This document shows, piece after piece, positions 1-64,000 of a stretch of 64,000 nt of DNA (its first letter is position 1; every line of letters begins with the position of its first letter). The notes beneath the pieces were generated by a model. The model had not been told where the DNA came from, ran no database searches, and saw only the letters and a list, made by a program, of their open reading frames with translations. Source of the DNA: Lutibacter sp. B2 (GTDB taxonomy: Bacteria > Bacillota > Clostridia > Peptostreptococcales > Thermotaleaceae); assembly GCA_015686845.1 (NCBI GenBank), contig JADPRS010000001.1, positions 1-64,000 on the forward strand, in the 5' to 3' direction. Position numbers and translations under genes: made by a program.

Positions 1-51
1 CTTTTTCCCCCTCCCATTATTTTTTTATATTATTCTTCCACCTTAATATAA

Positions 52-468
52 CATATTAAACACCCATTAATTTTTATTCTTTCTGCTTTGTGTCATGATT
101 TAGGAAAACCCTTGGTAACGAAAGAACTTCCCAATAAAATCATATCCTACAATCATGAAAAACGAGGAGTTGAGCCTACAATTTCATTTCTTAGTAGACT
201 AACAAATGATACACAACTAATACAAAACGTTTCAACATTAGTTAAAGAGCACATGCAACCATTTCTTTTCTATCGATCAAAAGATACTATTACTGAAAAG
301 ACTTTTCACAAATTAGAAAAAAGACTTCATCAAGTTGGTGGTTTTCATGAATTGCTCCTATTATCAGAAGCAGATCGCAGAGGAAGAGCTATAGATGAGG
401 ATAAAAAGGATTTTGATCCCATAAGAAATTTTTTTATAGAAAAAATTTCAACTATGAACTTACATTAG
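52..468 (+). pseudogene. C-terminal remnant of a CCA-adding enzyme-like HD-domain protein
   Basis: The reading frame is open from about position 52 (a TAA lies just before it at 49) and starts inside a conserved HD motif, ALCHDLGKP. It then continues through the metal-dependent HD phosphohydrolase region and the EADRRGR motif seen after the HD domain in bacterial multifunctional CCA tRNA nucleotidyltransferases. The whole nucleotidyltransferase half is missing and no proper start codon or ribosome binding site precedes the motif; the only candidate is a TTG inside it. The 50 bases upstream look non-coding. I infer a decayed gene fragment. A stand-alone HD hydrolase of about 126 residues is the alternative, but the start in mid-motif argues against it. 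Confidence 0.6.
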
Positions 469-481
469 CATTTACAAAAAT

Positions 482-507
482 AGCGATGTCCTATGTTTGA
501 CATCGCT
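482..507 (-). terminator. Intrinsic terminator of the lipoprotein/two-component unit
   Basis: Hairpin AGCGATGTC/GACATCGCT, followed on the minus strand by ATTTTTG. It sits just past the lipoprotein stop and also faces the HD remnant on the plus strand. Confidence 0.7.
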
Positions 508-516
508 TAGTAATCC

Positions 517-2013
517 TTAATACACTTGCGTAGACATATCCGTCAAAATTTCAGTCCATTTTTTCACATAACTAGAAGTTGCCCATTCTGCCATTACAAC
601 AGTTTCTCCCTTTTTTATAGGTATCATTTGAATTGGCTTATTGGATAACTTAAAATCTTTTATGGTATATACATAAATTTGATCATGACTTACTATAACT
701 ACTAGCTCTTTATTTGGAGAAGTAAATGCATCTAATGCTTCTGGCACCTTACTTTTTACATCATTCCAAGATATATATAATTTATCATAATGTATAATTT
801 GTCCTGCTGGAAAAATATTTATATCAAAATCTACATAATCTCCTCTTATTTGAGGTTTTTTATAGTTTAACCTTCCTTTAACCATCCAATGTCCAGTTCT
901 CCGAACCATTGAAAAGCTCTCTTCTCTAGTAACTTTTTCTAATTTATCATACTCATGTTCTCCTATGTTTCGCATCTTTGCTTTTGCTGATGAAATGAAT
1001 GCTGCCTTCGCTTCTTTTCCATATATATCAGATATTTTAACGCCCCTATCATCCTTTATATTATCAATGGGAACTACTCTTAATTTTTCTAAAGACTTTA
1101 TTGTTTCTTGATTATTTTCACTATACTCTACGCCTATATAATCATTTCCAGCAAATAAAATTTTATTACGATAATTTAGTTTACCGTATGTCTTTTCTTG
1201 ATTTTCTGTTTCCTGTATTAAATCTTGTTTCATAGACTTGGCAAACAATTGATCTTGAATAAACCCATCCTGCTTTTCTCTTTTTGTTCCTATCATCCAA
1301 AATCCACTTTTTCTCGGTACAATCAAATTAGAAGCCTTTAAAACCTTATGAATCTGTCTGTTCTTTGATGAAATCCATATTGTTCTATAGCTAAACATTT
1401 CATCTACATTTCTATTTTCAATATCACTTCTTAACCCAATCAATACGCCTGAACGAAGTAAAGAATCTTCTTTTTTTACTTTTTCATCCTCTACTATAAC
1501 TTGATCTATAAACTCTTGTTCATTCTTACCCTCTATTTCATTCCCCGTCTTATATAAATAATAAAATGTATCTTTTATAAATACGATTAATTGATTTTGA
1601 GAAACTCTTATTATTTCATAAAACAATTTTTCATTAGATGTAATGGATACAACTTCTATATCATCTTCACGAATTCCTAATTTTATTGGATTCATCTTAT
1701 AAGTATATAAAAAATATTTATAAGCATCAATTTTTTTTATTTTATATTTTGGTTCTTTGCAAATCTCATCACCTATAACTGCCCAATGATTATCAAATAT
1801 AGCCCTTTGCCCTATATTTTTTTTCATTTCCTGTGAATTCACTTCTTCATTCCATACTTTATAATCTTTAATTTCCCATTTTCCTTCTATTGATATAACA
1901 TCATTATTAGGAGGAATGATATTTTCTATCATATTCGTTTTCACATTCGTACACCCAATCATATTCAAATTCACAAAAAGAATTACAATCCAAATCACTA
2001 TTTTATTTTTCAT
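517..2013 (-). CDS. Predicted lipoprotein of unknown function
   Basis: A 498-residue protein with a hydrophobic N-terminus ending in a lipobox-like NMIGC at about residue 21, so it is probably exported and lipid-anchored. GGAGA lies upstream of the ATG. The body is rich in charged residues and beta-type segments, and I recognise no catalytic motif. Two segments of the form 'RxG(F/H)WM(I/V)G/K' occur, around residues 235 and 375, which may mark an internal duplication. It is the last gene of a unit with the response regulator and sensor kinase immediately upstream (19-nt gap), so it may be an accessory sensor or an output of that system. The function is unknown. Confidence 0.75.
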   Translation of the reverse strand: MKNKIVIWIVILFVNLNMIGCTNVKTNMIENIIPPNNDVISIEGKWEIKDYKVWNEEVNSQEMKKNIGQRAIFDNHWAVIGDEICKEPKYKIKKIDAYKYFLYTYKMNPIKLGIREDDIEVVSITSNEKLFYEIIRVSQNQLIVFIKDTFYYLYKTGNEIEGKNEQEFIDQVIVEDEKVKKEDSLLRSGVLIGLRSDIENRNVDEMFSYRTIWISSKNRQIHKVLKASNLIVPRKSGFWMIGTKREKQDGFIQDQLFAKSMKQDLIQETENQEKTYGKLNYRNKILFAGNDYIGVEYSENNQETIKSLEKLRVVPIDNIKDDRGVKISDIYGKEAKAAFISSAKAKMRNIGEHEYDKLEKVTREESFSMVRRTGHWMVKGRLNYKKPQIRGDYVDFDINIFPAGQIIHYDKLYISWNDVKSKVPEALDAFTSPNKELVVIVSHDQIYVYTIKDFKLSNKPIQMIPIKKGETVVMAEWATSSYVKKWTEILTDMSTQVY

Positions 2014-2032
2014 TTTTCATTCTCCATATGTA

Positions 2033-3451
2033 CTATTTTATTGGTATTTTTATATATACTTTCGTTCCTACATTTAGCATACTTTCTATCTTTAGCACCC
2101 CATTATGCATAGTTACAATCTCATCACATATGGAAAGTCCTATGCCATTTTGAGATTTACTATTTTTTCCCTTATAAAATTTTTCAGTCAATCTAGGCAA
2201 CTCTTCTTCACTTACACCACATCCATTGTCTTCAATGGACATAATTATATAATTTTCTTCTTTCTTTGTATTAAAAATAACTTTTCCATTTTCAGAGGTG
2301 AATTTAAATGCATTATCTAATACATTTATAAGAACCTGCTTCATTCTATTTGTATCAATATGTATAATTGGTAAATTTTCTTCATAGGTAACAACAAATT
2401 CAATATTCTCTCCATATGCACGAGAACTCATATGATTTTGTATATATTTTATTATTTCTATAATATTTATTTCTTCTTTATTCAATTTAATTTTACCAGA
2501 TACAAATTTTGAAAAATCTAAAAGTTCTTCTACCATACTCGTTAATCTTTCAGTTTCCTTTTCAATAATTTCAAGTCCCTCCGTAATCATTTCTTTCTCT
2601 TTCACTACGCCCGTACTTAAAAGCACTGCCCATCCTTTAATTGAAGTAAGTGGCGTTCTAATTTCATGTGATACAGAAGATATAAAATCATTCTTAAGTT
2701 GGTCTTTTTTTAAAATCTCATCGGCCATGTAATTTAGCGTATCTGATAACTTTCCAATCTCATCGTTAAAAATCTTTTTACTTCTTATTTTCAAATTTCC
2801 ATCTGCCATTTCCTCTGCAACATGGGTTAATTCTTTTATTGGCCCAATAATGGAATTAGATAAAAATATACTTACCATAGCTGCAATGCAAATCACTAAA
2901 ATTCCAATACTTATAAATATAAGAGAAATATTTCTAATCACTGAATTTACAGCTCTTAAAGAAGTAATAAATCGTAACACCCCTATGATTTCACCTTCAT
3001 TTCTTAGGGGATAAGATATTGCCATTGTATTTACATCATCATATTTTACCCTTTCTACTAACTTCCCTTTTTTACCAGTCAATGCATCTTTAAAATCCTG
3101 CGTTTGTATATTTTCATCATGCGATACGCCAATTGAATCCATAAGAATTTTTCCTGATTCATCAACAATTTGAACCTGTGCATTGGTTTGTTTCCAAAAC
3201 ACATCTACATTATCTAACACATTCTCCTCTAAGGAAGTATTTGAAAAATATCTTTCATAAAAATCAGATGCTATTTTTATTTGATTCGTCAAAATTTCTT
3301 CAACATTACTATAATAATATTGTTTTATAAATCCAATTAATAAGATCTCAAAAATAAGCACACTTATAAGAACGACCAACATAAAATGGCTAACCAATCT
3401 TTTCTTAATACTAACTTTTTTCTTACTTTTATTATTATTCATCCATGTCAT
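2033..3451 (-). CDS. Membrane sensor histidine kinase
   Basis: A 472-residue kinase. Transmembrane helix 1 spans about residues 19-42, followed by an extracellular sensor region of about 130 residues, helix 2 at about 175-197, a HAMP linker, a HisKA domain with the phospho-accepting histidine in SHEIRTPLTS (about 262), and a HATPase domain with DNAFKF (N box), EDNGCG (G1) and GIGLS (G2). It autophosphorylates and passes phosphate to the response regulator encoded immediately upstream; the two genes overlap by 17 nt. The architecture is of the PhoR/WalK type. The signal cannot be read from the sequence. Confidence 0.93.
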   Translation of the reverse strand: MTWMNNNKSKKKVSIKKRLVSHFMLVVLISVLIFEILLIGFIKQYYYSNVEEILTNQIKIASDFYERYFSNTSLEENVLDNVDVFWKQTNAQVQIVDESGKILMDSIGVSHDENIQTQDFKDALTGKKGKLVERVKYDDVNTMAISYPLRNEGEIIGVLRFITSLRAVNSVIRNISLIFISIGILVICIAAMVSIFLSNSIIGPIKELTHVAEEMADGNLKIRSKKIFNDEIGKLSDTLNYMADEILKKDQLKNDFISSVSHEIRTPLTSIKGWAVLLSTGVVKEKEMITEGLEIIEKETERLTSMVEELLDFSKFVSGKIKLNKEEINIIEIIKYIQNHMSSRAYGENIEFVVTYEENLPIIHIDTNRMKQVLINVLDNAFKFTSENGKVIFNTKKEENYIIMSIEDNGCGVSEEELPRLTEKFYKGKNSKSQNGIGLSICDEIVTMHNGVLKIESMLNVGTKVYIKIPIK

Positions 3452-4139
3452 CTATATTTTTCCACCTATATCCTGTTCCCCAAACAGTTTCAATATATTT
3501 TGGATTTGAAGAACGATCTTCTATTTTTGTCCTTAGCCTTCTTATATGAACATCTACATTTTTAGATTCTCCAAAGAATTCCCAACCCCATATTGATTTC
3601 AAAAGTTCTTCTCTGCTAAATGCTTTTTCTGGATTTTCCATAAATATCTTCATAAGTAAATATTCTTTTGGCGTTAACTCTAATAATTCCTCATTTTTAT
3701 AAACCTTTTTTGAATATATATCAATTTTAAAAGGATCACTTTCTAATTTTTTTTCATTTGTTTCTTCTTTATCATATATTCTTCTTAGCAAGGCTTTCAC
3801 TCTCAAAATTAATTCAGTTGGATTAAAAGGCTTAATCATATAATCATCAGCCCCCTTCTCCAAACCTGTAATCTTATCTAAGTCTTGCCCCTTTGCAGTA
3901 AGCATGATAATGCCTATATTTGAAATTTCATCTCTCAAAACTTTACATACTTGAAATCCATCTATACCTGGAAGCATAACATCTAAAAGTACTATATGTG
4001 GATTTTCTTCTCTTACTTTTTCTATTCCCTCTTCTCCTGTTTCAGCCTCTATTGTAGTATATCCACTACATTGAAAAGCTACTTTCAACACAGATCTAAT
4101 GCTTTTATCATCTTCTATAATTAATATTTTGTGTTTCAT
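3435..4139 (-). CDS. OmpR/PhoB-family response regulator
   Basis: A 234-residue regulator. The receiver domain has the acidic pair in IIEDD (residues 9-11), phospho-acceptor Asp53 in LLDVMLPG, Thr81 in MLTAK and Lys103 in MIKPF. The C-terminal half is a winged helix ending in the VWGTGYRW signature. The ribosome binding site AGGAGTG lies 5 nt before the ATG. It is the first gene of a three-gene unit with the overlapping kinase and the lipoprotein. The targets are not evident. Confidence 0.94.
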   Translation of the reverse strand: MKHKILIIEDDKSIRSVLKVAFQCSGYTTIEAETGEEGIEKVREENPHIVLLDVMLPGIDGFQVCKVLRDEISNIGIIMLTAKGQDLDKITGLEKGADDYMIKPFNPTELILRVKALLRRIYDKEETNEKKLESDPFKIDIYSKKVYKNEELLELTPKEYLLMKIFMENPEKAFSREELLKSIWGWEFFGESKNVDVHIRRLRTKIEDRSSNPKYIETVWGTGYRWKNIDDMDE

Positions 4140-4307
4140 ATTTTCACTCCTATGACAAATCGTATATTTTTATAATTAATTATATCATTTTATATTTTAT
4201 AAGATAATCATAAAACTATATTTGTAATCAATTTGATACTATTTTATAATATAGTATTTACTAACTACTCTTATAATAGAATATCTTTGATACGTATTTT
4301 AAAATAT

Positions 4308-4359
4308 AAAGTAAATTAAAAGTAATCAGGTAATTACCTGATTACTTTTAGTTTACTTT
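4308..4359. terminator. Long palindromic terminator after the osmolyte transporter
   Basis: A near-perfect 52-nt inverted repeat centred on GGTAATTACC with arms AAAGTAA-TTAAAAGTAATCA, flanked by A and T runs on both strands. It overlaps the last codons of the permease/binding-protein gene and lies upstream of the response regulator gene. The preceding 4140-4307 is AT-rich and should hold the response regulator promoter; I see nothing else there. Confidence 0.75.
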
Positions 4360-5903
4360 ATTAAATTTTTGCTTTTTAAGAAATCTTTGGCTATTGAAGC
4401 CAAGTCTTCTTTTTTTACATCTGCTCTATAATTTAACTTTTGCATATGTTCATCATCCAAAATATTTTCCAATTTTTCCAATAATGGTTTTATTTCTGTA
4501 TTTTCTTCTAAAGTTTTATTATTTACTAACGGTACTGCATAATACGGAGGAAAATAATTTTTGTCATCTTTTAATATAACAAGTTCTAATTCTTGTATTT
4601 TACCATCTGTTGAAAAAGCATCTATTACTTGAACTTGATTACCATCAATAGCATTATAACGAAGACCTGGATCTAATGCTTTAATATCTTTAAAGTTAAA
4701 ACCATACAATTCTTTTAACCCTGGAAATCCATCTGGGCGTTCTAAAATTTCTGCTGTTGCACCTAGCGTAAATTGACTTGAATAATCTACTAAATCTGAA
4801 AAAGTTTTTAAATTGTATTTCTCTGCAATTTCTTTTTTTACTGCTAACGTATACGTATTATTAAATCCTAAAGGATTTAACCAACTTAATCCAAATTTTT
4901 CATTAAACTCTTTTTTCACCGTCTCATAGACTTCTTGTGAAGAAGGTACCTTACCTTTCTTTTTAAGTAGAGTCACATATCCAGTTCCTGTATATTCTAC
5001 ATACATATCAATATCTTTTGATTGAACGGCTTTGAAAGCAGGAAGAGTTCCTCCTAATTCAACTACCTTCGTTTTTAAATTCGTATTATCCTCAATATAT
5101 GCACCCAATAATTCTCCCATTAGGCGAGATTCTGTATAATTTTTAGTTCCAATGGTAATAGTTTTATCAACTTTAAATGATTGAATATACGCTATTCCCC
5201 CTATTCCCACTACAATTACAATTGCAGCAATGATCGCTCTTTTCAATATTTTTTTATTTGTAATCATACGACCTATTGCACTAATAGACAGTCTGTTTTC
5301 TACTAATCCTAATATAAAATCTACAAACAAAGCTAAAATTGTAGTTGGTATAGCCCCTGCTAAAATAATCCCCGTATCACTCATAGATATGCCTCTAAAA
5401 ATAAAATCTCCAAGTCCTCCAGCACCTATTAGTGCAGCTATCGTTGCAGTTCCTATATTAATAACCGTAGCAACTCTAATACCACCCATTATGATAGGAA
5501 AGGATAAGGGAAGTGTTACCATAAATAAAATTTGCTTAGAAGTCATTCCCATCCCTTTTGCTGATTCAACAACTGCTTCATCAACACTTTTAATCCCTAT
5601 ATATGTATTTTTTATTATAGGAAGAAGTGCGTACAAAAATAATACAATCACAGCAGGTTTATAACCAATTCCACCTATTATTGGTAACGGTATAATAAAC
5701 CCAAACAAAGCCAGACTAGGAATTGTTTGGAATATATTTGCTATTCCTAAAATAACCTTTCCTGCTTTTTCATTCCTGGACACAATAACGCCCAGAGGTA
5801 TTCCTACAATAACGGCAACGAATACCGCAGTTAACGTGATTTGCATATGCTCAATCAATTTTTCTATAACGAGTCCCATATTACTTAACATATAATCTAA
5901 CAT
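4353..5903 (-). CDS. Fused ABC permease and substrate-binding protein, OpuC/EgtU type
   Basis: The first ~210 residues are an OpuCB-like permease with several membrane helices and the EAA loop region ('AKGMGMTSKQ...LP'). After a further helix (about 235-250) comes an OpuAC-type binding domain, beginning GTKNYTE and containing EYTGTG, which resembles choline/betaine/carnitine and ergothioneine binders. It imports a quaternary amine with the ATPase encoded just upstream. I chose the ATG at 5903, preceded by GAAAGGGG, over a TTG 36 nt earlier that lies inside the ATPase stop region. The fusion is a normal variant, not a frameshift. The substrate cannot be settled: osmolyte uptake is favoured by the BusR-like neighbour, but EgtU (ergothioneine) has the same layout. 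Confidence 0.9.
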   Translation of the reverse strand: MLDYMLSNMGLVIEKLIEHMQITLTAVFVAVIVGIPLGVIVSRNEKAGKVILGIANIFQTIPSLALFGFIIPLPIIGGIGYKPAVIVLFLYALLPIIKNTYIGIKSVDEAVVESAKGMGMTSKQILFMVTLPLSFPIIMGGIRVATVINIGTATIAALIGAGGLGDFIFRGISMSDTGIILAGAIPTTILALFVDFILGLVENRLSISAIGRMITNKKILKRAIIAAIVIVVGIGGIAYIQSFKVDKTITIGTKNYTESRLMGELLGAYIEDNTNLKTKVVELGGTLPAFKAVQSKDIDMYVEYTGTGYVTLLKKKGKVPSSQEVYETVKKEFNEKFGLSWLNPLGFNNTYTLAVKKEIAEKYNLKTFSDLVDYSSQFTLGATAEILERPDGFPGLKELYGFNFKDIKALDPGLRYNAIDGNQVQVIDAFSTDGKIQELELVILKDDKNYFPPYYAVPLVNNKTLEENTEIKPLLEKLENILDDEHMQKLNYRADVKKEDLASIAKDFLKSKNLIK

Positions 5904-5925
5904 CGATTCATAACAACCCCTTTCA

Positions 5926-7044
5926 TTAATCTGTAACAATTAAATCCGATATAATATTTAATAAACTACTTTTTGTAATTACACCTTTCACTACATTTTC
6001 GCTATCTACTACAGGAAGAAATTTAACATGTTTGTTCTTAATAATATCAATAACTTCAACCATATTTAAATCTTCATGAACTGGCTCGATACTTTTATTT
6101 TTTATATCTTGCATTTTTATTTTAGCGTGTTTATCTTTTAATTCTTTGCTTGTAACATATCCTTCATAATTGTTTTGTTTATTTATAACAATAAGAAATT
6201 CTGATTTTTTATCTTTCATCCTTTCAATAGCTTGTGCAGGCGTTCTACTTAAGAAAACCTTTGGATAATCTTTGATCATAATATCTTTCGCTAATAATAA
6301 CTCTGGCTGACGCCATAGACGATCTTTTCCAACAAAATTTTCCACGAATTCATTGACTGGATTCATTAAAATTTCTTCTGGGGAATCATACTGAATAATT
6401 TTACCGTCACGCATTACTGCAATTTTATCTGCTAACTTTATTGCCTCGTCCATATCATGAGAAACCAATACGATAGTCTTTCCCAATTCTTCTTGTAATC
6501 TAGACATTTCATCTTGTAATTGTTCTCTTGTAATTGGGTCTAATGCAGAAAAGGGTTCGTCCATTAAAATAATATCTGGATTAACAGCAAGGGCTCTAGC
6601 AATTCCAATTCTTTGTTGTTGTCCTCCACTTAATTCATGTGGATATCTCTCATAATATTCACTAGAAGGAAGTCCTACTAAATCTAGCAATTCCTTTGCT
6701 CTTTTATTTCTTTCATCTATAGACCAATGCTTTAGTAAAGGAACCAACTCTATATTCTCTCCTACAGTCATATGAGGAAATAGTCCAACCCGTTGTATTA
6801 CGTACCCAATATTTCTACGAAGATCTATTGGATTGATTTTTGAAATATCCTTACCGTCTATATAAATTTTCCCTTCTGTAGGGTTAATTAACTTATTGAT
6901 CATCTTCATTGTGGTCGTTTTCCCGCATCCACTTTCTCCGATTAATACAACAAATTCTCCCTTTTTTACTTGAAAATTTAAATTTTCAAGTACTACTGTT
7001 TCTTTAAAAGATTTTTTTACTTCTTCAAATCTAATCAATTTCAT
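5926..7044 (-). CDS. opuCA: Quaternary-amine ABC transporter ATPase with CBS domains
   Basis: A 372-residue ATPase. Walker A GESGCGKTT is at residues 36-44, the signature LSGGQQQR at about 138-145, Walker B ILMDEP follows, and the switch histidine is in VSHDMDEA. The C-terminal ~120 residues form a tandem CBS module, the ionic-strength or nucleotide sensing part of OpuA/OpuC-type ATPases. Ribosome binding site GAGAGGGG precedes the ATG. It ends 22 nt before the fused permease/binding-protein gene, so the two form an operon. Membrane-associated at the cytoplasmic face. Expression is probably controlled through the promoter, leader hairpin and BusR-like regulator upstream. Confidence 0.93.
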   Translation of the reverse strand: MKLIRFEEVKKSFKETVVLENLNFQVKKGEFVVLIGESGCGKTTTMKMINKLINPTEGKIYIDGKDISKINPIDLRRNIGYVIQRVGLFPHMTVGENIELVPLLKHWSIDERNKRAKELLDLVGLPSSEYYERYPHELSGGQQQRIGIARALAVNPDIILMDEPFSALDPITREQLQDEMSRLQEELGKTIVLVSHDMDEAIKLADKIAVMRDGKIIQYDSPEEILMNPVNEFVENFVGKDRLWRQPELLLAKDIMIKDYPKVFLSRTPAQAIERMKDKKSEFLIVINKQNNYEGYVTSKELKDKHAKIKMQDIKNKSIEPVHEDLNMVEVIDIIKNKHVKFLPVVDSENVVKGVITKSSLLNIISDLIVTD

Positions 7045-7151
7045 ACCCCTCTCTTGTAAAACTTTTTTTAATTCATTATCTACTACTGCTCATAGTATAA
7101 ACATACTATTATTCTTTTCAAATTACGTTTGAATTATTTATGTAATTTAAA

Positions 7152-7188
7152 AAGAAACAACTCTTGTTTTTTGTCAAAGTTGTTTCTT
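7152..7188 (-). promoter_or_regulatory. Hairpin at the very start of the opuCA leader (attenuator or operator)
   Basis: An 11-bp stem AAGAAACAACT/AGTTGTTTCTT with a 15-nt loop. On the minus strand it is followed by TTT, giving UUUCUUUUU at the 3' side. It begins only about 10 nt after the predicted transcription start. It could be a weak terminator acting as an attenuator, or a dyad bound by the BusR-like repressor. Confidence 0.45.
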
Positions 7189-7197
7189 ATAAGTTTT

Positions 7198-7226
7198 AGT
7201 ATAAATCAAAACTCGTTATTTGTCAA
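7198..7226 (-). promoter_or_regulatory. Sigma-A promoter of the opuCA operon
   Basis: On the minus strand, TTGACA (7221-7226), a 17-bp spacer, and TATACT (7198-7203). It points at opuCA, leaving a leader of about 145 nt. Confidence 0.8.
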
Positions 7227-7270
7227 ATCCACAAAAATACTTTAAGAAATAGCATTTTATTCATACTACA

Positions 7271-7316
7271 TAAAGAAAAATGACTAATTCTAAAACGAAT
7301 CAGTCACTTTTCTTTA
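7271..7316 (-). terminator. Terminator of the GntR/RCK_C regulator gene
   Basis: An imperfect 19-bp stem, AAAGAAAAGTGACTGATTC against GAATTAGTCATTTTTCTTT on the minus strand, with a 6-nt loop, immediately after the regulator stop codon. Confidence 0.65.
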
Positions 7317-7317
7317 T

Positions 7318-7929
7318 TTATAAAAAATTATTTATTCTATCTACTACTCCTAAATCACCTGCGATTAACAATTTATCTTCTTCTTGAAACTCTAAATAAG
7401 GACCTGGAGAAAGAATGATTCTGCCCTTTCTTACTACGCCTATTATAGTTGCACCTGTATTATGCCAAATTTCACATTCTCCTACGGTTTTTCCTATTAC
7501 ATGAGATCCTACCTTAACTTCTATTTCAATAGGTTCTACTAATTCGCCTCTTTTAAATTTACATAAATCTATAATCTTTTCAGTAATTTCTTGAATCTCT
7601 TTTTCTATGGTTCTTTTTTCTTCAAACAATTGTTTTTGTCTTTTTCTTAAAGAGCTTATACTTTCACTCTCTTTAAAACTTTCAATAACTTCATAAGCTT
7701 TTTGTTTCGATTTTACCATAACGCCACTTCCCTTATTTACCTCAACAACGTCTTTATCTTCAAGAAGTTTCATAGCTTTTCTTATCGTCTCTGGAGAAAC
7801 ATTATATTCTGAAGCAAGGATTGATCTTCCTCTTAATTTTTCTCGTTCCTTTATATTCCCTTTATGAATACGTATTGCTACGTCTATTGCTATTTTTACA
7901 TATCTTGGCATGGAAACGCGTTCATTCAT
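7318..7929 (-). CDS. busR: BusR-like GntR/RCK_C regulator, probable c-di-AMP sensor
   Basis: A 203-residue protein. An N-terminal GntR winged helix (about residues 1-70, with REKLRGRSILASEYNVSPETIRKAM) is followed by a coiled-coil-rich linker of about 45 residues and a C-terminal RCK_C/TrkA_C domain (about 125-203, GSHVIGKTVGE...GPYLEF). This exact order is that of BusR, the streptococcal and lactococcal repressor that binds c-di-AMP through its RCK_C domain and represses a betaine transporter. Here it directly precedes such a transporter on the same strand but has its own terminator. GGGGG precedes the ATG. The function is inferred from domain order and context; c-di-AMP binding is not visible from sequence alone. 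Confidence 0.82.
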   Translation of the reverse strand: MNERVSMPRYVKIAIDVAIRIHKGNIKEREKLRGRSILASEYNVSPETIRKAMKLLEDKDVVEVNKGSGVMVKSKQKAYEVIESFKESESISSLRKRQKQLFEEKRTIEKEIQEITEKIIDLCKFKRGELVEPIEIEVKVGSHVIGKTVGECEIWHNTGATIIGVVRKGRIILSPGPYLEFQEEDKLLIAGDLGVVDRINNFL

Positions 7930-8040
7930 ACTATAACCCCCAAATTATAAATCATTTAAATTATAACATAAAATTAAAATATCATTAAGTATCAGACTGT
8001 GCAAAAACAGCACACCTACTAACTACCCCCATAATATAGA

Positions 8041-8078
8041 AAAACCTCCTAGGGTAGAAAATCTACACTTGAAGGTTA
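8041..8078 (-). terminator. Terminator of the GH18 gene
   Basis: On the minus strand, AACCTTC pairs with GGAGGTT around an inner GTAGA/TCTAC stem, followed by TTTTTC, just past the GH18 stop. Confidence 0.6.
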
Positions 8079-8089
8079 AACCGACCTTT

Positions 8090-9472
8090 TTATTTGTTGA
8101 TTATCACAGTTTTGCTTTCTTTATGCCACTCAATATTGTAATTAAACCCTTCAAATACATATCTTAAAGGCATATAAGTTCTTCCATCTTTTACAAAAGC
8201 TTTTGTATCCATTTTTACTATTTCATCATTTATTTTAATATAGTCTTTATTTATGGGTATTTCAAGAGTTATATCATCTTTTTTAGCAATTACTATATTA
8301 TTCTTTTCATCAAAATAAACTTTTGCACCTATTATTTCAAACGGTTTTCTTACAGGAATCAATGTTCTGTTATTTTCATCTATAAAAGGCATTCCCATAT
8401 TTTCTTCTTTTTCAAATGTCAATTCATGCCCGTCAACAACACAATATATTTTGTTGTTAAACGCATCTAAAGACATCACATCTACTTCATCTATCGTATC
8501 GTTTATAGCTTTTAAAAGACTTAAATCATCCGTAGTATCCTCATTAATATCAAAAATCATAACACCTGATGCATTTTTAAGAGCAATTCTTGTTTTTTCT
8601 TTTATTGTATTTATTCCATTATAATAAGAATCTAGAGGATCTCCTTTTGCAAAATCTTGATAGGCATTTTCTCTGTTTTCTGCTATTAAATCTCTATATT
8701 GTTTCCAGCTAGGTCTTGCATAAAAAGGAACGCCTATTACTATTTTTTCTTTTGGTACTCCTCTATTTATCCAATAACTTATGGAAGTATTGGCAAACCA
8801 AAATGGACTGTGTTGCTTATCATTAGCATCATAAGCCATTACATTGATCCAGTCAAATTCTTTTAAACATTTACCAGTTACAGCTTTTGATACAGCCGGT
8901 CCTTCCGTTTCAGACCATGCACCATTAAGGGCTGCAGTTAAATATTTTCCTTTTTCTTTTAGCTCTTTACTTAATTCTACTATTAGTTTTTCATACTTTA
9001 GAGAGGATTTACCTAAATCTGGATATTCCCAATCAATCTCCACACCATCAAGATGGTATTGATCTACAAATTTTATTACATTTTCTATAAATTTTTTTCT
9101 AGTTTCATCTGATGCAGCCATTTTTTCAAATGCAGGATCAAGAGGAATATTTTGATAAGACCATCCTCCAACAGCTATTAAAACTTTAACATTATTTTTA
9201 TGGCTCTTTTTCACTAATTCTTTTAATTTTTCAGGTTTTTCAATTCCTATTAAAGTACCATCTTCAGCTGGAATTAAAAAAGCATATATTATGTGCGTCA
9301 ACTTATCGAACTGAACGTTTTTATCAATCGGATCTTTAAATATTTCAGAATAATATCCTACTACTTTAAAATCTTTATTGTTTTGAGCAAATATGTATCT
9401 TTGATCAAAAGGAAAAGCCATAATACAAGTAATTACTAGTATAAACGAAAGAATTTTTTTAACTCTAATCAT
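8090..9472 (-). CDS. Secreted GH18 glycosidase with a copper-amine-oxidase-like stalk domain
   Basis: A 460-residue protein with an N-terminal signal peptide (hydrophobic, about residues 7-29). A family 18 glycosidase domain follows: YAFL on an early strand, AVGGWS, and the catalytic LDGVEIDWEYP at about residues 141-151 with the acid Glu149. The first part of the usual DxxDxDxE reads D-x-x-E, a mild variation. From about 345 onward is a copper amine oxidase N-terminal-like module (NNRTLIPVRKPFE...RTYMPLRYVFEGF), common on clostridial surface proteins as a stalk and not implying copper. It probably cleaves N-acetylglucosamine polymers, as in spore-cortex or cell-wall YaaH/YdhD-type enzymes. 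Monocistronic. Confidence 0.88.
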   Translation of the reverse strand: MIRVKKILSFILVITCIMAFPFDQRYIFAQNNKDFKVVGYYSEIFKDPIDKNVQFDKLTHIIYAFLIPAEDGTLIGIEKPEKLKELVKKSHKNNVKVLIAVGGWSYQNIPLDPAFEKMAASDETRKKFIENVIKFVDQYHLDGVEIDWEYPDLGKSSLKYEKLIVELSKELKEKGKYLTAALNGAWSETEGPAVSKAVTGKCLKEFDWINVMAYDANDKQHSPFWFANTSISYWINRGVPKEKIVIGVPFYARPSWKQYRDLIAENRENAYQDFAKGDPLDSYYNGINTIKEKTRIALKNASGVMIFDINEDTTDDLSLLKAINDTIDEVDVMSLDAFNNKIYCVVDGHELTFEKEENMGMPFIDENNRTLIPVRKPFEIIGAKVYFDEKNNIVIAKKDDITLEIPINKDYIKINDEIVKMDTKAFVKDGRTYMPLRYVFEGFNYNIEWHKESKTVIINK

Positions 9473-9549
9473 TTATATCCCCCCTCTTATTTTTGATTAA
9501 TACAACAAACATATTATCACAAAATATAGTAAATGTCTTGTTATAGCTT

Positions 9550-10533
9550 CTATGCTAATTTTTCTTTAGATAAAACCTTTACATCACTCCAACGTCCACA
9601 TTTATCTCCCCATCTAGCCACTAGTTCGTCATCTCTATAGAACTCCACCACTTCACACATATTCGGACAATTTTCACATTCAAAGCTTTTTACACTAAAG
9701 TCACTAGCTGCAACATCCAATCCTAAAAAATTAGTTTTACCGGTTTTACTTACTTCATCCTTTGCTAGTAAACACGCTCCTATTGCGCCCATAACATCTG
9801 CATATTTAGGCACAATAATTTCTTGTTCCAATATTTTTTCAAACGCCCTTTTAATACCTTCATTTGCAGAAACTCCTCCTTGAAAAATAATAGGCGCTCT
9901 TATATCTTTTCCTTTTCCTAAATTATTAAGATAGTTCCTTACAAGTGCCTCGCATAATCCATTGATAATGTCTTCTTCATTATGCCCTAGCTGTTGCTTA
10001 TGGATCATATCAGACTCAGCAAAAACAGCACACCTACCCGCTATCCTAACAGGCGCTTTTGATTTTAGTGCAAGGGATCCAAATTCTTGTATTGGAATAT
10101 TTAATCTTTCAGCCTGTCTATCTAAAAATGATCCTGTTCCTGCTGCACAAACAGTGTTCATTGCAAAATCATGTATAATACCATTTCTTAATAAAATGAT
10201 TTTAGAATCTTGTCCTCCTATCTCTATAATCGTATTTACATCAGGTACACATTTTAAAGCAGCAATACCATGAGCTGTTATTTCATTTTTAACAACATCT
10301 GCCCCTAACATTACTGATGCTAACTGCCTTCCACTCCCAGTAGTACCCAATCCTAAAATTTCAACATCTTTGTCTAATCTACTTTCAATTTCCTTCAGTC
10401 CATCTTTAACTGCTTGTATAGGTTTCCCTTGTGTTCTTATATATAGTGTATCTACTATGTTCTCGTCAGAATCCATCACTACAACATTTGTACTTACAGA
10501 TCCTACATCAACTCCGAGATAACATTTTTTCAT
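9550..10533 (-). CDS. Acyl-CoA dehydratase-type activase (BadF/HgdC family ATPase)
   Basis: A 327-residue protein of the ASKHA fold: GVDVGSVSTN at residues 7-16 (phosphate loop 1), EIGGQDSK, and NTVCAAGTGSF, whose cysteine together with AGRCAVF corresponds to the [4Fe-4S]-bridging cysteines of the HgdC/DCCP-R dimer. The extended C-terminus carries more cysteines (ENCPNMC...DKCGRW), possibly a further metal site. This family couples ATP hydrolysis to low-potential electron injection into a dehydratase or double-cubane partner. The gene overlaps the upstream one by 26 nt, so the three genes here are translationally coupled. Confidence 0.88.
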   Translation of the reverse strand: MKKCYLGVDVGSVSTNVVVMDSDENIVDTLYIRTQGKPIQAVKDGLKEIESRLDKDVEILGLGTTGSGRQLASVMLGADVVKNEITAHGIAALKCVPDVNTIIEIGGQDSKIILLRNGIIHDFAMNTVCAAGTGSFLDRQAERLNIPIQEFGSLALKSKAPVRIAGRCAVFAESDMIHKQQLGHNEEDIINGLCEALVRNYLNNLGKGKDIRAPIIFQGGVSANEGIKRAFEKILEQEIIVPKYADVMGAIGACLLAKDEVSKTGKTNFLGLDVAASDFSVKSFECENCPNMCEVVEFYRDDELVARWGDKCGRWSDVKVLSKEKLA

Positions 10534-11623
10534 TGAATATACTCTCCCTTCTTCTTTTAAGCAAATCTACAAAAGCCTCTATCCTAGTTAAATAACCAGC
10601 CTCACCTGTCATTTCGTCTAATACTAATTTAAGAATTGGTATATTTTTTTCTTTTTCTACAGTAAATAATATACTTTGTGCTACAATTTCAGGCATACAT
10701 GTGAGTGGTAATAGATGAATAACACCATCAAAATTTTTTTCACTATATAAAACCGTATTTCCTATAGTATTTCTAGCATGTCCTCCAACCTCCGTATCTA
10801 AATAAGGACTTGCTGCTCTATGTACTTCTTTTTTACTTGAATGTATAAAAGGAACAAAATCTATTTGTTCATTTATAAATTCACTTGAAGTTACAGATCG
10901 ATGAACTTCAACACCCATATCCCCTAATTTTTTTATTAGCTCCAAGTTAATAAAAGGTTCTACAACAGTATATATTTCTCCAACAATTCCTATTTTTAAA
11001 ACATCTTTATTATTGTCTATTTCAATTTTCTTCAATTTTTCTTTATTTTGTTTAATTATGTTCAATGTTTCCTTATATCCTTTTACATTTTTTATTTCTC
11101 CTTCAAACTTAGTATATAATTTATCTACTTCTCCCTTAATGATTTGCCTAGGTCTTATTTTATTGACAAGATCTTCAAATTCATCAACTTGATTTAATAA
11201 TTTTATTCCTTTTATAAAGATCGTTAAAAATTTCAAATAATTATTTTCTCCTGATACCATCTTTAATTTTTTTAAAAAATTTTTTATTTGTTGAATGCTT
11301 TCAAAAGGCTCTACACAAATCATCTGTATATCATATCCTAAATCCTTTAATATATCCTTTTGAAGCGTATTATAAAATCCAATTCTACAAACATCACATC
11401 CTCCCCACATAAATAATGTATCTGCACCATTCTCAATACTTTCTATATAATTTCCTACAGTAATTTTAAAAGGCATACACATAAGCTCTGGCGAATATCG
11501 TGTACCAAGTTCAAGGGTACGCTTATTACATTTTGGAGGAGGTATAACCCCTACTCCCAATTCTTCAAATATAGCTTTCAATGCAATATATAGATTACCC
11601 ATGTGCGGAAATGTTATTTTCAC
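10508..11623 (-). CDS. Activase-associated iron-sulfur-type protein (COG3581-like)
   Basis: A 371-residue protein with a GTG start after GGAGGG at 6-nt spacing. Conserved cysteines lie in CMPFKITVGNY, GGCDVCRIGFY and LTCMPEIVAQ, the pattern of the DUF2229/HgdB-like family found next to or fused with BadF-type activases. The gene overlaps both the activase gene (26 nt) and the upstream COG3580-like gene (29 nt). In many anaerobes the three domains occur as one protein of about 1,400 residues; here they are split. It is likely a cytoplasmic redox protein receiving electrons from the activase. The substrate is unknown. Confidence 0.75.
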   Translation of the reverse strand: MKITFPHMGNLYIALKAIFEELGVGVIPPPKCNKRTLELGTRYSPELMCMPFKITVGNYIESIENGADTLFMWGGCDVCRIGFYNTLQKDILKDLGYDIQMICVEPFESIQQIKNFLKKLKMVSGENNYLKFLTIFIKGIKLLNQVDEFEDLVNKIRPRQIIKGEVDKLYTKFEGEIKNVKGYKETLNIIKQNKEKLKKIEIDNNKDVLKIGIVGEIYTVVEPFINLELIKKLGDMGVEVHRSVTSSEFINEQIDFVPFIHSSKKEVHRAASPYLDTEVGGHARNTIGNTVLYSEKNFDGVIHLLPLTCMPEIVAQSILFTVEKEKNIPILKLVLDEMTGEAGYLTRIEAFVDLLKRRRESIFNEKMLSRS

Positions 11624-12554
11624 TTATATCCCTCCATTTAACCATATCAATAAATGCTTCTATTCTAGTATTGATTCCAGCTTCTCCACTATGTTCATCT
11701 AGTGTTACAAGCATAAACGGAATATCACTTTTTCTTCTGATAAGTTTTTCAACAATATCAGCTACAACAGAATCAACTCCACAACCAAATGTTGAAACAT
11801 AAATAATCCCATCAATATTTTTTTTATCGATTAAATATAACGCTGTTCCAACAAGTTTTCTAGCAAAAGTCCAGTATAGCCTTCCGTCAAATTTTTTCGC
11901 ATAGTCGAAAATATACTGATCCTCTATCATTTCTGGCGTTAATACATATGCGCCCATTGATTTAATCTTATCTATAGAATCCATATTGATATATGGATCA
12001 TATAAATTATATGGATGGCCCATAATCATAATTTTTTTGTTATTTAACATATTAACTTCAGAAAAAGGATTTTCTTTTATAATTCTTTTACTGTTTTTAA
12101 ATTTTAAATAAGCTTTATCATAAGCAGACATAATTTGTTTATAATCATTCGAAAAATATTTCCCTATTTCATAGATAGTATTTTTCAAGCTATTTTTTGA
12201 CTTTACAAAATTAATTTCTGTATCAATAATTGTAGGTAAATCATTTATTGAATTCTTAATCATTTCAGGAAGACCACAAAACTTAGGACAAATATGCTCA
12301 TTCTTAAATATACTGTTTATCCTGGGAATAAAAAGATAATCGACTTTATCCTTTATATTAAGTACATGCCCATGAAATAGTTTCACAGGAATGCAAGCTT
12401 CATCTACTGTATTTTTTATTCCCTCACCAATAATGTTTTTATTTGTTTTTTCTGATATTATCACCTGCGCACCTAATTCTTCAAAAAACGATATCCATAA
12501 CAGATGATATTCATGAAAAAGAAGTGCTCTTGGAATTCCAACCTTAACTGTCAT
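11595..12554 (-). CDS. Activase-associated iron-sulfur-type protein (COG3580-like)
   Basis: A 319-residue protein, first gene of the cluster, with GGAGG before the ATG. It begins VGIPRALLFHEY, typical of the DUF2229 family, and has cysteines in EACIPVKLFHGH, CPKFCGLPEM and STFGCGVDS that could ligate an iron-sulfur cluster. It resembles one half of the dehydratase-like pair encoded downstream. The reaction is unknown. Reading it as a subunit of a true 2-hydroxyacyl-CoA dehydratase is less likely, because no CoA-transferase or acyl-CoA dehydrogenase gene is nearby. Confidence 0.75.
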   Translation of the reverse strand: MTVKVGIPRALLFHEYHLLWISFFEELGAQVIISEKTNKNIIGEGIKNTVDEACIPVKLFHGHVLNIKDKVDYLFIPRINSIFKNEHICPKFCGLPEMIKNSINDLPTIIDTEINFVKSKNSLKNTIYEIGKYFSNDYKQIMSAYDKAYLKFKNSKRIIKENPFSEVNMLNNKKIMIMGHPYNLYDPYINMDSIDKIKSMGAYVLTPEMIEDQYIFDYAKKFDGRLYWTFARKLVGTALYLIDKKNIDGIIYVSTFGCGVDSVVADIVEKLIRRKSDIPFMLVTLDEHSGEAGINTRIEAFIDMVKWRDISENNISAHG

Positions 12555-12625
12555 ATCGTACCTCCCATTCTTTATTCATTTCACATTATTAACTAATTTA
12601 TGGAATAATATACAAACGAATAAAA

Positions 12626-12661
12626 AAATGGTACATTTTAGATTTCTAAAATGTACCATTT
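12626..12661. terminator. Strong terminator after pdp
   Basis: A perfect 17-bp stem, AAATGGTACATTTTAGA with its complement, around a 2-nt loop, flanked by seven A's on the plus strand (a U-run for pdp on the minus strand). Confidence 0.85.
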
Positions 12662-12682
12662 CTTTATTCAACCGCTTATTAT

Positions 12683-14008
12683 TTAATATTTTATTATTTC
12701 ATCTTTTGTTACGATTCCTTTAATCAATTTACTAGCAATGATCTTTTCTTCTACAATATCATATGCACTTAATAACATTTCCTCAGATACCTTTTTCTTA
12801 TCCATGTCATTTGCATATATCGTAGCAATAGCTTCATCTACTTTTACAAAATCACCTATTTTTTTGTAAAGAACAATTCCTACGGATAAATCTATTACAC
12901 TTTCTTTCGTTTCTCTTCCTGCGCCTACAACTAATGCAGCTTTTCCTACATCATCTGCTTTTATCCCTTTTACATATCCTGATTTTTTAGATTTAACAAC
13001 CTCAACAATACTTGGCGTTTTAAATAACTCCGGATGATCTATGTACGATGAATCTCCGCCTTGTGCTTCTATAAATTCTTTAAACTTTTCAAGACCCTTT
13101 CCAGAAGCTATGATTTCTTCTAATATTTTTCTAGCTTCATCAGCATTCTCAGCTTTACCACCTAGAACTAACATATGAGCGCCTAAAGCTAGACATAATT
13201 CAGTTAAATCTTCTGGGCCTTTTCCTTTTAAAGTTTCTATTGCTTCTTTTACTTCTAAAGCATTTCCAACTGCATATCCCAATGGTTGATCCATATCCGT
13301 TATAACAGCAACCGTATTTCGTCCTACATGAGTACCAATATCAACCATCTCTTTTGCTAACTCAAAAGAACTTTCCTCTTCTTTCATAAATGCGCCACTA
13401 CCCGTTTTAACATCTAATACAATGGCATCTGCTCCTGATGCTATTTTTTTGCTCATAATACTACCCGCAATCAAAGACATATTATCCACAGTTGCTGTAA
13501 CATCTCTCAGTGCATATAATTTTTTATCTGCTGGCGCTAGATTTGCAGTTTGTCCTACTACAGCAATCTTCTTTGTATTCACATTCTCTATAAACTTTTC
13601 AATTGGCATTTCAACTGAAAATCCTGGAAAAGACTCTAATTTATCTATCGTTCCTCCGGTATGTCCAAGTCCTCGTCCTGACATTTTTGCTACAGGTACC
13701 CCTGCTGCTGCTACCATTGGTCCTAAGATTAAAGTAGTAGTATCTCCTACTCCTCCAGTACTATGCTTATCTACTTTAATTCCTTCAATCTCTGATAAAT
13801 CAATCACTTCTCCACTATTTACCATAGACATGGTTAAATCTGCCGTTTCTCTTTTATTCATTTTTTGAAAATATATAGCCATCATAAATGCTGATACTTG
13901 ATAATCAGGTATATTCCCTTTTGTATAACCATCTATAAAATAATTAATTTCTTCAGTAGTAAGTTCGCCACCATTTCTTTTTTTCATTATTAAATCGTAC
14001 ATTCTCAT
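12683..14008 (-). CDS. pdp: Pyrimidine-nucleoside phosphorylase
   Basis: A 441-residue member of the thymidine/pyrimidine-nucleoside phosphorylase family. The signature [17 protein letters not shown] lies near residue 110, and KHSTGGVGD (phosphate binding) precedes it. The length and the Firmicute-type sequence fit Pdp, which accepts uridine, thymidine and deoxyuridine, releasing base and (deoxy)ribose-1-phosphate in the cytoplasm. The gene lies 25 nt after deoC. The pair salvages deoxyribose carbon, probably fed by the BmpA/NupOPQ transporter elsewhere in this window. Confidence 0.95.
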
Positions 14009-14033
14009 AACCGCTCACCTACCTTGTAAAATT

Positions 14034-14702
14034 TTAATATCCTGTATTTTCAGATTTACTACCTTCTACTATAGCAATAGATGCACTAGCACCAATTCTA
14101 CTTGCACCTACTTCTATAACCGCTTCTACATCTTCTTTCGTTCTCATTCCTCCAGAAGCCTTAACACCCATATTTTCTCCTACAGTTTCTCTCATTAGTT
14201 TAATATCTTCTACTGTTGCTCCACCTGTGCTAAACCCTGTTGAAGTTTTTACAAAATGTGCTCCAGCTTCTTTAGATAATTCACAAGCTTTTACAATTTC
14301 TTCTTTCGTCAATAAACAATTTTCAAGTATAACCTTTACGACTACATTTTCTCCTGCAGCAACAACAACTGCTTTAATATCATTTAACACATATTCATAA
14401 TTTTTATCCTTTAGAGCACCCACATTAATTACCATATCTATTTCATTAGATCCCAGTTCAACTGCTCTTTTCGTTTCAAAAGCTTTTGCCTCTATCTCCA
14501 TAGCGCCTAAAGGAAATCCTACTACTGTAGTTATATCTACATCTGAATCCTTTAATTGCTCGGCTACAAATTTAGTGTAACAGCTATTTACACATACTGA
14601 AGCAAATTTATATTTTTTTGCCTCATCACATATTTTTTTTACCTGTGCTTTAGTAGTATCTGCTTTAAGTACTGTATGATCAATCATTGATGCAATATTC
14701 AT
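14034..14702 (-). CDS. deoC: Deoxyribose-phosphate aldolase
   Basis: A 222-residue class I aldolase splitting 2-deoxyribose-5-phosphate into acetaldehyde and glyceraldehyde-3-phosphate. The Schiff-base lysine is in FVKTSTGF and the proton-relay lysine in GVKASGG. I start at the ATG at 14702, preceded by GGAGGGG at 6-nt spacing; an ATG 15 nt upstream overlaps that ribosome binding site. First gene of deoC-pdp. A phosphopentomutase (deoB) is needed to link the two steps and is not in this window. Expression is probably governed by the leader described at 14787-14958. Confidence 0.96.
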
Positions 14703-14786
14703 AATATACCCCTCCATAGTTTTAATACTTTATTTTGTATCTTACCCTTTATTCTATAAATCATAAATGTTTATATGTATTAAATA

Positions 14787-14847
14787 AAAAAAACACCCCT
14801 TAGATAAATTATCTAAGGGACGAAATATTTTTCGTGTCATCACCCTT
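14787..14847 (-). promoter_or_regulatory. Attenuator leader of deoC-pdp with mutually exclusive stems
   Basis: On the minus strand the segment CCCTT can pair upstream with AAGGG (14843-14847), forming an antiterminator-like stem with a 7-nt bulge TGATGAC and an upper helix ACGAAA/TTTCGT. Or it can pair downstream in CCCTTAGAT/ATCTAAGGG (14797-14819), which is followed by GTGTTTTTTTT, a textbook terminator. The arrangement resembles a T-box antiterminator, but the bulge lacks the tRNA-pairing TGGN and no obvious stem I precedes it. The ligand, if any, is unknown. Confidence 0.6.
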
Positions 14848-14929
14848 TTGTGTATAATAAGTCCACACTAAGATTTTAACAAAAATTAACTACAAAACTA
14901 TCAAAAATTTTCAATATTAACTTTATTTT

Positions 14930-14958
14930 AGTATATAAATATCTTGAATATTTGTCAA
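14930..14958 (-). promoter_or_regulatory. Sigma-A promoter of deoC-pdp
   Basis: On the minus strand TTGACA (14953-14958), a 17-bp spacer, TATACT (14930-14935). It gives a leader of about 220 nt to deoC. The remainder of 14959-15174 is AT-rich and shows no gene I can support. Confidence 0.8.
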
Positions 14959-15186
14959 TATGAATATTCGTATTTTGAATATTTTTCTATTTGAAGATAC
15001 TCTTCAAGAGATGTTAGAAATGGAACTTGATAATGATTTAATAACTTAAGTCTTGACATAACAACAATATTAATATTTTTCGAAAAATTGGATAAAATGA
15101 GTAAATGTTAAATATATGATCAATATGGTTCAATATAAACCAAAAACTAAATTTGAATAGGGGGATATAGATGAAGGAGGTACTTT

Positions 15187-15711
15187 ATGAGAGTTTTTAT
15201 AGCCATTGAATTTGAAGAAAAAATAAAAAATTATTTATCTAATCAACAGCAAATTATAAAAGAAAACAGCATAAAAGGTAATTTTACTAGAAAAGAAAAT
15301 TTTCATCTTACTTTACAGTTTATAGGAGAAGTAAAAAGAGAAGAGATTCATATTTTAAAAGAAGTTATAGATAAAGCTCGTAGTAATACCAACGGCTTTC
15401 AGCTTTTTTTAAAAAACATTGGGAGATTTGAAAGAGGAAAAAAATCTATTGTTTGGGTAGGAATTACGAAAAATGATGAATTAGAAGAGCTTTATTATGA
15501 TTTAGAAAATCTATTAGAAGCACAAGGTTATCCTAAGGAAGATAGACCCTTTAAACCACATATTACATTGGGAAGACAAGTTATTTTTAAAGAAGGTTTT
15601 GAGGAAATACAAAAAAAATCATCTATAGAGCCTGAAAGGATTATAGTGAATAAGATTAGTCTTATGGAGAGTACGAGAATAGATGGAAAGCTAAAATATA
15701 TTCCTTTATAA
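15187..15711 (+). CDS. thpR: RNA 2',3'-cyclic phosphodiesterase (2H family)
   Basis: A 174-residue protein with the paired HxT motifs of the 2H phosphoesterase superfamily, FHLTLQF near residue 42 and PHITLGR near residue 127, which form the catalytic site. AGGAGG lies 7 nt before the ATG. The family (formerly LigT) hydrolyses 2',3'-cyclic phosphates on RNA, possibly in tRNA or RNA repair. It stands alone, divergent from deoC. Confidence 0.93.
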   Translation: MRVFIAIEFEEKIKNYLSNQQQIIKENSIKGNFTRKENFHLTLQFIGEVKREEIHILKEVIDKARSNTNGFQLFLKNIGRFERGKKSIVWVGITKNDELEELYYDLENLLEAQGYPKEDRPFKPHITLGRQVIFKEGFEEIQKKSSIEPERIIVNKISLMESTRIDGKLKYIPL

Positions 15712-15712
15712 C

Positions 15713-15814
15713 TTAACTTGTATTATTTTCATTTATATCACATGCACATGAATGCTCATATTTCATAAAAAAGTATATACCTATGGAAGATATTATTAAT
15801 AGGATAATCATCAT
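15713..15814 (-). CDS. Possible 33-residue membrane peptide
   Basis: A short frame beginning ATGATG, with an N-terminal hydrophobic helix of about 16 residues and then a short tail containing CAC. AAAGGAATG lies upstream at a loose spacing. It ends 2 nt from the thpR stop on the other strand. No homologue is recognised; it could be chance. Confidence 0.3.
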   Translation of the reverse strand: MMIILLIISSIGIYFFMKYEHSCACDINENNTS

Positions 15815-15838
15815 GGTTTCTTCTCATTCCTTTCTAAT

Positions 15839-15904
15839 TCAGAACCACAATAAAGACATAACTCCTACTAACATAATGTACAGTGTTCTGAGTATCAGAA
15901 TCAT
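15839..15904 (-). CDS. Possible 21-residue hydrophobic peptide
   Basis: A very short frame (begins MILILRTLY, ends SLLWF) with an excellent ribosome binding site, AAAGGAGA, 7 nt before the ATG. A CxxCG-containing stretch in another frame follows immediately, so a frameshifted small protein is also possible. The rest of 15905-16010 shows only a small dyad, TTCTGAgtaTCAGAA near 15887, and no other gene. Confidence 0.3.
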   Translation of the reverse strand: MILILRTLYIMLVGVMSLLWF

Positions 15905-16024
15905 ATAAAAGTCTCCTTTCATGCTGGAATCACAAATGTAATTTTCATGCCAGAAAAATATATTTGTATTTTCTTAACAATTTACGAAAATAATAATTGT
16001 AGATCTTCTGAAAGGATGTTTTAC

Positions 16025-16723
16025 ATGGACTTACATACTGTTTTTTTTAAAGGCGAAGAATTAAGTATCTTAGGTTTATTTATTAGATCTTCGATTTTAT
16101 ATTTCATGCTGTTTGGATCTGGTAAATTGATGGGTTTTAGACAACCTGGTATTATCACCCCCTATAATTTTTTAATGGCTGCTGGGATTAGTCACATTGC
16201 TGCCGCTCGTATGGTCAATCCTCAATCCAGATTAGTGGATGCCATGGTTATCATTATCATATATACTTTCATTCATTTGTTGATTTCATATTTATATCTT
16301 AAGTTTCCTTTTATTATTTCTCAAGAATCTAGAATTCTCGTTAAAAAGGGAAAAATAATAAAAGAAAATCTCAAAAAATCAAGATTAACAATAGACAACC
16401 TTTTTTCTATCTTAAGACAAAAAGATGCCTTTAACCTAGCTAATGTTGATTATGTAATTGCTGAATCCGTTGGAGATTTTAGTGTAGGTATAAATACAAA
16501 TCACCTATCTATAGCTAAAATAAATATGGGCATAAATGAGCCTTTGAGTAAGCTCTCTGAAATTCTTATATACGAAGGAAAAGTGGATAAAAATGTATTA
16601 CATAAAAACAACTTACATCTTGATTGGGTCTATCAGCAATTATCAAAATACAATATATCGGATATAAAAGACGTTTATGTAGCTATCATAACACCCGATG
16701 GTACTCTATATATGAATAAATAG
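16025..16723 (+). CDS. DUF421 (YetF-like) membrane protein
   Basis: 232 residues from the ATG at 16025, which has AAAGGATG at proper spacing; an in-frame start farther upstream has none. Three N-terminal transmembrane helices precede the soluble DUF421 domain (ILVKKGKIIKENLKKSRLTIDNL...LRQKDAFNLANVDYVIAE). Family members occur in spore-formers and have been linked to spore-membrane properties and resistance; the molecular role is open. It forms an operon with a paralogue 13 nt downstream. Confidence 0.85.
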   Translation: MDLHTVFFKGEELSILGLFIRSSILYFMLFGSGKLMGFRQPGIITPYNFLMAAGISHIAAARMVNPQSRLVDAMVIIIIYTFIHLLISYLYLKFPFIISQESRILVKKGKIIKENLKKSRLTIDNLFSILRQKDAFNLANVDYVIAESVGDFSVGINTNHLSIAKINMGINEPLSKLSEILIYEGKVDKNVLHKNNLHLDWVYQQLSKYNISDIKDVYVAIITPDGTLYMNK

Positions 16724-16736
16724 GAGGCTAATTATT

Positions 16737-17450
16737 TTGAATGTTTTTGGTGTTATAAAAGAAATCTCAATAGTAGGATATATAATAAGAACCTTCATAG
16801 TAGGAATCATTGTTTTTGCCACTGGGAGATTTATACCTAAAAGAGCACTCAATCAGCTTACCCTATATGATTTTTTATTAGTATGGATTCTTGGAGCTCT
16901 AACTGTTGCTCCTCTACTTGATGGAAAAATTTCTTTTACCTACATCCTTGTTCCCTTATTAACTTTATTTTTTTGGCATTTCATATTTAATTTTTTATCT
17001 ATTAAAAACAGAAATTTTTCTTTTTTCTTTCATGGTAAGCCTTCTATTTTAATAGATAATGGAAAAATAATAAGAAAAAATCTAAAAAAACATTTTATTA
17101 GTATCGATTTATTACTGGCTGAACTTAGACTAAAAAATATTTTTGATATTTCACAAGTTAAGTATACTATACTAGAACCTAATGGCCATTTGAGTATAAT
17201 CAAAAAAGAACCCTACAGGTTCGTTACCCCTATAGATATGAAACAAATTGCAAATCCCTTAGACTTACCTATTATTTTAATTAATGATGGAAAACTAATT
17301 GTAGAAAATGTAGTTAAAGCAAAAATAGATAACAAATGGCTTATGAATAACCTTGCCATGTATAATATAGATCATATAAGTAATGTTTATCTTGCAACTA
17401 TCGATAGTTCTAAAAGATTATACATATCTAAAAAGGAAAGTGTGAATTAA
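16737..17450 (+). CDS. Second DUF421 (YetF-like) membrane protein
   Basis: 237 residues, TTG start with AGGAGG 9 nt upstream. It has three N-terminal membrane helices and a C-terminal DUF421 domain (ILIDNGKIIRKNLKKHFISIDLLLAELRLKNIFDISQVKYTILE). It is clearly paralogous to the preceding gene and probably forms a heteromer with it. Low similarity in the tails suggests old duplication. Confidence 0.85.
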   Translation: MNVFGVIKEISIVGYIIRTFIVGIIVFATGRFIPKRALNQLTLYDFLLVWILGALTVAPLLDGKISFTYILVPLLTLFFWHFIFNFLSIKNRNFSFFFHGKPSILIDNGKIIRKNLKKHFISIDLLLAELRLKNIFDISQVKYTILEPNGHLSIIKKEPYRFVTPIDMKQIANPLDLPIILINDGKLIVENVVKAKIDNKWLMNNLAMYNIDHISNVYLATIDSSKRLYISKKESVN

Positions 17451-17486
17451 AAACTGTACTGATTTTATCAGTACAGTTTTTAATTC
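17444..17486. terminator. Bidirectional terminator between convergent genes
   Basis: A perfect 19-bp stem (arm GAATTAAAAACTGTACTGA) with a 5-nt loop TTTTA, overlapping the DUF421 stop. A- and T-runs inside the arms serve both directions. Confidence 0.9.
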
Positions 17487-17508
17487 GTTTATACTCTTAT
17501 CTTAACAA

Positions 17509-20500
17509 TTATTCAAAAATATCTCTTATCTCTTCCTCGCTCATTTTAGAAACTAGTGTTTCCCCTGGTTTTATTACTGAATCTATCATCTTCCTTTTCT
17601 TTTCTTGCAATGCAAATATTTTTTCTTCAATTGTCCCTTTTGTTATTAGCTTCATAACATGAACTGCTTTTTTTTGTCCTATTCTATAGGCTCTATCTGT
17701 AGCTTGTTCTTCCACGGCAGGATTCCACCATGGATCAAAATGTATAACAGTATCTGCACCCGTCAAATTAAGCCCAGTTCCACCGGCTTTAAGAGAAATC
17801 AAAAATACTTTTCCCTCTCCTTCATTAAAATCATCTACTAATTGACCTCTTACCTTTGTATCTGTTGATCCATCTAAATATTTATATTCTATCCCCATAT
17901 CTTCAAATCTATCTTTAATAATCTTTAGCATACTCGTAAATTGAGAAAACAACAATATTCGGTGCCCTCCATCTATAGCATCATTTACAATTTCCTCTAA
18001 AATGAGTAATTTTCCACTTTGATCATTAAAATCTTCAATAAACAACTTTGGATGACAACAAATTTGTCTAAGCCTTGTAAGTCCAGCTAGTATCTTTATA
18101 TGACTCTTTCCAAAGCCCTTATTTTTTATTTCATCTTCAATTTCTCCTTTTATTTGCTTTAAATAAGCTAAATATATTTTTTTCTGCTCCTTAGTAAGTT
18201 CTACAACAACTTTATGTTCGATTTTATCTGGCAATTCTTTCAATACATCTTTTTTTAATCTTCTTAGTATGAATGGTCTAATATGTTTACCCAAAATATC
18301 TAAAGCTTCTTTGTCTTGTTCTTTCATAATTGGCTTTTCAAATTTTTTCTGAAATCTCGTATGTGATAAAAGATACCCTGGCATACTATAATCAAATATT
18401 GACCAAAGTTCAGATAATGAATTCTCCACAGGTGTTCCTGTAAGTGCAAAATAATTTTTAGCTTTAATCTGTTTTACTGATTGTGCATTTTGAGATCTTG
18501 GATTTTTTATATGCTGTGCTTCATCAATAATACAATATCTAAATGAAATATTTTTATATTCTTCAATATCTCTTCTAATTAATGGATATGATGTAATGAC
18601 AATATCATAATCCATAATTTCTTCGATCATTTTAGATCTTTCCTCTTTATTTCCTGAAATTACTAATGTTTTTAAGCTTGGGGTAAATTTTTCAACTTCT
18701 GCCGACCAATTATAAACCAAAGAAGTAGGTGCAACAATAAGAGATGGACAATTCCCACGCTCTCTTTTCTCAGATAATAAAAATGTTAAAACCTGTAAGG
18801 TCTTACCCAATCCCATATCATCTGCTAAAATACCGCCTAATCCATAAGCATCCAATGTCTTTAGCCACTTAAAACCAATAATTTGATATTCTCTTAAAGT
18901 TTGCTCTAACTCCTTTGGAATAGTATATTCCATATCTCCCGGCTCTTTTATATTTTGAACAAATTCTTTAAATGATAAATTTCTTTTTATTGATTTTAAA
19001 TTTGTTTCTTTCAAATGTTCATCTAAATACAATGCTCTAAATTTAGGAATTTCAAGTATTTCCTTTTCAAAATCTTTCTTCCCTAACTCCAAATAATCTA
19101 CTATTTGTCCAACTTTAGATAACTCTTCTATCTCTAGGGGTAAATAGGAACCATCTTTCAACCTATAATACTTCTTCTTTTCTTTTATAGCTTGAAAAAC
19201 GGTTGCTAATTCTGCATTACTTATACCTTCTATCTCAAATTTAAACTCTAATAAATCATTCCCAGAATTTAGTCTAATTCCTCCTGAAAATGAAGATGAA
19301 TCTTTTATTTCCATAGTTTTAAAACTTTCAGAATAATAAATATCCCCAAATTCTTTAAATATATCAATTTTTTTATAAACAAATTCAAAAATTTTCTCGT
19401 CGTCCTCTAAGTATACTTGATTATTTTTCACCATAAATTCAGCATCTTCAAAGATATTTAATAATTCTTCTTCTTTTTCAAGATCTCTTACAAGTATTCT
19501 TTCTTCTTCCATATCTAACTTTTGGTCATTATTAAAAGGATTAATTATTATATCTCCATATACAAATTTTATTTCTGCAATTATTTTATTTCCTTCTCTA
19601 TCAAAATAGATCTTTGGTTTTATTTTGGGTGCATAAATAGCAGATTGTATTTTTTCATCCATATTTATTTTTCCAAGCTTCTTTACAAATGGGTATACTT
19701 CTGATACAAATTTCTCCTTATATTCTTGTGGAATTTTTATCGTATTATTATCCTGATTTATGATAGCATTATAAAAAGGTTTAAAATTTTCATTCTGCTT
19801 TTTTGAAATTTTATAAATTTCCTCTCCTGTAAAAAAATATTCTCCATTGGGTAATAGTGGCACTAACTTGTCTCCATAATAATCAACTTTCAACGATAAA
19901 TCCTTATTCTCTTTCGTTAAATAAAACTCCAAAGAAATATCTTTTTCTAGTGTATTTATATTTTTATATGTCTTATTCTTTATGATTGCATTGATTTTTC
20001 TTTCCTTTACAATCTCAAAAAATCTCTTCAATGTACTAGTTGTAAGTGTCATTCGTTTTCCTTTTAGAATACTATTATTTTCAAATCGATAGGAGTAATT
20101 TTCCTTAATTTCCTCAGTTTCATAAATTTCTCTTAAAAAATCTATTATTTGCATGTCTTTGTCTTTAAATGTATGTTTCTCAGGATCAAATGTAAATTGC
20201 TTCCCAAAGTAAATTTGATCATTATTTTCTATACTCTTAATTAAATTTCTTATACTTTTTACAACATATAGCTTATCATCTCCAATACGTAAGCTAAAAT
20301 AAGAAGTACTATCTTCTTTACTATGTGGATCTTGTTCAAATTCATAGGTTATCTCCATTTTAACTTGAACTTTCCTATCTGCTTGCTTAAAATGAAAAAA
20401 GTCTAAAATATTCTCAGCCGTCTTTTTAGACTCTACTTCACTAAATTCTCCTTGCTTATCCTTTTCTCTTATGTTAAATAAAACAGCAGCTATATGCTTA

Positions 20501-20745
20501 CAACAGCCCCAATAGTTACCATGTGCTGGGCAAGTACAAGTCGCATTATCAAATTCACCCTTTGAATCAAAGTGTACTCTTACTTGATAATTATGAGTAC
20601 CTGCAACAATGGCAGTAAATATCAATTTAATATTATTAAATTCTATTAATCTAATTTTTTTACGAAAATAATATTGTCTTCCTTTTAAATATGTATTATA
20701 ATTCGATGCAATGCTTCTTATAGAATCTTCCGTAATATTGAACAT
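17509..20745 (-). CDS. SNF2-family helicase with SWIM zinc finger
   Basis: 1,078 residues. The N-terminal SWIM finger has the pattern CxC...CxH with Cys70, Cys72, Cys82 and His84. A long middle region (about 100-590) matches the bacterial SNF2-associated module. The C-terminal ATPase has Walker A DDMGLGKT (near 637), the DEAQ box (near 743), TGTPVENS, and motif VI RAYRIGQ. Such enzymes translocate on double-stranded DNA and may remodel nucleoprotein or RNA polymerase complexes; the actual role of this bacterial group is poorly defined. Monocistronic, AGAGGTG before the ATG. Confidence 0.93.
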   Translation of the reverse strand: MFNITEDSIRSIASNYNTYLKGRQYYFRKKIRLIEFNNIKLIFTAIVAGTHNYQVRVHFDSKGEFDNATCTCPAHGNYWGCCKHIAAVLFNIREKDKQGEFSEVESKKTAENILDFFHFKQADRKVQVKMEITYEFEQDPHSKEDSTSYFSLRIGDDKLYVVKSIRNLIKSIENNDQIYFGKQFTFDPEKHTFKDKDMQIIDFLREIYETEEIKENYSYRFENNSILKGKRMTLTTSTLKRFFEIVKERKINAIIKNKTYKNINTLEKDISLEFYLTKENKDLSLKVDYYGDKLVPLLPNGEYFFTGEEIYKISKKQNENFKPFYNAIINQDNNTIKIPQEYKEKFVSEVYPFVKKLGKINMDEKIQSAIYAPKIKPKIYFDREGNKIIAEIKFVYGDIIINPFNNDQKLDMEEERILVRDLEKEEELLNIFEDAEFMVKNNQVYLEDDEKIFEFVYKKIDIFKEFGDIYYSESFKTMEIKDSSSFSGGIRLNSGNDLLEFKFEIEGISNAELATVFQAIKEKKKYYRLKDGSYLPLEIEELSKVGQIVDYLELGKKDFEKEILEIPKFRALYLDEHLKETNLKSIKRNLSFKEFVQNIKEPGDMEYTIPKELEQTLREYQIIGFKWLKTLDAYGLGGILADDMGLGKTLQVLTFLLSEKRERGNCPSLIVAPTSLVYNWSAEVEKFTPSLKTLVISGNKEERSKMIEEIMDYDIVITSYPLIRRDIEEYKNISFRYCIIDEAQHIKNPRSQNAQSVKQIKAKNYFALTGTPVENSLSELWSIFDYSMPGYLLSHTRFQKKFEKPIMKEQDKEALDILGKHIRPFILRRLKKDVLKELPDKIEHKVVVELTKEQKKIYLAYLKQIKGEIEDEIKNKGFGKSHIKILAGLTRLRQICCHPKLFIEDFNDQSGKLLILEEIVNDAIDGGHRILLFSQFTSMLKIIKDRFEDMGIEYKYLDGSTDTKVRGQLVDDFNEGEGKVFLISLKAGGTGLNLTGADTVIHFDPWWNPAVEEQATDRAYRIGQKKAVHVMKLITKGTIEEKIFALQEKKRKMIDSVIKPGETLVSKMSEEEIRDIFE

Positions 20746-20851
20746 TTTTTCACCTCTATAATTTGCTCTATGCTTAATTATTATCTTTAATAAAACTTTT
20801 AATACAATTTATTACACTTACAACAATTATACCATATAAACTAATTTTAAT

Positions 20852-20895
20852 AAAAATCCTGGTTATACTTAACATTCAGCATAATCAGGATTTTT
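20852..20895. terminator. Terminator between topB and upstream DNA
   Basis: Stem AAAAATCCTGGTTAT/ATAATCAGGATTTTT with one mismatch and a 14-nt loop. It lies directly downstream of the topB stop and carries a U-run on the minus strand. Confidence 0.75.
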
Positions 20896-20896
20896 A

Positions 20897-23086
20897 TTAG
20901 AACTTAAATTTAGCAAGAGCTTCTGCAAGAGCAGTATTACCATGTTGTTCATTTTCCTTATTCTGTTCTCTAAGATAATTTGACACATCTTTCTTATTTC
21001 CCTTATCCTTATCTTTTTCTTTTCTTTTCTTAAAGGCAGAAAGTTTTTCTCTATGTCCACACACACATGCAAATATTTGACCTTCTCCTTGACCCCGTAA
21101 TTCCATTTTTTTATGACAATTAGGACATCTAGCATTTGTGGTTTTAGAAACACCTTTTTTGTACCCACATTCTCTATCCTGACAAGCAAGCATTTTACCT
21201 CTTTTTCCATTAACCTCTAATAAATACTTTCCACATTCAGGACATTTACTTCTTGTAATGTTATCGTGTTTAAATGATGATTCACTATTCTTTATTTCAT
21301 TCACGATTGCTTTTGTATAGCTTTTCATATCATTAATAAAAATATTTTTGTTAAGCTTTCCGTTAGAAATAGATTCTAGCTTTTGCTCCCATTTGGCCGT
21401 TAATGCAGGAGACTTTAAATCCTCAGGAACTAGCTCTAGAAGCTGTTTTCCTTTAGACGTTATGTAGATCTCTTTTCCCTTCTTTTCAAGCAAATAGCTA
21501 TTAAATAGTTTTTCTATAATATCAGCTCTTGTGGCTACCGTTCCAATTCCTCTTGTTTCTCCAATCGTTTTAATTAGATCCTTATTTTCATTGGCCATAT
21601 ACTTTACTGGATTTTCCATAGCAGAAAGAAGCGTTCCTTCATTAAAAGAAGCTGGTGGCTTAGTCTGTCCTTTCGTTTGAGAAATAGTAGATATTTTCAA
21701 ACGATCTCCTTTATTTAAATCAGGTAATGTTTGCTCTGAAAGAGGATCATTTAAATTTTCATCATCATCAAAATTATTTTGATAAACTTCTTTCCATCCT
21801 TGATTAATAACTATTTTTCCTTTTGCTACAAAAACTTCATTGCCTATTTTAGCTTTTATTGTAGTTTGCTCATACTCAAATGGAGGATATAAAACAGCCA
21901 AGAATCTTTTCACTACTAAATCATATATTTTTCTTTCTTTATCATTCAAATCACTTAAAAATACAGTTTCTTCAGTAGGAATAATAGCATGATGATCTGA
22001 AACTTTTGTATTATCAACAAATGATGTGTTTGCTTTTATTGGTTTTCTTGCAAGTTTACCCGCTATCACATTATACGGTCTAACACCACATGCTTTAATT
22101 CTATCTTGTAATGTATCTACTAAATCTGTAGTAATATATCTTGAATCCGTTCTTGGATAAGTCAAAACCTTATGCTGCTCATATAGCTTTTGCATAATAG
22201 ATAATGTTTCTTTTGCAGAGTAACTAAAGATTTTGTTTGCATCTCTTTGTAATTCTGTTAAATCATACAATTTAGGAGAATGGCTTTTTTTATAGGCTTT
22301 ATTTATATCTACAATCTCAGCCTCTTTATTTTGTATAGCTTTTAATATTTTATCACTTTGATCTTTGTCAAAAGTCCTAATATCTTTTGTCTTATGATCT
22401 TGCCATGTTAGATTTAAATGATTCGCTACAGCAGTAATTCCATAGAATGTCTTTGGCTGAAAACTTTGAATCTCATCTTCTCTTTTAGCAATCATAGCAA
22501 TCGTTGGTGTTTGAACTCTTCCACAAGAAAGCTGTGCATTGTACTTACAAGTTAATGCACGCGTAGCATTAATACCCACAATCCAATCTACCTCAGCTCT
22601 TGTAACGGCAGCTGCATATAGATTTTCATATTCTTTTCCATCTTTTAATTTATTAAAACCTTCTCTAATGGCTTTGTCTGTAACAGAAGAAATCCAAAGT
22701 CGTTTAAGTGGCTTATGTACATGTGCTTTTTCTATAATCCACCTTGCCACTAATTCGCCTTCACGTCCAGCATCTGTAGCAATAATGATCTCACTAACAT
22801 CTTTTCTACTCATTTGCTGTTTAACAACGTTAAATTGCTTTCCCGTTTTCTTTATAACAACAAGTTTTAACTTAGATGGTAGCATTGGTAAATCTTCAAT
22901 TCTCCATGCCTTATATTTTTCCTCATATATTTCTGGATCGGCTAATGTAACTAAGTGACCTAATGCCCAAGTCACTATATATTTTTCTCCCTCTAAATAC
23001 CCGTTTCCCTTTTTATTACAATTTAAAGTTCTAGCGATATCTCTTCCAACGGAAGGTTTTTCAGCTAATATCAGTTTTTTATTCAT
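20897..23086 (-). CDS. topB: DNA topoisomerase III
   Basis: 729 residues, type IA topoisomerase. The TOPRIM region has AEKPSVGRDIA (9-19) and TDAGREGELVARW; the catalytic tyrosine is Tyr310 in LTYPRTDSRY. The C-terminus carries two cysteine zinc ribbons (CPECG...CQDREC and CPNCH...CVCG) and a basic tail. It decatenates replication intermediates. AAAGGA precedes the ATG. It appears monocistronic. Confidence 0.96.
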   Translation of the reverse strand: MNKKLILAEKPSVGRDIARTLNCNKKGNGYLEGEKYIVTWALGHLVTLADPEIYEEKYKAWRIEDLPMLPSKLKLVVIKKTGKQFNVVKQQMSRKDVSEIIIATDAGREGELVARWIIEKAHVHKPLKRLWISSVTDKAIREGFNKLKDGKEYENLYAAAVTRAEVDWIVGINATRALTCKYNAQLSCGRVQTPTIAMIAKREDEIQSFQPKTFYGITAVANHLNLTWQDHKTKDIRTFDKDQSDKILKAIQNKEAEIVDINKAYKKSHSPKLYDLTELQRDANKIFSYSAKETLSIMQKLYEQHKVLTYPRTDSRYITTDLVDTLQDRIKACGVRPYNVIAGKLARKPIKANTSFVDNTKVSDHHAIIPTEETVFLSDLNDKERKIYDLVVKRFLAVLYPPFEYEQTTIKAKIGNEVFVAKGKIVINQGWKEVYQNNFDDDENLNDPLSEQTLPDLNKGDRLKISTISQTKGQTKPPASFNEGTLLSAMENPVKYMANENKDLIKTIGETRGIGTVATRADIIEKLFNSYLLEKKGKEIYITSKGKQLLELVPEDLKSPALTAKWEQKLESISNGKLNKNIFINDMKSYTKAIVNEIKNSESSFKHDNITRSKCPECGKYLLEVNGKRGKMLACQDRECGYKKGVSKTTNARCPNCHKKMELRGQGEGQIFACVCGHREKLSAFKKRKEKDKDKGNKKDVSNYLREQNKENEQHGNTALAEALAKFKF

Positions 23087-23147
23087 ATGAACAATCCTTT
23101 CAAAGTAAGTATACTTAATACTAGCACAAATCAGACTATAAAACTAC

Positions 23148-23723
23148 TTAAGCTATGGATGCACGCTCATTTGTAATGGTTTCGTGTTGTTTTTCAACAT
23201 CTGATAATGCATTAAACACATCTTTAATTATATTACTAGAAACCTTATCACTATTTTTTTTATAAAACAGAATAGCATGTTCTTCACGTTTATAAGCTTC
23301 CTCAAATAGCAACTTGTCCGTATTATATCTCGTATAATCAGGTTTATGAAGCTTTGGTAGATTTTCAAATCCGCCTAATCTCTTATGTATTTTCGCATGC
23401 ATAAACTCTATATTACTTAACTCTTTAAAGATCTTCTTTGCTTTATCACCTTTAGCTAATTGACTGGCTTCTTCATAAAACTCCCCATTAAATATTTCTA
23501 ATTTCATTGCATGATCCAACACCTGTAGGCTTTGTATGTCCAAGCTTTTATTCTCCACTTTATATATTTCCTTCTCACAATCTAAATACATTTTACCCAC
23601 ACCACAAAATGGACAGTTAATAATCCTACCCTTTTCATTTTTTTCAATAAAAGAATCATTATTTAAATCATAACCATTATCATTTATATTCATTCCACAT
23701 ATTAAACACTTTAATTGCTTCAT
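23148..23723 (-). CDS. Ferritin-like (rubrerythrin-type) protein with N-terminal zinc ribbon
   Basis: 191 residues. The N-terminus has CLICG and CPFCG about 30 residues apart, a rubredoxin-like or zinc ribbon site. The rest is a helical ferritin-like domain with carboxylate/histidine motifs (EIFNGEFYEEA, IEFMHAKIH, EEAYKREEHA, VEKQHE) matching a diiron four-helix bundle. It is likely an oxidative-stress peroxidase or related diiron protein. Unlike classical rubrerythrins, the cysteine domain comes first. Strong ribosome binding site AAAGGAG. Confidence 0.75.
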   Translation of the reverse strand: MKQLKCLICGMNINDNGYDLNNDSFIEKNEKGRIINCPFCGVGKMYLDCEKEIYKVENKSLDIQSLQVLDHAMKLEIFNGEFYEEASQLAKGDKAKKIFKELSNIEFMHAKIHKRLGGFENLPKLHKPDYTRYNTDKLLFEEAYKREEHAILFYKKNSDKVSSNIIKDVFNALSDVEKQHETITNERASIA

Positions 23724-23861
23724 TTACCCATCTCCTTTATATAAAAAACCGATTCTCTACACTCACTTTATTTTAGCATTATTTTCAAAATCTTTCTACC
23801 AGTCAGTGCTACCCTCGTAAATCATAGCTATTCTTTGCAGTAAAATTTTTTAGGCAAAAAT

Positions 23862-23906
23862 ATAGGAATGAAAACCAGTAACTACCATACTGTTTTTCAT
23901 TCCTAT
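23862..23906 (-). terminator. Terminator after pepT
   Basis: An 18-bp imperfect stem (arm ATAGGAATGAAAA) followed by ATATTTTTG on the minus strand, downstream of pepT. The remaining intergenic bases 23724-23861 show nothing else. Confidence 0.75.
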
Positions 23907-23948
23907 TCCCATAAAATCTCCGGATTATGTAATTACCTATAAAACTAC

Positions 23949-25169
23949 TTACTTTGCATTTAATTTTATAACCTCTATTACAGTTTCTACCGCTTTATCC
24001 ATAGCTTCTACAGAAACAGTTTCAAATTTACCATGGAAGTTAAACCCACCTGTGAATATATTCGGTGTTGGAAGTCCCATAAAAGACAACCTGGCGCCAT
24101 CAGTACCCCCTCTTATAGCTTTTACAATAGGTTTTATACCTACATTTTCCATAGCCTTTACAACTGAATCTACGATGTAGATTACTGGTACTATTTTTTC
24201 TTTCATATTAAAATACGAATCTATGATCACAAGTTCGACTGTACCTTCACCATATTTATCATTGATAAATTGACATGCTTTTTCCATAAAAGCTTTTTTA
24301 CTAAGGAATTTTTCCATATCATGATCTCTAATTATATATTCCATCTTAGTAAGTCCAACATTTCCATCAAATTCATCAAGCAGGAAAAAACCTTCATACC
24401 CTTCTGTATATTGAGGAACTTCAAATGTTGGAAGAAGTCCATTTAATTCCATCCCTATTAGAATTGAATTTTTCATCTTTAACTTTGCTGAACCTGGATG
24501 AATATTAACACCATGAACTTTAATAGAAGCAGAAGCTGCATTGAAGTTTTCATATTCAATTTCTCCAATAAAACTACCATCTATTGTATAAGCAAAATCA
24601 GCTCCAAATTTTTCAACATCAAAATGATCTGCACCACTGCCAATCTCTTCATCTGGTGTAAAACCGATCTTAATATCACCATGTTTAATTTCTGGATGGT
24701 TTATAAGATGTTCTATTGCCGTCATGATCTCTGCTATTCCAGCCTTATCATCTGCACCAAGTAAGGTTGTTCCATCTGTCGTAATCAGGGTTTGCCCCTT
24801 ATAATCTTTTAGATCAGGAAAATCTGATACTTTCATAACTATATTTAATTCCTTATTTAAAACAATGTCATTCCCATCATAATTTTTAACGATATTAGGT
24901 TTAACATTTTCACCTGAAAAATCAGGACTTGTATCTAAGTGAGCAATTAAACCTATTACTGGTACGTTTTCAACATTGCCCTTTAAGGTTCCCATAACAT
25001 AACAATGATCATCAACATGGGCATCTTCTATTCCCATAGATTTTAACTCTTCTACTAACATATTGGCTAAATCGAATTGAATCCTAGTACTTGGTGTTGT
25101 TTCTGAAGCCTCATCTGATTTTGTATTGATGATTGCATATCTAAGAAATTTCTCATAAGCTCTTTCCAT
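23949..25169 (-). CDS. pepT: Peptidase T (tripeptide aminopeptidase)
   Basis: A 406-residue M20 metallopeptidase removing the N-terminal residue of tripeptides in the cytoplasm. Dizinc motifs are visible: AHLDTSPDFSG, GADDKAGIAE, TPDEEIGSGADHF, and a C-terminal GGFNFHGKFE. I use the ATG at 25169 after AAGGAGG; a frame extension of 13 codons upstream lacks a ribosome binding site. With the YfcC permease and PepV encoded next to it, it belongs to a peptide/amino-acid scavenging group. Confidence 0.95.
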   Translation of the reverse strand: MERAYEKFLRYAIINTKSDEASETTPSTRIQFDLANMLVEELKSMGIEDAHVDDHCYVMGTLKGNVENVPVIGLIAHLDTSPDFSGENVKPNIVKNYDGNDIVLNKELNIVMKVSDFPDLKDYKGQTLITTDGTTLLGADDKAGIAEIMTAIEHLINHPEIKHGDIKIGFTPDEEIGSGADHFDVEKFGADFAYTIDGSFIGEIEYENFNAASASIKVHGVNIHPGSAKLKMKNSILIGMELNGLLPTFEVPQYTEGYEGFFLLDEFDGNVGLTKMEYIIRDHDMEKFLSKKAFMEKACQFINDKYGEGTVELVIIDSYFNMKEKIVPVIYIVDSVVKAMENVGIKPIVKAIRGGTDGARLSFMGLPTPNIFTGGFNFHGKFETVSVEAMDKAVETVIEVIKLNAK

Positions 25170-25237
25170 TTTTATAGCCTCCTTATTTATTATTCTGTTG
25201 AATTTCACACTAAAATATGTTCTAAAATTGTTAAAAT

Positions 25238-25270
25238 AAAAGAGGCTATCTTATTGTGATAACCTCTTTT
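25238..25270 (-). terminator. Terminator after the YfcC-family gene
   Basis: Stem AAAGAGGTTATC/GATAGCCTCTTT on the minus strand, then TATTTTAAC, between the permease stop and pepT. Confidence 0.7.
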
Positions 25271-25276
25271 TTTACT

Positions 25277-26794
25277 TTAAAATAATGCTTGAACTAATAA
25301 CATAATTGCTGCGAATCCTGCAATTATTCCCATTAGAGGCATGATGAATTTTAACCATTTATCGTAGGTTACATCTACCATTGAAAGTGTAACCAATATA
25401 AGCCCTGTTGGTGTAATAAATGCCATTAGACCTTGACCATATTGATAAGCACTAACTATAATATCTCTTGGTAACCCAACTGTATCTGCAAGGGGTGCCA
25501 TAATAGGCATTGACAATACTGCCAGTCCTGATGAAGATGGAATAAAGAAACCAAGCACACAGAATATTAATAACATCAATATAGAGAATATACCAGGATT
25601 CATTCCAGCAACAATCGTCGTTGCACCATGAAGAATTGAATCAGAAATCAATCCATCATCCATTACTATGTTTACTGCACGAGCAACACCAATTGTTAAG
25701 ATAACACCTACAAGATCTGCTGCACCTGCAACAAAATGGTCAACGGCTTTCTTTTCTCCCATTCCCGAAATCATACAAATGATGATTCCTACACCTAGGA
25801 ATAAGGTAGTCATTTCCATAAACCACCAGTCTTGAGAAGAAACTCCCCAAATCATTACACCAAAAGCAAGTGTAAAAATTGTAAGCATCGCTTTACGTCT
25901 AATCGTAAACTCTGGAACTTCTTTATTTGCATGTAAGAATTTTGTTTCTATCTCCGCTTTTTGATCAAAGATAAATGAAGCAGAAGGATCTTTCTTAATT
26001 TTTTCAGCATATCTAATGATATATGCAATGGTTATAATCGTAGCAATTAAAAGACCTGCTCCTCTAAACATAAGACCATTTGTAAATGATATTCCCGCAG
26101 CATTAGATGCTATAACAGAAGAAAATGGATTTACAGTAGAAAACATTGTACCAATAGATGATCCCATATATAAAGCTGCTATACAGACAATGGCATCATA
26201 TCCTGCAATCATGAAAACAGGAACAAGAATTGGATATAGTGCTATGGTTTCTTCTGCAAGACCAAAGGTTGTCCCTCCTAAAGATATTAAAAAAGTAACA
26301 ATTACAATAAGTAAATATTCTCTTCCCTTTGTAGCACGTGAAAGACTTGCAAATCCAGCATCAAAAGCTCCACTATTGTTAAGAACCCCAATGATACCTC
26401 CTAAAATTAGTACAAACATAATGATATCTGTTGTATCATTCAAACCTTTGATTGGTGCTTTCAGAATCTCCATTGGACCCTGTGGCTTACTTTCTAATGT
26501 TTCATAAGTTCCTGGAATGGCAACTGCTTTATAAATACTTCCATCCGTAAATTTAGTAACATCCACTTTAACACCAAGCTGATCTAGTGTCTCTTGGGTA
26601 GCTGGATATTCTTGAGTCGACTCATCTGGCAATGTCACCGTAAACATGTTATTATCCCCGTCAAATGCAAGTTTAGCATATGAACCTGCCGGAACTACAT
26701 AAGTTAAAACTGCTGCAAAAATTAAAACAATAAATAATACCGTATAAGCCGTGGGAAAACTTCTTTTTTTCTTTTCTTTTTGAGTATTCATCAT
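25277..26794 (-). CDS. YfcC-family (DcuC/ArsB-superfamily) amino-acid or peptide permease
   Basis: 505 residues, a short basic cytoplasmic start (QKEKKKR), a first helix, an extracellular loop of about 70 residues, then some eleven further helices with conserved FGLAEETIA and FIPSSSGLAVL segments typical of the YfcC family. Family members are probably secondary carriers for amino acids or short peptides; the substrate is uncertain. It lies between two peptidase genes, supporting a role in peptide or amino-acid flux. Confidence 0.85.
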   Translation of the reverse strand: MMNTQKEKKKRSFPTAYTVLFIVLIFAAVLTYVVPAGSYAKLAFDGDNNMFTVTLPDESTQEYPATQETLDQLGVKVDVTKFTDGSIYKAVAIPGTYETLESKPQGPMEILKAPIKGLNDTTDIIMFVLILGGIIGVLNNSGAFDAGFASLSRATKGREYLLIVIVTFLISLGGTTFGLAEETIALYPILVPVFMIAGYDAIVCIAALYMGSSIGTMFSTVNPFSSVIASNAAGISFTNGLMFRGAGLLIATIITIAYIIRYAEKIKKDPSASFIFDQKAEIETKFLHANKEVPEFTIRRKAMLTIFTLAFGVMIWGVSSQDWWFMEMTTLFLGVGIIICMISGMGEKKAVDHFVAGAADLVGVILTIGVARAVNIVMDDGLISDSILHGATTIVAGMNPGIFSILMLLIFCVLGFFIPSSSGLAVLSMPIMAPLADTVGLPRDIIVSAYQYGQGLMAFITPTGLILVTLSMVDVTYDKWLKFIMPLMGIIAGFAAIMLLVQALF

Positions 26795-26842
26795 ATTCCT
26801 CCCTTATATTATTATCTATCAAATTTCACAATGTTGTGATAT

Positions 26843-28189
26843 TTAATACTTCAATAATTTCAATAATGCACATGTATAAATTTCTATAGCCATTTTAATT
26901 TCATCTAACTTAATACATTCATTTGGCTGATGTTCCGTTTCTTCTGTATATGGAAAAGCAGCTCCAAAAGCTACACAATTGTCCATAGCTCTAGCATAGG
27001 TTGCTCCACCTGATGAAATAGGTTCACTTTTTGAATCTCCAGTAATTTCTACATAGGATTCCATCAGTGTTTTTACAAGTTGAGAATCAAGGGGTGTATA
27101 TACTGCTCTTAAATAATCGTGTTCCTCAATGGTGAATCCGTACTTTTCTACAACTTCACCAAGCTGATCTAATACAAATTGCTTGTCTATACTTACTGGA
27201 AATCTAATATCAATATTTAGAATTTCACTATTTTCATCCATATGTATTTTTCCAACATTAAATTTCAACGCACCAGATGCTTTATCTTTACAATCTCCGA
27301 AAATCTTAGTAGCTAGTGCATCTTCTAAAATATTCTCCACTATGAAATCAATACTTTTAGATTCTAATCCTATTTTATCCATTGCCATTAAAAGTCTACA
27401 TATGGCATTTATACCTTTTTCAGAATCCTTTGCATGAACACTTTTTCCCATAACCGTAATCACATTATCATCTTTTTTATACTCAAAATTCAATTTTTCT
27501 AACGCTTCCCCTAATGCGTCTGCATCTTTGGTGTCATACACGATTTTTGAAGGAACCGCATTATATGCATCTCCACCTTTTAATCTTATATGGGTTTCAT
27601 TTTTTGCAACCAAGTTTAATTGTATAAGTCCTTTTTCTGCATAGGTTAAAGGAAAATTTGAATCAGGGGTAAATCCGTAATCTGGAATTCTCTCTTTCTT
27701 ATTGTATTCATTAATCCCTCTCCAAAGCAATTCTTCATCTGTTCCATATATAAATCTTATCTTTTTATTAATTTCTACGCCACTATCAATAAGTGCTTTA
27801 AGCGCATACATAGCTCCTAATGTAGGGCCTTTGTCATCTTGCGTACCTCTACCAAATATTTTGCCGTCTTTAATTACAGGATTAAAAGGTTCATTATTCC
27901 ATTTTTTTAAATCTCCTGGTGGAACTACATCTAAATGTCCCAAAATTCCAATCATTTCATCGCCATTTCCATATTCCGCATATCCATAATACCCATTAGG
28001 ATCATAAAATGTATCAAACCCTAACTTATCAGCTATAGCTAACATTTCTTTTAAAGCTATATCTACATTTTTACCAAAAGGATAAGGACTTTCATCCTCT
28101 TCATATACACTAGGTATCCTAATTAATGTTTTAAAATCTTCAATAAAATCATTAAAATTAGATTCGATTTTTTCTTTCATCATTTTCAT
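26843..28189 (-). CDS. pepV: M20 dipeptidase, PepV/Sapep type
   Basis: 448 residues. M20 metal-binding motifs: GHLDVVPPGD, GTQDDKGP, YGTDEE, and a C-terminal HQPNE. The large inserted lid domain and total length match PepV, which cleaves dipeptides in the cytosol. I start at the ATG at 28189, preceded by GAGGG at 7-nt spacing, rather than the TTG 6 nt earlier. It is upstream of the YfcC gene (48 nt gap), probably one operon. Confidence 0.93.
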   Translation of the reverse strand: MKMMKEKIESNFNDFIEDFKTLIRIPSVYEEDESPYPFGKNVDIALKEMLAIADKLGFDTFYDPNGYYGYAEYGNGDEMIGILGHLDVVPPGDLKKWNNEPFNPVIKDGKIFGRGTQDDKGPTLGAMYALKALIDSGVEINKKIRFIYGTDEELLWRGINEYNKKERIPDYGFTPDSNFPLTYAEKGLIQLNLVAKNETHIRLKGGDAYNAVPSKIVYDTKDADALGEALEKLNFEYKKDDNVITVMGKSVHAKDSEKGINAICRLLMAMDKIGLESKSIDFIVENILEDALATKIFGDCKDKASGALKFNVGKIHMDENSEILNIDIRFPVSIDKQFVLDQLGEVVEKYGFTIEEHDYLRAVYTPLDSQLVKTLMESYVEITGDSKSEPISSGGATYARAMDNCVAFGAAFPYTEETEHQPNECIKLDEIKMAIEIYTCALLKLLKY

Positions 28190-28296
28190 ATTCAACCCTC
28201 ATTTATCATTTATTTTTTAATATTTAGTATTATTATAATTTTATACTAAAGAAAACCTTTTTTCTGTAGTATAGATTACAATTTAGGAACATAAAA

Positions 28297-28323
28297 AATC
28301 AGGATACGATCTTTATCCTGATT
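28297..28323 (-). terminator. Terminator after the Crp/Fnr gene
   Basis: Stem AATCAGGATA/TATCCTGATT with a 7-nt loop, followed on the minus strand by TTTTTTATG. It overlaps the regulator stop codon. Confidence 0.8.
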
Positions 28324-28996
28324 ATTCTATAGGTACATTGGTAAGTTTTTTTAGACTTTCAATATTTTTAATTGTTATTTTTCTATCTTTTATTTCTATC
28401 AAATTTTTATCTTTCAATAATTTTATTCCGTTCGTAACTGTAATTCTGTTAATGCCTATCCTATTGGCAATTTCCTCATGTGTTAGCACAATGCTTATAT
28501 TATTCTTTAAATTTATATTTTCTGTATAATAAAGCCTTACTAAAAAATCTGCCAGTTTTCCAATAGAATCATTAAATTGAAAGTTGGTTAATTCTAGCAT
28601 AATCATTCTATATTTCCTTATAATACTCGTCAAAAAATAATGATATATTTCAGGATATTGTTTTAGTTTTGATTCTACAACTTCTCTACTTAATACGGCT
28701 ATCTTACCTTTAGTGACCGCTTTATTTACAACAAAAGTTCTACTTTTATCAAAGAAATCTATTTCTCCAAATATACTTCCCTCTGTTATTCTATAGAAAA
28801 TTATTTCATCTCCATTTTTAGAATACATCCCCTGATTAATTTCCCCTTTAAGTATAATGTATATATTATCAGGATTATTAGGGTTTATAATCTGTCCTTT
28901 TTTAAACGTTTCAACTTTCCCATATTTTGACAATTTATCAATAAAAAAAATATCCATATCCTTTTGAACATTTAAATCAAATATTTTTTCATGCAT
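28322..28996 (-). CDS. Crp/Fnr-family transcription regulator
   Basis: 224 residues: a cyclic-nucleotide-binding-like beta barrel (about 20-130) and a C-terminal Crp helix-turn-helix (HEEIANRIGINRITVTNGIKLLKDK). No FNR-type cysteine cluster is present, so oxygen sensing by an iron-sulfur centre is unlikely. AAGGAG precedes the ATG. It lies just before the pepV-yfcC-pepT group on the same strand and could control it; that is inference from position only. Confidence 0.9.
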   Translation of the reverse strand: MHEKIFDLNVQKDMDIFFIDKLSKYGKVETFKKGQIINPNNPDNIYIILKGEINQGMYSKNGDEIIFYRITEGSIFGEIDFFDKSRTFVVNKAVTKGKIAVLSREVVESKLKQYPEIYHYFLTSIIRKYRMIMLELTNFQFNDSIGKLADFLVRLYYTENINLKNNISIVLTHEEIANRIGINRITVTNGIKLLKDKNLIEIKDRKITIKNIESLKKLTNVPIE

Positions 28997-29026
28997 AAAA
29001 ATTCTCCTTAATTATACAATTCTTAT

Positions 29027-29048
29027 CTCCCTCTTATAAAAGAGGGAG
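29027..29048. terminator. Stem-loop after the RelA/SpoT-domain gene
   Basis: A 9-bp GC-rich stem, CTCCCTCTT/AAGAGGGAG, with a 4-nt loop, 10 nt past the stop of the RelA/SpoT-domain gene. There is no good U-run, so it may be an mRNA-stabilising hairpin. Confidence 0.45.
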
Positions 29049-29057
29049 TATTGGTCT

Positions 29058-30584
29058 TTACATTATAAACCATTTTACAACATCTTCAGCTTTAATTTTA
29101 TCTACTTTTTCTAATTGATCTGTATATTTAAAAACATCTTCACTTATTTCTATTTCAGCATGACACTCTTTAACTTTTCGAATGAAATTTTTCACTTTCA
29201 CTGTTTCAATTTTGTAATCAAAATTGGATAATATCTTTAACTCAAACAAATCTAAATAAATATCTTTGTTTCTTTCCCACTCTCTATAGTAATTTGTTTT
29301 GATACATATTAAATCAACACTCGTATCTATAATTTCATTTACTTTTTCTATATTGCTACAATGTATAAAATTTATAGAATCTATCTTTTTAAAACTATCC
29401 GCTATTTTTTTTATTAATAAATCAATAATATCTTTTGCTTGTTCTTTTTCAAACCATATATATAATTTTGAAAAACTTTTATTTTCATAAAATCTACTTT
29501 TAAAGAAATTTATAAACGTGATAAAGTCTTCAGCACTATTTCCACCTTCTATTTCAAATAATATTCGAAAGAATAAATTCCAGTGGAAATCACTATTTAA
29601 TGAGGTTACTATTGTATCTCCAATAATTCCAGAGAATTCATCTTCCCATAATAGATCCCTTTCAAATGTTATCTCACTATTAAAATCAATTTCATTTTTA
29701 GAAATATCATTGAATCTAGACATCATCTTTATTAAACTTTCATTATCATTTAAATCTTCTACGCTCTTTGATCTAAAAATATATTGCATTATGGCATCAC
29801 ATGATCTTCTAAAATCTACAACCAATCCGATATTATCTTTCATTTTTATAGAGAAAATATCATAAATTATTTTTGAAAATAAGCTTTGTAATTGCTTTTT
29901 TCTAATAATTGGATTAATGGTGTTCATTTTATTAAAGTGATTATCTATTAAAAGAAGCTGATTGTCTATCATAGAAAGATTTTTTTTAATGGATCCCATT
30001 ATATCCTTAAAGAAATTATCTGCTAACATATAATTATTATTTTTATATATTACTTTATGTTCAATTTCTCCCCAAAATATATTAACAAGAGATTTAATTT
30101 GAAGTTCAAAATTAATCCTTTTATTATCATATTCATAAACGCCATCTATTCTAAATATTTTAAACCCATTCTTTTGTTCTTGAGGTTGCTTAGTTCCTAA
30201 CTCTAATCTTATATTTTCATTTAAAAAATTGTAATAATATCCATCAGAATGAATTTCCTTAAAATACATCTTCAATACTTTATATATTTCATTTTCATCT
30301 TCAATAAATCGACATCCAATTCTAATACCTATTAAATCTGAAAGATTTGAGATCAATTCTTCACAAGAGTTATATTTTTTATAATAATTGTTTCTAAGTA
30401 TTTTTTCTTTTAAACTGGAAACTGATTTTACTCTTGATTCTATGTTTAAATATGCTTTATCACTCGATAATAATATTTTTTCAAAATATAGTTCTATATC
30501 CTTAGAAATAATTTCAAATTCGCTTTCAAATTTTTCTAAATGTTCCCTCACCTCTTCAATAAAACTAAACATCTTTAGCTCCAT
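29058..30584 (-). CDS. Divergent RelA/SpoT-type nucleotidyltransferase-domain protein
   Basis: 508 residues. The N-terminal ~185 match the RelA/SpoT synthetase fold: SRVKSVSSLKEKI (50-62), SDLIGIRI (82-89), FELQIKSLVNIFWGEIEH (159-176) and YK at 180-181. The usual GYxSxH acceptor-site motif is replaced by NGFKIFRI (139-146), losing the Tyr, Ser and His. The remaining ~320 residues are helical and unfamiliar. No HD hydrolase, TGS or ACT domain is present. It could be a degenerate alarmone synthetase, or an enzyme acting on another acceptor, as toxSAS enzymes do on tRNA. Good ribosome binding site, GGGAGG. No obvious antitoxin partner is adjacent. Confidence 0.7.
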   Translation of the reverse strand: MELKMFSFIEEVREHLEKFESEFEIISKDIELYFEKILLSSDKAYLNIESRVKSVSSLKEKILRNNYYKKYNSCEELISNLSDLIGIRIGCRFIEDENEIYKVLKMYFKEIHSDGYYYNFLNENIRLELGTKQPQEQKNGFKIFRIDGVYEYDNKRINFELQIKSLVNIFWGEIEHKVIYKNNNYMLADNFFKDIMGSIKKNLSMIDNQLLLIDNHFNKMNTINPIIRKKQLQSLFSKIIYDIFSIKMKDNIGLVVDFRRSCDAIMQYIFRSKSVEDLNDNESLIKMMSRFNDISKNEIDFNSEITFERDLLWEDEFSGIIGDTIVTSLNSDFHWNLFFRILFEIEGGNSAEDFITFINFFKSRFYENKSFSKLYIWFEKEQAKDIIDLLIKKIADSFKKIDSINFIHCSNIEKVNEIIDTSVDLICIKTNYYREWERNKDIYLDLFELKILSNFDYKIETVKVKNFIRKVKECHAEIEISEDVFKYTDQLEKVDKIKAEDVVKWFIM

Positions 30585-30675
30585 AAATTTCCTCCCACTA
30601 TTAATATCAAATTTATCATTTGCTTCTACTGATATTATAACTAAAATCTACATTATAATAAAGCGTACAACAAAA

Positions 30676-30701
30676 ATCGTACTGAATTTCTTCAATACGA
30701 T
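30676..30701 (-). terminator. Terminator after the 76-residue ORF
   Basis: Minus-strand stem ATCGTATTGAA/TTCAGTACGAT (one mismatch) with loop GAAA, then TTTTTG. It separates this ORF from the RelA/SpoT-domain gene. Confidence 0.8.
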
Positions 30702-30724
30702 CATATTAATAAAAACTATATTTT

Positions 30725-30955
30725 TTATTTCATAAGCATAAATCCGTCTAATGCATCTTCTATTAAAATTTCTTCATCATTAAATAAACATAAAAATTTT
30801 AACAATGTTTCTTTATTATAAGGAATGAACCAAAGCTCTTTTTTCGAATCCCAATGGCTTCCTTTTATTGATTTGACTTTTCTTACTCGTTCTAGATCAT
30901 AACTAAAACTTATGTATAGATCTTTATCATTTTCTTTTCCAATCTGAATTGTCAT
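30725..30955 (-). CDS. Small protein resembling an integrase N-terminal arm domain
   Basis: 76 residues with ribosome binding site AGAGAGG. The central pattern V..VKSIKG..WDSKKELWFIPYNKETLLKFLCLF resembles the HARP-like/arm module preceding the core-binding domain of some tyrosine recombinases ('iPGr.WdpekkyW.vPy..et...ll'). No catalytic domain follows. It may be a stand-alone DNA-binding protein or the residue of a lost integrase. It is 36 nt downstream of the M15 peptidase gene. Confidence 0.5.
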   Translation of the reverse strand: MTIQIGKENDKDLYISFSYDLERVRKVKSIKGSHWDSKKELWFIPYNKETLLKFLCLFNDEEILIEDALDGFMLMK

Positions 30956-30991
30956 TTATATACCTCTCTTTTTTGTTTACTTCTACCTATT

Positions 30992-31744
30992 TTACTCAAG
31001 GGTAATATTTTTTTGAAAATGTTGATAATCTTTCATTGTCTTCCAATCTCCACCCCAAGTCCATCCTCTACTCTTAAAAGCTTTATAGCAAACATCCTCT
31101 TTTACGATCATTCCTTTTCTAACATCTAATCGATCAATATATTCTTTTCCTTCTATTGGTGATATTTTATTTCCTCTAATATAAGGGTTTTGAACAGTGT
31201 TAATATCGATTGCAATGCCATAACTATGTTTAGATAGTTTTCCATTACTACCTTCAACTTCTCTAAAACAAAATGCTGAAGTATTATTATCTGCCATTGA
31301 TAAATCATCATTCGCCCCATATTCATCAATTAGTTTTACTTTCTCAATAAGAAATTTTGCTTCATATAATTCTTTAAATATAGCTACTACTTCTTCCGCT
31401 ATTTTTTTATGAACAATCAATTCTCCGTCGTGTTCCTTATGGTCAAATCCCCAATACAATATTTTAACATAAGATAATTCCTCTAGTTTTACGGGTGCTT
31501 TTGGTTTCCATGATACCCCTTTTATCTTATTGATAATAGTAGGTGGCAATGATTCATAGGAAAAAGACTCTTCGGGTGTACTACATTCATTTTCTAATTT
31601 AAGCTCATCATTATCATGAAATTTTTCAGCACTAACTATTGATATTTTCGATTCAATGATTTTTCCTTCCATCCAATTATATGACAATGTTCCTATACCT
31701 ATAATTATAATAATTAAACATTTTATAAAATTTTTAATAAACAT
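30992..31744 (-). CDS. Membrane-anchored M15 peptidase (D,D-carboxypeptidase/endopeptidase type)
   Basis: 250 residues with an N-terminal membrane helix (about 7-23), so extracellular. Zinc ligands of the M15 family are visible: SKHSYGIAIDIN supplies His and Asp, and the C-terminal DYQHFQ supplies the final histidine, next to GWTWGGDW. It resembles VanY/CwlK-type peptidoglycan peptidases trimming stem peptides. AAGGAG precedes the ATG. It lies between the M16 peptidase gene and the 76-residue ORF. Confidence 0.85.
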   Translation of the reverse strand: MFIKNFIKCLIIIIIGIGTLSYNWMEGKIIESKISIVSAEKFHDNDELKLENECSTPEESFSYESLPPTIINKIKGVSWKPKAPVKLEELSYVKILYWGFDHKEHDGELIVHKKIAEEVVAIFKELYEAKFLIEKVKLIDEYGANDDLSMADNNTSAFCFREVEGSNGKLSKHSYGIAIDINTVQNPYIRGNKISPIEGKEYIDRLDVRKGMIVKEDVCYKAFKSRGWTWGGDWKTMKDYQHFQKNITLE

Positions 31745-31783
31745 AATTATAACTCCTTACTTATTTCTATTTTTATCCAATCT

Positions 31784-33025
31784 CTATTTACTCAATAATA
31801 TATGAACAGTTGGTTTATCAAATACTTTCTGTACTACATTATATATATCCTCTTGATGGATATCATCAAGTTCTTTCATTTCATCAAAAGAAGCATTTAC
31901 TTTTTTATCCATCATCTTTTTATTTAATACATAGTTTCCTAATCCTTCAGAATCCTCAAGAATTGATGCAATAGACGTTTTCATTACCTTTTTCATATGC
32001 ATTATATTTTTCTCATTAAAATTTATTTCTCCATCTTTTATTTTGCCTATACAGTCTTCAATCACTTTCTTAGCTTCCCAAACATCCTCTTCTCCAACAG
32101 CAGTGTAAATATAGAGGGTTTTAATAGATTCTGTCGTGTCAATATCAGAATAAGCATCATAAGATAAGCCTTTTTCTTCTCTAAGAGCTCGAAATAAAAT
32201 CGAATTTGCACTTTGCCCTAATTTATAATTCAATATTTCTAGTGCTAATTCTTCCTTTCGAGATAATCCATAAAATGTATATAAAAACAGTATAGTACTT
32301 TGCTCTATATTTTTTTTATAAGATATTTTTTCAATATGTTTATTTTTTTCAATAATAATAGATCTGTCTTTTACTCCTTTTTTCTCCCATTTGCTAAAAT
32401 ATTTTTCTATCATTTCTTTTACTGTATCATGTCCAAAGGGGGACACTATACTGATCACACTTTTATTCGGTCTATAGTGATCAGTATAGAAAGTTACCAA
32501 CTGCTCTTTCGTAAAGCTTTTAATTGTTTTCCTAGTTCCTAAGATATCATATCTCAGTGGGCTTTTTTGAAAAGCTGCCTCATCAATCTTTTTAAAGCTG
32601 TACTCTTGCACATCATCCAAACCAGTTTTTAATTCTGATAAAATCACTTTTCTTTCCTTTTCCAATTCTTCTTCTGGAAAAGTAGAATGAATGATCATAT
32701 CCGATAAAAGTTCTGTTGATTTTTCTAATTCTTCCTCTAATGCAGTTATTGAAAATACAGTAGAGGTATGATCTGTATATGCATCATAAGTGCCTGCGCT
32801 TTCCTCAATATCTTGATTAATATTGTGATTATCTCGTCGATCTGTTCCTTTAAATAGCATATGCTCAATAAAATGACTGATTCCTTTTTCATCTTTTTCT
32901 TCATATATAGAACCTACTTGAATCCCTACATGAATTGATGCAATATGTGTATCTTTTTTTATTGATATTAGCTTTATTCCATTTTCTAGTTCATGTTCCT
33001 TACTATCAAAATATTTTTTTATCAT
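31784..33025 (-). CDS. M16-family zinc peptidase
   Basis: 413 residues, with the inverted zinc motif HFIEH (HxxEH) at about 51-55 followed by MLFKGT, and the second-site glutamate in ELEKERKVILSEL. The length matches the small bacterial M16B processing-peptidase-like enzymes (MlpA/YmxG group). Probably cytoplasmic. AGGAG precedes the ATG. Its natural substrate is not known. Confidence 0.9.
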   Translation of the reverse strand: MIKKYFDSKEHELENGIKLISIKKDTHIASIHVGIQVGSIYEEKDEKGISHFIEHMLFKGTDRRDNHNINQDIEESAGTYDAYTDHTSTVFSITALEEELEKSTELLSDMIIHSTFPEEELEKERKVILSELKTGLDDVQEYSFKKIDEAAFQKSPLRYDILGTRKTIKSFTKEQLVTFYTDHYRPNKSVISIVSPFGHDTVKEMIEKYFSKWEKKGVKDRSIIIEKNKHIEKISYKKNIEQSTILFLYTFYGLSRKEELALEILNYKLGQSANSILFRALREEKGLSYDAYSDIDTTESIKTLYIYTAVGEEDVWEAKKVIEDCIGKIKDGEINFNEKNIMHMKKVMKTSIASILEDSEGLGNYVLNKKMMDKKVNASFDEMKELDDIHQEDIYNVVQKVFDKPTVHILLSK

Positions 33026-33319
33026 CCAATTCTCCTAACCTGTATTATAGTTATCCTTAACTTATTATAACAAAACAAATTATATTTGAATATATATAGT
33101 ATATATTCCGTAGCATTCTATACAATGAACTATTATTTTATTTATCAAAAAATCTCATTTTTTATCTAAACCACAATTTTAAGAATCTGTTTATATGGGC
33201 AATTTAATCATTTTGTAAATATTTAATTTTTATCATTTATAATATTCCACATTTCTATTTCAAGATAGTCACTATTACTACATCCTTCATATATTATTAG
33301 TAACAAAGGGGGCATTAAT

Positions 33320-33715
33320 ATGAAACAGTATTATCATACTATTATTCAAAATGGATATTTAGGTAGCGAAATACTACGTTCCAGCTCTAAATGTAGAAAA
33401 TGGACTTATAAAGTAAACTTTGCAGGAGCTGAAAAAGTCGGATGCCAGTGGAAAGTCAATTTTATATTAACCTTTATTTGTCTTACTAATATACAAGAGT
33501 GTGGCTGCCAAGGGGCTTCCAGCGGCAATATGTATGTTATTACAGCACCTGAACAGAGTGTTCGATTTGAACGTTATCTAGGAGTCACCAAAAAAGAAAC
33601 GATAGAGCCCAGTCCTGGAAATTACGAATTATGCGACCGTTTCGTTCCTGTGAAGTATGTTAAATTTCTTGAAATAGAAACAGATCACATCAAGTATGAA
33701 ATTTGCTTCATTTAG
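33320..33715 (+). CDS. Hypothetical cysteine-containing protein at the element boundary
   Basis: 131 residues, ribosome binding site AAAGGGGGC before the ATG. Cysteines cluster in the middle (CLTNIQECGCQG) with others dispersed. No signal peptide or familiar motif is evident. It ends where a truncated copy of the LAGLIDADG gene begins, so it may be a chromosomal gene flanking the insertion or part of an older element. The upstream 33026-33319 is AT-rich and shows no gene. Confidence 0.5.
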   Translation: MKQYYHTIIQNGYLGSEILRSSSKCRKWTYKVNFAGAEKVGCQWKVNFILTFICLTNIQECGCQGASSGNMYVITAPEQSVRFERYLGVTKKETIEPSPGNYELCDRFVPVKYVKFLEIETDHIKYEICFI

Positions 33716-33864
33716 AAAAATCTAATCTTGTCATTATTGAAAAGAAATTAAAGGCTCAAATGATTCTTAACGAATATCATCTTGTAACACCTCAAAATGG
33801 AAGATATTCTAAAGAATTGCTTAAAGCAAAAGAAGACTTTTATAATAGATTTATGTCTATATAA
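33700..33864 (+). pseudogene. C-terminal fragment of a LAGLIDADG endonuclease gene
   Basis: From 33725 the frame encodes the same final ~46 residues as the intact gene at 38363-38770 (LVIIEKKLKAQMIL...), with a few changes. The N-terminal part including the LAGLIDADG motif is absent and no start codon is available. It lies in the left copy of the 197-bp direct repeat. Confidence 0.85.
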
Positions 33865-33921
33865 ATAAAAATAGTTACACTTGAATTCAAGTGTAACCAT
33901 TTTTCTAATTGGTGGAGGCGA
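33725..33921 (+). repeat. Left copy of the 197-bp direct repeat (putative attachment end)
   Basis: It matches 38631-38827 without gaps, with 9 mismatches counted by eye. Contents: the end of the LAGLIDADG gene, the tmRNA terminator palindrome, and at 33910-33921 the complement of a tmRNA 3' end (TCGCCTCCACCA). Homology stops exactly after this tmRNA segment. Confidence 0.88.
33867..33900 (-). terminator. Displaced copy of the tmRNA terminator
   Basis: Palindrome GTTACACTTGAATTCAAGTGTAAC flanked by A- and T-runs, directly following the orphan tmRNA 3' end on the minus strand. Confidence 0.8.
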
Positions 33922-33992
33922 AGCATACTGTATCAAAACCACAATATCTAGAGAAGAGTTATATGATTACTTCTGTAGTTTTATTAGAAAAC

Positions 33993-34018
33993 AATAAAGG
34001 CATATATTTGCCTTTATT
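33993..34018 (-). terminator. Hairpin after the nuclease-helicase gene
   Basis: Stem AATAAAGGCA/TGCCTTTATT with a 6-nt loop, 70 nt past the helicase stop. The flanking T-run is weak on the minus strand and good on the plus strand. Confidence 0.5.
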
Positions 34019-34087
34019 TTACTCTCCCTTTTATTTTACCACTAACAATACCATAAACTTTTATACATATTATCAAATATTAGTAAT

Positions 34088-37000
34088 TTAATTCCACTGT
34101 AACTCTAATTCATTTAATTTATTTATTTGTTCTTCTGATAATTTGTTTTTTCTAGCCTTTTGACTAGCCACCCAACTTCCTAAGCCATTATTCTTTGGTA
34201 CATTACACTGTCCATGTTCTTCTTTATATTTTTTTAATTCATCAAATCTTTTATTCCATCTAGTAAGTCCTGGATTCCAATCAAATTTCATACTATTTAA
34301 TTCCTCAACTTGCTCCTTAGAAAGCTTATCTCTATTACGCCTTATTTTCGCAACCCATCCACCTAATTTAACATTACATTTATATCTTTGAGGTACATTA
34401 CAATCTCCATTTTGTTTATAATATTGTTTTAACTCTTCAATTTTTTCATCCCAAATTATCTTTTTTTCAAGTGTCCACACAAATCCAATACTATTTAGTA
34501 GGTCTACTTGTTCTTCTGTAAGTTTTTTTATATTTTCCCTTAATTCTCTAACCCATAAATATAATAGAATATTTTTTTTACGTACATTTTTATCCAAAGA
34601 TATCTCAATATTATCACTTACTTTTTTATATTGTTTTAGTTCAAAAAACTTTTTCATCCATGCAGTTTTTTGTGGGTCCCAATCAAAACCTATTTCATCT
34701 AACTTATTTATTATTTCATTCGATAAAAATTCTTTATATTTCCTTAACCTATTAACCCATTCATATAGTTTATAATTTTCTTTATTTGATATCCTAATAT
34801 GATTATTTCTTTCTTGGTGTATAAGTAATTTTAAATAGCCTTCATCCCAATATGTCAATATCCTATTTATCTCTTCATTAACTTCAAAGTCCCACTCAAT
34901 ATTAAGTTCATTTAATAGCTCTAATTTTATTTTATCTAAATTGCCTTTATTTATCTTTTGGTTTTTCAACCATTTCGCTAAACCTTTAAATTCTTCATCA
35001 ATATTTTCCACTTTACAATGCCCATTAACTTCTTTAAATTTTTTCAGCATTTCGTACTTTTCTTTCCATCGTTTAAAACTTTTATCCCAAATAAAACCTA
35101 TATGATTTAACTTATCAATTTGTTCTTTTGTTAATTTATTTCTACTTTGCCTCTGTATATGTATCCAATTTGCAAGGGGTTTATTTTTATCATATCTAGT
35201 AGGAACATCGCAATGTCCATGTTCTTCTTTAAATTCAACCAATTCCGTAAACATTCTATCCCATCTTTCCTTTTTATTATCCCATACAAACCCTAAATCA
35301 TTTAACTTTCTTATCTGTTCATTAGTTAACAACTTTTTATCAGTCCTCATATAATGTACCCAATTTCCCAACAATTTATTATCCTCCCATGAACGTGGTA
35401 CATTACAATGTCCATACTGTTTCTTATATTGCTTTAATTCTTCATATCTTTGTTTCCATATATACTCTTGTGGATTCCATATAAACTCTAATTCTTCGAG
35501 CATTTTAGCTTGTTCTTCTGTACATCTGTAACTTCTTCTTCTTAAACCAGCACACCACTTACCTAGTGATTTGTAGTTGCTGTCATTCTGCGGAACATTA
35601 CAATGTCCAAACTCTTGCTTAAATACTTTGAGTTCATCAATTCTCTTATTACAAATTGCATCAAGTGTACTCCACTCAAAGTCTAATTTCTCTAATTTTG
35701 TTTTTCTCTCATTAGAAAGTACTTTTTTACTACTTCTTTGAACCCTGACCCATTTCGCCAAATCACTATCTTTCCAATCAGGTGGTACCAAACAATGTCC
35801 ATATACTTCTTTAAATACTACTAATTTTCTATATTGAATCTCCCAATTATTAATTCTCTCATCAATGTCATTCAACATTTTAACTATTGCTTTAGTTTCA
35901 TCAATCACTGTAATTTGTATATCTTCTTCATTTAATCCTAGATTTTTCAACTTTCTATTTTCTTTGTTACTGGCATCTTCTAAATCTTTTATGAAATCCT
36001 TAGCTCTAATATTTCTAAAATTATTTACAAAATCAAATATTATAGGTCTATCTTCATTACCCACTTGAATACATCTACCTATTTGTTGATAAAAGACTGT
36101 GGGTGATTGTGTAGGTCTTAACAGAATTACTCCTGTCACATCTTGTATGTGCAACCCTTCATTCAACATGTCTATGCAAAATAACAAATAAATTGTATTT
36201 GTATTATTCCCTTTTTTAAATTCCTCAAGGTTTGCTCCACTTTCGGATTCACTACTAAAAACTCTATATTTTTTTCTTTTTTTCCCTAACTTAGCTTTTT
36301 GAAACCAACTTTCTACAACCCATTCCATTTCATCAAGTTGTTCTTCATTCTTACAAAAGACAATAAATTTATTCAATTCATTAGTTGTATATTTTTTTAT
36401 AATTTTATGTATGCCATTAGTTTTCTCCCACTCTAATTTATAGTTATGAATCTGCTTTTTTATTGTCTCTTTGTTCTTATCATTTTCTCTAGCGTTTTCA
36501 ATCTTATTGTATAAACAATCTATCTCTTCATCTAAAGTATATAAAGCTGCAATATACATAGGCATCGGGAGAATTTTTTTAATAATGGCTTCTGCTAAAC
36601 TTAAATTACTTACACTTTTACCTTCAAATAATTCATCCCTCATATCTCTAGAACCATCTAAGTATCTAACTGGAGTAGCTGTAGTCCCTAATATATAAGC
36701 CTCCTTATAAGAATCTAATATATTATTTACTCCTCTCCCCCATTCCTCTGCACCACATCTATGAAACTCATCTAATATAATCAAAGAAACATTTAATTCT
36801 TTTATTTCATCATTTGTTAAACGCATTGCTTTTGAATATGTCATAAAAATAGTATTATCTCTAGTCCACCCTATTCTTTTTTTTGTTTGGTTTAATATGT
36901 ATTTAGAAGGTGCTAATATAAGTTTTATCTTAGTCATGAACTTAGAGAATACTTTTGCTATTATATATGTTTTTCCTGTTCCTGTAGCTTGAACAACTGC

Positions 37001-37546
37001 AACTTTTTTTGTTCTTTTCCATTCTTCTAAGATATCATCATATGAACTCTTGTTATGAGCATACAATTCTATATCTGGCCCTTTTTTATTGTTTGGATCA
37101 TAATTTTCAATTAGTGTATTTATATGTGTCCAGTCTTCAAGAAGAATATTGAATTTTCTTAATTTATTAGCTTCATTAACAAACCCATTGATTGATACAA
37201 GTTTGTATTGATTGCAATTATACTTTAGGCTTGCTTCTTCTCTAAATTTAATTAATTCTATCCTTGTATTATCAAAAGAAAGTGGGTTTCTTTGATTTTT
37301 AGCTTGAACAATAAACATAACTTTGCTTGGGTTTTCAGGATGATATAGTAAAATGTCAGCTCCCATATCATTTTTACCACCTACTCTACTAGCAATCCAC
37401 CCATTTCCATTGTATAATTCTTTTAAATATTGTTCAAAAACTACACCTTTTTCATTAATAGGTAAATTCTCAAGAAAACTTTTGATTTCTAAAAAACTTC
37501 TACTCATAGTTAGATCTATTAATTTCTCATAATAAGCTTTATTCAT
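34088..37546 (-). CDS. Mrr-like nuclease / SF2 helicase / helicase-associated-repeat fusion
   Basis: 1,152 residues. The N-terminus is a restriction-endonuclease-like domain with Glu39, GAD (Asp64) and QAK (Gln81, Lys83), a PD-(D/E)xK arrangement as in Mrr. An SF2 helicase follows: ATGTGKT (186-192), LDEFHRC (258-264), LGTTATP, and QQIGRC (motif VI). From about 565 to the end run nine helicase-associated (HA) repeats of ~63 residues with the pattern GHCNVP...LG.WV..R...L...Q...L...GF.W. Repeats 5-7 are the most diverged. It sits alone with its own promoter between the direct repeats, so it is probably cargo. A role in recognising and cutting foreign DNA is plausible; no known named defence system is recognised. 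Confidence 0.9.
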   Translation of the reverse strand: MNKAYYEKLIDLTMSRSFLEIKSFLENLPINEKGVVFEQYLKELYNGNGWIASRVGGKNDMGADILLYHPENPSKVMFIVQAKNQRNPLSFDNTRIELIKFREEASLKYNCNQYKLVSINGFVNEANKLRKFNILLEDWTHINTLIENYDPNNKKGPDIELYAHNKSSYDDILEEWKRTKKVAVVQATGTGKTYIIAKVFSKFMTKIKLILAPSKYILNQTKKRIGWTRDNTIFMTYSKAMRLTNDEIKELNVSLIILDEFHRCGAEEWGRGVNNILDSYKEAYILGTTATPVRYLDGSRDMRDELFEGKSVSNLSLAEAIIKKILPMPMYIAALYTLDEEIDCLYNKIENARENDKNKETIKKQIHNYKLEWEKTNGIHKIIKKYTTNELNKFIVFCKNEEQLDEMEWVVESWFQKAKLGKKRKKYRVFSSESESGANLEEFKKGNNTNTIYLLFCIDMLNEGLHIQDVTGVILLRPTQSPTVFYQQIGRCIQVGNEDRPIIFDFVNNFRNIRAKDFIKDLEDASNKENRKLKNLGLNEEDIQITVIDETKAIVKMLNDIDERINNWEIQYRKLVVFKEVYGHCLVPPDWKDSDLAKWVRVQRSSKKVLSNERKTKLEKLDFEWSTLDAICNKRIDELKVFKQEFGHCNVPQNDSNYKSLGKWCAGLRRRSYRCTEEQAKMLEELEFIWNPQEYIWKQRYEELKQYKKQYGHCNVPRSWEDNKLLGNWVHYMRTDKKLLTNEQIRKLNDLGFVWDNKKERWDRMFTELVEFKEEHGHCDVPTRYDKNKPLANWIHIQRQSRNKLTKEQIDKLNHIGFIWDKSFKRWKEKYEMLKKFKEVNGHCKVENIDEEFKGLAKWLKNQKINKGNLDKIKLELLNELNIEWDFEVNEEINRILTYWDEGYLKLLIHQERNNHIRISNKENYKLYEWVNRLRKYKEFLSNEIINKLDEIGFDWDPQKTAWMKKFFELKQYKKVSDNIEISLDKNVRKKNILLYLWVRELRENIKKLTEEQVDLLNSIGFVWTLEKKIIWDEKIEELKQYYKQNGDCNVPQRYKCNVKLGGWVAKIRRNRDKLSKEQVEELNSMKFDWNPGLTRWNKRFDELKKYKEEHGQCNVPKNNGLGSWVASQKARKNKLSEEQINKLNELELQWN

Positions 37547-37610
37547 ATAATCACCTACAATTTATAATTTGTAATTAATTCCATATACATTATACCTCAC
37601 AATGGTAAGC

Positions 37611-37638
37611 ATTATAAGACATGGAACTACTATGTCAA
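37611..37638 (-). promoter_or_regulatory. Promoter of the nuclease-helicase gene
   Basis: Minus strand TTGACA (37633-37638), 16-bp spacer, TATAAT (37611-37616), about 65 nt before the ATG. The rest of 37547-37764 shows no gene. Confidence 0.75.
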
Positions 37639-37764
37639 AATGTAATATTCGTACTTACATCTAATTTTAGTATCCATGCCTAATATTATAAATATTATTG
37701 AATTTTACTTTATAGGTCCCATAAATATTAACCTGTATTAAAATCATAATGAGATGTAACTTAA

Positions 37765-37992
37765 TTATATATTTAAATTTTCATATAAATTATTAATTTC
37801 ATCTTGTCTTATCCCTAAATATCTTCGTGTAACTTCAAGGTTGTAATGATTTAATGTATCCATAATTAAAGCTGGACTATATCCATTTATCCAAACATTC
37901 CACCCCCAGATTTTACGCAAGCTATGCGTATTAATATTTTCTTCTATTCCTACTGCTACTGCGGCATTTTTAAGAATTTGTGTTGCTCTCGA
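37765..37992 (-). pseudogene. C-terminal remnant of a tyrosine recombinase (integrase)
   Basis: About 76 codons with the end of a phage-type integrase: NTHSLRK (His-x-x-Arg of the active site), ALIMDTLNHYN (second His) and TRRYLGI (catalytic Tyr), then a typical LGI.QDEI..LY tail. A TAA lies in frame just upstream and no start codon is available; the core-binding domain and the first catalytic Arg are gone. It is probably the element's former integrase. The adjoining 38001-38340 holds nothing I recognise. Confidence 0.85.
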
Positions 37993-38362
37993 TTATATTA
38001 CAAGGGACAGTTTATTAAAATTTAAAGAATAAAAACATTCCTTAATCTCACTAATTTTTTTGATTTCATTTTATATAATTCGCATAAGTTTATCCTAATA
38101 CTAAATTTTAAATAACACAAATAATCTGCATTTAAACTTAAACCCAGATTTTGGTCTTATGATAATATGTTTTTATATAATGCTTTAATTATCCCACAAG
38201 AATGGCTTTTTAATCTTTTTTATCATGCCCTGATAATTTACAAAACCGCCTATCACATACAAACTCGTTACCAAAATTGTTTGTTGAATATATTATGAAA
38301 CTGAATATTTTTCTTCTAACAACATAAATTAATACCAGAACATACGTTTAGGAGGTCTATTT

Positions 38363-38770
38363 ATGTCACCAGAAGAAAAAGCATATATTGCTGGGATTAT
38401 TGACGGAGAAGGTAGTATTATGCTTATTAAATTCCATAAAAATCAATTCCCTTCTCCTTGCGTCACTATTGCTTCAACTTCTATAGAATTATTAGAATGG
38501 ATAAAAGAAAAAAGTTGTGTTGGTCATATTAAATCTAAGAAGAATTACAATCCAAATAAACATAAAGATTCTTACACCTATTTAACTAAATATAGAGATG
38601 CTATATTTCTATTAAAAGAAATAGAAGCTTATCTTGTTATTATTGAAAAGAAATTAAAGGCTCAAATGATTCTTAACGAATATCATCTTGTAACACCTAG
38701 AAATGGAAGGTATTCTAAAGAATTACTTAAAGCAAAAGAAGACTTTTATAATAGATTTATATCTATATAA
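38363..38770 (+). CDS. LAGLIDADG homing endonuclease (single motif)
   Basis: 135 residues with one LAGLIDADG motif, AYIAGIIDGEGSI (7-19), so it should act as a homodimer. AGGAGG is 9 nt before the ATG. The gene converges on the tmRNA gene: its stop is 45 nt from the tmRNA 3' end, with the shared terminator palindrome between. It lies outside, not inside, the group I intron. It may promote spread of the intron or of the whole locus by cutting an intron-less tmRNA gene. Regulatory or DNA-binding roles are also known for this fold. A truncated second copy is at 33700-33864. Confidence 0.88.
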   Translation: MSPEEKAYIAGIIDGEGSIMLIKFHKNQFPSPCVTIASTSIELLEWIKEKSCVGHIKSKKNYNPNKHKDSYTYLTKYRDAIFLLKEIEAYLVIIEKKLKAQMILNEYHLVTPRNGRYSKELLKAKEDFYNRFISI

Positions 38771-38827
38771 ATAAAAATGGTTACACTTGAATTCAAGTGT
38801 AACCATTTTTGTAATTGGTGGAAGCGA
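38631..38827 (+). repeat. Right copy of the 197-bp direct repeat
   Basis: Counterpart of 33725-33921. It contains the last third of the intact LAGLIDADG gene, the tmRNA terminator and the functional tmRNA 3' end (TCGCTTCCACCA as complement at 38816-38827). Confidence 0.88.
38777..38810 (-). terminator. tmRNA terminator
   Basis: AAAATGGTTACACTTGAATTCAAGTGTAACCATTTTTATT on the minus strand: a 24-nt perfect palindrome with extended A/T arms, 6 nt past the tmRNA CCA end. On the plus strand it can also end the LAGLIDADG transcript. Confidence 0.88.
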
Positions 38828-39429
38828 GGGGACACATATTCCATTATTTCTAATGGTGCTGACTATATCTTGCAGTTAATTACTTAACTGCTCTGGCGTA
38901 TTATAGAAGTCTTAATATAGTTTATAACTTCCATCCTAGTACATCCCATTAGGATGCCTATAAGTCGATACAGAGCTGTTGGATTACTCCACATACTCCT
39001 CGGCATTGCCGTCGTCTTTACGTTACGGTTTCACCGATCAAGCCAGATTTTCACTTGCAGTTCACACTACAAGGCGACTCTTTTTGAATCGAACCCCTGT
39101 CCGAAAGTCCTTTACCAATAGATTCTCCGAGTGCAGTCATTGTTTTAATTCTCGTCATCACAATCGCCCAATGACAGGCTACTGATCAGACCAGCCTTAA
39201 TTAGTCAGCTTTTAGGTCAAGGCATCCCTAAAGCAGTTCCCCACCTTAATGACGTTCTGATCCTACGCCGTGGGAAGCATAGGGAGAACGAGCAACTATA
39301 TTAAGCTGCTAAAACGAAATTATCGTCTGCGTTTATGTTTAGTTCCTCAGTTTTTTAAGGCGGACCCCAAGGAAAAACCTCCACTCGCTACTATGGGCTC
39401 CAAACCCCCGTCGAGACCTTTACGCCCCC
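38816..39429 (-). ncRNA. ssrA: tmRNA (SsrA), interrupted by a group I intron
   Basis: The 5' end GGGGGCGTAAAGGTCTCGAC is the canonical tmRNA start. The tag frame at 39301-39330 encodes ADDNFVLAA and then TAA. The 3' end is CGCTTCC-A-CCA, pairing with GGGGGCG through two G-U pairs. The T-arm is split: exon 1 is 39088-39429 (342 nt, ending GGGGTTCGAT) and exon 2 is 38816-38832 (17 nt, starting TCCCC). Joined, they give a perfect AGGGG-TTCGATT-CCCCT T-arm and a mature RNA of about 359 nt. tmRNA with SmpB rescues stalled ribosomes and tags the nascent chain for proteolysis. It lies 16 nt after smpB with no convincing promoter of its own, so it is probably processed from the smpB transcript. Confidence 0.95.
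38833..39087 (-). ncRNA. Group I intron in the tmRNA T-loop
   Basis: 255 nt without an ORF. The 5' exon ends CGAU, which pairs with intron GUCG 11 nt into the intron, giving P1 with the required U-G at the splice site. The intron ends in G directly before UCCCC. The conserved S element AAGATATAGTC (P7 3' strand) is the complement of 38861-38871 and is followed by a P9-like hairpin CCATTAGAAATAATGG (38841-38856). Removing it restores an intact T-arm. Intron borders fixed by these criteria should be accurate to a base. Self-splicing is inferred. Confidence 0.9.
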
Positions 39430-39445
39430 ATGTATATGCAAAAAT

Positions 39446-39913
39446 CTAATGAGATTTTTGTTTTCCTCTAAATTCTTGTTCGATACGACGTTGAGCATCT
39501 TTCTTCGCTATATCTTGTCTCTTATCATAAAGTTTCTTTCCTTTTGCCACTGCAATCTCTACCTTTACCAATCCTCTAGGGTTAAGATAAATTTTAAGAG
39601 GTACTAATGTTAGTCCTTCCAGTGTTGTATAACCTATTAATTTACTGATTTCTTTTTTATGAAGCAAAAGTTTTCGTGTTCTTATAGGATCTACATTGAA
39701 AATATTCCCTTGCTCATATGGGCTTATATGCATTTGATGAACAAACATTTCTCCATCATCAATTTGTGCATAGCTTTCTTTTAAATTTACTTTCCCTGCT
39801 CTAATAGACTTTACTTCTGTACCTGTTAAAACCATTCCAGCTTCATAGGTTTCTTCTATAAAGTAATCATGTCTAGCTTTTTTATTGTTTGCAATTAGTT
39901 TGCCTACTCCCAT
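39446..39913 (-). CDS. smpB: SsrA-binding protein SmpB
   Basis: 155 residues. Conserved segments: [31 protein letters not shown] and the C-terminal [25 protein letters not shown] tail, which enters the ribosomal decoding centre and mRNA path. It binds the tRNA-like domain of tmRNA, whose gene starts 16 nt downstream. A small perfect hairpin (AAAAATCT/AGATTTTT, 39440-39459) spans the smpB stop and may separate or guide processing of the two products. Confidence 0.97.
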
Positions 39914-40041
39914 ACCAACACCTACTTCAAAAAATAATCAATATTAAGTTTCGTACTTCATCTTATCATAATAATAGGATTATGTCAAACATTCAAGTTC
40001 TCATTACTTTATATATTATCCCCAAATATATTTGCTCCATA

Positions 40042-40860
40042 CTACAAAACAAATTTTCTTAGTGCCTTTTCTACTCCATCTTCATTATTAGTAGCAGTTA
40101 TATAATCTGCATTTTGCTTTACTATGTCCTCTGCATTATCCATAGCTACACCCATTCCAGCATAGTTTAACATACTAATATCATTCTCATTATCTCCAAA
40201 ACAAATAATCTCTTCCTGTTGTACATTTAATAATTTTTCTAATTCCTTAATTGCACTTGCTTTTGATACACCCTTGTTCATGATTTCTATATTATTATGC
40301 CAAGATTTACAACATTCAATAGACGATATTTTTTCTACTTCTTTTCTCATTTTCATGAGCATTTCAGGATCTTCACTAATCATTTGTATTTTATAGATAG
40401 GTTCTTTGCTATTTTTAATATGCGCATAAGCATCTTCGACTAATTGAATTTTTATCTGATCTTCTTCATTTAGTGTTTTATTCCATTCAGAATAAAATAC
40501 AGAACTATATTCTAATTCTTCAGTATAAAATGTATCTCCTGAATAGTAATGAAAATATATTTGGTTCTTTTTAGCAATCTCAACTACTTTTAGGCAATCT
40601 TCTTTTTTAATATGACTTTCATATAGAACTTCATCCGTCTTCATATTTCTAATCATTGCCCCATTACATGCTATAATAGGCGTTAAAATTTCTAAATGTT
40701 TTGCATATACTCTTGCTGAAGTATAAATTCTTCCTGTAGCAATGGCTACATGAACGCCTTTTTCTACACACTCTTTTAATGCTGCTTTATTTTTTTCTGA
40801 TACTTCATGATTGCTATTTAGTAAAGTTCCATCCATATCACTTACTACTAATTTATACAC
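40042..40860 (-). CDS. Cof-type HAD hydrolase
   Basis: 272 residues from a GTG start with AGGGG 8 nt upstream (an earlier in-frame GTG overlaps that site). HAD motifs: VSDMDGTLL (nucleophile Asp and acid/base Asp), a lysine region, and CFGDNENDISML (motif IV). The C2-type cap identifies the Cof/YidA subfamily, which dephosphorylates sugar phosphates, FMN or similar small molecules. The substrate is unknown. It lies between rnr and smpB. Confidence 0.92.
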   Translation of the reverse strand: MYKLVVSDMDGTLLNSNHEVSEKNKAALKECVEKGVHVAIATGRIYTSARVYAKHLEILTPIIACNGAMIRNMKTDEVLYESHIKKEDCLKVVEIAKKNQIYFHYYSGDTFYTEELEYSSVFYSEWNKTLNEEDQIKIQLVEDAYAHIKNSKEPIYKIQMISEDPEMLMKMRKEVEKISSIECCKSWHNNIEIMNKGVSKASAIKELEKLLNVQQEEIICFGDNENDISMLNYAGMGVAMDNAEDIVKQNADYITATNNEDGVEKALRKFVL

Positions 40861-40887
40861 GGTAACCACCCCTATTATTTTTTACAA

Positions 40888-40921
40888 GAAAAAGAAGACT
40901 AAAATTTCCATCTTCTTTTTC
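40888..40921 (-). terminator. Terminator after rnr
   Basis: Minus-strand stem GAAAAAGAAGA/TCTTCTTTTTC with an 11-12-nt loop between rnr and the HAD gene. Confidence 0.65.
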
Positions 40922-40927
40922 ATTTTA

Positions 40928-43045
40928 CTACTCTACTATCATAAAGTCTATTTCTCTTTGATCAATATCTGCTTTTATAACCTTGATTTTTACATCATCT
41001 CCAATTCTATATGTTTTTTTAGTTCTTTCTCCAATAAGTAAATAATTTTCCTCATCATAAATGTAATAATCATCTATTAATGAACTCATGCGAACAAGAC
41101 CTTCAATCGTATTATCTAACTCAATAAACATTCCAAACGATACTACACTACTAATAATCCCTTCAAATATATCACCAATGTGATGTGACATATATTCAGT
41201 CATCTTAAGATCATCCGTTTCTCGTTCTGCTTCTACTGCTATTCGTTCTCTTTCAGATGATTGTTTAGCAACTTCTTCTACAATAGGTTTTAATTTTTTA
41301 ATTCTACTTGCTGTTATATCTCCATGTAAAAACTCTTTAATAATTCGATGAATCATCAAATCTGGATATCTTCTTATTGGCGATGTGAAATGACAATAAT
41401 TTTGAGCTGCTAATCCAAAATGTCCTGAATTTTCTGCAGAATATCTAGCTTTTTTCAATGATCTAAGCATTAAAGTATTAATAATTCGTTCTTCTTTTGT
41501 TCCTACTACTTTTTTCAATAAATCTTGTAGTGTTCGTGGATGGATTTCATTCGTTACACCCTTTAAATGATATCCAAAATTATGAATAAACTTATTAAAA
41601 CTTTCTATTTTTTCAAGATTGGGTTCTTCATGAACACGATATACAAATGGAAGTTCTGCCCAGAAAAAATGTTCTGCTACTGTTTCATTACAAACTAACA
41701 TAAACTCTTCTATAATCTTATTTGCAACTCGTCTCTCTGCCTTTCTTATTTCTATTGGTACACCTGCTTCATCTAATATTATTTTTGATTCTTCAAAATC
41801 AAAATCTATACTTCCTCTATTGGCTCTTTTCTTTCTGAGTATTTTCGCTAACTCTTCCATGGTTTTGAAATTGTCTATTAAATACTCATATTTTTCCATT
41901 ACTTGTGGTTCTTCCTTCTCTAAAATGTCAGACACATCTGTATATGTCATTCTTTCTGCCGTCTTTATAACGCTCTCATACATCTCTTGATTTACAACTT
42001 TTCCTTCTTTTGTTATTTCCATATTCACAGATAATGTAAGTCTATCTACTTTTGGATTCAAACTACAAATTCCATTAGATAATTTTCTCGGTAACATTGG
42101 AATAACACGATCTACTAGATATACACTGGTTGCTCTCTTAAGTGCTTCTTTATTCAATTGAGTATGTTCTCCTACATAATGAGTAACATCCGCTATATGT
42201 ACGCCTAAAAGATAATTTCCATTAGAAAGAATTTCTACAGATACGGCATCATCCAAATCTTTTGCATCTGCTCCATCTATCGTAATAATCGTTTTGTCTC
42301 TTAAATCTTTTCGCCCTTTAATTTCTTCTGGCAAAATAATTTCAGATATACGTTGTGCTTCCTCTTCCACTTTATCTGGAAAAGATTCTGGTAATTTGTA
42401 CTTTCTAATAATGGATATAATATCCGTTCCGATATCATCCTTATGTCCTAATATCTCAATCACTTTTCCTTCTGGATTTCTTTGAGCCTTTGGCCACTTT
42501 GTAACTTCTACCACTACTTTATCTCCATCTTTTGCTCCTTTGCATTTATTCCTTGGAATGTATACATCCATTTTAATTTTTCGATCATCTGGTATAACGA
42601 ACCCAAAGTCCTTACTACTCTCAAACATTCCTACGATCTCAGTGTTTGCTCTTTCCACAATTCTGATTATTTCCCCTTCTGATCGTTTATTTGTTCCTCC
42701 ATTTTTAATAATTCTAGCGATTACACGGTCATTATGCATACTACCATTCATATCCGTTGGAGAAATAAATACATCGGACTGTTCAGGTACCTCAGAAAGA
42801 ATAAACCCAAATCCTTTTGCGTGTTTTTGCAACTTTCCAGCAATTAAATTCATTCTCTCTAATGATGCATATCTATTTTTTTTAGTTTTTATAATTTCTC
42901 CTCGTTCTTCCATAGCATCTAAAACTTTTAAAAAATCTCCTATTTCTTCTTTCTCTATTTTAAAAACATCAACCAATTCCTCATCTAACATAGGACTATA
43001 CGCTTCTTCTCTAATAAATTCTAATATTTCCTCTTTATTAACCAA
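40928..43045 (-). CDS. rnr: Ribonuclease R
   Basis: 705 residues: an N-terminal winged-helix and cold-shock domains, the RNB catalytic core with DGADAKDLDDAVSVE (metal-binding aspartates) near residue 265, and a C-terminal S1 domain (GDIFEGIISSVVSFGMFIEL). A 3'-5' exoribonuclease able to degrade structured RNA; it also degrades mRNA released by trans-translation, and clustering with smpB-ssrA is typical in Firmicutes. TTG start after GGAGG at 7-nt spacing. Confidence 0.96.
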   Translation of the reverse strand: MVNKEEILEFIREEAYSPMLDEELVDVFKIEKEEIGDFLKVLDAMEERGEIIKTKKNRYASLERMNLIAGKLQKHAKGFGFILSEVPEQSDVFISPTDMNGSMHNDRVIARIIKNGGTNKRSEGEIIRIVERANTEIVGMFESSKDFGFVIPDDRKIKMDVYIPRNKCKGAKDGDKVVVEVTKWPKAQRNPEGKVIEILGHKDDIGTDIISIIRKYKLPESFPDKVEEEAQRISEIILPEEIKGRKDLRDKTIITIDGADAKDLDDAVSVEILSNGNYLLGVHIADVTHYVGEHTQLNKEALKRATSVYLVDRVIPMLPRKLSNGICSLNPKVDRLTLSVNMEITKEGKVVNQEMYESVIKTAERMTYTDVSDILEKEEPQVMEKYEYLIDNFKTMEELAKILRKKRANRGSIDFDFEESKIILDEAGVPIEIRKAERRVANKIIEEFMLVCNETVAEHFFWAELPFVYRVHEEPNLEKIESFNKFIHNFGYHLKGVTNEIHPRTLQDLLKKVVGTKEERIINTLMLRSLKKARYSAENSGHFGLAAQNYCHFTSPIRRYPDLMIHRIIKEFLHGDITASRIKKLKPIVEEVAKQSSERERIAVEAERETDDLKMTEYMSHHIGDIFEGIISSVVSFGMFIELDNTIEGLVRMSSLIDDYYIYDEENYLLIGERTKKTYRIGDDVKIKVIKADIDQREIDFMIVE

Positions 43046-43158
43046 ATTAATTCCTCCAATTTCATATTCACAACATATCTGAATTCTTTATGTACTTTAT
43101 TTTACCCATATTTATAAATTTTAAAACTTTTATTCATTTTGAATCTTCATGACTAAAA

Positions 43159-43485
43159 TTATTTAATATACCTATAATAGATAACGACAAAGCTACACAA
43201 AATGTTTAACATATATATAATAGGTATTCCTAAATAAAAAGATGAATGCTGTGTTTTATGCCTAAACATGGTCATTCCTAAAACAGCACCCATAGCACCT
43301 CCTAATAATGCTATTATAAAAAATGTACGTTCTTTAATCCTCCATTTTTCTTTTTTTGCTTTATATTTATCTAATCCCATTAGAATAAATGCATATATAT
43401 TGATACAACATATATACATAAAAATATAAAATTCTTTCATCTTAAGCAACTGTTTAAATTCCATATTTTTTTCACCATCTTTCAT
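43159..43485 (-). CDS. DUF1294 membrane protein
   Basis: Up to 108 residues (an internal ATG at 43464 would give 101). Three hydrophobic segments with the family signature GLDKYKAKKEKWRIKE...LLGGAMGAVLGMTMFRHKT. The role is unknown. No good ribosome binding site is seen for either start. Confidence 0.8.
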   Translation of the reverse strand: MKDGEKNMEFKQLLKMKEFYIFMYICCINIYAFILMGLDKYKAKKEKWRIKERTFFIIALLGGAMGAVLGMTMFRHKTQHSSFYLGIPIIYMLNILCSFVVIYYRYIK

Positions 43486-43517
43486 AACAAAAACTGTCTA
43501 TATTATACCACAAAATA

Positions 43518-43545
43518 AAAGGCGAACTCTGAAAAGTTCACCTTT
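43518..43545 (-). terminator. Terminator after the HEFGH protein gene
   Basis: Stem AAAGGTGAACT/AGTTCGCCTTT, loop of 6 nt, then TATTTTG on the minus strand. Confidence 0.8.
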
Positions 43546-43552
43546 GGTATAA

Positions 43553-44863
43553 TTAAGTCACTATTTTAATCTCTTCTCTTATTTTTATTAACTCTTCAAA
43601 TTGATAGAAAAACAATATTTTTCTTTGAGCAATGGTATTTCCTTTTGGTTTATCCTCTACAATAAAATTCGTAAAACTTTCTGCAATATCTTCTTCTGGA
43701 TTTGTAGATGCATATTCGGAAACAAATTCATTTTTATGTTCTTCATAAAAATCGATTAAGGCTTGATTCTCTTCTGAGTCATCATTTACTGATTCACTTG
43801 CTTTTTCCCATTCCTTATGGATACTTTTCCAAAACTCATTATAAAATTGATTTAAATAAGAATCTTTCGTTGTGCTTCCTTCATCCGTTGTATAAGTAAT
43901 GCTATTTTCATTTCTTTCCTTCATCATTTGACCATCGTTTAAAGTTAAAATATGTCCAAATTCATGAATAATGGTTTTATCTAATTCCTTATTAAATTTT
44001 CCATCTTGATCAAATGCATCCTTTATATCAATGGCCAATCTCCAAATTTTATTGCTCTCATCTGGCGACTCTACGTGCGCCAATACTTCTTCTTTTCCAT
44101 CTGTATTTATTTCAAAACTAGTAATTCTTTCTAAGTAAGATGTAGGAATTATTTTTTTTGCTTTCTCCCATAGATCCTTGTGCTTTTTAATATCTTCTTT
44201 GGATAATTCATCCATTGTCTGCTTATTAACAGGCTTATATTGAATTTTTTCATCATGAACATCATAAAGTGCTATAAGAATACTTTTAGCTTCTATATGT
44301 GCCATAATTTCATCTACATCATATCCTAAAGGACTTAAAATTTCTTTCATCTGCTCATATGATTTTTCAACTTTTGCTTCCATTTTTTCAATCTGTTTTT
44401 CATCTTCATCATCTACTTCTTCCAACTGTTCATTCATTTTTTCTATATGTTCATAAATAGTATTTAATTTATCAAAATCTTTTTCACTTAGCTCACTTTT
44501 GATGGTTTCAGCAAAATCCATAAAATCCTTATAAACTACAGCAATACCTGCTTCTCTTAAAAGATCATCAAATTCGTCCCAAAGCTTATCTGCTTCATCA
44601 AATTTTTCTTTTTCTTCATTTTCTGCGATCTTTTCATATACTCCTTTTATCTTATTTATTTCTTCACCTTTTAATAAATTTATATCCTCTCCTAAATATT
44701 CTTCAAAACTAAGCATTTCATATTCATCACTATCTTTCATAGCATGATTCACATATGTTGTATGCTCCATTTGTTGCATATTCATCCATATGCCACTACC
44801 TACAATCAATCCCAATACACTTAATCCAATTCCTACTCTACGTAAATTTTTTTTAAGTTTCAT
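43553..44863 (-). CDS. Membrane-anchored zincin-like protein of unknown function
   Basis: 436 residues. A basic start and one N-terminal hydrophobic segment (about 10-27) suggest export with an anchor. Two acidic, helical regions follow (about 55-190). The zinc motif HEFGH is at 300-304, and a downstream EDIAESFTNF (near 391) offers the third, glutamate ligand of a gluzincin. It is therefore a likely extracytoplasmic metalloprotease. It is divergent from a two-component system with three 11-bp-spaced operator-like repeats between them, so it is a probable target of that system. No named family is recognised. Confidence 0.7.
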   Translation of the reverse strand: MKLKKNLRRVGIGLSVLGLIVGSGIWMNMQQMEHTTYVNHAMKDSDEYEMLSFEEYLGEDINLLKGEEINKIKGVYEKIAENEEKEKFDEADKLWDEFDDLLREAGIAVVYKDFMDFAETIKSELSEKDFDKLNTIYEHIEKMNEQLEEVDDEDEKQIEKMEAKVEKSYEQMKEILSPLGYDVDEIMAHIEAKSILIALYDVHDEKIQYKPVNKQTMDELSKEDIKKHKDLWEKAKKIIPTSYLERITSFEINTDGKEEVLAHVESPDESNKIWRLAIDIKDAFDQDGKFNKELDKTIIHEFGHILTLNDGQMMKERNENSITYTTDEGSTTKDSYLNQFYNEFWKSIHKEWEKASESVNDDSEENQALIDFYEEHKNEFVSEYASTNPEEDIAESFTNFIVEDKPKGNTIAQRKILFFYQFEELIKIREEIKIVT

Positions 44864-44927
44864 CCTATATCCCCTCTCTCTTTCGTTTTTCTATGATTTT
44901 ATTATATTTCTTCAAAATAAATTTAAG

Positions 44928-44955
44928 CTTAAACAAACCTTAAATAAACCTTAAA
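44928..44955. promoter_or_regulatory. Three CTTAAA direct repeats spaced 11 bp (response regulator operator)
   Basis: CTTAAA at 44928, 44939 and 44950 within longer (A)ACCTTAAAT units. An 11-bp period is the usual spacing for tandem OmpR/PhoB-family binding. The site lies in the 166-bp gap between the divergent zincin gene and the response regulator gene, about 75 bp from each start. Confidence 0.65.
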
Positions 44956-45029
44956 TTAAAAATCAATTTATGATATGATAAAATTTTATATTATAATAAT
45001 AAGTAAAATATATAAAAAGGAGTATACAT

Positions 45030-45725
45030 ATGCCAATTAATATTTTAGTTGCAGAAGATGAAGAAGATATCAATAACCTTCTTGCCTTACACTTATCAAA
45101 AGAAGGGTATAAAGTTTTTCAAGCCTTTGATGGATTAGAAACATTTCAATTATTCAATACTAAAGAAATTGATCTGATTATTTTAGATGTAATGATGCCA
45201 AAAATGGACGGCTTCAATCTACTTACTAAGATTAGAGAAAATAGTGAAGTTCCTATTATCTTTCTTACTGCAAAGACGGATGAAGCAGACAAAGTTTTAG
45301 GGCTTGGCTTAGGTGCAGACGATTATGTTGTAAAACCCTTTAGTATAATTGAAATCATTTCTAGAGTTCAAGCTCTATTAAGGCGGTATATTCAATATTC
45401 GAAAAAAGAATCAAAAAAAATTCTAACCAATGGAGATATGGCACTGAACTTAGACAATTATACAGTACAGAAAAAAGGAATCCCTATTTTCTTAAATCCA
45501 AAAGAATTCAAATTACTCTCCGTGTTCATGAGACATCCTGGTAATATCTATACCAAAGAACAATTATATGAACTTGTTTGGGAGGAACTATATCATGGAG
45601 ACAGTAATACCATCATGGTACATATCAGTCACCTTCGAGAAAAAATAGAAGATCATCCTAAAAAACCAAAATATTTAAAAACAATCAAAGGCATAGGCTA
45701 TAGAATGGAGAAAATAAATGTCTAA
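45030..45725 (+). CDS. OmpR/PhoB-family response regulator
   Basis: 231 residues: receiver domain with acidic residues in VAEDEED, phospho-acceptor Asp53 in ILDVMMP, Lys102 in VKPFS, then a winged-helix domain ending IKGIGYRME. AAAGGAG precedes the ATG. It overlaps the kinase gene by 8 nt. It resembles VanR-like regulators. It probably binds the 11-bp repeats upstream to control itself and the divergent zincin gene. Confidence 0.94.
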   Translation: MPINILVAEDEEDINNLLALHLSKEGYKVFQAFDGLETFQLFNTKEIDLIILDVMMPKMDGFNLLTKIRENSEVPIIFLTAKTDEADKVLGLGLGADDYVVKPFSIIEIISRVQALLRRYIQYSKKESKKILTNGDMALNLDNYTVQKKGIPIFLNPKEFKLLSVFMRHPGNIYTKEQLYELVWEELYHGDSNTIMVHISHLREKIEDHPKKPKYLKTIKGIGYRMEKINV

Positions 45726-47100
45726 ATTAAGAAACAAACTAAAACTATTTAAAAACAGAAGTATATCGACACAATTTTTAATAAATTATAGTTTCTTATT
45801 TGTATTGTTACTCATCATTATTGGACTTACATTTATAGCCAATTACATATATGTAAATTCAATGTATGAAACTTCTGAAATTGATTTACAACATACTTAT
45901 AATAATATAGATCATTATGGAATAAAAAAAGCATTTGAATTAGACTTACTACCTTCAGACTCATACTTAGAATATTTAGATTCTAGTTTAAGGGTTCTTT
46001 CGTCCTATAATAGTTCACACAATATAGAATATAAATACAATCAAAAAGAATTTAATGAAATTATTTTAAGTGATCCTTGTGGCTTTACTGTATATTATCC
46101 AGATAACAAGAATAGCTTTCTATTGATGTATCTTCCTCCAGAGAAAAATTTTATAGGTATATTTATATTTAATGCAAGTTTTTTTATAATTTGTCTTATT
46201 ATTGCAATCATCCTATATGCAAAGGTAACCTCTATTAAAATCGTACAACCAATCAATCATCTGCTAAAAGGAGTAGACATCATACGTAAAGGTGATTACA
46301 ATAATAAAATTGAATTTGAATCAAAAAACGAATTAGATCTATTAAAAGATTCAATCAATCAAATGACCAGCAAAATTAAAGAAGAAATTAGTCTACGAGA
46401 AAAATCTGAAAAAAATCAAAAAAGATTGATATTAGACATATCTCATGATTTAAAAACACCCCTTACAAATATATTCGGCTATGCCCAAACCCTTGAATCA
46501 GATAATAATTTATCTTCGGAACAAGTAAAAAAATATTTAAACATTATTATATCTAACAGCAATAGAGCAAATAATCTGATTCAAGATCTATTTGAATTAT
46601 CTCAAATTGAAAGTGAACAAAATGTTCTATTGATGAAAGAAAAAAATATTTGTGAATTTATAAGAAGAATTTTAATTAGTTATGTCCCTGAATTAGAAGA
46701 ACATAAAATGGAATACCTATTTAAAATTCCAGAAAATCCAATATTGTGCCCAATTGATCATCAGAAACTAGAAAGAGCTATTATTAATATCATTATCAAT
46801 AGCATTAACTATAGTGGAAAAAACACTACCTTTTATTTAGAAGTTAAAGAATCTGATAATAAAGCAATTATAATTATTCAAGACAATGGTATTGGTATTT
46901 CGGAAGATTTTGCACCCATAATCTTCGAACCCTTTGTTCGTGCAGATCTTTCAAGAAATACTAAATCTGGGGGTACTGGCCTTGGATTGGCCATCAGTAA
47001 TAAAATTATTGAAAAACACGGTGGAGATATAAAATTAGATTTTGAATATAAAGATGGATGTAGATTTATAATTTCTCTTCCTTTGAGTATATCTGAATAA
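45718..47100 (+). CDS. Membrane sensor histidine kinase
   Basis: 460 residues. Transmembrane helices at about 22-45 and 140-165 flank a roughly 95-residue extracellular sensor. HAMP, then HisKA with SHDLKTPLTN, then HATPase with NIIINSINYS (N box), DNGIGI and GGTGLGLAI. It pairs with the overlapping response regulator gene. The signal is unknown; the divergent zincin suggests an envelope function. Confidence 0.94.
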   Translation: MSKLRNKLKLFKNRSISTQFLINYSFLFVLLLIIIGLTFIANYIYVNSMYETSEIDLQHTYNNIDHYGIKKAFELDLLPSDSYLEYLDSSLRVLSSYNSSHNIEYKYNQKEFNEIILSDPCGFTVYYPDNKNSFLLMYLPPEKNFIGIFIFNASFFIICLIIAIILYAKVTSIKIVQPINHLLKGVDIIRKGDYNNKIEFESKNELDLLKDSINQMTSKIKEEISLREKSEKNQKRLILDISHDLKTPLTNIFGYAQTLESDNNLSSEQVKKYLNIIISNSNRANNLIQDLFELSQIESEQNVLLMKEKNICEFIRRILISYVPELEEHKMEYLFKIPENPILCPIDHQKLERAIINIIINSINYSGKNTTFYLEVKESDNKAIIIIQDNGIGISEDFAPIIFEPFVRADLSRNTKSGGTGLGLAISNKIIEKHGGDIKLDFEYKDGCRFIISLPLSISE

Positions 47101-47130
47101 ATCAAACTTATTTTTATGCAAAAAAAGAAC

Positions 47131-47165
47131 TGCCTTTCAATGATTAAATAAATCATTGAAAGGCA
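47131..47165. terminator. Bidirectional terminator
   Basis: A perfect 15-bp stem, TGCCTTTCAATGATT with its complement, loop AAATA, between the convergent kinase and pyrophosphatase genes. Confidence 0.88.
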
Positions 47166-47188
47166 TCCTCTTTTGCGATCATTTATAA

Positions 47189-49180
47189 TTAGAATAGTTT
47201 TCCACCATACGTAAGAAATAATGGTGCAAATACTAATGCAACAATAGTCATAAGTTTAATTAATATATTGATTGATGGTCCTGATGTATCTTTAAATGGA
47301 TCACCAACAGTATCTCCGACTACTGCTGCAATATGAGCATCACTGCCTTTTCCACCATGGTGTCCTTCTTCAACATATTTTTTAGCATTATCCCAAGCTC
47401 CACCTGCATTTGCCATCATGATTGCTAAAAGTACTCCTGAAATTAATGATCCTGCTAATAATCCGCCCAATGCTTCTGTTCCAAGAATTAATCCCGTTGC
47501 AATCGGTGCCACTACTGCCATAATTCCCGGCATCATCATTTCTTTTAATGCAGAACTTGTACTGATATCTACGCATTTTGCATAGTCAGGTTTTCCTGTA
47601 CCTTCCATTATTCCTGGAATTTCTCTAAATTGTCTTCTTACTTCTTCAATCATTTCAAATGCTGCTTTTCCTACTGATTCCATCGTCATTGCAGAAAATA
47701 AGAATGGAAGCATTCCACCAATTAACAATCCTACAACTACTAACGGATTTAAAATATCTATTATTTCTAATTTTACAGCTTGTGAATATGAAGCAAACAA
47801 TGCTAAAGCAGTTAATGCTGCCGATCCAATAGCAAATCCTTTACCCATAGCTGCTGTAGTATTTCCTACTGCATCTAATTTATCTGTAATTTCTCTTACT
47901 TCACTAGGTAGTCCTGACATTTCAGCAATACCTCCAGCATTATCAGCAATAGGTCCATAGGCATCTACTGCTACAGTGATTCCTGCTGTAGATAACATTC
48001 CTACTGCTGAAAGAGCAATCCCATATAATCCAAAAAATTTGAATGCAACTAAAATACCTACTGATAAAAATAATATTGGCCATGCTGTTGAATACATACC
48101 AACTGCTAAACCACTGATAATTGTTGTAGCAGGTCCTGTTTCAGATTGTTGAGCTATCTTTTTAACAAAACCATATTCTCCAGAAGTATAAACTTCTGTA
48201 ATCTTTCCTATAATCATTCCAACAATCAAACCAGAAGTAATTGCCCAGAATGCATTTAAATTTCCAAATATATTATTACTTAAGAAAAATGCACCAACAA
48301 GAACAACTATACCACTTACAATCGTTCCTCTTTCCAAGGCTTTTGCAGGGTTCGTATTTTCTCCACCTCGTACAAACATCGTCCCAATAATAGCTGCAAT
48401 AATTCCTATCGCTCCTAGCATAAGTGGAAATGTTGCTCCCTTGATAGAATCAATCTCTGGAATCAATGCGGCTAATGTAATAGCACCTATAATAGATCCT
48501 ACATAAGATTCAAACAAGTCAGCACCCATACCTGCAACATCGCCAACATTATCCCCAACATTATCAGCAATTACTGCTGGGTTTCGAGGATCATCTTCAG
48601 GAATTCCTGCTTCTACTTTACCAACTAGATCGGCTCCAACATCGGCTGCTTTTGTGTAAATTCCTCCACCAACTCGTCCAAAAAGTGCGATGGTAGAAGC
48701 ACCAAGCCCAAATCCAGTAATTATTTTTGGATCTCCTATGTAATAATATAATACACCTATACCTAATAATCCCAATCCTACGACAGACATTCCCATAACT
48801 GCCCCACCATTGAATGCTACACCCAACGCTTTATTCATTCCACTTTCTCTCGCTGCATTTGCAGTTCTAACATTCGCTTTAGTAGCTACTTGCATACCAA
48901 AGAATCCTGCTAACGCAGAGAAAAATGCTCCCATTAAGAAGCACCCTGCCGTTGGCCAGCTTTTAAGTCCAACACCTAATACTACAAATAATATACCAAC
49001 AAATATTACAAGTATTTTATATTCTCTTGTTAAGAATGCCATCGATCCTTCATGAATATATGCAGCAATTTCTTTCATTCTCTCTGTACCCTCATTGACT
49101 TTGTTAATCTTTGACGCAAGAATCCATGCAAAAACCAATGCTATGACACCTACAATAGGTGCAAATAAAATCATATTCAT
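47189..49180 (-). CDS. hppA: Membrane-bound ion-pumping pyrophosphatase (K+-dependent type)
   Basis: 663 residues with about 16 membrane helices. Catalytic segments [29 protein letters not shown] and [15 protein letters not shown] are present. The [10 protein letters not shown] segment has Ala where K+-independent enzymes have Lys, indicating the K+-dependent class. It hydrolyses pyrophosphate and pumps H+ or Na+ outward, saving energy in an anaerobe. Whether the pumped ion is H+ or Na+ cannot be decided here; many clostridial K+-dependent enzymes pump Na+. GGGGAGG before the ATG. Confidence 0.95.
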
Positions 49181-49228
49181 TTGTTTATTACCTCCCCTGA
49201 TATTACGTCACTAATATTTGCTCTGAAA

Positions 49229-49465
49229 TTATTGTTGTAAATATACTAAAATAATTGACGTTGCGATAAATACAATTGCTCCAACTGACGTTATTTTACT
49301 TAATAGTGTTTCATAACTTCTTCCCTTTTGTTTCCCCATTAATTGTTCTGCTCCACCAGCTATAGAACCTGATAGCCCTGCACTTTTTCCAGATTGTAAT
49401 AATATACTAACGATAAGTATAATACTTGCAATTACTTGGACAATCATAAAAATTGTTTTTGTCAT
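49229..49465 (-). CDS. secG: Preprotein translocase subunit SecG
   Basis: 78 residues, two hydrophobic helices flanking the conserved LLQSGKSAGLSGSIAGGAEQLMGKQKGR loop (key residues QSGK, GLSG, GGA). An accessory subunit of the SecYEG channel. In many Firmicutes secG lies before rnr-smpB-ssrA; here the pyrophosphatase and a two-component system lie between. Confidence 0.95.
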   Translation of the reverse strand: MTKTIFMIVQVIASIILIVSILLQSGKSAGLSGSIAGGAEQLMGKQKGRSYETLLSKITSVGAIVFIATSIILVYLQQ

Positions 49466-49586
49466 AGTTACACCTCCTCTATATTATTAACATATTTATT
49501 TTAACATAGGCAATTATCAAAATCAATATGTTCCCTATTCTGACAATTCAATATTTTCTTAAGGATTTAATCCACTTATTATAAAA

Positions 49587-49621
49587 ATCATAAAAGGGTA
49601 CTTACTTTACCCCTTTATGAT
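49587..49621 (-). terminator. Terminator of the glycolytic operon
   Basis: Stem ATCATAAAGGGGTA/TACCCTTTTATGAT (one G-U pair) and a 7-nt loop, then TTTTTAT on the minus strand, 30 nt past the eno stop. Confidence 0.85.
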
Positions 49622-49649
49622 TTACATTTTTTTGAAAATACATACTTAT

Positions 49650-51708
<2,059 letters not shown>

Positions 51709-51727
51709 AAGAATTCCCCTCCATCAC

Positions 51728-52918
51728 TTATTTATCTTGAATAGCTGAAATTCCTGGTAATTCTTTTCCCTCTAACAATTCTAATGATGCACCGCCTCCA
51801 GTAGAAATATGTGTCATTTTATCAGCATACCCTAATTGTTCTACTGCTGCAGCACTATCTCCACCACCGATAATTGTTGTACCAATATTTGCCGAAACCG
51901 CTTTTGCAATTTCCTCTGTCCCAACTGCAAATGCAGGCATTTCAAACACACCCATAGGTCCATTCCAAACGATCACTTTCGCCTTTGAAATTTCTTCAGA
52001 GAAAATTTCAATTGTTTCTTTCCCTACATCTAATCCCATCATATCCCCTGGAATATGATCAACAGTTACAGTTTTATTTTCAGCATCTGCTTTAAATTCT
52101 TTAGCAACTACAACATCTATAGGCAATAATAATTTTACCCCTTTTTGCTTGGCTTGCTTCATTAACTCTTTTGCAAGGTCTATTTTTTCTTCTTCTAGTA
52201 AAGATGTTCCTATTTCATATCCTTTTGCTTTTAAGAAAGTAAATGCCATACCTCCACCTATAATTAAAGCATCTACTTTTTCTAGTAGATTTTGAATTAC
52301 ACCTATTTTATCAGAAACTTTTGCTCCTCCTAAAATAGCAACAAAAGGTCTTTCTGGATTTTTCAACGCATTTCCCATAATTTCTACTTCTTTTTGAATT
52401 AAATACCCTGCTACACAAGGTAAATAATTTGCAATCCCAGCAGTAGACGCATGTGCTCTATGAGCAGTACCAAATGCATCATTTACAAATATTTCTCCCA
52501 AACTTGCTAATTCTTTTGCAAATTCAGGATTATTTTCTTTTTCATCTTTTCTAAAACGGACATTTTGAAGAAGTACCACTTCCCCATTATTCATTTCTTC
52601 AACAGCTTTTCTTGTACCTGAACCTATTACTTCCTCATCAGATGCAAATACTACTTCTTTATGTAATAACGTTGCTAATCTTTTCGCTACTGGTTCTAAA
52701 TCATATTTTTTATTTGGTTCTCCCTTTGGTCTACCCAAATGAGACATTAATATAACTTTAGCTTCATTCTTAAGTAAATATTGTATTGTTGGTAAAGCAG
52801 CTTTAATTCTAATATCATCTGTAATATTTTGGTTCTCGTCCATTGGAACATTAAAATCACAACGTACAAGGACTTTTTTTCCCTTTACATTTACATCTTC
52901 AATCGTTCTTTTAGTCAA
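51728..52918 (-). CDS. pgk: Phosphoglycerate kinase
   Basis: 396 residues: RCDFNVPMD near the N-terminus, SHLGRPKG, the [11 protein letters not shown] segment and the C-terminal [13 protein letters not shown] nucleotide region. It makes ATP from 1,3-bisphosphoglycerate. The 139-nt gap from gap contains a stem-loop and a possible internal promoter, so pgk-tpiA-eno may be expressed partly independently of cggR-gap. Confidence 0.98.
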
Positions 52919-53020
52919 AATTTACTCACCCCTGATTCTTTTTATAATATCTTCATTACTATATGTAACATACTATTTAAGAATAGTCAATGGATTTAAG
53001 TTATACTATTGTTGATAGAA

Positions 53021-53049
53021 AGCCCAATTCTATTCATTAGAACTGGACT
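53021..53049 (-). other. Intercistronic stem-loop between gap and pgk
   Basis: Minus-strand stem AGTCCAGTTCT/AGAATTGGGCT (two G-U pairs) with a 7-nt loop, 9 nt past the gap stop, with no U-run. It is more likely an mRNA stabiliser or processing element than a full terminator. Confidence 0.5.
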
Positions 53050-53057
53050 CCCTATTA

Positions 53058-54089
<1,032 letters not shown>

Positions 54090-55145
54090 TTATGTAATTA
54101 TATCTAAAATTTTAATTGCCAATCCTTCATCAATAACTAAAACTAAATTATTATTTAATTTACTAATAGCCACTATTGCTTCAGCCTTATCACTTCCAAC
54201 GGCTGCACCAATTACATATTCTAATCTTTTATAGTGCTTCAAACTAACACCTATTGTATTTGCTTCTTGTACGATTTGACCATTTTTATTAAAATAATAT
54301 CCAAAAGCTTCTGCTACCGCTTTATGTTTGCTTAGTTCAACGATTTTTTCTTTACTCAAACCCCGTCTATTTGCCATTTTATCTGCTCTACCTATACCAA
54401 ATGCAAATGTCTCTATTTTATTTATATACTCTATAACTTCCTTTGTATAAGGATCTTCCATTAGAGTATTTAGCAACTCTCTTGAGATATTATCTGCCAT
54501 ATGCAATATTTTATACGAAGCTTTTAATTTTTGAGCCAAATTAGCAGCAATTGCATTTGCCTGTTTAGAAACATCTTTACCTAAACCTCCGCGCCCTGGA
54601 ACAACGGTTACCTTAAATGGTTTTTGTGTACCTTTACTCATTTCTTGAGCTAACATTTTCATTGTGTTACCGCCTGTAATACCAACAACCATATTGTCTT
54701 TCAAGATAGTTTTTAAGTATTTAGACGCAACATTTCCTACATCTCCTATAATCAATTTATCTTCGTCATAATTTCCAGAGGCAATTAAAACCTTTTTAAT
54801 ACCAAGCTTTTTTGCTACTAATTTTTCCAACTCATACAATTTCTTGTAGTTGCGAATAAAATTTCTTAACACTTCTAAACTATTTTCTCCAAATTCTGTA
54901 GTATTCATTCCTTGCGGTTTAATTTCTATAAATCCTTGTTCTTTTAACATATTTACTTCGCTTCTAACCATTCGCTCACCAATATTCATTTGTTGAGACA
55001 AACTTCTTCTTCCAATAGGCTGATGATAATGTATTAATCTCAATAAATTATATCTTTTCATTAATACATCTGTGAGTTCAGGTAATAATCGTCTTTGAAT
55101 TTCAACTATTTCAAGAAAATCATAATCATCTTTCTTCTCAGACAC
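54090..55145 (-). CDS. cggR: Central glycolytic genes repressor CggR (SorC family)
   Basis: 351 residues, GTG start with GAGG at 7-nt spacing. An N-terminal winged helix-turn-helix (GRRSLSQQMNIGERMVRSEVNMLKEQGF) is followed by a SorC sugar-binding domain with PGRGGLGKDV and GITGGNTMKML phosphate-binding loops. In Bacillus, CggR represses gap-pgk-tpi-eno until fructose-1,6-bisphosphate binds. The same gene order and an operator-like sequence upstream support the same role. Confidence 0.94.
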   Translation of the reverse strand: MSEKKDDYDFLEIVEIQRRLLPELTDVLMKRYNLLRLIHYHQPIGRRSLSQQMNIGERMVRSEVNMLKEQGFIEIKPQGMNTTEFGENSLEVLRNFIRNYKKLYELEKLVAKKLGIKKVLIASGNYDEDKLIIGDVGNVASKYLKTILKDNMVVGITGGNTMKMLAQEMSKGTQKPFKVTVVPGRGGLGKDVSKQANAIAANLAQKLKASYKILHMADNISRELLNTLMEDPYTKEVIEYINKIETFAFGIGRADKMANRRGLSKEKIVELSKHKAVAEAFGYYFNKNGQIVQEANTIGVSLKHYKRLEYVIGAAVGSDKAEAIVAISKLNNNLVLVIDEGLAIKILDIIT

Positions 55146-55179
55146 ATAACTTCCTCTTTTCTTCTATTTTTACGTAATA

Positions 55180-55215
55180 GGGACTCCGTGTGTCCATGTA
55201 GTCACTTTATGTCCC
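55180..55215. promoter_or_regulatory. Putative CggR operator
   Basis: On the plus strand GGGAC-N6-TGTC (55180-55194), followed by a less exact second half ending GTCCC; the whole forms an imperfect dyad GGGAC...GTCCC. This matches one half-site of the known GGGAC-N6-TGTC tandem. It lies immediately downstream of the -10 element at 55220-55225. Confidence 0.6.
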
Positions 55216-55219
55216 TGCC

Positions 55220-55225
55220 ATTATA
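55220..55225 (-). promoter_or_regulatory. -10 element of the cggR-gap promoter
   Basis: TATAAT on the minus strand, about 75 nt before the cggR start. No good -35 hexamer is seen at 16-18 bp, so the promoter may be weak. Confidence 0.5.
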
Positions 55226-55286
55226 AAAATTTTTCAACATCATTTCTTACTATTAGTTTACCATTTATTTCACCAAATATCAAATA

Positions 55287-55312
55287 AAAAATGACGTATT
55301 TTCACGTCATTT
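55287..55312 (-). terminator. Terminator after rpoN
   Basis: Stem AAATGACGT/ACGTCATTT with a 6-nt loop, flanked by A and T runs, overlapping the rpoN stop codon. Confidence 0.75.
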
Positions 55313-56696
55313 AAAATCTTTTTCGTTTTGATGAAGATGCGATCTTCATTTCATCACGATATTTTGCAACTGTTCTCCTTGAAATATTTATTCCCTGTTT
55401 TTTTAATTCATTCGCAATTATTTGGTCACTTATGGGCTTAGAACGATCTTCATTGTGGATCATTTCTCTAATCATACTCTTCATACTTTCAGCTGCAATC
55501 CCTTTTCCCTCATCATCGGAGACACCACTGTTAAAGAAAAATTTTATTTCAAAAACACCCATCGGACTCTGCATATATTTTCCATTCACTGCTCTACTCA
55601 CTGTAGACTCGTGTACGCCCACTTCATCTGCAATTTGTTTTAATGTAAGAGGCTTTAAACATTTTCTTCCATTCTCAAAAAAATCAATTTGATAATTTAC
55701 GATTGTTTTCACTACATTAAAAATGGTCTGCCTTCTTTGTTCAATACTTTTGATTAACCACATTGCCGAATCTAGTTTACCATTAAGAAATTGTGAAGCT
55801 TTTGAATTTTTTTCCTCTGATAACAACATCCTTTTGTAATAAGGGCTAACAGATAACCTAGGTGCAGTTGTATCATTTACTAAAATCACATATTCATCAT
55901 CAATTTTTTCTACAGTTACATCTGGTGTGATATATTTGGTATCCCTATTGGAACTAAAGATTCTTCCTGGCTTAGGTTCTAACGTTTTAATAAAATCAAT
56001 ATTTTCCTGTACTCTATGAGTAGAAATTTCTAAAGATTTAGAAATATTCATAATTTTATTCTCTGCAACTTCATTCAGATACTTTGATACAATAACACTT
56101 ACCATCTCATCCTCAACTTCTCTTTGCTTAATCTGAATTAGTAAGCATTCTTTCAAATCTCTAGCCCCTACCCCCAATGGGTCAAATGTCTGGATTACAG
56201 CAAGAATATTTTCAATTGTTTCTTCTGACTCTAAAAAAAATTTTGCTATATCAGAGGTCATCATATTAAGATACCCATTTTCATCTAAACTTTCAATAAT
56301 ATATTTCCCTATTCCTTTATGTTTATCTTTTAACAGCAAAAACTGAAGTTGAAATAATAAATGTTCCGTTAAAGTCGTATCTGTAGATACAAACTGTTCA
56401 AAAGAAACGTCTTCCTTTTCTCTTGAATAATTGATCTGTCTATAACTAATGTCATCATAGTCTTTAAAATACTCTTTCCAGTCAATATCATTCTCCTTAG
56501 TCTTTACTTTTTCACTATTACTCGTTTTATCAAACTCTCCCTCCTGTATATTCGATACCTCAATGACAGGATTTATTAATACTTGTTCATTTATAAATTG
56601 ATTTAACTCTTGATAATTATACTGCAATATTTGTATAGATTGCTTTAATTCAGGTGTCATTACCAGTTTTTGAACTTGCTGAATATTCAAACTCAT
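55311..56696 (-). CDS. rpoN: RNA polymerase sigma-54 factor
   Basis: 461 residues from the ATG at 56696 (AAGGTG upstream; a GTG 12 nt earlier overlaps it). Region I is the glutamine-rich SLNIQQVQKLVMTPELKQSI; then the core-binding domain; then a helix-turn-helix (KQIADEVGVHESTVSRAV); then the RpoN box SRRTVAKYRDEM at the C-terminus, which contacts the -24 promoter element. It needs AAA+ activators. None is encoded in this window. Confidence 0.96.
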   Translation of the reverse strand: MSLNIQQVQKLVMTPELKQSIQILQYNYQELNQFINEQVLINPVIEVSNIQEGEFDKTSNSEKVKTKENDIDWKEYFKDYDDISYRQINYSREKEDVSFEQFVSTDTTLTEHLLFQLQFLLLKDKHKGIGKYIIESLDENGYLNMMTSDIAKFFLESEETIENILAVIQTFDPLGVGARDLKECLLIQIKQREVEDEMVSVIVSKYLNEVAENKIMNISKSLEISTHRVQENIDFIKTLEPKPGRIFSSNRDTKYITPDVTVEKIDDEYVILVNDTTAPRLSVSPYYKRMLLSEEKNSKASQFLNGKLDSAMWLIKSIEQRRQTIFNVVKTIVNYQIDFFENGRKCLKPLTLKQIADEVGVHESTVSRAVNGKYMQSPMGVFEIKFFFNSGVSDDEGKGIAAESMKSMIREMIHNEDRSKPISDQIIANELKKQGINISRRTVAKYRDEMKIASSSKRKRF

Positions 56697-56850
56697 TCCC
56701 AAATACACCTTAAACCACCGCCTTCTACGTTATATACACATCACCTTAAACTACTTAAAATAATCAGATGGATTCATTTCTTCTCCTTAAATTATATCAT
56801 TAAACATAAATAAAGACAATCTGGGTTACCTTAATATTGCTTTACATATA

Positions 56851-56877
56851 TAAAAAAGACAAGGATAAAACCTTGCC
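56851..56877 (-). terminator. Terminator of the nucleoside transporter operon
   Basis: Stem GGCAAGG/CCTTGTC (one mismatch) with a 6-nt loop, then TTTTTTATA on the minus strand. Confidence 0.75.
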
Positions 56878-57839
56878 TACCTTTTTCCCTTTTCATATGG
56901 AACTCCATTTGCAGCTGGTGATGCTGATTTCCCTACAAACCCCATAAGTACAATCAAAGTAATAACATATGGAATCATGGATAATAAATGAGTGGATATT
57001 TTAAATCCAACTTGTGGACTTCCTAAATAGATTTGAACTGCAGTCGTTGCTCCAAATAGCAAACATGCCCACATAGCTCCTTGAGGTTTCCATTTCCCAA
57101 ATATCATAGCGGCTAAAGCAATAAATCCCTGCCCTGATATTAATGTAGGTCTAAAGTTAGCTATGATTGCCATACTTAATGATGCTCCACCTAAACCTGA
57201 TAGAGCACCTGATATAATCACAGATAAATATCTTATTTTATATACACTAATCCCCAGTGTATCTGCCGCTTCAGGATGTTCTCCAACCGCCCTAATACGT
57301 AAACCCAATTTGGTCTTATATAATACATACCAAGAAACAAATACAAGAAAAAGTGCAATATATACGGATATATATTGATTAAAAATAGGTCCTAAAATAG
57401 GGTTGTCTTGTAATAAATTATTAAAGGGTCTTAACAACTTAGCCTCAAGAGGAATAGCTGGTGTTGTAGTTGAACCTCCGAATAATATTCCAGCTAAAAA
57501 CAATGAAACTCCTGGTCCTAAAAAGTTAATTGCAATACCCGATACAACCTGATCCGCATTAAACGTTACAGATGCCACTGCATGAAGTAACCCAAATAAT
57601 CCTCCTGCTATTGCGGCGATTAAAAATCCCAACCAAGGAACCCACCATACAGGACCATATAGATCACACAATAAAAAAGTAGATGCAGCGCCCGAGAAAG
57701 CACCTATCGTCATCATTCCTTCAATTCCTATATTTACTACTCCACTATTTTCAGAAAAGACACCTCCTAGGGCTCCATAAATAAGAGGAGTCGCATACAT
57801 AAGTGTAGTTCCTAATATAAAAGCTATACTTTGAATCAT
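56877..57839 (-). CDS. nupQ: Nucleoside ABC transporter permease (NupQ/YufQ type)
   Basis: 320 residues, about 8-9 membrane helices of the BPD_transp_2 fold with the conserved NIGIEGMM and AVGEHPEAADTLGI segments. Its ATG overlaps the stop of nupP (TAATG). It forms the membrane channel with NupP. Imports nucleosides captured by the BmpA lipoprotein. Confidence 0.93.
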   Translation of the reverse strand: MIQSIAFILGTTLMYATPLIYGALGGVFSENSGVVNIGIEGMMTIGAFSGAASTFLLCDLYGPVWWVPWLGFLIAAIAGGLFGLLHAVASVTFNADQVVSGIAINFLGPGVSLFLAGILFGGSTTTPAIPLEAKLLRPFNNLLQDNPILGPIFNQYISVYIALFLVFVSWYVLYKTKLGLRIRAVGEHPEAADTLGISVYKIRYLSVIISGALSGLGGASLSMAIIANFRPTLISGQGFIALAAMIFGKWKPQGAMWACLLFGATTAVQIYLGSPQVGFKISTHLLSMIPYVITLIVLMGFVGKSASPAANGVPYEKGKR

Positions 57840-58933
57840 TATTTAGCCTCCTTTTGGAGTTTTCTACTAGCAAAAAACTTTGTTATAAATCGGAATACTC
57901 TATATATGGCAATGAAAAATACAATGGATCCAATTACAATATTAATTACTTCTGTTGGAATCCCTAATAGTTGCATATTAGAACCGCCAAAAGTAATTCC
58001 TCCAAATAAAAATGCCGATAATACCACCCCAAGTGGTGAGTTATTTCCAATTAGTGCAACTGCAATTCCATTAAATCCATACCCTTCTGTGGCAGATAAT
58101 ACAGAAACATGATATGCTTCACCCATTACATGAAGTGCCCCTGCTGCCCCACCTAGTACTCCTGCAATTGTCATGGCTAGTATAACATTACGATTTACAT
58201 TAATTCCACCATATTGTGCTGCATTCTTATTATGTCCTACAGCTCTTAATTCATATCCTATTGTTGTTTTAAACAACACATAAGAAATAATCATTGCTAT
58301 AATTATTGCAACCAGTGTTCCCCAATGTATTTTAGCTGGTCCTATAAGGCCTTTTAGCCAAGTGATTGTAATTTGAGCCGTCTCTTGAATGTAATAAGAT
58401 GATTCAGATCCTGGCATTTTAACACTTTCTCTAGTTACTACGTAATTAGAAGTATATAATGCAATCCAGTTTAACATGATCGTCGCAATAACTTCATGTA
58501 CACCATATCTGGCTTTAAGATATCCTGCAATAGCACCCCATAATCCAGCTGCTAAAATAGCACCAATAAATACGATTGGTATATGAATAACGGCTGGTAA
58601 ATGAATAAAATATCCTAACAGCGTTGCCACTAAAGCGCCTATGATAAATTGACCTTCTACACCTATATTAAACAATCCTGTTCTAAATGCAAACGCAACA
58701 GATAAACCCGTTAAAATTAAAGGTGTGGACTTTATAATCGTTCTTGCTATATATTTAGGTTTTGAAAAAACACCTTCTATCATTGCACGATAAGCATCTA
58801 TTGGATTATATCCTGATATTGTAATTACAACTGCGCCTACAATCAAACCCATTATAATAGCAAGTATCGTAAATAGTAAAGTTTCATTTGCAATTTTTTC
58901 TATTATTCTTTCTTTCATACTTCTTGATTTCAT
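57839..58933 (-). CDS. nupP: Nucleoside ABC transporter permease (NupP/YufP type)
   Basis: 364 residues, BPD_transp_2 fold with NIGVEGQFI and the coupling-loop segment RAVGHNKNAAQYGGI. Start and stop codons overlap those of the neighbouring genes, so translation is coupled. Inner-membrane partner of NupQ. Confidence 0.93.
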   Translation of the reverse strand: MKSRSMKERIIEKIANETLLFTILAIIMGLIVGAVVITISGYNPIDAYRAMIEGVFSKPKYIARTIIKSTPLILTGLSVAFAFRTGLFNIGVEGQFIIGALVATLLGYFIHLPAVIHIPIVFIGAILAAGLWGAIAGYLKARYGVHEVIATIMLNWIALYTSNYVVTRESVKMPGSESSYYIQETAQITITWLKGLIGPAKIHWGTLVAIIIAMIISYVLFKTTIGYELRAVGHNKNAAQYGGINVNRNVILAMTIAGVLGGAAGALHVMGEAYHVSVLSATEGYGFNGIAVALIGNNSPLGVVLSAFLFGGITFGGSNMQLLGIPTEVINIVIGSIVFFIAIYRVFRFITKFFASRKLQKEAK

Positions 58934-60474
58934 TAATGTCCACCTCCTGCCATCATTAATCCTAATTCATTTTCATTTATTTCTTTAGCGTCAACAATTC
59001 CTACAATTTTCCCTTCATAGATAACAGCAATTCTATCAGACACACTCATAATTTCATCCAGTTCAAAAGAAACTAATAAAACAGCTTTATTTTTATCTCT
59101 TTGTTCTACCAATGAACTGTGTACAAATTCTATAGCCCCAACATCTAGTCCACGAGTGGGCTGTGTAGCAATTAATAAGTCCGGATCATTCGTTACTTCT
59201 CTTGCTATAATCACCTTCTGTTGATTTCCTCCAGATAACGCCCTCGCTTTATTCTTTTCATCTCTAGGACGAACATCGAACTTCTCCATTAATTCTTTTG
59301 AAAATTTATTTATATTTTCTTCCATAAGTCTTAGCCCTTTTGAAAAAGGTGTTTTTCTATAGTTTTCTAAAACCATATTTTCTTCTACTGTAAAATCTAA
59401 TACCAATCCATGTTTTTGTCGATCCTCTGGTATATTACAAATTCCCGATTCGAAAATTTCTCTAGGTGTTTTGTTCATAACCTCTTTACCATTAATACTG
59501 ATTTTTCCTGATTTCGTTTTTCTAAGACCTGTTATAGCTTCAATCAATTCACTTTGTCCATTTCCATCTACGCCAGCGATTCCTAATATTTCACCTGCTC
59601 GCACTGATAAATCAAGTCCATTAACCACACCTATTCCTCGATTATCTTCTACCACTAAATTTTCAATGTTTAATACAATTTCTCCTGCTGTTTTTTCTTC
59701 TTTATCTACAGCAAAACTTACTTCTCGTCCTACCATCATAGCTGCCAATTGATTTTCGTCCGTTTCAGAAACATCTACTGTACCAATTTGTTTTCCTCTT
59801 CTAATAATCGTACAAAAATCTGCGGCTTCTTTAATTTCTTTTAATTTATGTGTAATAATAATGATTGATTTGCCCTGTTTCGTTAAATTCTTCATAATTT
59901 GAATAAGTTCTTTTATTTCTTGTGGTGTTAATACTGCTGTAGGCTCATCCAATATGAGTATTTCTGCACCTCTATATAATGCTTTTAAAATTTCAACACG
60001 TTGCTGCATTCCAACTGTAATATCCTCTATTTTGGCTTGGGGATCAACATGTAACCCATATTTTCCAGATATTCTTTTTACCTCTTCTATTGCCTTGTCC
60101 ATATTTAACTTACTCCCAAAAGTAGTTGGTTCCATGCCAAGAACAATATTCTCAGCTACAGTAAAAGTTTTTACTAGCATAAAATGCTGATGTACCATTC
60201 CTATGCCATTGGCAATTGCAATATTTGGGGTTTTTATATCTACTTTCTTTTCATTGATAAAAATTGCTCCACTCGTCTGTGTATATAAACCATATAAAAT
60301 ATTCATCAAGGTAGATTTGCCAGCACCATTTTCACCTAATAATGCATGTACTTCTCCCTTATGCACTTTTAAGTCTATTGAATCATTTGCTACAAAATCA
60401 CCAAATTTTTTTACAATGCCCTTCATTTCAACTACAACTTTATTCAAGTCCACATTGCTTTTTTGCTTTTTCAA
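58933..60474 (-). CDS. nupO: Nucleoside ABC transporter ATPase, duplicated type (NupO/YufO)
   Basis: 513 residues with two ATP-binding cassettes. The first has GENGAGKST, VGMQQR (a divergent signature) and LILDEPTA; the second has GVDGNGQSE, LSGGNQQK and a degenerate Walker B (LIATQPTRGLD). This asymmetry is usual for the sugar/nucleoside class. TTG start with AAGGAGG at 7-nt spacing. Energises uptake through NupPQ. Confidence 0.94.
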   Translation of the reverse strand: MKKQKSNVDLNKVVVEMKGIVKKFGDFVANDSIDLKVHKGEVHALLGENGAGKSTLMNILYGLYTQTSGAIFINEKKVDIKTPNIAIANGIGMVHQHFMLVKTFTVAENIVLGMEPTTFGSKLNMDKAIEEVKRISGKYGLHVDPQAKIEDITVGMQQRVEILKALYRGAEILILDEPTAVLTPQEIKELIQIMKNLTKQGKSIIIITHKLKEIKEAADFCTIIRRGKQIGTVDVSETDENQLAAMMVGREVSFAVDKEEKTAGEIVLNIENLVVEDNRGIGVVNGLDLSVRAGEILGIAGVDGNGQSELIEAITGLRKTKSGKISINGKEVMNKTPREIFESGICNIPEDRQKHGLVLDFTVEENMVLENYRKTPFSKGLRLMEENINKFSKELMEKFDVRPRDEKNKARALSGGNQQKVIIAREVTNDPDLLIATQPTRGLDVGAIEFVHSSLVEQRDKNKAVLLVSFELDEIMSVSDRIAVIYEGKIVGIVDAKEINENELGLMMAGGGH

Positions 60475-60560
60475 TGATATACCTCCTTACACAAAAATCG
60501 ATCTTGTCTTTATTCTTCTCCTAAAGTTATGAAAGTATAACAATCCTTCATATGGAATAT

Positions 60561-60590
60561 TTAAGCCCAGAACTACTGTCCTGGGCTTAA
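60561..60590 (-). terminator. Stem-loop between bmpA and nupO
   Basis: Stem TTAAGCCCAG/CTGGGCTTAA with a 10-nt loop, no clear U-run. It probably lets partial read-through give more binding protein than ATPase and permeases. Confidence 0.55.
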
Positions 60591-60600
60591 TGTTTAGTAA

Positions 60601-61635
60601 TTATTTCATAGCTTCATATTCTTCTTTATTTTGTGGTACTTTTATTTCACTATTAATTATTTTTTGTTTTAAAGCTTCAACTTCAGCTAATATTTCTTTA
60701 GGTACAAGTTTATCAGATGTTGGAGCAATATCTACGCCACCTTCAGCTAAACCATATACAACTGTAGATCCACCTTTCCATTTACCTTCTTTTAAATCTT
60801 TCGCAGTATTGTAAATTGCATTATCTACACGCTTAATTGCTGATGTAATTACATTTTCTGGAGCATCTTTATTTTGGTCTTTATCTACACCAATAGCATA
60901 TTTATTTTTCTCTTTTGCTACTTCGATCATTCCATTACCAGTATCGCCAGAAGCATGGAATATAATATCTGCGCCATTTCCATAAAAATTCTCTGCAATA
61001 CTTCTACCTAAAGCAGGCTTGTCAAATGCTCCTGCATATTGCTCCATTACTTCACACTCAGGATTTGCATATTTTACCCCTGCTTTAAATCCATAGTGGA
61101 AACGATTAATTACAGCAAAGTCCATTCCACCTATAAAACCAACTTTATTCGTTTTAGTCATCTTACCTGCAATATATCCCACTAAGAAAGATGCTTCTTG
61201 CTCTTTAAATACAACACCAATTACATTTTCAGGTGTTTTTTCATATGCATTATCAATAATAGCAAATTTTTGATCTGGATAATTCGTAGCAGCTTCTTGT
61301 ACTTGATTTCCCATTAAGTAGCCTATACCCCATACTAAATCACTGTCTTGATCTACAAGCCTTTCTAGATTAGACGCATAGTCTGCTTCTTGTTTAGATT
61401 CTAAATAATTTGGTTCAATGCCTAATTCAGATTCTGCTTTTTGTAATCCTTCCCAAGCAGATTGATTGAATGACTTATCATGTACACCACCTACATCTGT
61501 TACCATAGCGATTTTTAAAGCTTTCCCTTCAGCTTTTTCAACTTCTTTTGGTTCTTCTGTCTTTTTAGTACAACCTGACATTAATCCTACCGTTAGAATT
61601 GTAGCTAAAACCAACGCTGTTACTTTTTTAAACAT
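60601..61635 (-). CDS. bmpA: BmpA-family nucleoside-binding lipoprotein
   Basis: 344 residues. A signal peptide ends in a lipobox, LMSGC (Cys about 22). The BMP/PnrA fold follows: DVGGVHDKSFNQSAWEG, GFIGGMDFAVINRFHYGFKAGV, and GADIIFHASGDTGNGM. It captures purine or other nucleosides at the cell surface. First gene of bmpA-nupO-nupP-nupQ, with AAGGAGG before the ATG. Confidence 0.94.
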   Translation of the reverse strand: MFKKVTALVLATILTVGLMSGCTKKTEEPKEVEKAEGKALKIAMVTDVGGVHDKSFNQSAWEGLQKAESELGIEPNYLESKQEADYASNLERLVDQDSDLVWGIGYLMGNQVQEAATNYPDQKFAIIDNAYEKTPENVIGVVFKEQEASFLVGYIAGKMTKTNKVGFIGGMDFAVINRFHYGFKAGVKYANPECEVMEQYAGAFDKPALGRSIAENFYGNGADIIFHASGDTGNGMIEVAKEKNKYAIGVDKDQNKDAPENVITSAIKRVDNAIYNTAKDLKEGKWKGGSTVVYGLAEGGVDIAPTSDKLVPKEILAEVEALKQKIINSEIKVPQNKEEYEAMK

Positions 61636-61682
61636 ATTTTATTCCTCCTTATTTACTTTTATTATATGTATCCATATTATCT

Positions 61683-61711
61683 ATTATAGAAGTTTTTTCC
61701 CATTTTGTAAA
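61683..61711 (-). promoter_or_regulatory. Promoter of the bmpA-nup operon
   Basis: Minus strand TTTACA (61706-61711), 17-bp spacer, TATAAT (61683-61688), 47 nt before the bmpA start. Confidence 0.8.
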
Positions 61712-61722
61712 ACGTTTTCCGA
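61706..61722 (-). promoter_or_regulatory. cre-like palindrome over the bmpA -35 element
   Basis: TCGGAAAACGTTTTACA on the minus strand, a dyad around AAAACGTTTT similar to CcpA catabolite-response elements and overlapping the -35 hexamer. It could also be a site for a nucleoside-responsive LacI-type repressor. Confidence 0.45.
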
Positions 61723-61746
61723 AATTTTTCATAAACAAGAAAAAAC

Positions 61747-62934
61747 TCAACAATTTTCTCCTTGTTTCACTACAAATTTTGATTTTTCCAATATACTTAT
61801 AGCCTTGGATAATTTTTCTTCACTTACGAGTACAATAGGGCCTGTGCAACCCATACCACTTTCAGCATATATACCAGATCTCCAAAGTTCCTTAACCGCA
61901 TCTTCTAAATCCATAATATCAATCCCTGATACAGCACCCGTTACGACTTCTTTGGGTGGTACTATCAAGTTTTCTTCACCTGGTTTATCTTTTTTTGTAT
62001 CTTTTATTAGAGATTTTAGAATCTCATCTAATTTTGCTCTCTTAGCTTCTTTAAATTCAGTTTTTGCAACTTCCATTATATTGCCTAGTGCTAATTGCGC
62101 TCCATATTTAATAGCATTGGCTACTACAGGTACTCCAGAAGCCCTTGAAATAATCAAAATAGTTCTCCTATAGTCTTCTCCAATACCAGGGCCATATCCA
62201 TATCCTAATGCTTCATAACTTCCTCCTGTACTATATGATGAAAAAACCTTCATCATTATATTCCCTGTTAAAGTGTCTGTTACCATAACATCAGCTGTTC
62301 CTCTAAGTAAATCATTTCCTCTCATTACTGCACCACCATCAGCACGCATGGATTCTGCAAATTTAATATTATATCCATTTGACGATAATTCTTTCAATGC
62401 CCTCTCTACTTGTTTTGCACCATCTACATTTAAAATTCCTACTTTAGGCTCTTTTATACCCATTGCTTTTGAAGTAATGATTCCATATAATGCATTTTTA
62501 ACCATTGCTTCTACCCGATGTACAGATGCTGTACCTGTTGTAGTGGCTAAATACATTTCTTTTCCAAGTCCTGGCGTAATGACTTTTCCTACGGTTGATA
62601 CCCCAATAGGAAAATTATAATGCATTGTTACACAAGCTTGAAGATAACCTTTATCTAGTAGTTCTTCCATTTTATTATACATTTCTTCTTCACTATTAAC
62701 TTCTTCCACTTCCAGTGAAGTATTTACTTTGGGTCCAATTAATACAACTTCAAAATTTCCATCATCCCTTGCTGCAAGTTCTGCTCCTTTTACTAAATTT
62801 TCTATTCCATGTTCACTTCCTAATGTGGTAATCCCTATTTTTACCTTTTTTTTAAATCTACCTGTCTCCATAGCATCTGCTATATCCATAAAAGTTTTTC
62901 CAATCATTTGCTTTACAGATTTATTTTCCGTCAT
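61747..62934 (-). CDS. grdD: Glycine/sarcosine/betaine reductase complex C, alpha subunit
   Basis: 395 residues with the PlsX-like fold of GrdD (KIGITTLGSEHG, LIGPKVN, GTADVMVTDTLTGN). Near the C-terminus is ESGMGCTGP, containing a conserved cysteine. With GrdC it releases acetyl phosphate from the selenoprotein-bound carboxymethyl intermediate in Stickland reduction of glycine, sarcosine or betaine. It starts 10 nt after grdC. grdA, grdB and grdE should lie beyond the right edge. Confidence 0.95.
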   Translation of the reverse strand: MTENKSVKQMIGKTFMDIADAMETGRFKKKVKIGITTLGSEHGIENLVKGAELAARDDGNFEVVLIGPKVNTSLEVEEVNSEEEMYNKMEELLDKGYLQACVTMHYNFPIGVSTVGKVITPGLGKEMYLATTTGTASVHRVEAMVKNALYGIITSKAMGIKEPKVGILNVDGAKQVERALKELSSNGYNIKFAESMRADGGAVMRGNDLLRGTADVMVTDTLTGNIMMKVFSSYSTGGSYEALGYGYGPGIGEDYRRTILIISRASGVPVVANAIKYGAQLALGNIMEVAKTEFKEAKRAKLDEILKSLIKDTKKDKPGEENLIVPPKEVVTGAVSGIDIMDLEDAVKELWRSGIYAESGMGCTGPIVLVSEEKLSKAISILEKSKFVVKQGENC

Positions 62935-62944
62935 TATATCACCC

Positions 62945-64000
62945 CTATTCCTTTAGTAGCTGTGATGCGAAATCTCTCATAGACTCTGCTATCATTTTTT
63001 TAATAGTCTCCTGTGATACACCTACTTCTTCTGTTTTTCCACTATTTCTTTCAATAACAATTGACACGCCATCAAATAAATTCGTCATACGTCCTAAGAA
63101 CAAACTTCCTTTTCCTATAATCATCGCTCTATTTATATTTCCTTCTGTTAAATCCTTCATTGCAAATCCTAAGTATGGAACGCCTGATGGAATATGTCCC
63201 TGCGTAGGTGCCCATCCAGGCATACCATGCTCTTTTACAAAGTTGAGTAATTCTTTTCGCTCTAACTCATTTCTCTTAACGCCTAATGCGCCGATCATCT
63301 TATAATTTGCTTCAGGAACATCTCCTGCTCCAGCTGGTTTTGTGATATCAGGATTTTGCATTTCTACAGAATATTTATCTATATCGGTAATCTTTAATCC
63401 GCCTCTTTCTAATGGCGTCGTAACAAGGGCAGTAATAACTGCTTGTGGAGAAGATCCTGTTCCCACAGTATGTTTACCCACTAAATCAGTCCTTAGTACT
63501 GGATTTACGCCATCATTTTTACTAATTAAAATAGCAAATGCACCTAATACATCTTCTAAAATTGGCATTTCTTTTTTCACATGATCTTTACCATTCATAC
63601 CTAATTTTGCAGTAGCTCCGCCTGCTACAATCACAACATTTTCATATATACCCGATTTAACCAATGCCGCTGCTTCTATCAATGCATGGGTTGGTGCAGC
63701 ACAAAAACCTCTTGTATCTGAACCAGTTGCATTTACAGCTCCAACAGATTCAGCAATTGCTTTTGCAAAGTTTCCCCCACCTCTTTGATTCATATCACCA
63801 CATGCTTCTTCTGAACATTCTATGACATACTCTATATCTGAAACATCAATATTATTTTTATTAATAAGATGTTTGAAAGCTAACATACCAGATGCTTTTA
63901 CTACAAGATTTTCAAATAATATATGTGCAGTTAAGTTCAAATCTATATCATGTGCTTTTTTTACGCATCCAACTAAATTCCCTTCATGATAAAGCGCTTC
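62945..64000 (-). CDS. grdC: Glycine/sarcosine/betaine reductase complex C, beta subunit (5' end outside window)
   Basis: The frame is open to the window edge, so the N-terminus lies beyond 64000; at least 351 residues are visible. It is a thiolase/KAS-III-like fold: TRGFCAAPTHALIEAAALVKSG contains the probable catalytic cysteine, and GSSPQAV, GAGDVPEANYK and the QGHIPSGVPYLG segment supply active-site histidine regions. It forms protein C with GrdD, making acetyl phosphate. Linked to ATP production by acetate kinase (not seen here). Confidence 0.94.
   Translation of the reverse strand, partial: EALYHEGNLVGCVKKAHDIDLNLTAHILFENLVVKASGMLAFKHLINKNNIDVSDIEYVIECSEEACGDMNQRGGGNFAKAIAESVGAVNATGSDTRGFCAAPTHALIEAAALVKSGIYENVVIVAGGATAKLGMNGKDHVKKEMPILEDVLGAFAILISKNDGVNPVLRTDLVGKHTVGTGSSPQAVITALVTTPLERGGLKITDIDKYSVEMQNPDITKPAGAGDVPEANYKMIGALGVKRNELERKELLNFVKEHGMPGWAPTQGHIPSGVPYLGFAMKDLTEGNINRAMIIGKGSLFLGRMTNLFDGVSIVIERNSGKTEEVGVSQETIKKMIAESMRDFASQLLKE

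What the first reader, a model, noticed from the sequence alone, without database searches (positions are those of the whole stretch)
38816..39429. tmRNA gene split in its T-loop by a compact group I intron
The sequence directly shows a tmRNA whose T-arm is broken by 255 nt. P1 pairing across the 5' site (CGAU with GUCG), a terminal G, an AAGATATAGTC S element and a P9 hairpin identify a group I intron. Splicing restores an exact 5-bp T-stem and 7-nt loop. Group I introns in tmRNA genes have been reported, but are rare. Ribosome rescue in this organism should depend on a ribozyme step, which could act as a control point.
Basis: partly seen in the sequence, partly recalled or inferred. Interest (0 to 1): 0.8.

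Follow-up and report, generated by a model that had tools for sequence, protein, structure and literature searches.

The report
Split tmRNA with next-door homing endonuclease
A bacterium's ribosome-rescue RNA gene is interrupted by a self-splicing intron, and the DNA-cutting enzyme that probably spreads this intron is encoded not inside it but right beside the gene, behind what looks like a DNA-damage switch, an arrangement found in dozens of related bacteria.

Summary
In detail: ssrA (tmRNA, minus strand 39429-38816) is interrupted in the T-loop by a 255-nt group I intron (38833-39087), supported by Rfam (below gathering) and by strong covariation. The intron is of a known kind: 883 such genes are catalogued (PMC11915505). 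It is not rare: at least 61 of 249 species sampled from one Bacillus-side order carry it. Directly behind ssrA, convergent and sharing a terminator-like palindrome, lies a free-standing LAGLIDADG endonuclease gene (38363-38770). Close relatives of this gene nearly always sit in intron-bearing genomes: in the 249-species sample, 33 of 35 endonuclease-positive genomes carry the intron, while 2 of 172 genomes with a detected intronless site have a hit. Among 71 named genomes with an open endonuclease gene and a located tmRNA, 69 have the intron, two have the unusual T-loop TTCGACA, and none has an uninterrupted TTCGATT site. The gene is under purifying selection and often preceded by a LexA/SOS box. 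Best reading: a two-part mobile element, in which a neighbouring, probably damage-induced homing endonuclease cuts intronless tmRNA T-arms so that intron and endonuclease are copied in together. Cleavage, homing, splicing and SOS induction are inferred, not shown.

The parts
39088..39429 (-). tmRNA (ssrA) exon 1, 342 nt, ending ...AGGGGTTCGAT
   Evidence: RF00023; exon junction by sequence
39301..39330 (-). tmRNA tag reading frame, ADDNFVLAA-stop
   Evidence: translation
38833..39087 (-). group I intron, 255 nt, inserted between T-loop nucleotides 6 and 7 (TTCGAT|T); P1-P9 with P7.1 and P7.2
   Evidence: RF00028 28.4 bits, E 1.3e-5, below gathering; covariation on 44 introns; fold z -5.4
38861..38871 (-). 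conserved AAGATATAGTC (3' strand of P7, S element)
   Evidence: P7 pairs invariant in 44 of 44, hence uninformative for covariation
38841..38856 (-). P9 hairpin CCATTA-GAAA-TAATGG
38816..38832 (-). tmRNA exon 2, TCCCCTCGCTTCCACCA (T-stem 3' strand, acceptor stem, CCA)
   Evidence: sequence
38773..38810 (.). perfect 38-nt palindrome, probable two-way terminator shared by ssrA and the endonuclease gene
   Evidence: inverted repeat I6, sequence; terminator function inferred
38363..38770 (+). free-standing single-motif LAGLIDADG homing endonuclease gene, 135 aa, convergent with ssrA
   Evidence: Pfam LAGLIDADG_1 E 0.004 and LAGLIDADG_3 E 0.006, both below gathering; profile hits I-Vdi141I 5e-6, I-PanMI, I-MsoI; AlphaFold2 pLDDT 94.4; Foldseek top hits I-Vdi141I, I-CreI, I-MsoI
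38338..38349 (+). LexA/SOS-box-like GAACATACGTTT, start 25 nt before the endonuclease ATG; the only GAAC-N4-GTTY in the 64-kb window
   Evidence: Firmicutes motif in PMC2248561 and PMC4234289
38350..38355 (+). probable ribosome-binding site AGGAGG of the endonuclease gene
   Evidence: sequence
38625..38827 (.). 203-nt direct repeat, ssrA-proximal copy: endonuclease 3' part + palindrome + tmRNA acceptor end
   Evidence: repeat D2, 95%
33719..33921 (.). 203-nt direct repeat, distal copy: endonuclease C-terminal fragment (remnant) + palindrome + tmRNA acceptor end
   Evidence: protein match 86% over residues 86-135
39446..39913 (-). smpB, tmRNA-binding protein
   Evidence: NCBIfam NF003843/TIGR00086, E 4.5e-65
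37765..37920 (-). possible remnant of a tyrosine integrase C-terminus
   Evidence: Pfam Phage_integrase E 0.024, below gathering

Best explanation
The locus is a two-part mobile element in the tmRNA gene. Part one is a group I intron at T-loop position TTCGAT|T; after transcription it removes itself and restores a normal T-arm (structure shown, splicing inferred). Part two is a small LAGLIDADG endonuclease encoded outside the intron; its stop codon lies 45 nt from the tmRNA CCA end and the two genes point at each other. I propose that this enzyme, probably a homodimer like I-CreI, cuts tmRNA T-arm DNA that lacks the intron. Repair from the intron-bearing allele then copies intron, short exon 2, terminator and endonuclease gene in together ('collaborative homing'), and the intron itself destroys the cut site in the donor. 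A LexA box in front of the gene suggests that the enzyme is made during the SOS response, when recombination is also switched on. Shown: anatomy, conserved pairing of the two parts, purifying selection on the enzyme, SOS-box enrichment. Inferred: cutting, its site, homing, SOS induction, splicing.
For: (1) Named-genome scan: of 179 relatives the best 80 were kept; 68 of 80 lie next to an intron-bearing tmRNA 3' end (one of them, L030, next to a displaced piece without the 5' splice site, its genome's tmRNA having the intron). For 8 of the other 12 the genome's tmRNA has the intron but lies apart from the endonuclease gene. (2) Unselected sample of 249 Bacillus-side genomes: endonuclease hits in 35, of which 33 have the intron; 172 have a detected intronless site, of which 2 have a hit; Fisher p 6e-21, or 3e-19 without the 3 introns found only because the genome had a hit; relatedness ignored, 16 genomes with neither detected left out. 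(3) Clostridia-side order sample: 10 of 393 genomes have a relative, all 10 at an ssrA. (4) Of 72 open endonuclease genes among the 80 (plus my reading), 71 have a locatable tmRNA: 69 with intron, 2 with T-loop TTCGACA, 0 with uninterrupted TTCGATT. Intronless tmRNAs with TTCGATT occur beside broken remnants (L011, L013). TTCGACA is 1 of 122 intronless sites in the Clostridia-side order. (5) Endonuclease and intron distances correlate after controlling for SmpB (partial r 0.66, 0 of 5000 permutations). (6) Median dN/dS 0.15, 48 pairs. (7) LexA box in 42 of 99 distinct upstream regions, 4.7 per kb against 0.025 elsewhere.
Against: No cleavage or homing was tested; the cut site is inferred from which genomes lack it. 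Many introns have no detected endonuclease: on the Bacillus side 30 of 58 have none within the fetched flank, 26 of 58 none anywhere; in Clostridia 12 of 17 none within the flank, at least two of these having one further along the same contig (G657, G747). Intron and endonuclease distances also correlate strongly with SmpB, so much of the pattern may be vertical descent. Two sister Clostridium species keep an open, conserved endonuclease gene without the intron. In genome G023 an endonuclease and intron contig of 4.3 kb coexists with an intronless TTCGATT tmRNA on another contig; I take it for a misbinned contig (same sequences in L042, another MAG), but did not prove it. I did not exclude second tmRNA copies in the named genomes. 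Loci named Clostridium lack the LexA box except L031. The intron scores below Rfam's gathering threshold.
Confidence: 0.7

Rival explanations
1. The LAGLIDADG protein is a maturase: it helps the tmRNA intron fold and splice, and the genes stay together for that reason.
For: [quoted passage not shown] the gene is conserved and follows the intron.
Against: 26 of 58 Bacillus-side intron genomes have no detected relative at all, and 12 of 17 Clostridia introns none within the fetched flank, at least two of those having one further off. Two intronless Clostridium species keep the gene open with dN/dS 0.05 between them. An SOS box fits a nuclease better than a splicing helper for an RNA needed all the time.
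Confidence: 0.1
2. The endonuclease is an ordinary free-standing homing gene whose target is elsewhere near ssrA (e.g. its own downstream insertion site). The intron only hitch-hikes, or the association reflects shared history.
For: Free-standing enzymes often cut hundreds of bp or more from their gene (PMC2988022 passage). Remnants persist beside intronless tmRNAs (L011, L013). Host and element distances correlate.
Against: 33 of 35 endonuclease-positive genomes with intron; 2 of 172 intronless genomes with a hit; no open gene together with an uninterrupted TTCGATT site among 71 named genomes; TTCGACA in the two exceptions.
Confidence: 0.15
3. The endonuclease gene is cargo or a passenger of genomic islands that integrate into ssrA; its contact with the intron is a by-product of island traffic.
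For: A 203-nt repeat flanks a 4.9-kb segment with a possible integrase remnant in the window; several relatives have other DNA between tmRNA and endonuclease gene.
Against: In 68 of 80 named loci the gene lies beside an intron-bearing tmRNA end, in 58 of these with only 28-128 nt from stop codon to CCA end, so islands are not needed to explain it.
Confidence: 0.05

Closest known systems
Group I introns at T-loop position 7 of tmRNA (PMC11915505, 2025; passages and part 1 of 2 of its results section read; first report Williams 2002 cited there, not held, not read)
   Same: Same gene, same insertion point, -1 U in a U-G pair, terminal G, predominantly Bacillota, mostly without an endonuclease gene inside.
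   Different: That paper counts endonuclease genes inside introns only (36 of 883); what I read of it does not mention a gene next to ssrA.
Collaborative homing in T3/T7-like phages and a cyanophage, and a similar arrangement in phage ICP1 (passages in PMC3984707, PMC10448857; PMC2988022 passage)
   Same: [quoted passage not shown] in the worked phage cases the enzyme's target is the intron insertion site.
   Different: Here the enzyme is LAGLIDADG, the host is a chromosomal RNA gene, the gene is convergent behind the target, it is spread over two large bacterial groups, and an SOS box often precedes it. Cleavage is not yet shown.
Single-motif intron-encoded LAGLIDADG enzymes I-CreI, I-MsoI, I-Vdi141I
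   Same: Fold and single motif; best sequence and structure matches.
   Different: Those are encoded inside their introns; sequence identity in the structural alignments is about 13-25%.
LexA/SOS regulon of Firmicutes (Cheo box GAAC-N4-GTTC; passages in PMC2248561, PMC4234289)
   Same: Box sequence and position in front of the gene.
   Different: The search for LexA with homing endonucleases listed nothing that by title or abstract start describes a LexA-controlled homing endonuclease; only the listing was seen.

Membership tests
tmRNA (RF00023) | covariance-model match over gathering score | tested here: met
   127.9 bits against 47
tmRNA (RF00023) | tag reading frame, acceptor end with CCA, smpB partner | tested here: met
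   ADDNFVLAA-stop and CCA; smpB directly upstream
Group I intron (RF00028) | Rfam match over the curated gathering score | tested here: not met
   28.4 bits against 50, E 1.3e-5 in 295 nt; not reported in wider searches
Group I intron | P3-P8/P4-P6 core with P7 pseudoknot, supported by covariation | tested here: met
   95.9% of cells paired; changes on both sides in 44 of 64 pairs; P7 and P1 invariant, so uninformative
Group I intron | U-G pair at the 5' splice site and terminal G | tested here: met
   U-G in 44 of 44; terminal G by sequence
Group I intron | guanosine-initiated self-splicing | not testable with these tools
   needs RNA
Group IA subgroup | P7.1/P7.2 between P7 and P3 | tested here: met
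   helices 9 and 10, changes on both sides in 10 of 13 pairs; subgroup rule recalled, not looked up
LAGLIDADG homing endonuclease | LAGLIDADG motif with acidic residue, alpha-beta fold | tested here: met
   AGI-x-DGEG core invariant in 45 sequences apart from position 13; fold; Pfam hits are below gathering
LAGLIDADG homing endonuclease | site-specific DNA cleavage | not testable with these tools
   needs protein
[quoted passage not shown]
   window; 68 of 80 named loci have gene and intron adjacent (the introns there were not each checked for ORFs)
[quoted passage not shown]
   0 of 71 genomes with an open gene keep an uninterrupted TTCGATT site; no biochemistry
SOS (LexA) regulon | GAAC-N4-GTTY box at the promoter | tested here: met
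   window 38338-38349; 42 of 99 upstream regions
SOS (LexA) regulon | LexA binding and damage induction | not testable with these tools
   needs experiment

The most novel reading that the evidence does not exclude
Many tmRNA group I introns look immobile because their endonuclease is outsourced. Across Bacillota, intron and a neighbouring, often SOS-boxed LAGLIDADG gene form one split homing element that invades the tmRNA T-arm after DNA damage. The T-arm's built-in inverted repeat suits a homodimeric enzyme, and tmRNA alleles with T-loop TTCGACA escape it.
Probability: 0.55. Interest if true: 0.75.

Novelty: new variant of a known kind. Interest (0 to 1): 0.62.

Why it matters
The 2025 tmRNA survey noted that only 4.1% of tmRNA introns carry an endonuclease gene, against 54% of archaeal rRNA introns. 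This locus offers an answer: in a large share of the Bacillota sampled the gene, or a remnant of it, is next door. It would move collaborative homing, described in phages in the passages I read, into bacterial chromosomes at scale. It would also couple homing to the SOS response and give a ready set of presence, decay and absence states for testing how composite mobile introns arise. It would explain one source of traffic at a gene that genomic islands also use.

Tried and rejected
Searching the own genome with RF00028 did not report the window's intron, and the control rang in 8 of 14 genomes (2 over the cut-off), so I did not use that route for counting; I used an exact DNA pattern, which misses variants (3 known misses: G824, G879, G926). 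Those 3 were found only because their genomes had an endonuclease hit, a bias in favour of the association; leaving them out gives 30 of 58 against 2 of 172, p 3e-19.

Phage or plasmid carriers: the viral-contig scan gave 46 relatives, 25-62% identical in the matched segments, none of whose loci hit the intron/exon profile (0 of 46). The intron pattern in viral contigs gave 20 matches, none an intron by profile (0 of 20). Phage records gave 9 relatives at 31-35% and one 39-nt DNA match; plasmids none.

Considered and rejected: a broken tmRNA (the exons restore a perfect T-arm); an intron-internal endonuclease (the longest frame overlapping the intron is 68 aa); chance association (tests above).

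Tallies by script were partly automatic. 'Intact' was called by open frame, motif and start codon. The script of 80 intact; I added 5 that are open but were flagged for motif or start codon (L065, L073, L076, L082, L088), giving 72 open and 8 broken. 99 of the 179 relatives were not returned and not examined. In one search the 'NOT' marks for L065, L073, L076, L082 and L088 came from the first regex, and L158/L159 were cut by the locus edge. For the Mantel tests I kept 55 taxa and then dropped a duplicate, L148 (54 taxa); loci without full intron, long SmpB or near-full endonuclease were left out. The LexA tally merged identical upstream regions (138 loci to 99) and includes broken genes, loci whose start codon was only projected, and L270, a distant relative not at ssrA. 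In the 249-genome table 16 genomes with neither an intron nor an intronless site detected were left out, and a pattern match was taken for a tmRNA without reading each locus.

Full report
What is there. On the minus strand, ssrA runs from 39429 to 38816 directly behind smpB (39446-39913). Rfam's tmRNA model matches at 127.9 bits, anchored up to the T-loop, and the T-arm resumes 255 nt later. The insert is 38833-39087. Joining the exons gives a 359-nt RNA with T-stem AGGGG/CCCCT, loop TTCGATT and tag ADDNFVLAA.

Is the insert a group I intron? RF00028 covers it end to end at 28.4 bits, E 1.3e-5, but below the family's gathering score, and wider searches did not report it. I therefore tested the structure independently. 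I wrote P1-P9 with P7.1 and P7.2 by hand from the window sequence and counted it on 44 rows, 43 introns from other loci and the window's own. 95.9% of 2,809 cells pair; 44 of 64 pairs have changes on both sides; 498 cells change on both sides, against a mean of 161 in shuffles, and sliding the partners drops pairing to 30-41%. P1 and P7 never vary and so neither support nor oppose. This is a group I intron, with IA-like P7.1/P7.2 (subgroup rule recalled).

Known kind. PMC11915505 (passages and part 1 of its results section read) lists 883 intron-form tmRNAs, in 21 phyla for the main position, and notes that only 36 carry an endonuclease gene inside. It is not rare here: the exact pattern GGTTCGAT-N-GTCGC-N-ATCGGTGA occurs in 17 of 391 genomes of the window's class and 58 of 249 of the order that contains Neobacillus drentensis.

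The neighbour. Immediately behind ssrA, on the other strand, is a 135-aa frame (38363-38770) with the motif AYIAGIIDGEGSI. Pfam LAGLIDADG models hit below gathering. A five-sequence profile finds I-Vdi141I (5e-6), I-PanMI and I-MsoI; AlphaFold2 with a 45-sequence alignment gives pLDDT 94.4, and Foldseek ranks I-Vdi141I, I-CreI and I-MsoI first. A perfect 38-nt palindrome lies between the two genes (38773-38810). AGGAGG precedes the ATG.

Is the pairing conserved? Three views. (a) In the Clostridia-side order, 10 of 393 genomes have a relative at E<=1e-4, and all 10 lie at an ssrA: five open genes, all beside an intron (window, L005, L006, L008, L009; L009 is a 4.3-kb contig that I suspect is misbinned); two broken with intron (L007, L012); two broken without intron (L011, L013); one frameshifted beside a displaced intron-bearing tmRNA 3' piece, behind an intact intronless tmRNA (L010/L014). 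(b) In named genomes, 179 relatives, best 80 kept: 68 of 80 beside an intron-bearing tmRNA end, in 58 of the 68 with 28-128 nt from stop codon to CCA end; one of the 68 (L030) is a displaced piece, and one intron (L028) is partly masked. Of the other 12, eight have the intron in their genome's tmRNA, six of them further along the same contig and two on another contig; two (Clostridium folliculivorans, C. manihotivorum) have an intronless tmRNA with T-loop TTCGACA; one has a broken gene and intronless TTCGACT (L051); one genome (L038, Tissierella praeacuta) gave no tmRNA over the cut-off. (c) In 249 Bacillus-side genomes, endonuclease hits at E<=1e-6 occur in 35. 30 of these are among the 58 pattern-positive genomes; three more have variant introns (G824, G879, G926). 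The two exceptions are a 49-aa remnant (G803) and a 38% relative on another contig than its tmRNA (G896). 172 genomes have a detected intronless T-arm, none of them pattern-positive; 16 have neither and were left out. Table 33/28 against 2/170, Fisher p 6e-21; for the 20 strong hits (E<=1e-45, two of them with a stop), 20 against 0, p 1.6e-13. Without the three introns found through their endonuclease hits: 30 of 58 against 2 of 172, p 3e-19; strong hits 19 against 0, p 3e-13. These tests ignore relatedness.

The converse is looser. Of the 58 pattern-positive Bacillus-side introns, 16 have a full endonuclease gene within the fetched flank, 12 a partial one, 30 none; four of the 30 have one elsewhere in the genome, leaving 26 with none detected. 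Of 17 in Clostridia, 5 have one within the flank, of which L143 and L155 are broken; of the other 12, G657 and G747 have one further along the same contig (the contigs of L030 and L035), and L146 and L147 seem to keep remnants (my reading). This is what a homing cycle predicts: gain, decay of the enzyme, persistence of the intron.

Target logic. If the intron protects the cut site, an active gene should not coexist with an open site. Of 72 open genes among the 80 (plus my reading), 71 have a locatable tmRNA: 69 with intron, 2 with TTCGACA, none with uninterrupted TTCGATT; second tmRNA copies in these genomes were not excluded. In the Clostridia-side order, intronless sites read GATT 64, GACT 39, AATT 12, AACT 4, and GATA, AAAT, GACA once each, of 122; the single GACA is G034, which carries the frameshifted gene. 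The two Clostridium species are close sisters (97% identical genes), so this is one event plus G034. Within one genus, G003 and G002 are 95.7% identical over 916 nt up to the T-loop; G002 continues with intron and endonuclease gene, G003 with an intronless TTCGATT end and a 23-residue remnant containing a stop about 4 kb downstream. A counter-case is G023, which on paper has both an open gene with intron (C39) and an intronless TTCGATT tmRNA (C27).

Selection and co-inheritance. Median dN/dS is 0.15 over 48 pairs with dS under 1.5, range 0.035-0.258. Distances of endonuclease and intron correlate at 0.90 in 54 taxa; with SmpB held constant 0.66 (0 of 5000 permutations), 0.46 in Clostridia (15 taxa, 1 of 5000) and 0.58 in Bacilli (39 taxa, 0 of 5000). 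Both also follow SmpB (0.84, 0.85), so vertical descent is substantial.

SOS box. GAACATACGTTT starts 25 nt before the window gene's ATG and is the only GAAC-N4-GTTY in 64 kb. Of 99 distinct upstream regions, 42 have the box, against a mean of 0.2 in mononucleotide shuffles and 16 of 1,239 control starts; density 4.7 per kb upstream against 0.025 elsewhere in the same loci. The Firmicutes LexA motif is given as CGAACRNRYGTTYC, with Cheo box GAAC-N4-GTTC, in PMC2248561 (passages); GAAC....GTTT is listed in front of lexA and recA of C. difficile in PMC4234289 (passages). Loci named Clostridium lack it, L031 excepted.

Mechanism. I read this as collaborative homing: intron and free-standing enzyme sharing one target. 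PMC3984707 and PMC10448857 (passages) describe it in phages; PMC2988022 (passages) calls it an evolutionary scenario and reports a trans-homing case in T4. My full-text searches for tmRNA with group I introns, LAGLIDADG or homing endonucleases, for free-standing and collaborative homing and for LexA with homing endonucleases listed no paper whose title or abstract start describes an endonuclease gene beside tmRNA; the lists were capped, most subscription papers are not in that library, and listings were seen, not all texts.

The window's own history. A 203-nt, 95% direct repeat (33719-33921 and 38625-38827) brackets 4.9 kb with a possible integrase remnant and a helicase; each copy ends in a tmRNA acceptor end, and the distal copy holds only the last third of the endonuclease gene. 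An island probably entered ssrA at its 3' end. The ssrA-proximal copy carries the full gene, so the element may also travel with islands (inference).

Noticed in passing
L001 (own genome contig C19:4055-7305): gyrA appears to be interrupted twice, by an insert with group-I-like motifs and by a second one that contains a LAGLIDADG-like frame. RF00028 gave 18.3 bits, E 0.039, in the genome search; no Rfam match at E<=0.01 in L001, so the intron reading is mine from the sequence.
   Followed up: partly
window 33719-38827: 4.9-kb segment between two 203-nt repeats at the ssrA 3' end, with a possible integrase remnant and a 1152-aa helicase with nine matched helicase-associated (HA) stretches and an Mrr-like domain.
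   Followed up: partly
L010 (G034), L030, L034: The P7.2 region of these introns holds a small extra insert with GGGGA...TCCCC-type sequence, perhaps a short repeat element.
   Followed up: no
L156 (G583:C39): tmRNA intron that seems to have lost the P7-P8 region, so it should not splice; either a pseudogene copy or an assembly problem.
   Followed up: no
L010 (G034:C103): Intact intronless tmRNA followed by a displaced tmRNA 3' piece that still holds the intron and a frameshifted endonuclease gene: perhaps a fossil of island replacement at ssrA.
   Followed up: partly
L009, L040, L042, L148: The same intron and endonuclease gene appears in differently named MAGs, suggesting misbinning.
   Followed up: partly
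window 38816-39429: ARAGORN reports no tmRNA or tRNA in the window, so intron-form tmRNAs can be lost in routine annotation.
   Followed up: yes
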